Shown one piece after another: positions 1-32,255 of a stretch of 32,255 nt of DNA (the first letter of the stretch is position 1; the number at the start of each line of letters is the position of its first letter). This DNA comes from a virus: the IMG/VR virus record IMGVR_UViG_3300013126_000134, positions 1-32,255 of that record. One strand, written 5' to 3'. The notes beneath the pieces are model-generated. The model searched no databases. It was not told the DNA's origin and saw only the letters and a program-made list of their open reading frames with translations. Position numbers and translations under genes: made by a program.

Positions 1-1
1 A

Positions 2-145
2 GGGCTAACGGGTGACGAGATCTGGGCCTGCAATGTTGCCCCTGCTGGACATCACGTTGAGTGCCATATTTGCGTAGAGCATCAGAATGTACTGGATTTT
101 GTTGAAGCCATCGAAGCAAAGCTGAAGGAGAAGAACAATGCTTGA
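2..145 (+). CDS. 5'-truncated small phage protein
   Basis: The reading frame is open from the first bases of the window and stops at TGA 143-145, giving 47 C-terminal residues that end in the charged helix EAIEAKLKEKNNA. It contains a Cys/His cluster (C11, H17, H18, C21, C24 of the visible part). Its stop overlaps the ATG of the next gene at 138, the coupling style used throughout this genome. Short phage proteins ending in a similar 'FARAIEAKLKEKN' helix are common, but no function is known to me. The start lies outside the window. Confidence 0.6.
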   Translation, partial: GLTGDEIWACNVAPAGHHVECHICVEHQNVLDFVEAIEAKLKEKNNA

Positions 146-629
146 CGTAACACCAGAACACAAAGACCACACACAACCAGAACATCGACTGATCTATTCT
201 GTCGTCATCCTTGCAGTCAGAGATTCCTGCCTGACTCCGATCAAGGGCAAACCACCAATCATGCAATGGGATGCTACAACCGCACACGATTTCTTGTGGT
301 TGGATGCGCTAGAAAGCTATCTGCACTATTTAGATATTGATGTCGATTATTTCCGAAACAAACTGATCCAAACAATGTCGAGTGACAAAGAAGGAATGGT
401 AAATGGATTCTCAAGTGAGGACAGACGAAATTTCAGAATCAACAAATCCATCTGGGACAGAGAATCAAATCGACTGGGTGGTCGGGTGGCTAGCGATACA
501 TCGAGAAATTGGCATTCTGTGGACACAGTTGCTCCAAAAAAACGCAACAGCAGCACAGGAAACCCTTTTACGTATGCAAACGGAATCACGCCTATTGTCC
601 AATACCATTCGCTTGATTCAGGAGAATGA
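138..629 (+). CDS. conserved phage hypothetical protein, early-region type
   Basis: This 163-aa protein starts at ATG 138 behind AAGGAG (124-129). Residues 15-110 (beginning HRLIYSVVILAVRD and ending RRNFRINKSIWD) resemble a family of uncharacterised phage proteins often found among DNA-metabolism genes; I cannot assign a reaction. The stop TGA (627-629) overlaps an ATG at 626, which supports the frame running to the end. Oddly, residues after about 110 are less protein-like than the +1 frame over the same DNA (see 403-654). Either the C-terminus is poorly conserved or a second gene overlaps here. Confidence 0.65.
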   Translation: MLDVTPEHKDHTQPEHRLIYSVVILAVRDSCLTPIKGKPPIMQWDATTAHDFLWLDALESYLHYLDIDVDYFRNKLIQTMSSDKEGMVNGFSSEDRRNFRINKSIWDRESNRLGGRVASDTSRNWHSVDTVAPKKRNSSTGNPFTYANGITPIVQYHSLDSGE

Positions 630-654
630 TAATGCAAAAAATGTCTTTCGATGA
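403..654 (+). CDS. possible overlapping small helical protein
   Basis: An 83-aa open frame lies +1 to the preceding gene. From about base 463 it encodes a Leu/Gln-rich, helix-like stretch (WVVGWLAIHREIGILWTQLL and onward) that looks more like real protein than the other frame. A GTG at 478 is an alternative start. It would overlap the gene before it and, by 23 nt, the MazG-like gene after it. It could be a genuine overlapping gene, or the true C-terminus of the upstream gene reached through a frameshift (an A7 run lies at about 533-539). I cannot decide from sequence alone. Confidence 0.35.
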   Translation: MDSQVRTDEISESTNPSGTENQIDWVVGWLAIHREIGILWTQLLQKNATAAQETLLRMQTESRLLSNTIRLIQENDNAKNVFR

Positions 655-949
655 ACTCTATGTTTTGGTTGTCAGTTGGAGTCGAGCGCGACAGATAATC
701 CCAAACTCCACCGCTAACGCTCAATTCCTGAAAATGGTTTCAGAAATGGGTGAACTGGCAGACGGTATTGCCAAGAAAGATATCACGCTGACTGCTGATG
801 CTGTGGGTGATGTTTTGGTCTGCATGATCAACTTCTGCGAACTTGCAGGATTGGATATGGTTGATTGCTTGCAAGGAGCATTCTTGGAAATCAAAGATCG
901 TAAAGGCACTCTGCTTCCCAACGGTGTATTCGTGAAGGATGTGGCATGA
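632..949 (+). CDS. MazG-like nucleotide pyrophosphohydrolase family protein
   Basis: This 105-aa protein has the helical pattern of the all-alpha NTP pyrophosphohydrolase (MazG-like) superfamily. It shows SEMGELADGIAKKD with the E-x2-E type metal-binding helix, then DAVGDVLVCMINFCELAGLD carrying the second metal-ligand helix, and a C-terminal KDRKGTLLPNGVFVKD that is typical of phage MazG-like proteins. Members hydrolyse (d)NTPs or aberrant nucleotides to monophosphates. I prefer ATG 632 because GGAG at 621-624 sits 7 nt upstream; an in-frame ATG at 626 overlaps the previous stop but is only 1 nt from that site. The stop overlaps the next ATG (946). Confidence 0.75.
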   Translation: MQKMSFDELYVLVVSWSRARQIIPNSTANAQFLKMVSEMGELADGIAKKDITLTADAVGDVLVCMINFCELAGLDMVDCLQGAFLEIKDRKGTLLPNGVFVKDVA

Positions 950-1134
950 AGACAATGCAAAAGGTCTGGATGAAGCGTGGAATCGTTTACGTCCCTCACT
1001 TCCATCATCCGCGCACCTGGGTTGGGCCGGGATACGGATCTCGAAACATGAAAGAGTATTCCGAGGCAAAAATGCGAGCATTGGGTGCGATTGACTCCAT
1101 GCGTTTGCTTCACCAAAAAACCGAGGTAAACTAA
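946..1134 (+). CDS. small basic hypothetical protein
   Basis: This is a 62-aa basic protein starting at ATG 946, coupled to the MazG-like gene by an ATGA overlap and preceded by AAGGA 6 nt upstream. It contains the motif HFHHPRTWVGPGYGSR and a helical C-terminal part. No family is recognised. Its stop TAA (1132-1134) shares a base with the ATG of a short leader-like ORF. Position suggests it belongs to the same transcription unit as the preceding small genes. Confidence 0.6.
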   Translation: MKTMQKVWMKRGIVYVPHFHHPRTWVGPGYGSRNMKEYSEAKMRALGAIDSMRLLHQKTEVN

Positions 1135-1190
1135 TGACTGTTGTCTCCTCCTCCACTTGTCCCCCTACTGCTGGGGGACTTTTTTCATGA
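1134..1190 (+). CDS. 18-codon leader-like ORF spanning a terminator hairpin
   Basis: ATG 1134 follows GAGG (1123-1126) at 7 nt spacing and overlaps the preceding stop. It encodes MTVVSSSTCPPTAGGLFS and stops at TGA 1188-1190, overlapping the ATG (1187) of the glycosyltransferase gene. The coding stretch contains the whole terminator hairpin 1159-1185. The arrangement suggests a leader peptide whose translation would melt the hairpin and carry ribosomes to the next start, but this is inference; it may simply be coincidental coding through a terminator. Confidence 0.4.
   Translation: MTVVSSSTCPPTAGGLFS
1159..1185 (+). terminator. intrinsic terminator-like hairpin, arm doubles as ribosome site
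   Basis: A perfect 7-bp stem (GTCCCCC 1159-1165 with GGGGGAC 1173-1179) and a 7-nt loop are followed directly by six T residues (1180-1185). This is the classic form of a rho-independent terminator on the plus strand. The 3' arm GGGGGA is also the only good Shine-Dalgarno for ATG 1187. When the hairpin forms it would both end transcription and hide the ribosome site. Confidence 0.75.
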
Positions 1191-1789
1191 TCCCCAAACT
1201 TCTACACTTTGTTTGGGTTGGCGACGAATCCAAACGGCCAAAGGAGATTGACACATGGAACCATCCCGATTGGACAATCAAGGTCTGGGGCAACGAGAAC
1301 CTGTCGGACGGCTGGATTCTCGCGGAGCACATGGCTCACTTCTGGGATCGAGAGAAGGCCGGTGTTGCAGACTGCATGAGGTGGGAAATCCTTTACCGTC
1401 ACGGCGGGATTGCGATGGATGCGGATTCCGAGTGCGTTCGACCTCTGGAGGATTGGTTGCTGCAACCGGATGTCTTTGCCTGCTGGGAGAATGAAATCGC
1501 TCGACCAGGACTCATCGCAAACGGCATTGTCGGAGCAGTACCAAAGCATCCGCTGATCGGTCAGATCATCAGCGACATGGAAAAAGACAAGGTCGACGGT
1601 CGGATGGCATGGCAGTTCTCAGGCCCAGCAAGACTGACAAAGACAGTTCATGAGCATTCTTTCCGAGACATCACGATTTATCCTTCGCACTATTTTTTGC
1701 CGGATCACTTCTCTGGTAGCAACTACAAAGGATCGGGTCAGGTCTTTGCTCAACAAGCCTGGAAAAGCACGAGAGGTGAGTGGTGCTGA
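1187..1789 (+). CDS. glycosyltransferase, DXD sugar-binding (Och1-like) family
   Basis: This 200-aa protein begins MIPKLLHFVWVGD, the N-terminus typical of the Gly_transf_sug (Och1/capsular sugar transferase) group. It carries the nucleotide-sugar and metal site as GGIAMDADSECVRPL (D78-x-D80), preceded by ADCMRWEILYRHGG, also characteristic. It should transfer a sugar from a nucleotide-sugar donor; the acceptor is unknown. I chose ATG 1187, 8 nt after GGGGGA, rather than an upstream TTG at 1157 that lies at the hairpin. It is short for the family but contains the whole catalytic core. It is followed closely by a second glycan-type gene, so the two may act on the same acceptor. Confidence 0.8.
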   Translation: MIPKLLHFVWVGDESKRPKEIDTWNHPDWTIKVWGNENLSDGWILAEHMAHFWDREKAGVADCMRWEILYRHGGIAMDADSECVRPLEDWLLQPDVFACWENEIARPGLIANGIVGAVPKHPLIGQIISDMEKDKVDGRMAWQFSGPARLTKTVHEHSFRDITIYPSHYFLPDHFSGSNYKGSGQVFAQQAWKSTRGEWC

Positions 1790-2445
1790 ACTTTTTGGTC
1801 ACATCAGCCATAAACGACAGCGAACGAAGGCTTCAGGAGCTACTAGGAACGATTGAGAGCGTCTGGAAGCGTTCTCCGCTGTCTACCATTCACATCGTAG
1901 AAACATCGCTCACAAGGCCCAAAGAATCGCTCCTAGAGGCATTGCCACATCGTGTAGTGCTTGTGGGATTGTGGGGAGCAGATTGGATCAGGCAAGCACA
2001 TCAGCAGAATTTGCCGATTGGGTTCGTTCAAAATGCGATTGAGATCCATGCATTGCAGTTGATGATGAATGGAGCGTTTTATTACGACAGGGTGTACAAG
2101 CTGTCAGGTCGCTATCAATTGACGGATGACTTCGATCCTGACTGTCACGATTCAGAAAAGTTTACCTTCGTTCATCCTCGGAGGACTGGGTTTAGCTTAG
2201 ATCAGGTCGGGACTGAAGGGATGCTGATGACTCGTCTGTTTGGGATGCCGAAATCACGTTGTCAGGAACTCAAATCAGTCTTGGAGAGGATTGAAAAAGA
2301 GCATTGGCAAAGGTGGTTGTCTGGAAAGGTCTACGACATAGAGCATGGTTTGTATGCTCATCTGGACAAGACACAGGTGCAATTCGTTGATAAAATTGGA
2401 GTTAAGGGTAGGATAGGGCATCTCGAAACCATCGTTGAGGATTGA
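1783..2445 (+). CDS. putative glycan-biosynthesis/glycosyltransferase-like protein
   Basis: This 220-aa protein starts at GTG 1783 (GTG 1780 is also possible) with GAGAGG just upstream, and overlaps the preceding glycosyltransferase by 7 nt. Residues around 104-115 read RVYKLSGRYQLTDDF, a motif seen in WavE-like and other polysaccharide-biosynthesis proteins, and the N-terminus NFLVTSAINDSERR with a strand-helix pattern fits a Rossmann-like sugar transferase. I see no clear DXD motif. The assignment rests on that motif and on the neighbour, so function is tentative. Confidence 0.5.
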   Translation: MLNFLVTSAINDSERRLQELLGTIESVWKRSPLSTIHIVETSLTRPKESLLEALPHRVVLVGLWGADWIRQAHQQNLPIGFVQNAIEIHALQLMMNGAFYYDRVYKLSGRYQLTDDFDPDCHDSEKFTFVHPRRTGFSLDQVGTEGMLMTRLFGMPKSRCQELKSVLERIEKEHWQRWLSGKVYDIEHGLYAHLDKTQVQFVDKIGVKGRIGHLETIVED

Positions 2446-2447
2446 TC

Positions 2448-2603
2448 ATGCCGATCACCAGCAAGCAGCAAGCGCGACTCATGTACGCAGCAGCCGGAAA
2501 CAAGAAGGTTGCGAAAGAGACTGGAGTCCCGCAGAAGGTTGCCAAGGAAATGATTGAGGCAACTCCTGCCAAGGCGTACAAGAAGATGCCGAGGAAGAAA
2601 TAA
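2448..2603 (+). CDS. small basic phage protein (DUF3008-like)
   Basis: This 51-aa lysine-rich protein starts at ATG 2448, 7 nt after GAGG. It begins MPITSKQQARLMYAAA and ends in KAYKKMPRKK, the pattern of a widespread family of tiny phage and bacterial proteins of unknown role (DUF3008-like from memory). Its stop overlaps the next ATG (TAATG at 2601-2605). It heads a row of four small charged genes before the oxygenase. Confidence 0.7.
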   Translation: MPITSKQQARLMYAAAGNKKVAKETGVPQKVAKEMIEATPAKAYKKMPRKK

Positions 2604-2947
2604 TGGAATGCCCAATTGCAACAGGTGATGCCAAGGTCAACGACAAGAACAAGTCGGAGGCCGAGTCCAAGGCGAAGTATGCTGAAGCTGGGGACGAAGA
2701 GTACAAGTGCGGGAACTGTGCCCGATTCATTCAGACTCCAGACATGATTGAGTGCATCGTTGCTGGACTACCAGAAGATGTGCAGGAAATCGTAGACGAG
2801 GATGACGTTGGCTATTGTGCTCGATGGGATTTCAAGTGTTCCGACGACATGGTGTGTGATCGTTGGTTATCTGGTGGGCCTGTCAAAGGCATGACAGAGA
2901 AGCACAAGATGATGCTGAAAATGGCTCGGATGATGGAGGACGAATGA
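2603..2947 (+). CDS. Cys-rich small protein, possible metal- or FeS-binding
   Basis: This 114-aa acidic protein starts at ATG 2603, 8 nt after GAGG. The middle carries six or more cysteines: YKCGNCARF, then ECI, GYCARWDFKC and VCDRWLSGGP. The C-x2-C and C-x3-W spacing resembles small high-potential iron-sulfur-like or zinc-binding proteins found in phage cassettes. The function is unknown. The last part is a charged helix (EKHKMMLKMARMMEDE). It overlaps the next gene by an ATGA junction. Confidence 0.6.
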   Translation: MECPIATGDAKVNDKNKSEAESKAKYAEAGDEEYKCGNCARFIQTPDMIECIVAGLPEDVQEIVDEDDVGYCARWDFKCSDDMVCDRWLSGGPVKGMTEKHKMMLKMARMMEDE

Positions 2948-3240
2948 AATCCGCAGCATGGACTCGGAAAGCCGGTAAAAACGCTTCTGGTGGGCTGAAT
3001 GAGGCCGGACGGAAGTCCTACGAGCGCGAGAATCCCGGAAGCAACCTAAAGGCTCCAGTCAAGTCTGGCGACAATCCGCGCAGAGCATCATTTCTGGCCA
3101 GGATGGGTGGGATGCCAGGGCCGGAGTACAAAGATGGCAAGCCGACCAGACTTCTGCTGTCGCTGAGAGCATGGGGTGCATCATCCAAAGCAGATGCCAA
3201 GGCTAAAGCAAAAGCAATCAGCGAAAGGAACAAGAAATGA
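2944..3240 (+). CDS. small basic phage protein (DUF6321-like)
   Basis: This 98-aa protein starts at ATG 2944, directly after GGAGG. It contains AGKNASGGLNEAGRKSYERE, an RASFLARMGGMPGP segment and a Lys/Ala-rich tail. This matches the pattern of a conserved phage protein family of unknown function (DUF6321-like from memory). It overlaps its neighbours by 4 nt at each end. It is probably nucleic-acid binding given the charge, but no motif proves this. Confidence 0.65.
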   Translation: MKSAAWTRKAGKNASGGLNEAGRKSYERENPGSNLKAPVKSGDNPRRASFLARMGGMPGPEYKDGKPTRLLLSLRAWGASSKADAKAKAKAISERNKK

Positions 3241-3380
3241 AAGGCCTATACGCCAACATTCACGCAAAGCGTAAGCGTATTGCTGAAGGCTCCAAGGAAA
3301 AGATGCGTAAGCCTGGAGCGGAAGGTGCTCCGACTGCTAAAGCATTCAAGCAATCGGCAAAGACTGCAAAGAAAAAGTGA
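3237..3380 (+). CDS. small lysine-rich conserved phage protein
   Basis: This 47-aa protein starts at ATG 3237, 8 nt after AAGGA, and reads MKGLYANIHAKRKRIAEGS with a C-terminal part KPGAEGAPTAKAFKQSAKTA. Very similar tiny proteins occur in many phages next to the terminase region; their role is unknown. It is strongly basic. The stop TGA overlaps the GTG start of the oxygenase gene (GTGA). Confidence 0.7.
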   Translation: MKGLYANIHAKRKRIAEGSKEKMRKPGAEGAPTAKAFKQSAKTAKKK

Positions 3381-4057
3381 TCATTTCTGATTCACCTTAC
3401 TGGCATTGCATATTCGATGACTTCTTTGTCGATCCAGTATCAATAGCAAAAGAGTTCCCGAAAGCAGATGATCCATGCTGGTTTAGATACGACAATCCGC
3501 TAGAAGTAAAACAGACTTGTAATGACTGGCACAAATTTGGGCCAAACATCTACACATCTTTCCAGCATCTGCTGAGTCAATCGTTTGCAGACTACCTCAG
3601 TCAATTTACAGATTGCGAACTCATCCCGGATCTAGGCTTGCATGGTGGAGGACTCCATCAGCATGGCAGGGGAGGTAAGTTAAATGTTCATTTGGATTAC
3701 AATTTACATCCAAAGCTACATCTACAACGTCGCCTTAACCTTATTGTTTACCTTACCCCAGACTGGAACCCGGAATGGGGTGGTGGGCTGGGTCTGTACA
3801 AAGATCGAAAGACTCTTGCAAAAACTATTGACCCGATCTTCAACAGAGCGGTGATCTTCGATACTAGAGGCAGTTGGCATGGACTACCAAACCCGATAGA
3901 ATGTCCACAAAGTGTTACCAGAAACTCTATTGCTGTTTACTATCTCTGCGAACCGGAAACGACAGACAATAGAACTAGGGCTTTGTTTGCACCGACAGCA
4001 GAGCAGGAAGCAGACGAGAGTGTGATTGAGTTGATAAACAAGCGAAGTAAGTACTGA
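3377..4057 (+). CDS. 2-oxoglutarate/Fe(II)-dependent oxygenase
   Basis: This 226-aa protein uses GTG 3377, overlapping the previous stop. It has the double-stranded beta-helix iron triad: H105-x-D107 in NVHLDYN and the distal H168 in GSWHGLP, followed by R182 in VTRNSIAVYY that would hold 2-oxoglutarate. LNLIVYLTPDWNPEWGGGLGLY is a typical core strand region for the 2OG-FeII_Oxy_3 group. Such enzymes hydroxylate or demethylate protein, nucleic acid or small molecules. Phage homologues are common, with mostly unknown substrates. The position between glycan genes and terminase suggests an accessory modification role. Confidence 0.85.
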   Translation: MIISDSPYWHCIFDDFFVDPVSIAKEFPKADDPCWFRYDNPLEVKQTCNDWHKFGPNIYTSFQHLLSQSFADYLSQFTDCELIPDLGLHGGGLHQHGRGGKLNVHLDYNLHPKLHLQRRLNLIVYLTPDWNPEWGGGLGLYKDRKTLAKTIDPIFNRAVIFDTRGSWHGLPNPIECPQSVTRNSIAVYYLCEPETTDNRTRALFAPTAEQEADESVIELINKRSKY

Positions 4058-4078
4058 CCAACCGAAAGGAGTCAGAGT

Positions 4079-4366
4079 GTGGAAAATAAAATACAGAAAC
4101 AAAATTTGACGCGTCAAGGACGAGGAAGGCCAAAGGGTAGTCCTAACAAAGTCCACCAAAGCATGAAGCAGGCTATTGCTGAGGCATTCGAGCAACTGGG
4201 TGGAACAGAGAGGATGGTGCAATGGGCTATGGAAGATCCAAAGCACCTTACGGAGTTCTACAAGCTGGCAGCAAGGCTCATCCCTGTTGAGACACAAGTC
4301 TCTGGGGCAAACGGTGGGCCAATCCAAACAGTGCTAGAGGTGGTCGGTGTCTCGAACCAGAGTTGA
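4079..4366 (+). CDS. putative terminase small subunit
   Basis: This 95-aa basic protein starts at GTG 4079, 8 nt after AAGGAG. RQGRGRPKGSPNK is an AT-hook-like N-terminal segment, followed by helices (MKQAIAEAFEQLGGTERMVQWA and KHLTEFYKLAARLIPVE). This layout is standard for proteins encoded just before PBSX-type large terminases and is usually annotated as the small, DNA-recognising subunit. It overlaps the large-subunit gene by 20 nt. The role is inferred from position and architecture. Confidence 0.65.
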   Translation: MENKIQKQNLTRQGRGRPKGSPNKVHQSMKQAIAEAFEQLGGTERMVQWAMEDPKHLTEFYKLAARLIPVETQVSGANGGPIQTVLEVVGVSNQS

Positions 4367-5603
4367 GATACCGGACAAACTTATCCCTCTCTTCCAGCCC
4401 AAGCGATACAAAATCCTTCACGGTGGTCGAGGTTCTGGGAAGTCTTGGTCTATAGCACGAGCATTGATCGCTCTGGGAGCTACGAAACCAATCAGGGTGC
4501 TGTGTGCCAGGGAGACTCAGAAGTCCATCCAAGAGTCTGTGCATCGCTTGTTGAAGGATCAGATTGAGTTGCTGAACCTCCAGAGCGTCTACACGGTTCA
4601 AGAGACAAAGATCGTAGGCAACAACGGGACAGAGTTCACCTTTGCTGGCATCAGGCAACAGGGTGTGGCTAACCTCAAGTCATACGAGGGCACAGATATC
4701 TGCTGGGTGGAGGAGGCTCAGGTTGTCACCAAGAGATCCTGGGACATTCTGATTCCAACGATCAGGAAGCCAGGGTCAGAGATCTGGGTGTCATTCAATC
4801 CTGAACTTGATACGGATGAGACCTTTACTCGGTTCGTGGCAACGCCACCGTCTGATTCATGGGTGTGTGAAGTCAACTGGTCAGACAATCCTTGGTTCCC
4901 AGAGGAGCTAGACAAAGAGCGCAGGGACTGGCTTGACCGTGATCCGACTGGCTACCTCACAACCTGGGAAGGCCGGTGTCGTCCTGCTGTTGAGGGTGCG
5001 ATCTACGCCAATGAGATGGAAGCAGTGCAGAGGGAAGGTAGGATCAGGAATGTTCCGCTAGATCCGCTGCTGAAGGTTCACACCGTCTGGGACTTGGGAT
5101 GGAATGACTCCATGTCAATCATCTGTGTGCAGAAGGTTGCGTCAGAGATCAGGATTATCGACTACATCGAGGACAGTCACAGAACGATTGACAGCTACGT
5201 CATGCAGTTACAGGAACGCAAATGGAATTGGGGAACCGACTACATTCCGCACGACGGAGCGCACAAAGACTTCAAGTCTGGCAAGTCAACAGAGGAAATG
5301 CTGCAATCACTTGGCAGAACCGTTCAGGTTCTTTCAAGAGGCAATCCAGAAGAGGGTATCAGGCTTGCAAGGCAGATATTCCCTCGGACATACTTTGATC
5401 AGTCCAACTGCATGGAACTGGTGAACCACCTCAAGCGTTATCGCAGACAAGTAAATCAGATCACGAATGAACCTGGAGCGCCATTGCACGATGAGCATAG
5501 TCACGCAGCGGATGCGTGGAGGTATCTTGCTCAATCTTTGGACATGATGAGCAACGATGACTGGGGCAAACCATTGAAAAATAACACGAGGTGGGTGGTA
5601 TGA
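4347..5603 (+). CDS. terL: terminase large subunit (ATPase/nuclease packaging motor)
   Basis: This 418-aa protein starts at GTG 4347 with GAGG a few bases upstream. It has Walker A GGRGSGKS (residues 26-33), an adenine/coupling segment VLCARETQKSI, and Walker B plus catalytic glutamate in TDICWVEEAQ (about 117-125). The C-terminal RNase H-like nuclease begins around VHTVWDLGWNDSMSI and has the late acidic motif near HDEHSHAADAWRY. This is the PBSX-like Terminase_3 family. It docks on the portal and pumps and cuts genomic DNA into the prohead. The length is normal for the family. Confidence 0.95.
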   Translation: MSRTRVEIPDKLIPLFQPKRYKILHGGRGSGKSWSIARALIALGATKPIRVLCARETQKSIQESVHRLLKDQIELLNLQSVYTVQETKIVGNNGTEFTFAGIRQQGVANLKSYEGTDICWVEEAQVVTKRSWDILIPTIRKPGSEIWVSFNPELDTDETFTRFVATPPSDSWVCEVNWSDNPWFPEELDKERRDWLDRDPTGYLTTWEGRCRPAVEGAIYANEMEAVQREGRIRNVPLDPLLKVHTVWDLGWNDSMSIICVQKVASEIRIIDYIEDSHRTIDSYVMQLQERKWNWGTDYIPHDGAHKDFKSGKSTEEMLQSLGRTVQVLSRGNPEEGIRLARQIFPRTYFDQSNCMELVNHLKRYRRQVNQITNEPGAPLHDEHSHAADAWRYLAQSLDMMSNDDWGKPLKNNTRWVV

Positions 5604-5758
5604 TTCTGATACCGCAGGGGTCGATTGTGTCAAAGCGTGTTTTCGATGAAGCGATGAAACAACTTACTGAGCGCATCGAGAAACTGGAAAAACAGTTGGC
5701 AGAATCGGAAAAGCGACCATACACAAAGAGGTCAGAGAAATGGACGAAGGCCGACTGA
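5600..5758 (+). CDS. small coiled-coil protein between terminase and portal
   Basis: This 52-aa protein starts at ATG 5600, overlapping the terminase stop (ATGA), and ends inside the first codons of the portal gene. Residues 13-40 (RVFDEAMKQLTERIEKLEKQ and onward) form a heptad-like charged helix, followed by a basic tail. No family is recognised. The tight overlaps on both sides favour a real gene. Confidence 0.55.
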   Translation: MILIPQGSIVSKRVFDEAMKQLTERIEKLEKQLAESEKRPYTKRSEKWTKAD

Positions 5759-7758
5759 AAGCGATTCTCTCAGCAGAGATCGATGACGCTATCGGATATC
5801 TGGATACCGAAACGACAGAAGAACGTGCGTTGTCGATGGACTACTACCGTCGAAATCCATACGGTAACGAGGTCGAAGGACGCTCACAAATCGTCACCGG
5901 AGAGGTTGCAGAGGCTGTTGATGGTGCTCTCCCTCAACTGATCAGAGTTTTTACCGCTAGCGACGATCTGGCAGCGTTTGAGCCTGTTGGCCCAGGCGAT
6001 GAACAGGGTGCGAAACAGGCAACCGAATACGCCAATTGGGTTTTTTACAGAAAGAATCCAGGATTCAAGATTCTGCATGACTGGTTCAAGGATGCACTCC
6101 TCCAGAAAACAGGAACGGTGAAGTGCTACTGGGACACCAAGATTGATGTGATTGAAGAGCGATACGAAAATCTCTCGGAACCTGAACTGATGCTGTTGCT
6201 GGCTGACGGTTCTCGGGAGATCGTTGCTCAGGAGATGGTTGCTCAAGAGATGACTGGGCCAATGGGTGTGGTTCAGCAGATGTTCTTCAACGTGGTGGTA
6301 AAGAAGCGAAACCGTCACGGCGAGATCAAGATTGAAAACGTACCTCCAGAAGAGCTAATCGTTTCCAAACGCGCTAAAACGCTCTCAGACGCTCCGTTTG
6401 TGGCGCACAGGACTCTTGTGCCCAGAACAGAACTTTTGCAGATGGGGTTCGATCCTGAGATCGTGGATAACCTCCCGGTTTACAACAGTTTGGACTTCAC
6501 CGAGGAGAAACTGGCTCGATACAGTCCTGGCGAAGAGCCTTTTGAGAACTCCAGTCTTGATCCTGCAATGCAAGAGGTCGAGGTTTTTGAGTGTTATCTG
6601 TACGTTGATGTTGATGAAGATGGCATTGCAGAGTTCCGAAGGATTGTCTACAGCAACAATGAGATCCTATCGAACGATCAGACGGACTACTGTCCCTTCC
6701 ATGTGATCTGCCCAATTCCGATCCCGCACAAGTTTTTCGGTCAGTCGCTGGCTGATAGGACGATGGACATTCAGTTGATCAAGTCCACAATCGTCCGTCA
6801 GATGCTGGACAACCTGTATCTGACCAACAATGCTAGGGTTGGAGCGGTGGAAGGTCAGGTGAATCTGGATGATCTCCTTAACGTCACTCCCGGTGGTGTT
6901 GTTAGGCTCAAGAACCCTGCTGCGGTTGTGCCTCTTCAGGTCACTCCAGTTGCTGCACAAGCATTCCCGATGTTGGAATACTTCGACCAGACGCAACAGA
7001 AGCGCACAGGGGTTTCTGACAGCGCACAAGGGCTAGATCCTGCTGTCCTCTCCAATGTGACAGCAGCGGCTGTTGCAGCGGTTACAAGCGCACAGCAAGG
7101 CAAGCTAGAACTGATGGCTCGGATCTTCGCTGAAACGGGCATTAAAAGCCTGTTCAAGGGCATCCTGCATCTTGCTTGTAAATATCAGGACAAACCTACG
7201 ATCATTCGGTTGCGAGGCCAGTTCACTCCGATGGATCCTCGGGAGTGGTCAAATCAATACGATGTGGCTATTTCTGTCGGTCTTGGTACTGGAACGAAGC
7301 AAGAGCAGATGGCAATGCTTCAGATGGTGTTAGCAAAGCAGGAACAGATCCTGTTGCAACTCGGCCCTGCCAACCCTCTTGTTTCTCTCGGGCAGTATCG
7401 TTCGACTCTTGGAAGGTTCATTGAGGCTGCTGGGTTCAAAGACAGTTCCGAGTTCTTCAAGCAGATCACTCCAGAAATGGATCAGCAACTGTCGAATCCT
7501 CCACCACAGGAACCGCAATCGAATCCTGCTGTTGATGCCATGATTGCTCAGGCTCAAGCACAAATCCAGATCGAACAGCAGAAGGCAATGGCTGCTATTG
7601 AGACTCAACGCATGAAAGCTCAGGCCGATATTCAACTTGCAAGAGAAAAGGCTGCTGCTGAACTCCAGTTGAAACAACAGGAGTTTGAGGTTGAAGCGCA
7701 GTTGAAAGCGGCAAAAGTTGGTGCTGGATTGACTCGGAATGTTGAGATTCCCGGATGA
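5740..7758 (+). CDS. portal protein
   Basis: This 672-aa protein starts at ATG 5740 with an AGAGG site upstream. It begins with an acidic helix (LKAILSAEIDDAIGYLDTET) and contains motifs usual in large podovirus-type portals (P22/BPP-1-like): SQIVTGEVAEAVDGALPQLIRVF, YCPFHVICPIPIPHKFFGQS and DNLYLTNNARVGAVEGQVN. The last 100 residues are Gln/Ala-rich coiled coil. The portal forms the dodecameric vertex ring that nucleates the head, takes the terminase and later the adaptor. A 15-nt tandem duplication at 6223-6252 gives VAQEMVAQEM. The size, over 650 aa, matches short-tailed phage portals with long C-terminal barrels. Confidence 0.9.
   Translation: MDEGRLKAILSAEIDDAIGYLDTETTEERALSMDYYRRNPYGNEVEGRSQIVTGEVAEAVDGALPQLIRVFTASDDLAAFEPVGPGDEQGAKQATEYANWVFYRKNPGFKILHDWFKDALLQKTGTVKCYWDTKIDVIEERYENLSEPELMLLLADGSREIVAQEMVAQEMTGPMGVVQQMFFNVVVKKRNRHGEIKIENVPPEELIVSKRAKTLSDAPFVAHRTLVPRTELLQMGFDPEIVDNLPVYNSLDFTEEKLARYSPGEEPFENSSLDPAMQEVEVFECYLYVDVDEDGIAEFRRIVYSNNEILSNDQTDYCPFHVICPIPIPHKFFGQSLADRTMDIQLIKSTIVRQMLDNLYLTNNARVGAVEGQVNLDDLLNVTPGGVVRLKNPAAVVPLQVTPVAAQAFPMLEYFDQTQQKRTGVSDSAQGLDPAVLSNVTAAAVAAVTSAQQGKLELMARIFAETGIKSLFKGILHLACKYQDKPTIIRLRGQFTPMDPREWSNQYDVAISVGLGTGTKQEQMAMLQMVLAKQEQILLQLGPANPLVSLGQYRSTLGRFIEAAGFKDSSEFFKQITPEMDQQLSNPPPQEPQSNPAVDAMIAQAQAQIQIEQQKAMAAIETQRMKAQADIQLAREKAAAELQLKQQEFEVEAQLKAAKVGAGLTRNVEIPG
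6223..6252 (+). repeat. 15-nt tandem duplication inside portal gene
   Basis: GTTGCTCAGGAGATG (6223-6237) is followed at once by GTTGCTCAAGAGATG (6238-6252), with one mismatch, giving the in-frame residues VAQEM twice. It looks like a simple slippage duplication. Confidence 0.7.
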
Positions 7759-7988
7759 AGATGACTCCAGAGAGGGCATTAAACCTGCTCAGAGATGATT
7801 CATTCAACTGGGAGTTAGAGCAACTGAAGCAGACGTTTATCTCGCAAATCGTCAACTCAAATGAGCATGAACTTGACACAAGAGAAAACGCCTATAGAAT
7901 TGTTCGTGCGATAGATTTAATCAAAGGTCATTTCCGAGCAATAGCGGAAACGCCCGAGATCAAATCAAAACGATTGAAAATCTTTTAA
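7755..7988 (+). CDS. small conserved protein between portal and scaffold
   Basis: This 77-aa mostly helical protein starts at ATG 7755, overlapping the portal stop by 4 nt; ATG 7761 is also possible. It shows RALNLLRDDSFNWELEQLKQ and a charged C-terminus. Proteins of this size recur between portal and scaffold genes in related phages, with no known function. The ATGA coupling supports it being real. Confidence 0.6.
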   Translation: MKMTPERALNLLRDDSFNWELEQLKQTFISQIVNSNEHELDTRENAYRIVRAIDLIKGHFRAIAETPEIKSKRLKIF

Positions 7989-7996
7989 GGGGTTTT

Positions 7997-8905
7997 ATGG
8001 ACACCAATCCGCAAGGAAGTGCCCTGGATGTTAATACCGGAGCGCAAGCGATTCTTGGAATGTTGGGGGAGGAAGGCGAACAGCCCACTCCTGAACCCCA
8101 GCAGGAAGAAAGTCAAAGCGAATATGTTGAAAGCGAGCCTGAACAGGTAGAGGAAGCACCTCGATACCGAGTCAAGGCAGCAGGTGAAGAAGTCGAAGTT
8201 TCTCTCGATGACTTGATCAAAGGCTATCAACAGTCTACCGATTACACCAAAAAGACCCAATCGCTTGCAGAGCAGCGAAAAGCCGTTGAAGCAGAACGTG
8301 CTGCTGTAGAGCAAGCAAAGCAACTCCGCGATACCTATGCACAACGTCTCGAAATGATCGAGAAGGTTTTGCAGCAGGAGCCGGAGGATCTGAGTTCGCT
8401 GAAAGAAACTGATCCCATAGGGTATGCAGTCAAGGTTGCAGAGCAGCATCAGAAGCAACAACAACTGTACGCAGTCCAAGCTGAACGTCAACGCCTTGCC
8501 ATGCAGCAACAAGCGGAGCAACAGACTCGGATGCAACAATTGTTGGTGGAAGAGCAGACGAAGCTGGCTCAAGCGATACCTGATTTTGCAGACCCTGAGA
8601 AAGGCCAATCTGTTCGTAGCGAGATCCGGAGCTATGCAAAACAGATTGGATTCTCGGATGAGGAACTTGCAGCGGTTTACGACAGTCGCGCTGTTCAGAC
8701 GTTATGGAAGGCTGCACAGTACGACAAACTTATGAAAGGGAAACCCGACGTCACCAAACGAGTGACTGAGGCTCCCAAGATGCTGAAGCCTGGAGCGGCA
8801 AGGACTGTCAATCCAGAGACCCAAGCGATTCAATCTCAACGTAAGGTGCTGCGGCAGACTGGCAAAGTCAAGGATGCTGCTGCGCTATTTGAAAAATTCA
8901 TGTAA
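7997..8905 (+). CDS. head scaffolding protein
   Basis: This 302-aa protein starts at ATG 7997, 5 nt after AAGGGG. It has an acidic, Glu/Pro/Gln-rich N-terminus, a central EVEVSLDDLIKGYQQSTDYT motif found in phage scaffolds, a long Gln/Ala/Glu coiled-coil region (about 90-190) and a basic C-terminal helix (KVLRQTGKVKDAAALFEKF) that would bind the capsid protein. It guides capsid-protein assembly and leaves before or during packaging. The place immediately before the major capsid gene fits. Confidence 0.85.
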   Translation: MDTNPQGSALDVNTGAQAILGMLGEEGEQPTPEPQQEESQSEYVESEPEQVEEAPRYRVKAAGEEVEVSLDDLIKGYQQSTDYTKKTQSLAEQRKAVEAERAAVEQAKQLRDTYAQRLEMIEKVLQQEPEDLSSLKETDPIGYAVKVAEQHQKQQQLYAVQAERQRLAMQQQAEQQTRMQQLLVEEQTKLAQAIPDFADPEKGQSVRSEIRSYAKQIGFSDEELAAVYDSRAVQTLWKAAQYDKLMKGKPDVTKRVTEAPKMLKPGAARTVNPETQAIQSQRKVLRQTGKVKDAAALFEKFM

Positions 8906-8914
8906 GGACTCGAA

Positions 8915-9859
8915 ATGCCTACCTTTACCGCACATACGGCCATTGGCCAACGAGAAGACCTGATTGATGTCATCTACGACATCAGTCCCACCGAAACCCC
9001 GATTCTTTCGACGCTTGCTCGCACGAAAGCGACTGCTGTCTATCACGAATGGCAGACTGATTCGCTGGATGCAGCTACCGCAGCAAACGCTGCTGTCGAA
9101 GGCGCGGATGCTGTTGCTGCTACGATCAGCGAGACTGTTCGTCTGGGCAACTACACTCAGATCGTGCAGAAGACCATCCAGATTTCTAACACTCTGGAAG
9201 CAGTCAACAAAGCCGGTCGCAAGTCAGAAAAAGCCTATCAGCTTTCCAAGGCTTCGCAGGAACTGAAGCGCGACATGGAAACCATCATCACGGCCAACCA
9301 AGGCCAGACTGCTGGTTCTTCGTCTACCGCTCGGAAACTGGGTGCGATTCTGTCTTGGCTGAAGACCAACACCAGCGCAGGAACCTCGGGAACCGATCCC
9401 ACGACGATTGGTGTCTCGACCCGTTCGGATGGTGCTACCCGTACCTTCACCGAAACGCTGCTGAAAGATGTTGTGGCTGAGGTGTTTGTCAGCGGTGGCA
9501 ATCCCAAGCTGATGGTGGTGAATGCTGGTCTGAAGCAGAAGGCTAGTTCGTTTGCTGGCATCGCACAGCAGCGATACAACGCACCTGCTGATTCTCCGAC
9601 CACGATTCTGGCGGCTGCTGATGTGTACCTGAGCGACTTTGGAACGATTTCTATCACTCCTGACCGCTTTATGCGTACACGTGATGCTCTGCTGCTCGAC
9701 CCCGAGTACGCAGCGGTTGCGTATCTCCGTCCGTTTGCGACCAATGATCTGGCGAAGACGGGTGACAGCGAGAAGACTCAGTTGATCGCTGAGTTCACGC
9801 TTGAGATGCGGAACGAGGCTGCTCACGGCATCGTGGCTGACTTGAACCCCGCGCTGTAA
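8915..9859 (+). CDS. major capsid protein (SU10/DUF5309-like, HK97 fold)
   Basis: This 314-aa protein starts at ATG 8915, 8 nt after AAGGA. The N-terminus (AIGQREDLIDVIYDISPTET with PILSTLARTKA) and the core LGNYTQIVQKTIQISNTLEA fit the SU10-type major capsid family (formerly DUF5309). The C-terminal segment DVYLSDFGTISITPDRFMRT followed by LLDPEYAAVAYLRPF is also characteristic. It should form the icosahedral shell. Codon use here is cleaner and more GC-rich than its neighbours, as expected for a highly expressed gene. A hairpin follows its stop. Confidence 0.9.
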   Translation: MPTFTAHTAIGQREDLIDVIYDISPTETPILSTLARTKATAVYHEWQTDSLDAATAANAAVEGADAVAATISETVRLGNYTQIVQKTIQISNTLEAVNKAGRKSEKAYQLSKASQELKRDMETIITANQGQTAGSSSTARKLGAILSWLKTNTSAGTSGTDPTTIGVSTRSDGATRTFTETLLKDVVAEVFVSGGNPKLMVVNAGLKQKASSFAGIAQQRYNAPADSPTTILAAADVYLSDFGTISITPDRFMRTRDALLLDPEYAAVAYLRPFATNDLAKTGDSEKTQLIAEFTLEMRNEAAHGIVADLNPAL

Positions 9860-9869
9860 ATGAAAGTAC

Positions 9870-9895
9870 CCTCCCCTGCTGAAAGGTGGGGGAGG
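9870..9895 (+). promoter_or_regulatory. hairpin after capsid gene, covers next ribosome site
   Basis: CCTCCCC (9870-9876) can pair with GGGGAGG (9889-9895) to give a 7-bp stem with a 12-nt loop just after the capsid stop. The 3' arm is the only good Shine-Dalgarno for ATG 9907. The hairpin is followed by A8 rather than T, so it is not a plus-strand terminator. It probably stabilises the capsid mRNA end or lowers translation of the following gene; this is inference. Confidence 0.5.
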
Positions 9896-9906
9896 AAAAA
9901 AAACAA

Positions 9907-10215
9907 ATGCCAGAATTATTTAGTGTTGGAGAGGGGCGATACACAATCGCTCACAAGTTGGATGATGTTGTTGTCCTAGAGACAAAGCAGGATGTTTCGG
10001 ACATCATTGAGCTAAACAAAATTCAAGTCGATAACGCAACGCGCAAAATCGACAACACCATGACTCATGTTGCTCGGATTCCTTTTACGGTTATAGACGA
10101 CCTGAATGCCAAGGGAATCATGCAGGGTTTTATGGTCAAAGATGAAAAAGCGTTTAAACGCTGGTTGAACAACCCAGACAACAGGGTGTGGCGCACCTAT
10201 CCTGGTAGCGTTTAG
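9907..10215 (+). CDS. conserved head-region protein downstream of capsid
   Basis: This 102-aa protein starts at ATG 9907. Its C-terminal half contains FTVIDDLNAKGIMQGFMVKD followed by a WLNNPDNRVWRTYPG motif, which resembles a small protein repeatedly encoded after SU10-type capsid genes. No function is established. The start at 9907 uses GGAGG at 9891-9895 (11 nt spacing), which lies in the hairpin arm. It may be a head decoration or completion factor, judged only from position. Confidence 0.6.
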   Translation: MPELFSVGEGRYTIAHKLDDVVVLETKQDVSDIIELNKIQVDNATRKIDNTMTHVARIPFTVIDDLNAKGIMQGFMVKDEKAFKRWLNNPDNRVWRTYPGSV

Positions 10216-10223
10216 GAGGATTC

Positions 10224-10916
10224 ATGAGGATTGCTGTTTGTGTGCCCTGTCGGGATTCTGTCTTGGCAGGGTTTGCTTTTGATATGGCTCGGATGTGTTC
10301 CTACGAGGCAAAGAGAGGTGTGAACGATGTCCACCTTCTCCAGATGCCAGGAACGCTAATCTTCACGCAGAGAGAAAAACTTGTTGACGAGGCTTTGGGG
10401 TGGGGTGCTGACTACGTTCTCTGGATTGACAGCGATATGCGGTTTCCAGCGAACACTATCGAGATCATGCTGTCTAGGGACGTACCGATCCTTGGAGTAA
10501 ATGCTACTACCCGCAGAGATCCTGTCATGCCTACGGCGATGAATCTCAAACTGGATCGCTCCGACAATGAGGTGAAACAGGTTTGGACGAAGATTGAGAG
10601 CAGGGGCAAGCAGGGTATTGAACAGGTGACCGCAGTCGGGTTCGGTGTTACACTCATCAAGACTGATGTGTTCAAGAAAGTACCGAAACCGTGGCATGAC
10701 GTTATCTGGACTGATCACGGCAATGTCATCGGCGAAGATGTATCGTTCTGCGTGAAGTGCTTGGAGCAGGACGTTCCGGTGTTTGTGGATCACGAGTTGT
10801 CCATGCACATTGGGCACATTGGAACAAAAACATTCGGCTGGGATGACGTAAAATATGGCCCTAGCAACGTACAGCGACCTCAAAACAAGCATCGCAAATT
10901 ATCTCGCAAGAAGTGA
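10224..10916 (+). CDS. glycosyltransferase (GT-A fold), head-module insertion
   Basis: This 230-aa protein starts at ATG 10224 behind AGGAGG. It opens MRIAVCVPCRDSV, a family-2-like nucleotide-sugar-binding strand, has the metal-binding D69-S-D71 in DYVLWIDSDMRFP, and a C-terminal acidic motif GEDVSFCVKCLEQDVPVFVD with DHELSMHIGHIG. This pattern is typical of phage-encoded GT-A glycosyltransferases found among structural genes. Donor and acceptor are unknown; a virion protein is one possibility. Its last 62 nt overlap the adaptor gene. The gene separates the capsid and adaptor genes, as a late insertion would. Confidence 0.8.
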   Translation: MRIAVCVPCRDSVLAGFAFDMARMCSYEAKRGVNDVHLLQMPGTLIFTQREKLVDEALGWGADYVLWIDSDMRFPANTIEIMLSRDVPILGVNATTRRDPVMPTAMNLKLDRSDNEVKQVWTKIESRGKQGIEQVTAVGFGVTLIKTDVFKKVPKPWHDVIWTDHGNVIGEDVSFCVKCLEQDVPVFVDHELSMHIGHIGTKTFGWDDVKYGPSNVQRPQNKHRKLSRKK

Positions 10917-11475
10917 TCTGACAACTCAGATCCCGGATTTCATCCGTCTTGCTGAGATCCGGTTGCGTAGGGATCTGCGTATCCGTCAGATGCTAAGTCT
11001 GTCATCCACGACAATGACTGGTGGTGACTCTACCGTCGGACTGCCACCAAACTTTCTTGAGATGCGAAACTTGTATCTGGACACCAATCCAGAGCAGCCA
11101 TTGGACTACTTCAGTCCATCATCTTTCACGCGAAACACCAGGACTCAGGAATCTGGCAGACCTCTAAGCTACACGATCCTTGCGAGTGAGATGCAGTTCG
11201 CTCCTGTGCCGGACACGAACTATCTTGTATATATGCTCTATTACGCATCACCGACGTTTCTGAGCGATGCAAATCAGACCAATGTGTTCATGGAGCAGGC
11301 TCCCGATTTGTTGCTCTACGGGGCTTTGGTTGAGGCAGAGCCATATCTGATGAATGACTCCAGGCTTGCTGTGTGGGCGAATATGTTTCAGAGGTCGTTG
11401 GACAGCCTTACAACGTCTGATGATCGTGGTGAGCATAGCGGTTCACCTGTGGCGATGAAGCTGGCCCGGAGGTGA
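10855..11475 (+). CDS. head-tail adaptor protein (SU10 adaptor-like)
   Basis: This 206-aa protein starts at ATG 10855 inside the end of the glycosyltransferase gene. YSDLKTSIANYLARSDLTTQ followed by IPDFIRLAEIRLRRDLRIRQ is the N-terminal signature of the phage adaptor family that forms the first ring under the portal in short-tailed phages. The middle (LPPNFLEMRNLYL) and the helix EQAPDLLLYGALVEAEPYL are also typical. It connects the portal to the tail hub/nozzle and helps retain DNA. The start has a weak ribosome site, so translation may depend on coupling. Confidence 0.85.
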   Translation: MALATYSDLKTSIANYLARSDLTTQIPDFIRLAEIRLRRDLRIRQMLSLSSTTMTGGDSTVGLPPNFLEMRNLYLDTNPEQPLDYFSPSSFTRNTRTQESGRPLSYTILASEMQFAPVPDTNYLVYMLYYASPTFLSDANQTNVFMEQAPDLLLYGALVEAEPYLMNDSRLAVWANMFQRSLDSLTTSDDRGEHSGSPVAMKLARR

Positions 11476-11476
11476 C

Positions 11477-12688
11477 ATGGCGTTAGTGCTCAAGGATCGA
11501 GTCAAGGAAACGACCGTTACGACAGGGACTGGTGCTGTTGTTCTGGGTGGTGCGTCTTCTGGCTATCAATCGTTTTCGGTGATTGGTGACGGGAACACGA
11601 CGTACTACACGATCACGGATGGAACGTCTTGGGAAGTTGGTGTTGGGACGTATGCCGCAGCAACCTTGTCTCTCAGTCGAGACACGATCCTGGAATCCAG
11701 CAACTTAGGCAATGCAGTCAACTGGGGTGTTGGTGTCAAAGATGTGTTTTGCACGATGCCAGCAGAGAAGGCAATGGCTGTGGATGGCAGCACAGGGCCG
11801 GTGATCATCACCGCTAATTCTGGATCTGGGACTTCTGCGCTCAAGATCACTCAGACTGGTGCTGGCAATGCTTTGTTGATTGAGGATTCCACGAGTCCTG
11901 ATGCAAGTCCTACTGTCGTAGATGGTTTTGGCAACCTTATTTTAGGTTATACGTCGAGAACCAAACCTATTTCCAACAAGATTGAGATCAACAGCATTTT
12001 TGAAACTAGTCTTGGTTCATCATTTAACTTAAACAACTGGTCATCCAATTCAAGTACTGCTGCAAACATTTCATTCTTTCATTCTCCGTCTAATTCTATT
12101 GGAACAAATACAAGCAATAGCAGCGGTAATGCTCTAGGTTATATCAACTTCTTTACAAGAGTTGGAAGCAATTTGTATTATGGAGGGATATCAGCAACCA
12201 CCAACAGTTCTTTGGTAGGTGTTGATCTAAGTTACGAAGCCAAACAAAATAAGTTTTTTGGCCCGATTATCAAGGGTAATCAGACCTACAGCGGTGCGGG
12301 TGAATATGTGCTGTGGGCGTTTACTGCTGATGCAACCCCAGCGGTTTTGACGTTTGATGCTCTAAGTCCTACTGATCTGAATCAGATCATATTGCCAAAC
12401 AACAGCGTCATAACATTCAAGGGCATTGTCACAGCCAGACAGAAAGCAAGCGATGGAACGTCATCTGCTGCTTGGTCGATCGAGGGATTGATTCGCAGGG
12501 ATGCCAATGCTGCAAGCACTACTATTGTTACTTCAACGGTAACAGCAATTGATAACACGCCTAGTTGGGGTCTTGCTTTGTCTGCTGACACCACAAATGG
12601 TGGTCTTGCGATTGAGGTAACAGGTGCTGCTGCAACCAACATTGCTTGGAGTGCATCCGTTTCAACTGTCTATGCAAGCTGGGCGTGA
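11477..12688 (+). CDS. tail fibre protein with mosaic central segment
   Basis: This 403-aa protein starts at ATG 11477 just after GGAGGTGAC. Residues 1-100 (ALVLKDRVKETTVTTGTG, then DGNTTYYTITDG and KDVFCTMPAEKAM) match a widespread N-terminal module of phage tail fibres. The C-terminal 130 residues form a second beta-rich module also common in fibres. Between them, about 11940-12260, lies an Asn/Ser-rich stretch whose DNA is clearly AT-richer (40 G+C in the 120 bases 12001-12120) than its surroundings, suggesting domain exchange. It probably acts in receptor binding or as a collar fibre. Confidence 0.7.
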   Translation: MALVLKDRVKETTVTTGTGAVVLGGASSGYQSFSVIGDGNTTYYTITDGTSWEVGVGTYAAATLSLSRDTILESSNLGNAVNWGVGVKDVFCTMPAEKAMAVDGSTGPVIITANSGSGTSALKITQTGAGNALLIEDSTSPDASPTVVDGFGNLILGYTSRTKPISNKIEINSIFETSLGSSFNLNNWSSNSSTAANISFFHSPSNSIGTNTSNSSGNALGYINFFTRVGSNLYYGGISATTNSSLVGVDLSYEAKQNKFFGPIIKGNQTYSGAGEYVLWAFTADATPAVLTFDALSPTDLNQIILPNNSVITFKGIVTARQKASDGTSSAAWSIEGLIRRDANAASTTIVTSTVTAIDNTPSWGLALSADTTNGGLAIEVTGAAATNIAWSASVSTVYASWA

Positions 12689-13032
12689 TGTTTGGATTCG
12701 GGCCATTCTCTACGAGCGCATTCGGTGATGTTGGTGCGTTTGTCCCAGGTCAATGGTCACCTGCTCCGATTATCATCAACACCTGGACAGGATCGACAGA
12801 CGTACCGAATACCTGGACTGCTGCAACAGAAGTTCCAAATACGTGGTCAAACGGATTCTTCTTCAGCGTACTGAGTTCCAATGGTCAGAGTTACAGCGTA
12901 TCGAGAGAGGTGCTGACATCAACTGGAGTTGCTTATCTGGTTGGTGGGGAGGTTCTGACTAGTAGTGGTGTCATTGTGGATCTTGCGAACCCGTGGCAAA
13001 ATGTATCAACTGCATCTAACACTTGGAGTTAA
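12688..13032 (+). CDS. small virion-type protein with NTWT repeats
   Basis: This 114-aa protein uses ATG 12688, overlapping the fibre stop (TGATG). The start MFGFGPFSTSAFGDVGAF resembles small phage virion proteins. Three 10-residue repeats with core NTW(T/S) begin at N31, N41 and N51, and the protein ends in NTWS, so Trp residues recur with fixed spacing. This suggests a short beta-repeat structure. The function is unknown; the neighbours imply a tail or spike role. A 14-codon upstream extension to ATG 12646 is possible but overlaps the fibre gene more. Confidence 0.6.
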   Translation: MFGFGPFSTSAFGDVGAFVPGQWSPAPIIINTWTGSTDVPNTWTAATEVPNTWSNGFFFSVLSSNGQSYSVSREVLTSTGVAYLVGGEVLTSSGVIVDLANPWQNVSTASNTWS

Positions 13033-13034
13033 CG

Positions 13035-13286
13035 ATGCCTGCTCCCTTCTCAACCACTCCCGATAGTTGTGCAGTCAATTGCATCGCTATCACTCCTGCT
13101 GACGCTGATTTGGTTCAGCCTGTCCGAGCGATCTACGTTGGTGGGTCGGGAAACATCAAGATCAATGACACAGGTGGTGGTGCTGTCACGTTCAGCAACG
13201 TTCCGGCTGGTGTCATTCTTCCGGTTATGGCTCGCAGGATCTGGGCAACCGGCACAACGGCAAGCAACATTGTCGGACTGATCTGA
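13035..13286 (+). CDS. spike base protein, RcGTA Rcc01079-like
   Basis: This 83-aa protein starts at ATG 13035, 6 nt after GGAG. The sequence runs CIAITPADADLVQPVRAIYV, GGSGNIKI, FSNVPAGVILPVMARRIW and ATGTTASNIVGL. It closely follows the 'spike base protein, RCAP_Rcc01079 family' described from the Rhodobacter gene transfer agent head spike region. In that system the protein forms the base on which the spike/fibre sits. Here it lies two genes before the DGR target, suggesting that it helps anchor the diversified receptor-binding protein. Confidence 0.7.
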   Translation: MPAPFSTTPDSCAVNCIAITPADADLVQPVRAIYVGGSGNIKINDTGGGAVTFSNVPAGVILPVMARRIWATGTTASNIVGLI

Positions 13287-13489
13287 TGCTGCTCGGACTG
13301 AATCTCAAACTGCCCAACCTTCGCTCGATGGGCGGGTATGTGCCTGTCCCTGGTGCGCCATTTGTGGTGAAGGACAAGGACGGCAACAACTATTCAATTG
13401 GTCTGCCGGTGCGAGATTCATCCGGTGCTGACTTTACGGTTGCATCGTCTGTGAAGACGAGCGATGGAACCGAGTATTACCCCATTTGA
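13286..13489 (+). CDS. small hypothetical protein upstream of DGR target
   Basis: This 67-aa protein starts at ATG 13286, overlapping the previous stop (TGATG). It is beta-rich and reads GGYVPVPGAPFVVKDKDGNN, then SIGLPVRDSSGADFTVAS and a C-terminal DGTEYYPI. Similar strings (...DGTEY/GTEYYP) end small spike or collar proteins in phages. I do not recognise a named family. It is coupled to the spike-base gene and likely part of the same tail structure. Confidence 0.5.
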   Translation: MLLGLNLKLPNLRSMGGYVPVPGAPFVVKDKDGNNYSIGLPVRDSSGADFTVASSVKTSDGTEYYPI

Positions 13490-13497
13490 GGTGAATC

Positions 13498-14874
13498 ATG
13501 CCCCCAGCATTTGAGGTTTTGCTTCTCAACACAACCGTCCCGCAGATCCAAGCGGCTCAGTCCGGCGATACTTATGTGTTCCCGAGAGCGTTGTCCTACA
13601 CTCCTGGGGTCGCAAATGCTGTCCCATATTTGGATGGCAGCAAGACTCTGGTCAGTAGCGCAGGCTTCAGTTTCGATGGAACAACGCTTGCCGTTCCGAG
13701 GCTGGTGACTGGTTCCAGTACATCTTGGACACAATCTAGCGACACCTATTCCGGTGGCGGCGTGACTGATGTGCACGCAGCTATGCGGCGATGTGTCGTG
13801 CGAGATGATGGCAGCGTCAATTATTACCTGTCGGCTACTGATTCAACTCTGAAAGCCGATGGAACGGCAGCAGATCTTAGTGGTGCTGACGGTCAGGTGA
13901 TGGTTGAGATCCCTGCGTTTTATGTCAAATTCACTCCTGGATCTACCCGCTCCTGGGCCGTGTCTTTGCTTCCGGCGGCTGGCTATGGATTGCATCCCGC
14001 GTTCATCAAAGATGGTGAGCCGGTTGCGTATCGCTACGTTGGCGCATACGACGCTTGCGTCAACACGACTGGCAGCACATATCAATCAGGACTGAACTGG
14101 AACAACAACGTCGGTGTTGGAAATGGTCAGGCGTGGGACACGGCTACAGCAAAGCTAGCATCTGTCTCTGGTGTTTTCCCTGCGGTTGGAATGACCAGGG
14201 CACAAGCTCGCGCAATGGCAGCAAACCGTGGCACTGGTTGGCGGCTTGTTGATGCGTATCTTCAATGGGCAATCGGTCTGTTGTTTTTAGTAGAGCATGG
14301 GACGTTCAGGACTCAGCAGACCATTGGTGATGGCAATGTCGCAGTCTCTGCTGGATACCCTGCTGCAAGCGGAAGTCAAACCGATTCACCGCACTCTGAA
14401 GCTGGCAAGTCCAACAGCATTGGTAATGCCAGCACCAACACAACTAATGGTGCGTCGAGCGGCACTCGAAATACCGCATTCATGTCATATCGTGGCATCG
14501 AAAACTGGTACGGCAACTGCTGGAATTGGGTTGATGGCTTCAATATCAACACCAACCAAGGCTATGTGAGCAATACGCGAGCAAACTTTGCAGACGATAC
14601 TGCTACGGGATACAACGCAATTGGCGCTGCGATGGTTGCAAGTGATGGCTATGTAACCAATGTGCAGCAAGAACCGTATGCGTTCTTACCCAGCGCAGTT
14701 GGTGGTAGTAGTTCAACGTATCTTGCTGACTATTACTATCAAGCGAGTGGATGGCGGGTCGCTCTTTTTGGCGGGAGTGCGGATAGGGGTGCGCTTGCCG
14801 GCGGGTTCTGTTGGAGTCTGATTGATGATTCGTCTAGTGCGAATCGTCTTATCGGTGCGCGGATCGCTTTCTAA
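13498..14874 (+). CDS. DGR target protein with C-type-lectin-like variable C-terminus
   Basis: This 458-aa protein starts at ATG 13498, 6 nt after GAGG. The N-terminal 90 residues look like a tail-attachment region. The rest (about 100-458) has the formylglycine-enzyme/C-type-lectin pattern of DGR targets: MTRAQARAMAANRGTGWRLV, ENWYGNCWNWVDGFNI, and the ending GWRVALFGGSADRGALAGGF with IGARIAF. Residues 418-457 are the variable repeat, copied with adenine changes from the template at 14905-15025. It is probably the receptor-binding tip of the tail, diversified to follow changes in the host surface. The variable residues include R420, A422, L423, S427, D429, R430, L433, C438, S440, I442, D443 and L451. 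Confidence 0.92.
   Translation: MPPAFEVLLLNTTVPQIQAAQSGDTYVFPRALSYTPGVANAVPYLDGSKTLVSSAGFSFDGTTLAVPRLVTGSSTSWTQSSDTYSGGGVTDVHAAMRRCVVRDDGSVNYYLSATDSTLKADGTAADLSGADGQVMVEIPAFYVKFTPGSTRSWAVSLLPAAGYGLHPAFIKDGEPVAYRYVGAYDACVNTTGSTYQSGLNWNNNVGVGNGQAWDTATAKLASVSGVFPAVGMTRAQARAMAANRGTGWRLVDAYLQWAIGLLFLVEHGTFRTQQTIGDGNVAVSAGYPAASGSQTDSPHSEAGKSNSIGNASTNTTNGASSGTRNTAFMSYRGIENWYGNCWNWVDGFNINTNQGYVSNTRANFADDTATGYNAIGAAMVASDGYVTNVQQEPYAFLPSAVGGSSSTYLADYYYQASGWRVALFGGSADRGALAGGFCWSLIDDSSSANRLIGARIAF
14748..14868 (+). repeat. DGR variable repeat (VR)
   Basis: These 121 nt at the 3' end of the target gene align without gaps to the template repeat 157 nt downstream. By hand count, 99 positions are identical and 22 differ. 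Of the differences, 21 lie at template A (15 A to G, 3 A to C, 3 A to T) and one is a T to G at 14787. The repeat ends in the invariant GATCGCT (14862-14868) two codons before the stop. One further base upstream (14747, template A) also fits A to G. Confidence 0.95.
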
Positions 14875-14904
14875 GGTGTTGTAAAGGGGCAACGGTGTAA
14901 TAGA

Positions 14905-15025
14905 TGGATGGCAGGTCACTATTTTTGGCAGGAATGCGAATAATGGTGCGAATGCCAGCAGGTTCTATTGGAATCTGAATAATGATTCATCTAATGCGAA
15001 TCGTAATATCGGTGCACAGATCGCT
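14905..15025 (+). repeat. DGR template repeat (TR)
   Basis: This non-coding copy lies between the target stop and the reverse transcriptase gene. In the target frame it carries ten AAT codons. There are 34 adenines by hand count, 21 of which differ in VR, while only 1 of 87 non-adenines differs. Every A-containing codon in this frame can change at A without ever giving a stop. The TR RNA would be the template for error-prone cDNA that replaces VR. Confidence 0.95.
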
Positions 15026-15124
15026 GTTGTGGAAACACGGCGCCGTGTCCCCTGTCCGATTGGGCGAATATGACAATCCAATACGGCTTGGTAGCGAAAG
15101 CGAACAGCCGGGAGGTCAACAGCG
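15026..15124 (+). ncRNA. TR-RT spacer, probable 3' part of the DGR template RNA
   Basis: No ORF is convincing between TR and RT. The spacer contains the palindrome at 15035-15048 and ends with the RT ribosome site GGAGG (15110-15114 region). In characterised DGRs the template RNA extends from TR into this spacer, which folds and binds the reverse transcriptase complex. I infer the same here from position only; the RNA ends are unknown. Confidence 0.4.
15035..15048. repeat. perfect 14-bp palindrome after TR
   Basis: ACACGGCGCCGTGT is its own reverse complement and begins 9 nt after the template repeat. It could form a GC-rich RNA hairpin or a DNA cruciform. There is no following T-run, so it is not a terminator. 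It lies in the 99-nt TR-to-RT spacer, which in studied DGRs contributes structure needed to prime cDNA synthesis; that role here is inferred. Confidence 0.6.
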
Positions 15125-16150
15125 ATGAAACGGCATGGCAATCTTTGGGTCAAAATTATTGACTTAGAGAATATCAAACTGGCGCATCGTCTTGCCCGTA
15201 AAGGTAAATCGTTTTACACCGAAGTGAAAATGGTTGATTCTGACATTGATAAGTATTGTTTGCAGATTCAAAAAATGCTTGCAAACAAAACTTTCACGAC
15301 CAGTCAGTACGAAGTTTCAGAGCGGCATGACGGCAGGAAACAAAGAGTGATTCACAAGCTGCCATATTTTCCTGACAGGATTGTTCAACACGCCTTATTG
15401 AATGTCATAGGCCCAATACTGGTCAATACTTTTATCAGAGATTCTTTCCAATCAATACGAGGAAGGGGTACTCATGATGCAATGAAGCGTGTTAAAAAAT
15501 TGGTCAGAAGCGATGACTGCCCAAAATATGCGCTTAAGATTGATGTCAAAAAATATTATCCGTCTGTTGATAATGATTTGTTAAAAGCTGCAATTAGAAG
15601 AAAGATTAAGTGCCAAGATACTTTGTGGCTTGTTGATGACATTATTGATTCAACAAAAGGATTGCCAATAGGAAATTACACAAGTCAGCATTTTGGCAAT
15701 TTGTATCTTAATTCTCTTGACTGGCACATCAAGCAAAACATCCGGCCAGATGGGTATTATAGATATTGTGATGATATAGTTGTGTTTGGCAAAACCGTAA
15801 ATCAACTAATGTTGATAAAACAAAGAATTGAAGACTGCCTATCAATGTTAAGGTTGCAAGTTAAAAGCAATTGGTCTATCACCAATGTAGAAAAAAATGG
15901 AATTGATTTTGTTGGGTATAGGTTTTTTCCTTCTTTCACAAGATTAAGAAAAAACATTGCTGTGAATTTTAAGTCAACTTGCGACTGGATTAGAAAGCGC
16001 AAAAACAAAGTTAATCGTAATTTGGCGCTTAGTAAGTTGATGGCTTACAAGGGTTGGGTTATGACCGCTAGTGCAAAACAATTGTGGAGATGTCATGTCT
16101 CTCATAATTTGGTTGTGATGTTTCCCAAACAATTGAAAGGTGCAATATGA
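15125..16150 (+). CDS. DGR reverse transcriptase
   Basis: This 341-aa protein starts at ATG 15125, about 10 nt after GGAGG. The motifs run in order: QRVIHKLPYFPDRIVQHALL (73-92), motif A KIDVKKYYPSVD with D140, the DGR-specific motif GLPIGNYTSQHFGNLYLN with S187-Q188, catalytic YCDD (214-217), and NGIDFVGYRFFP followed by a thumb-like basic C-terminus. The I/L-G-x3-S-Q motif separates DGR enzymes from retron and group II intron RTs. It copies the TR RNA into cDNA with errors at adenines. Its DNA is AT-richer than neighbouring structural genes (40 of 120 bases G+C over 15481-15600). Its stop overlaps the next ATG. Confidence 0.95.
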   Translation: MKRHGNLWVKIIDLENIKLAHRLARKGKSFYTEVKMVDSDIDKYCLQIQKMLANKTFTTSQYEVSERHDGRKQRVIHKLPYFPDRIVQHALLNVIGPILVNTFIRDSFQSIRGRGTHDAMKRVKKLVRSDDCPKYALKIDVKKYYPSVDNDLLKAAIRRKIKCQDTLWLVDDIIDSTKGLPIGNYTSQHFGNLYLNSLDWHIKQNIRPDGYYRYCDDIVVFGKTVNQLMLIKQRIEDCLSMLRLQVKSNWSITNVEKNGIDFVGYRFFPSFTRLRKNIAVNFKSTCDWIRKRKNKVNRNLALSKLMAYKGWVMTASAKQLWRCHVSHNLVVMFPKQLKGAI

Positions 16151-16491
16151 AAGTCTTTTCCGACACGCAGCCGCAGACCTATCAGGTTATTGGTTCAAAC
16201 TTGCTGATTCATTGGGATGCACAGGAAGTCGCTGCGCCGTCTATGGGTGATGAGCAAAGAACGCAGTGGAGCGCCGAGGAAGCGGTGGTTGCGTCTTCTG
16301 CAAATCGTTCTCAGATCATTGAGGCGATCATCGCATCCAAGTACAGCACTGGCGCTGAGATTGCTGCGATCAACAATCAGACAGCAGATCCAGATGCGTA
16401 TTTGGCTTATCAGTCATTCCGCGCACAAGCCAAACAACTGGCTGATGGTTGGTTGCGAGCGCAGGTCGAGCAGCAGGTGCAGCCGGAATGA
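16147..16491 (+). CDS. small tail-region protein downstream of RT
   Basis: This 114-aa acidic protein starts at ATG 16147, overlapping the RT stop and 6 nt after AAAGG. The N-terminal part is beta-like; the C-terminal half is helical (SQIIEAIIASKYSTGAEIAA, then AYQSFRAQAKQLADGWLRAQ) and resembles phage tail-fibre-assembly or virion accessory proteins. It is not Avd-like: Avd proteins are basic four-helix bundles, and this one is acidic with a beta N-terminus. The function is unknown. Confidence 0.55.
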   Translation: MKVFSDTQPQTYQVIGSNLLIHWDAQEVAAPSMGDEQRTQWSAEEAVVASSANRSQIIEAIIASKYSTGAEIAAINNQTADPDAYLAYQSFRAQAKQLADGWLRAQVEQQVQPE

Positions 16492-17909
16492 GAGTCGCAT
16501 TTGGCAAGTGGACACCAGATCGTCCTGGCATCGCAGGAGGGCTGACAGAAGCCTTAAACTGCCTTCCAGTCGCTTCTGGCTATTCCGCTATGCCATCCAA
16601 TGCAGACTTGTCTACGAGCGCGTCTGAGAACCTTCTGACAAGTTTTATCGGTAGGCTAGCAACGTCCACCACATTGTTTGCTGGTGGGCCAAACAAGCTA
16701 TTCAAGTTTGATCCGACTGATTCTGGTTTGGATGATGTCAGCAGGGTTGCATCAGCGTACACCGCAACAGAGTTGTGGACGACTGCTCAGTTTGGATCAA
16801 TTGTTCTGGCTGCTAACGGTCAGGACAAGATTCAGGCGTGGAATATGTCATCGTCAACAGTTTTTGCTGACGTTGCTGCTGCTGCTCCGACTGCCCAGTT
16901 TGTGACGGTGGTCAAAGACTTTGTTGTTGCTGCCAAAACATCAAGCAACATTGCGACGGTGTATTGGTCGGACATCAACGATGAAACGAACTGGACACCT
17001 GGAGCCGGAAGTCAATCAGACTCTCAGGTGATTGCAGACGGTGGTGAGATCCGTGGGTTGACTGGCGGCGAGACTGGCATCGTTTTGTTGGAGAGAGCGA
17101 TTGCGCGGATGACTTACATTGGTTCTCCGTTGTTCTTCCAGTTTGACATCATCAGTCGCAACCTTGGCTGTTATGAGTCTCGGTCGGTTGTCCAGGTTGG
17201 TGGGTTGACGTACTTTTTGAGTGATGACGGATTCTTTCTTACTGATGGACAGGCAGTCAGGGCAATCGGGAATGAGGTGGTTGATCGTTGGTTCTTTGAT
17301 AACGCTGATCCTGCTCAATTCGACCTGATGTCTGCTGCTGCTGATCCCATCAACAAAGTTATCGTCTGGTCATTCAGAGACATTTTCAACGTCCAGCAGA
17401 TTCTTGTTTACAACTATTCTGTGGACAAGTGGACTCACGGTCAGACAACTGCTGACTATGTTTCCACGTTGGCAACTGCCTCCTACACCTTGGAGCAGTT
17501 GGCGAATGTGTCATCCAGCATTGATGCCCTGCCAGAGTCGCTAGATTCTCGTTTGTGGGCCGGTGGCAAGTTGGTTTTGGGTGGTGTTGATGGAGCCAAA
17601 ATTGTGACGTTTGGAGGCTCTAATCGTACTGCTGTACTCACCACAGGGGATATCGAGCAGGAAGCCACAGAAACGATTCTGACGCTTGCTAGGCCAATTG
17701 TTGATAATGGGTCAGCTACGGTTCAGGTTGCAGCTAGATATCGGTTGGATGACACCATCAACTATTCGTCTGCTGTTGCTGCTGATAGCGAGAACAGGAT
17801 TCCGCTACGGTCACGAGGCAAGTATCACCGAATTTCATTGACACCGACTGGGACATGGAAGACTGCTGTTGGTGTTGATGTTGAGGTGAAAGCAGTTGGG
17901 GGTCGATGA
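16488..17909 (+). CDS. tail hub/nozzle-like protein, possible beta-propeller
   Basis: This 473-aa protein uses ATG 16488, overlapping the previous stop. It opens MRVAFGKWTPDRPGIAGGLT and is built of repeated beta segments with regularly placed Trp/Tyr and Gly (FAGGPNKLFKFD, TVYWSDINDETNWT, GLTYFLSDDGFFLTDGQ, VIVWSFRDIFNVQQILVYNY). This pattern is common in large phage proteins that form the tail nozzle or hub below the adaptor, compare the P22 gp10 beta-propeller. The C-terminal 100 residues form a separate beta domain. The functional call rests on fold-like pattern and position. Confidence 0.6.
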   Translation: MRVAFGKWTPDRPGIAGGLTEALNCLPVASGYSAMPSNADLSTSASENLLTSFIGRLATSTTLFAGGPNKLFKFDPTDSGLDDVSRVASAYTATELWTTAQFGSIVLAANGQDKIQAWNMSSSTVFADVAAAAPTAQFVTVVKDFVVAAKTSSNIATVYWSDINDETNWTPGAGSQSDSQVIADGGEIRGLTGGETGIVLLERAIARMTYIGSPLFFQFDIISRNLGCYESRSVVQVGGLTYFLSDDGFFLTDGQAVRAIGNEVVDRWFFDNADPAQFDLMSAAADPINKVIVWSFRDIFNVQQILVYNYSVDKWTHGQTTADYVSTLATASYTLEQLANVSSSIDALPESLDSRLWAGGKLVLGGVDGAKIVTFGGSNRTAVLTTGDIEQEATETILTLARPIVDNGSATVQVAARYRLDDTINYSSAVAADSENRIPLRSRGKYHRISLTPTGTWKTAVGVDVEVKAVGGR

Positions 17910-18688
17910 TGTTTCGTCGGCTACCTCAGCAGGGCGGCGATCCTCGACAGACAGCAGAGATTGTCAATCGCATCCTTGATGGCAAGATCAACTCTGTCGG
18001 GTTGATTACTTTGGATACGGGTGGAGCTACCACTACTACCCTGTTTGACGAGCGAATCAGCCCTGATTCCATCATTCTGTTTGCACCATATTCTGCTGCT
18101 GCTGCGACAGATGGTGTGCCCTATGGTGCGTTTCAGGACGACACAGACCAGTCTGCAACGACAACGGTCGATGCTTATGCCATGTCGTTTTCGACGACGG
18201 ATTTTAGTAATGGAGTAGCGGTTGTCAGCAACACTCAACTGACTGTCGATAGTCCTGGTGTTTACAATCTTCAATTCTCGGCACAGTTTTCCAATAGCGA
18301 CTCGCAGATCCAAGACATCGATGTATGGTTCAGGAAAAACGGATCAAACATTGCGAACAGCAACAGCAGGTTTTCGATTGACGACAGACACGGATCTGTC
18401 GATGGTCACCTGATTGCTGCGTTAAATTTCTTTGTTGATCTTGATGCTGGTGATTTCATTGAGATCATGTGGGCAACAACAAATGTTTCAGTCACTTTGG
18501 AGCACTTGCCTGCCGCATCATCTCCAACAAGACCGGCGACACCTTCAATCATTGCAACGATGCAGATGGTGTCTGAGTCATCCACCTCTGATATCTGGGC
18601 AAGCAACCAGATACAGGGCGAGGCTACGGTAAACCATTTTGGCAACAACACAGCAGACAAAACATACCGCTATGTCGTCCTTGGATAG
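17906..18688 (+). CDS. virion protein with C1q/TNF-like jelly-roll domain
   Basis: This 260-aa protein starts at ATG 17906 or 17909 (TGATG overlap, GGGGG upstream). A short basic N-terminus (QTAEIVNRILDGKINSVG), typical of phage tail proteins, is followed by a beta-rich half with NTQLTVDSPGVYNLQFSAQF and LDAGDFIEIMWATTNVSVTLE. That is the strand pattern of C1q/TNF-like jelly rolls, which usually trimerise. It may be a head fibre or tail accessory trimer. Sequence alone does not show what it binds. Confidence 0.6.
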   Translation: MMFRRLPQQGGDPRQTAEIVNRILDGKINSVGLITLDTGGATTTTLFDERISPDSIILFAPYSAAAATDGVPYGAFQDDTDQSATTTVDAYAMSFSTTDFSNGVAVVSNTQLTVDSPGVYNLQFSAQFSNSDSQIQDIDVWFRKNGSNIANSNSRFSIDDRHGSVDGHLIAALNFFVDLDAGDFIEIMWATTNVSVTLEHLPAASSPTRPATPSIIATMQMVSESSTSDIWASNQIQGEATVNHFGNNTADKTYRYVVLG

Positions 18689-19067
18689 AGTGTTCATCGA
18701 ACCTCAGAAACTGAGGGAAGTCTGGGACTATGTGCGATATGGATTGCTGGAGGTAAAACAAGCAAGTTTTGATGCTTGGATTCCAGAGGACATCTATTGT
18801 GATTGTTTCTCTGGTCGGTCAATGTTGTGGTTGATGGTTGAAGACGGAAAGCCTGTAGGTTTTGGAGTGCTTCAACCTGTTGGTGATTCTCTCCACATCT
18901 GGGCCGGTTTTGGACGCTTTCTGATGGAAGATGGTTTTGCTCATGCCAGAGAGATTGCCAAGGCCGGTGGAGCGAGTAGAATCACGTTTGAGTCTGCTCG
19001 GCCAGGATGGGTAAAAATGGCTGAGAAACACGGTTTTCGACCCTGCAAATGGGTCTGTGAGGTGTAA
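18672..19067 (+). CDS. GNAT-type acyltransferase-like protein
   Basis: This 131-aa protein starts at ATG 18672, inside the last 17 nt of the preceding gene, without a clear ribosome site; GTG 18690 is an alternative. The pattern MLWLMVEDGKPVGFGVLQPV, AREIAKAGGASRITFESARP, GWVKMAEKHGF fits the beta4-beta5 and helix 4 core of small phage GNAT-like proteins. In T7-like phages a related protein (gp13 type) is needed for virion assembly. The acetyl-CoA pyrophosphate loop is not obvious, so enzymatic activity is uncertain. Confidence 0.65.
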   Translation: MSSLDRVFIEPQKLREVWDYVRYGLLEVKQASFDAWIPEDIYCDCFSGRSMLWLMVEDGKPVGFGVLQPVGDSLHIWAGFGRFLMEDGFAHAREIAKAGGASRITFESARPGWVKMAEKHGFRPCKWVCEV

Positions 19068-19069
19068 AT

Positions 19070-19969
19070 ATGGCTGGCAGATCCTCCCCTTCAACTACCG
19101 AAACCAGAATCGATCCAAGACTTGTTCCGTTTGTTGAACAAGGTTTGGAAGGTGCTCAGTCGCTTTTCCAAACTGGGCAGATTCCTGGTGCATTCACTCC
19201 ATCCTATTTTCCGGGTCAGACGTTTGTTGGCCCGAGTGCTTACACTCAGCAGGCTATCGAAGCGACTGCACAGAGGGCACAAGCAGGATCACCTCTGGTC
19301 GCTGCTGCTCAACAGGGTGTGCAGCAACTCGCGTCTGGTCAAGGCCCGATGGCTGGGACTGCTGCGGGACAGATGCTCGGGTACAACCCGTTTCTGGCCG
19401 GGACGTTTGAGAGCGTTGCAAGACCTCTCACGCAGACCTTTCAGGGTCAGATCCAGAACATTGCTTCTCAGGCTTCTAGGGCAGGACGATATGGCTCTGC
19501 TGCTCAGGGACAGCTTCAGACAGGTGCTGCTGAGAGTCTTGCGGCTAACCTAGCAGGGCTGGGTGAGCGTCTTGGGTTCCAGAGTTACGGTCTGGAGCGA
19601 CAACTACAGGAGCAAGCGAGACAGCAACAACAAGCGGGTATGTTGCAGGCTGCTCAGTTGGCTCCGGGGTTGGCTGCACAGGATTTTGCTGAGACTCAGC
19701 GATTGTTGGGTGCTGGGCAACTGCAAGAGCAGTACGGACAGCAAGAACTTCAGGACGCTATCAACAGGTTCAACTTTGAGCAACAGGCTCCGTATCGAGC
19801 GTTGCAGCAATATCTCTCCTATATTGGTGGTGTCCCTGCTGGTGGTCAACAAGTAGCACCTGAATACACCAACCCTGCTGCGACGTTGTTGGGTGGTGCT
19901 GCGCTTGTTTCTGCGTTCAATCAACCGCGAGCCAATCTCGGAATGTCAACGACTGGGAGCGCGACATAA
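19070..19969 (+). CDS. Gln/Ala-rich virion protein, possible ejection protein
   Basis: This 299-aa protein starts at ATG 19070. A conserved-looking N-terminus (TRIDPRLVPFVEQGLEGAQS) is followed by long Gln/Ala/Gly-rich helices (about 60-250). Proteins of this composition sit at this place in podovirus genomes, before tail fibres, and include internal virion or DNA-ejection proteins. No catalytic motif is visible. It overlaps the next gene at TAATG. Confidence 0.55.
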   Translation: MAGRSSPSTTETRIDPRLVPFVEQGLEGAQSLFQTGQIPGAFTPSYFPGQTFVGPSAYTQQAIEATAQRAQAGSPLVAAAQQGVQQLASGQGPMAGTAAGQMLGYNPFLAGTFESVARPLTQTFQGQIQNIASQASRAGRYGSAAQGQLQTGAAESLAANLAGLGERLGFQSYGLERQLQEQARQQQQAGMLQAAQLAPGLAAQDFAETQRLLGAGQLQEQYGQQELQDAINRFNFEQQAPYRALQQYLSYIGGVPAGGQQVAPEYTNPAATLLGGAALVSAFNQPRANLGMSTTGSAT

Positions 19970-20568
19970 TGGCTGATCCAGTTACTTTAGCGATGATTGG
20001 TGCAACTGCTGGTGCAGTCACCAACAAGAAAGATCCGCTGAAGGGTGCTCTATTGGGAGCTACTCTAGGATACGGTGGTGGTGCATTGGCTCCTGGTCTG
20101 TTGGGAACGGGTGCAACTGCTGCGTCTGGTGCTGCTGGTGCTGCTGGTGTCACCAGTGGATTGCCTGCTGCTACAGGTGGATTGCTGGGGTCTAGTGCTC
20201 CCCTGATGAGTGGTGGTGCATCTCCTGTTGCGTCTGCTTTGGCGGCAGAAGGTATTGCTGGTGCTCCGCTAATGTCAACAATGCCTGCTGCTCCGTCCAT
20301 GATGTCACGATTGGCAACACCTCAGACATTGATGGCAGGTGCTCAACTTGCGGGAACTCTGTCACCGCAACAAAGGGCTGCACAACCTTTGCCACTACGT
20401 CCGGGGCAACCCAGTCAGGTGGTCATTCAGGACATTCCGCAGATCACTCGAACTCCTGTTTATCCTGCTGCAAAGTATTTCGACTATCCAGGAATCATGC
20501 AGAGTCAAATCAGGCCAGATCAACCTGATTTGTTGCTGAATTACTTTCCGGTGCAGAGGTTTCAATGA
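19969..20568 (+). CDS. Gly/Ala-rich hydrophobic virion protein, possible ejection protein
   Basis: This 199-aa protein starts at ATG 19969, 9 nt after GGGAG, sharing a base with the preceding stop. The first 110 residues are Gly/Ala-rich and hydrophobic (VTLAMIGATAGAVTNKKD; LLGATLGYGGGALAPGLLG), which could insert in membrane as ejection proteins do. The C-terminus is polar and Pro/Tyr-rich (PVYPAAKYFDYPGIMQSQI). The DNA contains GGTGCT-type slippage-prone runs near 20107-20150. The function is inferred from composition and neighbours. Confidence 0.5.
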   Translation: MADPVTLAMIGATAGAVTNKKDPLKGALLGATLGYGGGALAPGLLGTGATAASGAAGAAGVTSGLPAATGGLLGSSAPLMSGGASPVASALAAEGIAGAPLMSTMPAAPSMMSRLATPQTLMAGAQLAGTLSPQQRAAQPLPLRPGQPSQVVIQDIPQITRTPVYPAAKYFDYPGIMQSQIRPDQPDLLLNYFPVQRFQ

Positions 20569-21905
20569 ACGGAATACTTGACAGACTGTTTCCCGCTAGT
20601 CCCATGATGGGATTGCTGGGAGAAGATCAACAGCAACTTGCGCTTCAACAAGCGAGGCAACAAGGATTGTTGGGTCTTGCTGCTGGACTGTTGCAGGCTG
20701 GAGGCCCGAGCAGGACTCGAACCAACATCGGTCAGGCTATTGGTGCTGGGTTGATGGGTGGTCAACAGATGTACCAGAAGGCTCTTGAGCAGCAGTTGCA
20801 AGGTCAACTCACTATGGAAAAGGTGGGTGAGGCTCGCAGACTGAGAGAGCAACAGGCAATGGCTAGGCAGTTGATGCCTCAGCTTGTCCAGCAAGGCGCT
20901 CCTACAGTTGAAGGTATGCAGTTTCCAGTAACTCGTGACGACGAAGGGAATATGCTTCCTGGTGTTGCTCCTGGTGCGATGCAGATCAATCAGGTTGCTG
21001 CTAATGCACTTCGTGCGCTGTTGCCTCCTGCTGAATTTGCGAAGGTAATGGATGCCATCAAGACGCAAGTTGAGATTGGTAAAGCTCCAGAACCCAAGAC
21101 CCTCACGCTAGGCGAAAATCAACAAGCGTACGTTATTGGCCCAAGTGGTGTTGCAACACAGATTGCTGCTGGCCCTACGAAGGTTGAAAAGCCGACTGGA
21201 TTGACTGGTGAGTACTCAAACATTGCTTTGTCAAGGTTTGGAACTGCTGATTTGAGCAAACTAACACCAGCGCAATTGCAACAGTTGCCCGGTCTGGTTG
21301 AGGCTCAGAAAAGGGCTGTTGCTGAAGCTGGCGCAACTAAAGTTGATGTATCAACTGGCGACAAGGGTGGGGCAAAGCTAATCGAGAAAGTGGCGCAAGA
21401 TCTTCCCGCGCAACGGTCTCAAGCTATTGAGGCATCAAGAGTTAACACGATGCTTGATGACATTTTGAAGCTAAACCAGCAACGAACTTTTTCTGGGTTG
21501 CTTGCACCAGGGTTTACAGGGGCTGGACAGTTTCTTAATTCCTTTGGTATCAATGTTGCTCCGCAGATGCTGGCTAACACAAGAGAGTTCCAGGCATCAA
21601 CAAATCTACTTGTGCTTGATTTTATGGGTGCAATGGGTGGTGCAAAAGGTTTCTCGAAAGAAGAGTCTGCAATTCTTTATGATGCGTTCCCGAAGATCGT
21701 TGATGATCCAAAATCCAGAGCAAGAATTGTGCAGATGCTCAAGCGTCGAAATGACCGCTTGATTGATGACTACAATCGCAATCTTGAAACATGGAATCAA
21801 TTCCAGAGAACAGGAAAACTTGAATTTGCTCCTGTTGGTGGTTCTCAAGGTGTTATTCCTCAAGACCTAAGAGATGCCGCAAGACAAGCGATTGGGGGTC
21901 AATAA
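20565..21905 (+). CDS. internal virion/ejection-type protein
   Basis: This 446-aa protein starts at ATG 20565, 5 nt after AGAGG and overlapping the previous stop (ATGA). The N-terminus (GILDRLFPASPMMGLLGEDQ) and the Gln/Leu/Gly-rich first 110 residues resemble phage internal virion proteins. The second half is helical (STNLLVLDFMGAMGGAKGFS; KEESAILYDAFPKIVDDPKS), a module repeatedly seen in podovirus ejection proteins. No lytic transglycosylase motif is visible. It probably travels in the head and forms part of the DNA-delivery channel. Confidence 0.55.
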   Translation: MNGILDRLFPASPMMGLLGEDQQQLALQQARQQGLLGLAAGLLQAGGPSRTRTNIGQAIGAGLMGGQQMYQKALEQQLQGQLTMEKVGEARRLREQQAMARQLMPQLVQQGAPTVEGMQFPVTRDDEGNMLPGVAPGAMQINQVAANALRALLPPAEFAKVMDAIKTQVEIGKAPEPKTLTLGENQQAYVIGPSGVATQIAAGPTKVEKPTGLTGEYSNIALSRFGTADLSKLTPAQLQQLPGLVEAQKRAVAEAGATKVDVSTGDKGGAKLIEKVAQDLPAQRSQAIEASRVNTMLDDILKLNQQRTFSGLLAPGFTGAGQFLNSFGINVAPQMLANTREFQASTNLLVLDFMGAMGGAKGFSKEESAILYDAFPKIVDDPKSRARIVQMLKRRNDRLIDDYNRNLETWNQFQRTGKLEFAPVGGSQGVIPQDLRDAARQAIGGQ

Positions 21906-23998
21906 TGGCAAGAGATCCTAGGTTAGTAGGATTGTCTGATGATGATCTTAGGGCGATTGCTGACGGTAATGTGCAAGCATTGTCTGCTAGGGGGAAAGCG
22001 GCGATTGGGTTGCAAGAACAGCCTCAACGGATGTTTCAGCCTCCAAATATTGCTGTAAATGCTCCACAGTTAATCCGATCAAAAGAGGGGGCTGCTGCTC
22101 CTTCTGCTGCTCTTAGGGCAGGTGTGCCAACCGATGATCAGGCTAGGATCAGAGAGTTTGCTAAAGCTCGTGGAATTCCTGAGTCTCGATACACGGTCAT
22201 TGACGGTGATATTTTCTATCTCGGTGATGATCAGAACCTGTATGCTGAAGTTCCTGGGCTTAGAAAAGCTCCGTTGACATCTGCTGCATTTGCTTTGCCC
22301 GGTGTTGCTGAAGCGGTTCCTCCTATTGCTACCAGTATTGCAACTGCGCCAATGCTGCTTGGTGGGCCAGCCGGTGCTGCTGCTTCCATTGGTCTTACTG
22401 GTGCTGCTGGTGCTGCTGGAACTGCTGCAAGACAGGGTGTTGCATCGCTTCTGAGCGATCAACCGATGGATGTTGGCGCAATAGCAAAGTCAGGTGTGAT
22501 TGAAGGTGGATTCCAGGCAATTCCTTACGGCATCGGAAGGGTTGCTGAACGCGCTCTAGTGCGTGATGTTGGCAGGATCAATCCGCAGGAGGTTGCGGAG
22601 CTTCAGAGACTGGCGCAACAACAAGGCATTCAGTTAACTCCTGCTGAGGTAACAAATCTTCAGAGTCTCAAGTCGCAGCAGAAAGTGCTTGGCAACATTC
22701 CTGCTTCGCAAGACCTGCTAGGTGAGTTCTACAGTCGCAGGTATCAGCAACAAATTCAACCTGCTGTTGAAAACTTTCTGTCAACGATCAGCAGGGTTGA
22801 CGATCCTATGACTGCTGGTTATCGAGGACAGCAAGCGTTAATTGCGAGACGAGAGGCTTTGCAGCAGGAGCGAAGCGCAGCGGCTGAGCCTCTTTATGAT
22901 CAGGCTTTTCAAGGTGCTGGGCCGGTTGATGTTACCGATATTGCGGAAGGCATTGATAGGATGATGCGTGTTGCAAAAGGTGATGAACTAAGAACCTTGC
23001 AGCGCATCAGGAATGATTTCAACAAGACCGTTGTGCAGAGAGACGCACAGGGTAATCCAGTTTTGGATCAACAGGGTAATCCAGTTATGGATGTCGTTGT
23101 TGAAGACCGTCCGAGAGCACTGCAAAGAGTTAAGTTTTCGATTGATCAGATGCTTCAGTCTGATGCTGTTAGCAGTATGGATCAGGTTGTTAGACGAGAT
23201 TTGACTAACATTCAGAGAAATCTTGTTAATAGAATGGAGCGAGAGGTTCCTGGCTACGCAGATGCCAATGCTGAATTTGCTCGTTTATCAGAACCAATCA
23301 ATCGATTCAATCAAAGCAGAGCCGGTCTTTCTTTGGTTAACATGACGAGAGACAATCTTGATCAGTTTGCTGATCGAGTATTTGGCGCTGCAAACAAGCC
23401 TTCATCTCCTCAAACTGTGCGACTTGTTCGCCAGCAAATTACCGAATCAGGTGGTAATGGCGAAACGATTTGGAATGAGGTTTTAAGGGCTTATCTTGAG
23501 AACACTTGGCAGAAGGCAATGAAACCTTCTGTTGGCGCGACAGAAGAAAAGATTGATGCTGGACTGGCGTTTCGTAACATCTTGCTTGGTGACAACAAGC
23601 GACAACAGATGTTAAGAGCGTCAATGACTCCTGAACAGTATCTTGCTCTCACTGACCTAACAAGAGTGTTAGAGGCTGCTGGTCGAGTTAAAAAACTTGG
23701 GTCAGATACTGCATTCAACGCTCAGATTTTGCGTGAGATGGAAAAGAATGCTCCTGGTGCTGTAGCAATGGGCGCAAGGTGGGTGACTGAACCGCTAAAA
23801 ACTGTGCGAGATTTCCTGCAAACCAGAGCATTTGAGAACAATGCTGCATCATTGGCAGAGATTGTTACGAGTCCTGATGGCATTGCTAGAATGCGAGAGC
23901 TTCGCCAGTTGAGACCTACTCAAGCACGATTCTGGGCAACCCTGACGCAAACGCTTGGTGAAGCCGGTGCGTTTGGTATTGATCAGATAATGGAGTGA
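21905..23998 (+). CDS. large internal virion/ejection-type protein
   Basis: This 697-aa protein starts at ATG 21905, 6 nt after GGGGG. The N-terminal LVGLSDDDLRAIADGNVQAL motif is common to phage injection-related proteins. A hydrophobic Ala/Gly stretch (about residues 135-185) could cross a membrane. The remainder is a long helical region with QGNPV repeats near residue 380. It is the largest of four consecutive low-complexity proteins, which fits the biggest ejection protein of a podovirus. I see no peptidase or transglycosylase residues. Confidence 0.55.
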   Translation: MARDPRLVGLSDDDLRAIADGNVQALSARGKAAIGLQEQPQRMFQPPNIAVNAPQLIRSKEGAAAPSAALRAGVPTDDQARIREFAKARGIPESRYTVIDGDIFYLGDDQNLYAEVPGLRKAPLTSAAFALPGVAEAVPPIATSIATAPMLLGGPAGAAASIGLTGAAGAAGTAARQGVASLLSDQPMDVGAIAKSGVIEGGFQAIPYGIGRVAERALVRDVGRINPQEVAELQRLAQQQGIQLTPAEVTNLQSLKSQQKVLGNIPASQDLLGEFYSRRYQQQIQPAVENFLSTISRVDDPMTAGYRGQQALIARREALQQERSAAAEPLYDQAFQGAGPVDVTDIAEGIDRMMRVAKGDELRTLQRIRNDFNKTVVQRDAQGNPVLDQQGNPVMDVVVEDRPRALQRVKFSIDQMLQSDAVSSMDQVVRRDLTNIQRNLVNRMEREVPGYADANAEFARLSEPINRFNQSRAGLSLVNMTRDNLDQFADRVFGAANKPSSPQTVRLVRQQITESGGNGETIWNEVLRAYLENTWQKAMKPSVGATEEKIDAGLAFRNILLGDNKRQQMLRASMTPEQYLALTDLTRVLEAAGRVKKLGSDTAFNAQILREMEKNAPGAVAMGARWVTEPLKTVRDFLQTRAFENNAASLAEIVTSPDGIARMRELRQLRPTQARFWATLTQTLGEAGAFGIDQIME
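23047..23092 (+). repeat. 22-nt direct repeat, QGNPV(L/M)D
   Basis: The 22-nt unit beginning ACAGGGTAATCCAGTT at 23047-23068 recurs at 23071-23092 with one mismatch (T/A), giving QGNPVLD and QGNPVMD eight residues apart. Repeats of this kind occur in beta-hairpin or linker regions of large phage proteins. Confidence 0.7.
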
Positions 23999-24000
23999 TC

Positions 24001-24957
24001 ATGGCAAAGACTAAGATTTCAGAGTTCGACACCAATCCAGACCTCAACACAGACATCAATAGCATCAACATTGCTGAAGGGTGTTCGCCTGCTGGAATCA
24101 ACAATGCAATTCGTCAGTTGATGGCAGACCTGAAGGATTGGCAGTCTGGTGCTGATGACAAATACATCGCTCCTGCGGGGACTGCTGCTACGCCTTCGTG
24201 GACGTTCAACGGTGACACAGACACAGGGTTTTTTTCTGCCGGAGCGAATCAGGTAGGTGTTGCTGCGGGTGGTTCTAGTGTCGGCGTGTTTTCCAGCACA
24301 GGATTCAGCGGCAACGTAACAGGCAATGCTGCTACGGTCACGAACGGTGTTTACACGACCGGCGATCAAACTATCGCTGGAATCAAGACGTTTTCCAGCA
24401 GCCCTGTTGTTCCTACTGCTGCGGTAGACGATAACAGCACAAACGCTGCATCTACTGCGTTTGTTGTCGCCCAGATTGCTGATGATGCTCCTACCAAGAC
24501 AGGGACTGGTGCGAGCGGAACCTGGGGTATTGACATATCTGGCAATGCTGCTACGGCAACAACTGCGACAACTGTATCGGATGCTGCTATTACTGCGGCA
24601 AAGTTGAGCGGTGCTCAGTCTGGTGCTGCTCCGGTTTTTGGCGCTAGGGTATGGGTCAATTTTGATGGCACTTCTGTTGTTAGCCCGTCCTCCATGACTG
24701 GAGTTCGTGCTAGCGGCAATGTTTCTGGTGTTGCTAAAAACGGAACTGGCGACTACACCATCAATTTCACGACTGCTTTGTCAGATGCTAATTTTTGCGT
24801 TGTAGCAATGGCGATGGGTGGTTCTGGTGCTGGCGAATATATCGTCACCACTCCTGCTACGTTTTCTTTCTCGACTACATCGGTTCGTATTGGTGTGCGT
24901 GGTGGTGGTGGTACGCTATCCGATGTTGGTCATGTTTGCGTTGCGATTTTCCGGTGA
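24001..24957 (+). CDS. tail fibre/appendage protein
   Basis: This 318-aa protein starts at ATG 24001, 5 nt after GGAG. Residues 3-50 (ISEFDTNPDLNTDINSINIA, then NNAIRQLMADLKDWQSG) are a very common N-terminal module of phage tail fibres. The middle holds fibre repeats (GNVTGNAATVT, GIKTFSSSPVVPTAA). The C-terminal domain (VNFDGTSVVSPSSMTGVRAS and onward) is a typical fibre tip with a beta-sandwich-like pattern. A 16-nt direct repeat (24322-24337, 24541-24556) encodes GNAAT twice. It probably binds host surface separately from the DGR protein. Confidence 0.8.
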   Translation: MAKTKISEFDTNPDLNTDINSINIAEGCSPAGINNAIRQLMADLKDWQSGADDKYIAPAGTAATPSWTFNGDTDTGFFSAGANQVGVAAGGSSVGVFSSTGFSGNVTGNAATVTNGVYTTGDQTIAGIKTFSSSPVVPTAAVDDNSTNAASTAFVVAQIADDAPTKTGTGASGTWGIDISGNAATATTATTVSDAAITAAKLSGAQSGAAPVFGARVWVNFDGTSVVSPSSMTGVRASGNVSGVAKNGTGDYTINFTTALSDANFCVVAMAMGGSGAGEYIVTTPATFSFSTTSVRIGVRGGGGTLSDVGHVCVAIFR

Positions 24958-24991
24958 CATCGTGCAGATATCAGAAATCGAGGCAAAGTTG

Positions 24992-25123
24992 ATGACTCAC
25001 GAGCAAGTCTGTGCTGTCCGATATGACGGCATCAACGCGCGTTTGAAGCGTTTGGAACACATTCTGATGGCATCAGCAGGGACAATCATTGTTCTGCTGA
25101 TCAGCTTGGTGGTGAAGGTGTGA
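24992..25123 (+). CDS. small XhlA-like membrane-associated protein
   Basis: This 43-aa protein is too short for usual ORF cut-offs. ATG 24992 follows GAGG (24980-24983) at 8 nt; GTG 24962 is a less likely start. A charged helix (YDGINARLKRLEHIL) is followed by a single membrane segment MASAGTIIVLLISLVV. This is the shape of XhlA-type haemolysin/holin partners at the start of lysis cassettes. The stop overlaps the GTG of the next gene. Confidence 0.6.
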   Translation: MTHEQVCAVRYDGINARLKRLEHILMASAGTIIVLLISLVVKV

Positions 25124-25542
25124 GACTGTTGTTGTTGTTGTTCCCTGTTTGTGTGTGGGCACAGGACACGACAATAAATTATCGAGGGCAACCACCTTCA
25201 ACTGCAATCTCTCCATCGATCTCAATGATGTCTCAGGACATCTGTGCGGTTCCAGTTAGCGGTGCGATTTCATCTACGGTGATTGGGTTCTCTGGTGGAA
25301 CGGTGACGAAAGATGAGAACTGCGAGCGCATCAAGCTGGCAAAAGTTCTGAACGATGTTGGACTGAAGGTCGCTGCTGTTTCGATACTTTGCCAGGACGC
25401 AAGGGTGTGGGATGCAATGGAAATGTCAGGCAGTCCATGTCCGATAGGGGGATCAATCGGTGATGCTGCTCGGAAGGCGTGGATTGAGTTGCATCCTGAT
25501 CGCTTCGTGCGTCTTTACGGCGCTGTCCCTAAGGTCGAATGA
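25120..25542 (+). CDS. exported conserved phage protein
   Basis: This 140-aa protein uses GTG 25120, overlapping the previous stop (GTGA). MRLLLLLFPVCVWAQ is a short signal peptide with probable cleavage after Ala14. The mature part has several cysteines and the conserved string DENCERIKLAKVLNDVGLKV followed by AAVSILCQD and GSPCPIGG. Similar exported proteins are frequent in phages near lysis or tail-fibre genes, with no assigned role. It probably acts in the periplasm. Confidence 0.65.
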   Translation: MRLLLLLFPVCVWAQDTTINYRGQPPSTAISPSISMMSQDICAVPVSGAISSTVIGFSGGTVTKDENCERIKLAKVLNDVGLKVAAVSILCQDARVWDAMEMSGSPCPIGGSIGDAARKAWIELHPDRFVRLYGAVPKVE

Positions 25543-26203
25543 TGTTTGGGCCTGCCCTTGCTCTTCTCTTAAAGGTGCGCCACAGGCTTGCAGAACGATC
25601 CAGATCGAAGCCTGTCCAAACGGTCAGTCTGGAGGCAGAACCATATTCCGCGACTTTGTTTGTCTCGGATCTTCCTACACCGACTCCGGGTTCTACGTTT
25701 ACCAAAGCAACTGTAGAACTGGTTGCGAAACCAGAACCGAAATCAAAACAAAAGCCTGTCCGACAGGGTACGCAGGCATCCAAACGTACCAAAGGCAAGT
25801 CTCTTGCGAAAAAGAAGGCGACTGGCAACAAGTCAACAAGCAATGCGTCAAAATTATAACAAATCCTCTATCGCCTGTTTTCCCGCGATTAGAGCGCCCA
25901 AAGCCTCAGATTGAGCCTCCGGTATTGCCACCACCAGAAATAGCGCCAGATCGCGCTATAGTTCGTTCTGAGCCTATTCTTCCGCAGCCTAGTCTTGTTC
26001 AGCAGCAACTACCTCCACAGATCGACATCAGTCAGGAACAAATTTGGAGCATGAATCTTGACGGATACAGAAGGAACCAAAACTTTCTCGCTGAGCTTGT
26101 CACCCCAGATGCTGCTTGGACTGATCCTAACGGCCCTGCCGGTGATCGGTGGAGGGGGTTACGCAGGCGTGATCTTTTTCGAGAAGATGAAGGCGACGAT
26201 TGA
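25463..26203 (+). CDS. exported Cys-rich protein with Pro-rich tail
   Basis: This 246-aa protein starts at ATG 25463 (GTG 25460 also possible), 10 nt after GGGGGA. The N-terminus MLLGRRGLSCILIASCVFTA looks like a signal sequence; ILIASC also fits a lipobox, so it may be a lipoprotein. About 100 residues follow with paired cysteines (ACPNGQSGGRT; ACPTGYAGIQTYQRQVSC), then a Pro-rich segment (QIEPPVLPPPEIAPD). It overlaps the gene before it by 80 nt and the next by 146 nt. A Pro-rich envelope protein beside lysis genes could be an outer-membrane spanin or a surface factor; this is not proven. Confidence 0.6.
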   Translation: MLLGRRGLSCILIASCVFTALSLRSNDVWACPCSSLKGAPQACRTIQIEACPNGQSGGRTIFRDFVCLGSSYTDSGFYVYQSNCRTGCETRTEIKTKACPTGYAGIQTYQRQVSCEKEGDWQQVNKQCVKIITNPLSPVFPRLERPKPQIEPPVLPPPEIAPDRAIVRSEPILPQPSLVQQQLPPQIDISQEQIWSMNLDGYRRNQNFLAELVTPDAAWTDPNGPAGDRWRGLRRRDLFREDEGDD

Positions 26204-26597
26204 AGCGGTTGATGATTATCAGCCGTATGACGATTCAGCGTTCAAGGAACAAATCAAGACCTTTGAGATCGAGCTAAGGGCAATCAAGGAAAGGCAATTG
26301 CAAACCGCTGAAGCCGCAGTCAGGGTGGCAGAAAGAGCATCAGATGCGATTGCCTTAGCCAGAGAAACGAAAGCCCTGACAACGGGTGGGATCAGCGAAG
26401 CGAAGGCTATGGGGAATGAAACGAAGTCTGTTGCTGAGAGTCAGGCCAGGGAGATGAGGGCTGCATTGGAAGCGCAGACAAGGGAAGTGAATGCAAGGCT
26501 ATCGGCGTTGAAACAGGATCTGGATTCAACTGTAGCTGCACTCAGGGCAGAGATGCAGTTGTTGAAAAGAGCGACAACCAATCCGTTGAGCAGATGA
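26058..26597 (+). CDS. membrane-anchored coiled-coil protein, possible spanin or holin partner
   Basis: This 179-aa protein starts at TTG 26058, supported by GGAG (26046-26049) at 8 nt. Residues 18-41 form one membrane segment (MLLGLILTALPVIGGGGYAG), followed by about 130 residues of charged coiled coil. The first 146 nt lie inside the Cys-rich gene in another frame. One membrane anchor plus a long coiled coil is the architecture of inner-membrane spanins, and the overlapping exported partner fits a spanin pair, but neither shows a diagnostic motif. It could also be a virion tape-like membrane protein. Confidence 0.6.
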   Translation: MTDTEGTKTFSLSLSPQMLLGLILTALPVIGGGGYAGVIFFEKMKATIEAVDDYQPYDDSAFKEQIKTFEIELRAIKERQLQTAEAAVRVAERASDAIALARETKALTTGGISEAKAMGNETKSVAESQAREMRAALEAQTREVNARLSALKQDLDSTVAALRAEMQLLKRATTNPLSR

Positions 26598-26722
26598 AAG
26601 ACGACGACGATTTTCACGACAAGTTTGCTGCTGAAGTCGGTTTCTTGGTCGGCATCATTGGTGTCTGTGCAATCTTGCTTGTTTTGATTCTTGGGGAAAT
26701 GTATGGCTGGTTGGTCTACTGA
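26594..26722 (+). CDS. very small single-span membrane protein
   Basis: This 42-aa protein is below usual cut-offs. ATG 26594 overlaps the preceding stop (ATGA). An acidic N-terminus (MKDDDDFHDKFAAE) is followed by a strongly hydrophobic segment (residues 15-34, VGFLVGIIGVCAILLVLILG). It overlaps the next holin-like gene by 20 nt. The shape and place fit a pinholin, antiholin or regulatory membrane peptide. No family is recognised. Confidence 0.5.
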   Translation: MKDDDDFHDKFAAEVGFLVGIIGVCAILLVLILGEMYGWLVY

Positions 26723-26996
26723 GGAGGTTGAGGTCAGGGTCTGGGCGATGATCGCTCTCAGTCTTGTCTCAATCCTTGTTTTGTCTGTCATCTCCATCAT
26801 TGCTGGTGTTCTGTTTGTTGAACACGATATGGAGAAGATAAGCCCGATTGATGTTCAACTGATCGGCATTCTGAAGGACATCATGCTTCTTGCAATCGGT
26901 GCTGTGGGTGGGATTGTCGGACGGAAAGGTTCCTATGCTGCTGCAAACCTGATCAAAAAAGGGGATGAAAGTGATTCCACTCGGCCCGTTGCTTGA
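26703..26996 (+). CDS. putative two-span holin
   Basis: This 97-aa protein starts at ATG 26703, 7 nt after GGGG; a TTG at 26691 is less likely. Two membrane segments (about 14-39 and 55-73) are separated by the polar loop VEHDMEKISPIDVQ, and the C-terminus is basic/charged. Similar two-TM proteins precede 3TM holins and endolysins in marine and freshwater phages. It probably sets lysis timing with the next gene. Confidence 0.6.
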   Translation: MAGWSTEEVEVRVWAMIALSLVSILVLSVISIIAGVLFVEHDMEKISPIDVQLIGILKDIMLLAIGAVGGIVGRKGSYAAANLIKKGDESDSTRPVA

Positions 26997-27381
26997 AGTT
27001 GGCGGGAAGATCCTAGAGAGGGTTCTGCCTGATCCTACTGCGGCTGCAAAGGCCAAAGCTGAACTTGCTCAGTTAGAGCAGAATGGTGAACTCGCTAAGA
27101 TGGCGAATGAAACCAAACTTTTCGAGATTGAGCAGCAGAATGTGTCTGATCGCTGGAAGGCAGACATGGGTAGCGATTCATGGCTATCCAAAAACATCAG
27201 GCCAATGACGTTGATTGCAATCCTTGGGGCATATTTTGTGTTTGCTTCTGCTTCAGCGTTTGGATGGAGCGTCAACGAGTCTTATGTTAAGTTGCTCGGT
27301 GAGTGGGGGCAACTTATCATGCTTGCATACTTTGGCGGCAGAACTGCTGAAAAGATATTCACTAAGAAGGACAGCAAATGA
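26965..27381 (+). CDS. 3TM holin (GTA holin family)
   Basis: This 138-aa protein has an N-terminal VIPLGPLLEVGGKILERVLP segment followed by DPTAAAKAKAEL, then WLSKNIRPMTLIAILGAYFV and a last membrane segment WGQLIMLAYFGGRTAEKIF. This is the 'holin of 3TMs for gene-transfer release' pattern. It should permeabilise the inner membrane to let the endolysin out. ATG 26965 abuts GGGG, so GTG 26971 with better spacing may be the true start. The stop overlaps the endolysin ATG by 4 nt. Confidence 0.8.
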   Translation: MKVIPLGPLLEVGGKILERVLPDPTAAAKAKAELAQLEQNGELAKMANETKLFEIEQQNVSDRWKADMGSDSWLSKNIRPMTLIAILGAYFVFASASAFGWSVNESYVKLLGEWGQLIMLAYFGGRTAEKIFTKKDSK

Positions 27382-27896
27382 CTGGTAATTTTGAAAAGTG
27401 TCTGGAGTTCGTGCTGCATCACGAGGGCGGCTTCGTTGATCATCCGCGAGATCCAGGTGGCGCTACAAACCTCGGATGCACAAAAGCTGTCTGGGAGAAA
27501 TGGATCAATCATCCATGCTCTGTTGATGACATCAAGGCACTTACGCCGGAGGATGTGGCTCCGCTTTATAAACAAAAATACTGGGATGCGGTAAAGGGCG
27601 ACGAGCTACCGAATGGGGTGGACTATTGCGTGTTCGATACAGCAATCAATAGTGGGCCTGGGAGGGCTGCAAAGTTCCTACAAGAGGCGATTGGGGTGAC
27701 TGCTGATGGTGCTATCGGGCCAGTCACGATGAAGGCTATACAGGCTGCAGATGCTCGACAGATCATCGAGTCTTTCTCTGCTGCTCGATTGGCGTTCTTG
27801 AAAGAACTCCCAACCTGGGACGCATTTGGTCGAGGCTGGGAGCGTAGAGTTACGGATGTTCGTCGGCAAGCTCTGCTGATGCTATCAAGCGATTGA
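27378..27896 (+). CDS. GH108 endolysin (N-acetylmuramidase)
   Basis: This 172-aa protein starts at ATG 27378, coupled to the holin. The catalytic motif is HHEGGFVDHPRDPGGATN with the general acid E16, the glycoside hydrolase family 108 signature. The rest of the catalytic domain (KYWDAVKGDELPNGVDYCVF followed by DTAINSGPGRA) leads to a C-terminal peptidoglycan-binding domain (ADGAIGPVTMKAIQAAD; LAFLKELPTWDAFGRGWERR). It cleaves peptidoglycan glycan strands for host lysis. The length is normal for the family. Its 3' end overlaps the opposite-strand DUF3310-like gene by 47 nt. Confidence 0.92.
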   Translation: MTGNFEKCLEFVLHHEGGFVDHPRDPGGATNLGCTKAVWEKWINHPCSVDDIKALTPEDVAPLYKQKYWDAVKGDELPNGVDYCVFDTAINSGPGRAAKFLQEAIGVTADGAIGPVTMKAIQAADARQIIESFSAARLAFLKELPTWDAFGRGWERRVTDVRRQALLMLSSD

Positions 27897-28095
27897 CATA
27901 CCAGTTCGCTTTTTTCAGATCCTCGACGCCATTCTTCTGCTTCCACCTCCAAAGATATTTGATCGCGTTTGCGGTGCAGACAGCTTCAATTCCGGACAGG
28001 TTTGCTGTTGCTGCTGCCAGAGCATCGATGCACTCAACACCACCCTGCTTGTAGTGGGGTGGGTTGACCGGATCAGAAGGGTGGATCGTCATCAT
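27850..28095 (-). CDS. DUF3310-like small protein
   Basis: This 81-aa protein begins MMTIHPSDPVNPPHYKQGGV, then ECIDALAAAT, with IEAVCTANAIKYLWRWKQKN and a helix KANWYVNRLIA. This is the DUF3310 ('nucleotide kinase-like' SaV) family, short phage proteins of early regions with unconfirmed nucleotide-metabolism roles. Start 28095 follows AGAAGG at about 7 nt on this strand. It is the last gene of the leftward operon and overlaps the gene before it by 23 nt. Its end lies inside the endolysin gene. Confidence 0.85.
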   Translation of the reverse strand: MMTIHPSDPVNPPHYKQGGVECIDALAAATANLSGIEAVCTANAIKYLWRWKQKNGVEDLKKANWYVNRLIASAELADEHP

Positions 28096-28303
28096 AGTCT
28101 GCCTTCTGCGGTTTTGCTTCCTGTTCTTTCGGCTCTGCAAGCATTGCCCAACCATCCCAACCGACAGGGACAGCATCTAGCTTCAGACTGAATCCTTTCT
28201 GGGTTTGCAAGACTTTGCCGATCTTCATCCAAGACTTCTTTTCCTCACCGTGTTTGTTGGTGTAGGTTCCTGTCGCGGCTACGACATCAAATTTTACGGG
28301 CAT
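28073..28303 (-). CDS. small SSB-like protein with acidic C-terminal tail
   Basis: This 76-aa protein starts at 28303, 6 nt after GGAGG on this strand. The core (KFDVVAATGTYTNKHGEEKK, then SWMKIGKVLQT and FSLKLDAVPV) is beta-rich like a minimal OB-type or SSB-like phage protein. It ends ADYDDDPPF, very close to the DDDIPF-type tip that bacterial SSBs use to recruit replication and repair proteins. Being next to ERF and YqaJ genes it probably coats ssDNA during recombination. The OB fold is inferred; the tail is directly visible. Confidence 0.6.
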   Translation of the reverse strand: MPVKFDVVAATGTYTNKHGEEKKSWMKIGKVLQTQKGFSLKLDAVPVGWDGWAMLAEPKEQEAKPQKADYDDDPPF

Positions 28304-28892
28304 TGAGAGCCTCCATTGCTTTGTTGACTTCACTAAGAAACTTCTTGACACCTTCTTCCATCTTCTGAATGTCCTCCTGTTTTGGTTCAAATCGAGCTAC
28401 GAACAGTTGCAAGTGTTCCGGCACTCTAGGATCGAATGAAACAAAGTCGCACCATTTCCTGCCTGTGCAGGCAAGTTGAGCCAGCATCTGCTTGTGATAC
28501 TTGGTTGGGACTTTTCCAGCTATTAGGTAGTCAATGTGTGTTGTTGAGTTAGGGCACTTAATTTCGACCAGTCCATCCTCGACGAATCCATCCGGTGACG
28601 CTCCAAACCATTCGATTGTTGGGTGCTTCACGAACGGTGCTTCTTCAACAAACGAGTCACCAGACAGAGTTGCTTGATACGTCGCTCTGGCAAGCGGTTC
28701 TGTCTCTGTGCCCCATTGCATTGCTGCATTGGTATACGACTCCTGTTGCTGGCCTGTCAGACGCTCGGTGACAAGCTGTACGAGGTAGTTCCGTCTTGCA
28801 GCGGTATCTGGCCCAGCCAGAGCATCCGAGACTCTGGATGCGGTGACTGAGCCGAGCCGCGCAGCGAACCATTCAGGGCTGCGCTGTTCCAT
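28287..28892 (-). CDS. YqaJ-type viral recombinase exonuclease
   Basis: This 201-aa protein starts at 28892, 8 nt after GGAG on this strand, overlapping the preceding stop (TGATG). It opens MEQRSPEWFAARLGSVTASR and has AMQWGTETEPLARATYQ and the PD-(D/E)xK core GASPDGFVEDGLVEIKCP, with D101, E110 and K112 as metal/catalytic residues. It belongs to the lambda-exonuclease/YqaJ group, which digests one strand of dsDNA ends to give 3' overhangs for the annealing protein encoded just upstream. The length is typical. The pair forms a Red-like recombination module. Confidence 0.92.
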   Translation of the reverse strand: MEQRSPEWFAARLGSVTASRVSDALAGPDTAARRNYLVQLVTERLTGQQQESYTNAAMQWGTETEPLARATYQATLSGDSFVEEAPFVKHPTIEWFGASPDGFVEDGLVEIKCPNSTTHIDYLIAGKVPTKYHKQMLAQLACTGRKWCDFVSFDPRVPEHLQLFVARFEPKQEDIQKMEEGVKKFLSEVNKAMEALNARKI

Positions 28893-29440
28893 CACTTGAT
28901 CTCCATCAGTTGAGCCTTGCGCTCATTCTTGGCGTTTTCGATGACTGTCAATGCTTGCTGGTCGCCCTGGCATTGCTTGTAGGCTTTGGCATAGAGCATC
29001 TTGAGGTCATCCATTGATGCTGCATTCAGGATGATCTGAGCGATAGCGTTAGCGTCCAGGTCTTGCTTCTTGGATGCAGCGTTACCATCGTCATCCTCTG
29101 GAGCAATGCCGGTAGTTGCCATCAGACTGTATCGCCTAGCATACGTCAGGGCCGACCCGTATCCTTGTGCGTCTTGTTTAGTAGCAGGAACGTGTAAACG
29201 ACCCCCTGACAGTTGCTCGCCGGATTCGTGGATCAACAGAGTCTCGACGATGACACCAGACTCGCACTCATACGTTGCTTGCACAAGCGCGATGCCATTG
29301 TTGTTCAGCCCGTCAATGACTGCTTCAACGACCGCTGAAAGGTCGGCGTACTTGCTCTTGAAATGCGGATTCCGCGAGGTCTTGAGTGCTGGCCCAAACT
29401 CTCGCTGTGCTTTGACGAGCGCGGATGCGATCTGCTTCAT
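28892..29440 (-). CDS. erf: ERF-family single-strand annealing protein
   Basis: This 182-aa protein uses start 29440 after GGAG on this strand. The ERF core is clear: MKQIASALVKAQREFGPALK, NPHFKSKYADLSAVVEAV, LNNNGIALVQ and DAQGYGSALTYARRYSLMAT, followed by an acidic linker (PEDDDGN) and a helical C-terminal domain. It anneals complementary ssDNA during phage recombination and genome circularisation or repair. It works with the adjacent exonuclease and probably the SSB-like protein. A longer upstream extension in frame lacks family features. Confidence 0.92.
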   Translation of the reverse strand: MKQIASALVKAQREFGPALKTSRNPHFKSKYADLSAVVEAVIDGLNNNGIALVQATYECESGVIVETLLIHESGEQLSGGRLHVPATKQDAQGYGSALTYARRYSLMATTGIAPEDDDGNAASKKQDLDANAIAQIILNAASMDDLKMLYAKAYKQCQGDQQALTVIENAKNERKAQLMEIK

Positions 29441-29543
29441 TATCTGTTCTCTCCGAAATAGGTTGCCAACCAAACTTGCGCCAAGTGATTGTGATATCGG
29501 TGGCGGCACTAGACCGCCACACAAAGCTGGGATCGCTGATCAT
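29325..29543 (-). CDS. possible small protein overlapping ERF start
   Basis: This 72-aa frame starts at 29543, overlapping the stop of the small membrane gene upstream (ATGA). It reads ISDPSFVWRSSAATDITITW and RKFGWQPISE, a pattern resembling short phage proteins ending '...TWRRFGWxPPSE'. It then continues 116 nt into ERF in another frame. Either it is a genuine overlapping gene or only its first 30 codons are meaningful. It fills the otherwise empty gap 29441-29539. Confidence 0.4.
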   Translation of the reverse strand: MISDPSFVWRSSAATDITITWRKFGWQPISERTDNEADRIRARQSTARVWASTQDLAESAFQEQVRRPFSGR

Positions 29544-29689
29544 GCTGAGAGGATCGCGAACATCATTGCAGCGAACAGAGTCCACAATGCTCCGCCGATG
29601 GACATCTCCAGCAGCCATGCTTTGGTTTCTTGCTCTTCCTGGTAACGCTGGACTTCTGCTTCCCAACGGTTTTGGTCATTGTCACGCAT
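29540..29689 (-). CDS. tiny single-span membrane protein
   Basis: This 49-aa protein is below usual cut-offs. The start at 29689 is preceded by AAGGAG at 5 nt on this strand. A charged N-terminal helix (QNRWEAEVQRYQEEQETKAW) is followed by a hydrophobic segment (residues 30-48, SIGGALWTLFAAMMFAILS). No family is recognised. The strong ribosome site and tight linkage to the recombination operon support it. Confidence 0.6.
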   Translation of the reverse strand: MRDNDQNRWEAEVQRYQEEQETKAWLLEMSIGGALWTLFAAMMFAILSA

Positions 29690-29698
29690 GATGTCTCC

Positions 29699-29899
29699 TT
29701 AAATTGTGAGAGGCATGAGGTCGCTGTCATCGCTTTGCGATGCAGTCTCGCTAAAGCAGGTGATTTCGACCTGTTGATTGCCGATGCTAATGGTGATGGT
29801 TCTTGTCAGATAGACCCCGGTTGAATTTTCGTTCTCTTTGACCGGACTGACTTCGATGCCGGTAACGTGGTGGAAGCTGATGCCTGAGATGTAAGCCAT
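29699..29899 (-). CDS. first gene of leftward operon, small hypothetical protein
   Basis: This 66-aa protein uses start 29899, 8 nt after AGGAG on this strand. It is beta-rich with a phage-typical style (MAYISGISFHHVTGIEVSPV, then GVYLTRTITISIGNQQVEIT) and an acidic C-terminus. No motif gives a function. As the first gene after the divergent control region it should be expressed early with the recombination genes. Confidence 0.6.
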   Translation of the reverse strand: MAYISGISFHHVTGIEVSPVKENENSTGVYLTRTITISIGNQQVEITCFSETASQSDDSDLMPLTI

Positions 29900-29927
29900 G
29901 TTGTCTGCTCCTGTTGTTGATGGAAGA

Positions 29928-29957
29928 ATCATCGCACACTTGTTGTCGCAACGTCAA
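29928..29957 (-). promoter_or_regulatory. candidate leftward sigma70-type promoter
   Basis: On the minus strand TTGACG (29957-29952) is followed after 18 nt by GATGAT (29933-29928), 5/6 and 4/6 matches to the consensus hexamers. Transcription would begin about 20 nt before the first leftward gene. Confidence 0.45.
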
Positions 29958-30028
29958 CCATCTTTGTCACATATTTTTTAATCGCATCAGCATAGTCAAT
30001 AGGAACAATCAATCTGATGTTGTCATTG

Positions 30029-30037
30029 TGTTATGAT
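30029..30037 (+). promoter_or_regulatory. candidate rightward extended -10 element
   Basis: TGTTATGAT fits an extended -10 (TGn followed by TATGAT). No good -35 lies 16-18 nt upstream. It would transcribe the HTH regulator that begins at 30068. Confidence 0.35.
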
Positions 30038-30067
30038 ATTTTACACGCTAATTGACACGAGGAAAAC

Positions 30068-30274
30068 ATGGATCGACATCAAGCATTGAACGTGGCTGCA
30101 GCTTGGGCCGGAGGCCGGAAGAAGCTGGCAGACAAGCTAGGGATCAGCCGACAAGCAATCGCAACCTGGAAGGTCAGGGGTGTCCCTCTAGTGCGTGGCT
30201 TCCAGATCGAGCGCATGACAGAAGGTCTGGTGAAGGTCGAACAACTGTGTCCCGAAAAATGGCAACGAGTCTGA
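30068..30274 (+). CDS. Cro/YdaS-like HTH transcriptional regulator
   Basis: This 68-aa protein starts at ATG 30068, 5 nt after GAGG. The helix-turn-helix is clear: RKKLADKLGISRQAIATWKV, followed by RGVPLVRGFQIERMTEG, the layout of YdaS/Cro-type small phage regulators. It should bind operators in the adjacent divergent region and control early gene direction. The final 16 nt overlap the next gene. No partner repressor gene is visible in the window. Confidence 0.8.
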   Translation: MDRHQALNVAAAWAGGRKKLADKLGISRQAIATWKVRGVPLVRGFQIERMTEGLVKVEQLCPEKWQRV

Positions 30275-30573
30275 CTGCTCGCTCGAAATGGGCGCTGGAG
30301 GGTGACGGGTACATCGTCGCCATCGTCGAGCACTACAACTCATTCACAAAGCGCAAGCATGATTTGTTCGGCTGCATCGACCTGCTTGCTATCGGTGCTG
30401 GTGACACCATCGCTGTGCAGACGACAAGCAAAAGCAACATGGCTGCAAGGCGACACAAGATCCAGGACTCGGATGCTTTCCCTGAGATGATCAGATCAGG
30501 CTGGAGAGTCCAGATTCACGGTTGGTTTAAAGAAGGCAACAGGTGGCAATGCAAGGTGGAGGAGCTATGCTGA
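30259..30573 (+). CDS. PD-(D/E)xK-like nuclease-fold protein
   Basis: This 104-aa protein starts at ATG 30259. GYIVAIVEHYNSFTKRKHDL followed by FGCIDLLAIGAGDTIAVQTT matches a phage/bacterial family with the PD-(D/E)xK nuclease fold: E24, D41 in the central strand and Q54-x-T where the usual E-x-K would be. The replaced residue is also seen in relatives, so activity is uncertain. It is probably a VRR/Holliday-junction-resolvase-like DNA-processing protein. It overlaps the regulator and NinB genes at its ends. Confidence 0.65.
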   Translation: MATSLTARSKWALEGDGYIVAIVEHYNSFTKRKHDLFGCIDLLAIGAGDTIAVQTTSKSNMAARRHKIQDSDAFPEMIRSGWRVQIHGWFKEGNRWQCKVEELC

Positions 30574-31004
30574 TCCCTCTCATAAACGAGGATGCCCGTA
30601 GGAAGGCTTTAGAAGCCGTACAGGGCGCTAAATTCGGTTGGGTGGTGTCGATATCAAAACCCAACCGTTCAACGGCTCAAAACTCGCTCTATTGGGCTGT
30701 GCTTTCAGAGGTGAGCGAACAGATTCGTCCCAACGGTCAGGGCCATGCTTCAGAGACTTGGCACGTTTACTTCAAGACCTTGTTTCTTCCGGCCCGGATG
30801 AAAGAACTTCCAGGTGGGCAGGTGGTCGAACTGGAACCGACAACAACAGGGATGACGACAGCCGCATTCAGCGACTATGTTGAGGAGGTGATTGCATGGG
30901 CGACACAGCATGGCATGACATGGACGGACGACTTGCGTGCTATGCGTGTGGAACGCGACACCATAATGCGGTTGCCAAGCATCTACCAGACGGAACAACC
31001 GTAG
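30567..31004 (+). CDS. ninB: NinB recombination mediator
   Basis: This 145-aa protein starts at ATG 30567 behind GGAGG. It contains SKPNRSTAQNSLYWAVLSEV, GQGHASETWHVYFKTLFLP, TTTGMTTAAFSDYVEEVIAW and TQHGMTWTD, the diagnostic pattern of NinB (lambda Orf). NinB/Orf binds ssDNA and SSB and helps load recombination proteins. This links it to the ERF/exonuclease module on the other strand. Its last 109 nt overlap a second gene in another frame. Confidence 0.88.
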   Translation: MLIPLINEDARRKALEAVQGAKFGWVVSISKPNRSTAQNSLYWAVLSEVSEQIRPNGQGHASETWHVYFKTLFLPARMKELPGGQVVELEPTTTGMTTAAFSDYVEEVIAWATQHGMTWTDDLRAMRVERDTIMRLPSIYQTEQP

Positions 31005-31252
31005 GCTTGCAGTCGCAAGAGTTCGCTTTGTTCTGCGAGGCTAAATACGTTCTGTCGATGAAGACGAAAGAAAAACGACGAGCGTATTTAGATTTAGTAG
31101 AACAAAAGCGTGGTGTTGATGGAAAGAATCAATTGGCAAAAGAAATGATGAGGTGGTGGAATGTATCGAAACAAAGCATTTCTGAGAGCGGTGGCGAGCC
31201 TACCGTGTCAACTGTGCGGAAGGGAGGGAGAAACACAAGCAGCACACGCTAA
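30896..31252 (+). CDS. small protein with Cys/His cluster and DUF7696-like core
   Basis: This 118-aa protein starts at ATG 30896, supported by GAGGAGG (30882-30888) at 7 nt even though it lies inside ninB. The N-terminal part has DGRLACYACGTRHH, a possible metal site. The core SQEFALFCEAKYVLSM followed by KTKEKRRAYLDLVEQKRG matches a family of short phage proteins of unknown function (DUF7696-like from memory). It overlaps ninB by 109 nt and the next gene by 92 nt. The C-terminal tail after about residue 90 looks unconserved. Confidence 0.65.
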   Translation: MGDTAWHDMDGRLACYACGTRHHNAVAKHLPDGTTVGLQSQEFALFCEAKYVLSMKTKEKRRAYLDLVEQKRGVDGKNQLAKEMMRWWNVSKQSISESGGEPTVSTVRKGGRNTSSTR

Positions 31253-31445
31253 CTGGAGTGAGTATGGCAAAGGCATGGCGATGAAGAGTCACGATTGTTA
31301 CTCTGCGGCACTCTGCGTGAATTGTCATTCAAACATTGATCAGGGTTCAAAACTGACATACGAGGAACGAAAAGAACTATGGGAAGCAGCATGGAGAAAG
31401 ACTATTTTGGTCTTGTGCGAAGAAGGGAAACTGAAACCAACGTGA
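31161..31445 (+). CDS. YbcO/DUF1364-like HNH-type nuclease protein
   Basis: This 94-aa protein starts at ATG 31161 after GAGGTGG. Zinc ligands are arranged as PCQLCG, AAHANWSEYGKGMAMKSHDC, and LCVNCHSNIDQG, the pattern of the YbcO-type HNH-like nucleases of lambdoid phages. ELWEAAWRKTILVL forms the closing helix. These proteins sit with nin-region recombination genes and are thought to cut or process DNA. It overlaps both neighbours. Confidence 0.8.
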   Translation: MYRNKAFLRAVASLPCQLCGREGETQAAHANWSEYGKGMAMKSHDCYSAALCVNCHSNIDQGSKLTYEERKELWEAAWRKTILVLCEEGKLKPT

Positions 31446-31762
31446 ACCCTTGGGCACACAGCTACAAAGGAAGCACATACACCGAAAAGAAATTCAAGAC
31501 TTGCAAGCAATGCAAGGAATCAAAGGAGGAAGATCAGTTCTACCGTCATCCAAAAGATGGACTCTACAGTTTGTGTCGAGTGTGCGATGCAGAGAGACAA
31601 CGAAAATACAGGGCAAAACGTGGTAAAAATTCAATGGTCAACACCGGAGATCGACAAGCAGATTCTCCTGATAGCAAGAGTGTCAAACCCAAAAAACCAG
31701 CACTCTGGAAACACCAATCTCTTAGCCTACCTGATGCGAAACGGTCACGTAAGTCCGTTTGA
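31391..31762 (+). CDS. zinc-ribbon protein of HNH-associated type
   Basis: This 123-aa frame is taken from ATG 31391; GTG 31442 (overlapping the previous stop) or ATG 31379 are alternatives. FKTCKQCKESKEEDQFYRHP followed by DGLYSLCRVCDAERQRKYRA is the well-known double C-x2-C ribbon of phage HNH-type and related DNA-binding proteins. No HNH catalytic core follows; the tail is basic and low in structure. The last 143 nt overlap thyX. Confidence 0.65.
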   Translation: MEKDYFGLVRRRETETNVNPWAHSYKGSTYTEKKFKTCKQCKESKEEDQFYRHPKDGLYSLCRVCDAERQRKYRAKRGKNSMVNTGDRQADSPDSKSVKPKKPALWKHQSLSLPDAKRSRKSV

Positions 31763-32252
31763 GATGGCTAACGTCTGCCTTGAGATTGAAACAACCAGGG
31801 ACATTGGCAGACAGATCCTGCGTCACCGTTCGTTCAGCTTCCAGGAGTTCTCTCAGCGATACGCTGTCGTCGAGGGAGAAACGAAATATCGAGAATGCCG
31901 GATGAACGATCCTAAGAACCGACAGAACAGCATCGTCTGCGAGGATGATGGGATCAAGGAAGAATGGTTGCGCATCCAGCGCAACATTCAAAAGTATTGC
32001 GGTGCAGCATACACAGCAGCATTGGAAGCTGGGATTGCAAAAGAACAGGCCAGGGCATTGCTTCCAGAGGGTCTAACTATGTCTCGTCTGTACATGAACG
32101 GGACGATGAGAAGCTGGATTCACTACCTGAAGCAGAGGTTAGATCCGACAACACAGAAGGAGCACAGGGAGGTGGCACAGGCTGTTTTAGCTGAACTCAG
32201 GACTGTTGCACCAATCACCATGCAAGCGTTTTTTCCACAGGAGTCAACATGA
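31620..32252 (+). CDS. thyX: FAD-dependent thymidylate synthase
   Basis: This 210-aa protein uses GTG 31620, 6 nt after AGGG; an ATG at 31557 would add 21 poor residues. The ThyX signature RHRSFSFQEFSQRY (R68 H69 R70, S73, S78, R80) is intact, with HVSPFEMANVCLEIE before it and EQARALLPEGLTMSRLYMNG plus MRSWIHYLKQR after it. It makes dTMP from dUMP using methylene-tetrahydrofolate, FAD and NADPH, supplying thymine nucleotide for phage DNA. The length is normal. The stop overlaps the ATG of a further gene at the window end. Confidence 0.95.
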   Translation: MVKIQWSTPEIDKQILLIARVSNPKNQHSGNTNLLAYLMRNGHVSPFEMANVCLEIETTRDIGRQILRHRSFSFQEFSQRYAVVEGETKYRECRMNDPKNRQNSIVCEDDGIKEEWLRIQRNIQKYCGAAYTAALEAGIAKEQARALLPEGLTMSRLYMNGTMRSWIHYLKQRLDPTTQKEHREVAQAVLAELRTVAPITMQAFFPQEST

Positions 32253-32255
32253 AAG
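32249..32255 (+). CDS. start of a truncated downstream gene
   Basis: ATG 32249 overlaps the thyX stop (ATGA), the usual coupling here, and follows GGAG at about 7 nt (32240-32243). Only two codons lie in the window, so the product is unknown. Confidence 0.4.

Follow-up and report, generated by a model that had tools for sequence, protein, structure and literature searches.

A diversity-generating retroelement in a phage tail operon, apparently complete and recently in use, that lacks a recognisable Avd

Phage diversity-generating retroelements (DGRs) that diversify tail proteins are already well documented (PMC8144416). In the viral record considered here, a tail gene ends in a 121-nt repeat that is followed by a second copy of the repeat and by a reverse transcriptase (RT) gene. 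This arrangement raises two questions: whether these parts form a complete DGR that is still in use, and how such an element would operate without a recognisable avd gene.

The repeat pair, the RT and the diversified tail protein

The window analysed here is the whole viral record, 32,255 bases of linear DNA that may be incomplete. Four features define the cassette:

13498–14874, + strand: target gene, a 458-aa tail protein (phrog_5302 tail protein, E 6e-86) with a predicted C-terminal DGR variable-protein (C-type lectin/FGE-like) fold
14748–14868, + strand: variable repeat (VR), codons 418–457 of the target gene
14905–15025, + strand: template repeat (TR), with 4/121 differences to either of two relatives that share 85–86% identity in their RT DNA
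15125–16150, + strand: DGR reverse transcriptase, 341 aa (phrog_1423, E 6e-94; RVT_1; best PDB match 8ub7, E 5e-33; dN/dS 0.04)

An initial examination of the letters alone (the sequence-only reading) had described a gap-free VR/TR alignment of 121 nt in which 21 of 34 template adenines are altered but just one of the 87 remaining bases. A recount on the record reproduced these figures exactly, with 22 mismatches over 121/121 columns and a hypergeometric P of 1.1e-13 for their concentration at adenines. The same reading spoke of an A-to-C/G/T load; the changes are indeed adenine-directed but strongly skewed towards A>G, which accounts for 15 of the 21, with three A>C and three A>T making up the rest. 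If the VR is taken as the template instead, the mismatches cannot be ascribed to any one base. A further base may belong to the repeat (14747/14904), again with an A>G, and a search of the 32,255-base record for another TR-like copy found none besides this pair. The VR ends just before the stop codon of the 458-codon target gene.

The RT open reading frame is intact and contains the motifs LPIGNYTSQ and YCDD. Its closest solved structure in a phmmer search is 8ub7, which we take to be the BPP-1 DGR RT. The phrog_1423 assignment, the 8ub7 match, the SQ motif and the conserved YxDD all agree with the earlier identification of a DGR-type enzyme just downstream of the repeats, and mark the adjacent gene as an RT of the DGR type. 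The stretch from 15500 to 15999 within this gene has a GC content of 34%, compared to about 50% in its neighbours, which is consistent with an acquired cassette.

For the target protein, a phmmer search against the PDB returned chance antibody matches only, and the fold was settled by structure comparison. An AlphaFold2 model (pLDDT 81, pTM 0.83) was compared to known structures with Foldseek, which placed the Thermus aquaticus variable protein TaqVP (5vf4) at the top (E 6e-12, probability 1.00), followed by the Mtd structures 1yu0–1yu4 and FGE-like enzymes. Since the model lies nearest to TaqVP and then to Mtd variants, the proposed C-type-lectin fold holds for the predicted structure, and the lectin-like target with the VR at its 3' end that the sequence-only reading envisaged is thus of the predicted TaqVP/Mtd type. 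Sequence identity to TaqVP is 17%, and that protein comes from a T. aquaticus DGR rather than from the phage group of the window.

Family matches of the neighbouring genes agree with a tail operon. Because these genes encode an SU10-type capsid, portal and adaptor, along with a terminase, an ejection protein, a tail fibre and a holin, the phage is SU10-like and probably short-tailed. The nearest portal proteins belong to the Manatee Spring phages (59.5%) and to Methylophilales phage Venkman (55%), and the annotated tail operons of these phages list no RT. A search of the phage collection found no nucleotide relative.

The cassette shares with the BPP-1 DGR (mtd-avd-TR-brt) the order target(VR)-TR-RT, adenine-specific mismatches, a TR-RT spacer, a tail receptor-binding gene that encodes a C-type-lectin fold (predicted in the window) and carries the VR at its 3' end, and a homologous RT (31% identical when aligned). 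It differs in several respects. In BPP-1 avd lies between VR and TR, whereas the window lacks it, and the VR-TR gap is 36 nt in the window as opposed to about 400 in the BPP-1 clade; the TR-RT spacer is 99 nt compared to about 140; the RT motif is YCDD instead of YMDD; and the window lacks a strong hairpin 3' of the VR. Other counterparts are provided by short-spacer phage DGRs, among them those of the crAss-like phages cr50_1 and cr52_1 and of Psychrobacillus phage Perkons. Their RTs share 37–43% identity with that of the window across most of the protein, and several also have a similar target gene alongside. These are crAss-like and large phages, whereas the phage of the window is SU10-like. 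The cr52_1 RT (L129:3001-4026) and target genes contain in-frame TAG codons and are recoded. A DGR on a 283-kb viral contig has two VRs for one TR (L061:1042-1150 and 2549-2657).

Adenine-directed divergence among relatives

A-specific TR/VR pairs were identified in 91 of 101 RT-related viral loci, a set that takes in about 10 L016-type loci. In the pair L004 and L005, the TRs are identical and the upstream target DNA is 99.4% identical, and 14 of the 15 VR differences fall at TR adenines. Between the window and its relatives L002 and L003, the VR differs at 15–17 of 32–33 shared adenine positions and at 5–7 of 87 others, some of which track TR differences. By comparison, the TR-RT spacer is 98–99% identical and the VR-TR spacer 97–100% identical in two relatives. 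Across 16 groups of loci with identical TRs, VRs differ at 376 of 782 template-adenine cells and at 27 of 2147 others (odds ratio 73; the groups span three RT clades, and cells inside a group are not independent). It is therefore the VR, and not the TR, that diverges at TR-adenine positions among relatives.

The RT has a dN/dS of 0.04 between the window and L002/L003 at a dS of about 1 and, judged by this ratio, is under strong purifying selection. One relative, L286, illustrates loss of the system: a deletion that starts halfway through the TR has taken all but the closing stretch of the RT gene, and a search of its 34-kb record found no RT. In the scar, at L286:2680-3020, the 5' part of the TR runs directly into the final RT codons. 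The target remains open, the gene downstream (the counterpart of the window gene at 16147) is intact, and the shortened TR differs from the VR at 16 of 19 adenines and at none of the other bases. L286 provides a natural example of how a diversified tip becomes frozen.

L286 is also what could be said for a fossil, in which the VR of the window was written long ago by a system no longer active in the lineage, as its open target beside half a TR and no RT shows that such loss occurs. In the window itself, the RT is intact and strongly constrained, the RNA spacers hardly vary even though synonymous sites approach saturation, and the VR shows almost no drift at bases other than adenine, all of which make a fossil very improbable. 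We give next to no credence to the idea that VR and TR are an ordinary duplication that diverged by drift or was edited by a deaminase-like mutator. The predominance of A>G is what a deaminase would produce, but A>C and A>T account for 6 of the 21 changes, and adenine changes pooled over relatives comprise 826 A>G, 315 A>T and 292 A>C. Moreover, the A-specific pattern recurs in dozens of relatives, VRs alone vary among identical-TR loci, a DGR RT adjoins the repeats, and the RT genes of close relatives exhibit a different spectrum with the usual transition excess.

RT constraint at near-saturated synonymous sites, near-invariant spacers and A-directed VR divergence together argue that the cassette is maintained and has been used. 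The sequence-only reading had held that the system has been active in this lineage, and had named as signs to the contrary VR differences spread over all bases or an RT inactive in all relatives; the differences instead cluster at TR adenines, the RT is intact in most relatives with one having lost it, and the divergence specific to the VR supports activity. The cassette is a real and complete DGR with probable activity, and a complete, recently active DGR that lacks Avd is, in our view, very nearly certain as its explanation. In kind the cassette itself is ordinary: one more phage DGR, of a type with short spacers and no Avd.

Spacer RNA, the absence of Avd and neighbouring small proteins

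Three further features bear on how the element might operate:

14869–14904, + strand: VR-TR spacer, which holds the stop codon of the target gene and, as a weak inverted repeat, GTTG-N8-CAAC; 97–100% identical in two relatives
15026–15124, + strand: structured RNA by covariation, putatively the 3' portion of the template RNA of the DGR, with hairpins that have GAAA/UUCG-type tetraloops and a weak Rfam RT-18 match at 15054–15126
16147–16491, + strand: gene for a small protein of 114 aa, whose start overlaps the RT stop; conserved beside target/RT in relatives and kept in L286 after the RT deletion

BPP-1-type elements have a GC-rich hairpin of 7–10 bp with a GRNA loop, 4–34 bp after the VR (PMC3240598). 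The corresponding hairpin in the window has 4 bp and an 8-nt loop (P 0.3), and some relatives have stems of 6–8 bp. As a general feature of the clade this hairpin was rejected, reaching P<0.05 in only 14 of 91 loci.

Several stems are predicted in the 99-nt TR-RT spacer of the window, with a z of only -1.4 when the spacer is taken alone. Across 22 relatives, a four-helix structure pairs 94.8% of cells and contains 59 double-change cells, compared to 18 ± 3 in shuffled alignments. The structure collapses when slid by one column, a control that favours it in that it was drawn from the same sequences. Tetraloops in the alignment alternate between GAAA-like and UUCG/UACG types among relatives. The window gives a full-model structural match to Rfam RT-18 at 20.1 bits, below the gathering threshold of 41.3, and we do not claim membership. 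Rfam RT-17 matches above its gathering threshold lie exactly between TR and RT in four relatives (L008:5908-5998, L010:5306-5389, L013:2325-2405 and L014:5903-5983). The covariation marks the TR-RT spacer as structured RNA, and the Rfam matches relate it to RT-17/RT-18. That these families coincide with the TR-RT spacer of DGRs suggests that RT-17 and RT-18 represent the 3' portion of such template RNAs.

Avd is essential in BPP-1. A tblastn search with BPP-1 Avd, in which about 60 BPP-1-clade loci served as a working positive control, gave no match in the window, whose record may be incomplete, or in loci of its clade, and the window has no open reading frame of Avd size between VR and RT. 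The absence of avd from the cassette rests on this search, the bAvd (PF22296) and 23S IVP (PF05635) profiles having matched nowhere and thus being uninformative on the point. What the sequence-only reading called the full signature accordingly stands for TR, VR, RT and target, but avd is missing and the hairpin after the VR is weak. The clade of the window therefore either works without a recognisable Avd or has one elsewhere in the true genome.

Could the 16147–16491 product be a replacement for Avd, a new accessory protein of the RT? Both in the window and in the majority of close relatives, the start of its gene coincides with the RT stop codon (gap -4), and in 19 of the 25 loci in which the gene was found the RT is directly adjacent. 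L286 argues otherwise, as it retains the gene beside a DGR-type target with no RT in its 34-kb record, so that the gene tracks the target. Its predicted model, composed of beta strands and three helices, has similar predicted folds among crAss-like and other phage proteins, one of which is annotated DUF4376, and the product has no bAvd match, whereas BPP-1 Avd does match bAvd. A role in place of Avd is thus doubtful. Since L286 keeps both gene and target after RT loss, the product probably acts in the tail module as a partner of the target, and not as a cofactor of the RT.

In other relatives, the slot of the 16147 gene is occupied by an unrelated 96-aa protein (FTGSDVLI...KKINRYY), which we call family ii (L070:4050-4328, L100:4050-4337 and 78 further viral loci). 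A DGR-type RT lies nearby in 80/80 of these viral loci, mostly just upstream, which makes family ii a candidate DGR-linked accessory protein.

T>G changes and a possible second error of the RT

The single non-adenine mismatch of the window belongs to a type that recurs in other loci:

14787, + strand: non-adenine change, TR T to VR G, a putative instance of a secondary dC-opposite-U error

Among 89 distinct TR/VR pairs, which include about 10 of the L016 clade, interior non-adenine changes comprise 40 T>G, eight C>G, five C>T, two G>T and one G>A, while none of the 2120 template T had become A or C. The BPP-1 clade exhibits the same bias (17 T>G, one G>T and one G>A in 824 T), and the small L016 set contains two T>G and one T>C. 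In VR-VR comparisons at identical TRs, 22 of 27 non-adenine differences are T/G at template T. Within the clade of the window, T followed by A is hit at 25 of 543 positions, compared to 15 of 1577 other T, an enrichment of about five-fold (P 7e-7).

An artefact of alignment or sampling could in principle generate such an excess, as the counts pool related loci and come from metagenomic contigs with some assembly ambiguity. This explanation is quite improbable, given that the 40 events represent 39 distinct local sequences, that the bias recurs in the independent BPP-1 clade (17/19) and in the identical-TR comparisons (22/27), and that the search treats every type of non-adenine mismatch alike. 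In the RT coding sequence of close relatives, moreover, the usual transition excess is seen and T/G makes up 6.8% of substitutions. Judged by these comparisons, the T>G change at 14787 is not noise.

The simplest cause would be insertion of dC opposite template U, dC being the base that the RT also prefers opposite A. It is likely, in our estimation, that DGR RTs make this second, much rarer base-specific error, dC opposite U (T>G), which in surviving VRs would affect about 2% of positions, and that they do so in at least two RT clades, with an enrichment of about five-fold where U precedes A in the clade of the window. An in-cell study of the BPP-1 RT, bRT, found dC to be the main error opposite A (59%), and the available portions of its text do not mention template U (PMC12875486). 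Roux et al. describe at least 75% of mismatches at A, with no breakdown of the remaining non-A mismatches in the portions available (PMC8144416). No prior report of a secondary T>G error was found in the part of the bRT fidelity literature that was covered.

By analogy with BPP-1, the TR and a structured 3' spacer would be transcribed, and the RT would bind this TR-spacer RNA and prime cDNA near the 3' end of the TR. Misincorporation at template A, mainly of dC, would yield A>G, and the cDNA would replace the VR, so that the tip of the tail protein gains new residues at about 20 positions. The phage population would thereby sample new receptor specificities. Two elements of this scheme are proposed here: the RNA-RT complex may function without Avd, with the short structured spacer or a factor that is unrecognised or of host origin in its stead, and the RT may also place dC opposite template U at the frequency given above.

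The cassette belongs to a compact group that has no Avd but conserves a structured RNA, and it thereby raises the question of how an RT of the DGR type can function when that protein is missing. The secondary dC-opposite-U error, seen in this group and in the BPP-1 clade, is directly testable by cDNA sequencing. If true, it would widen the set of codons that can be reached beyond adenine positions and would point to an active-site cause shared with the A>G preference.
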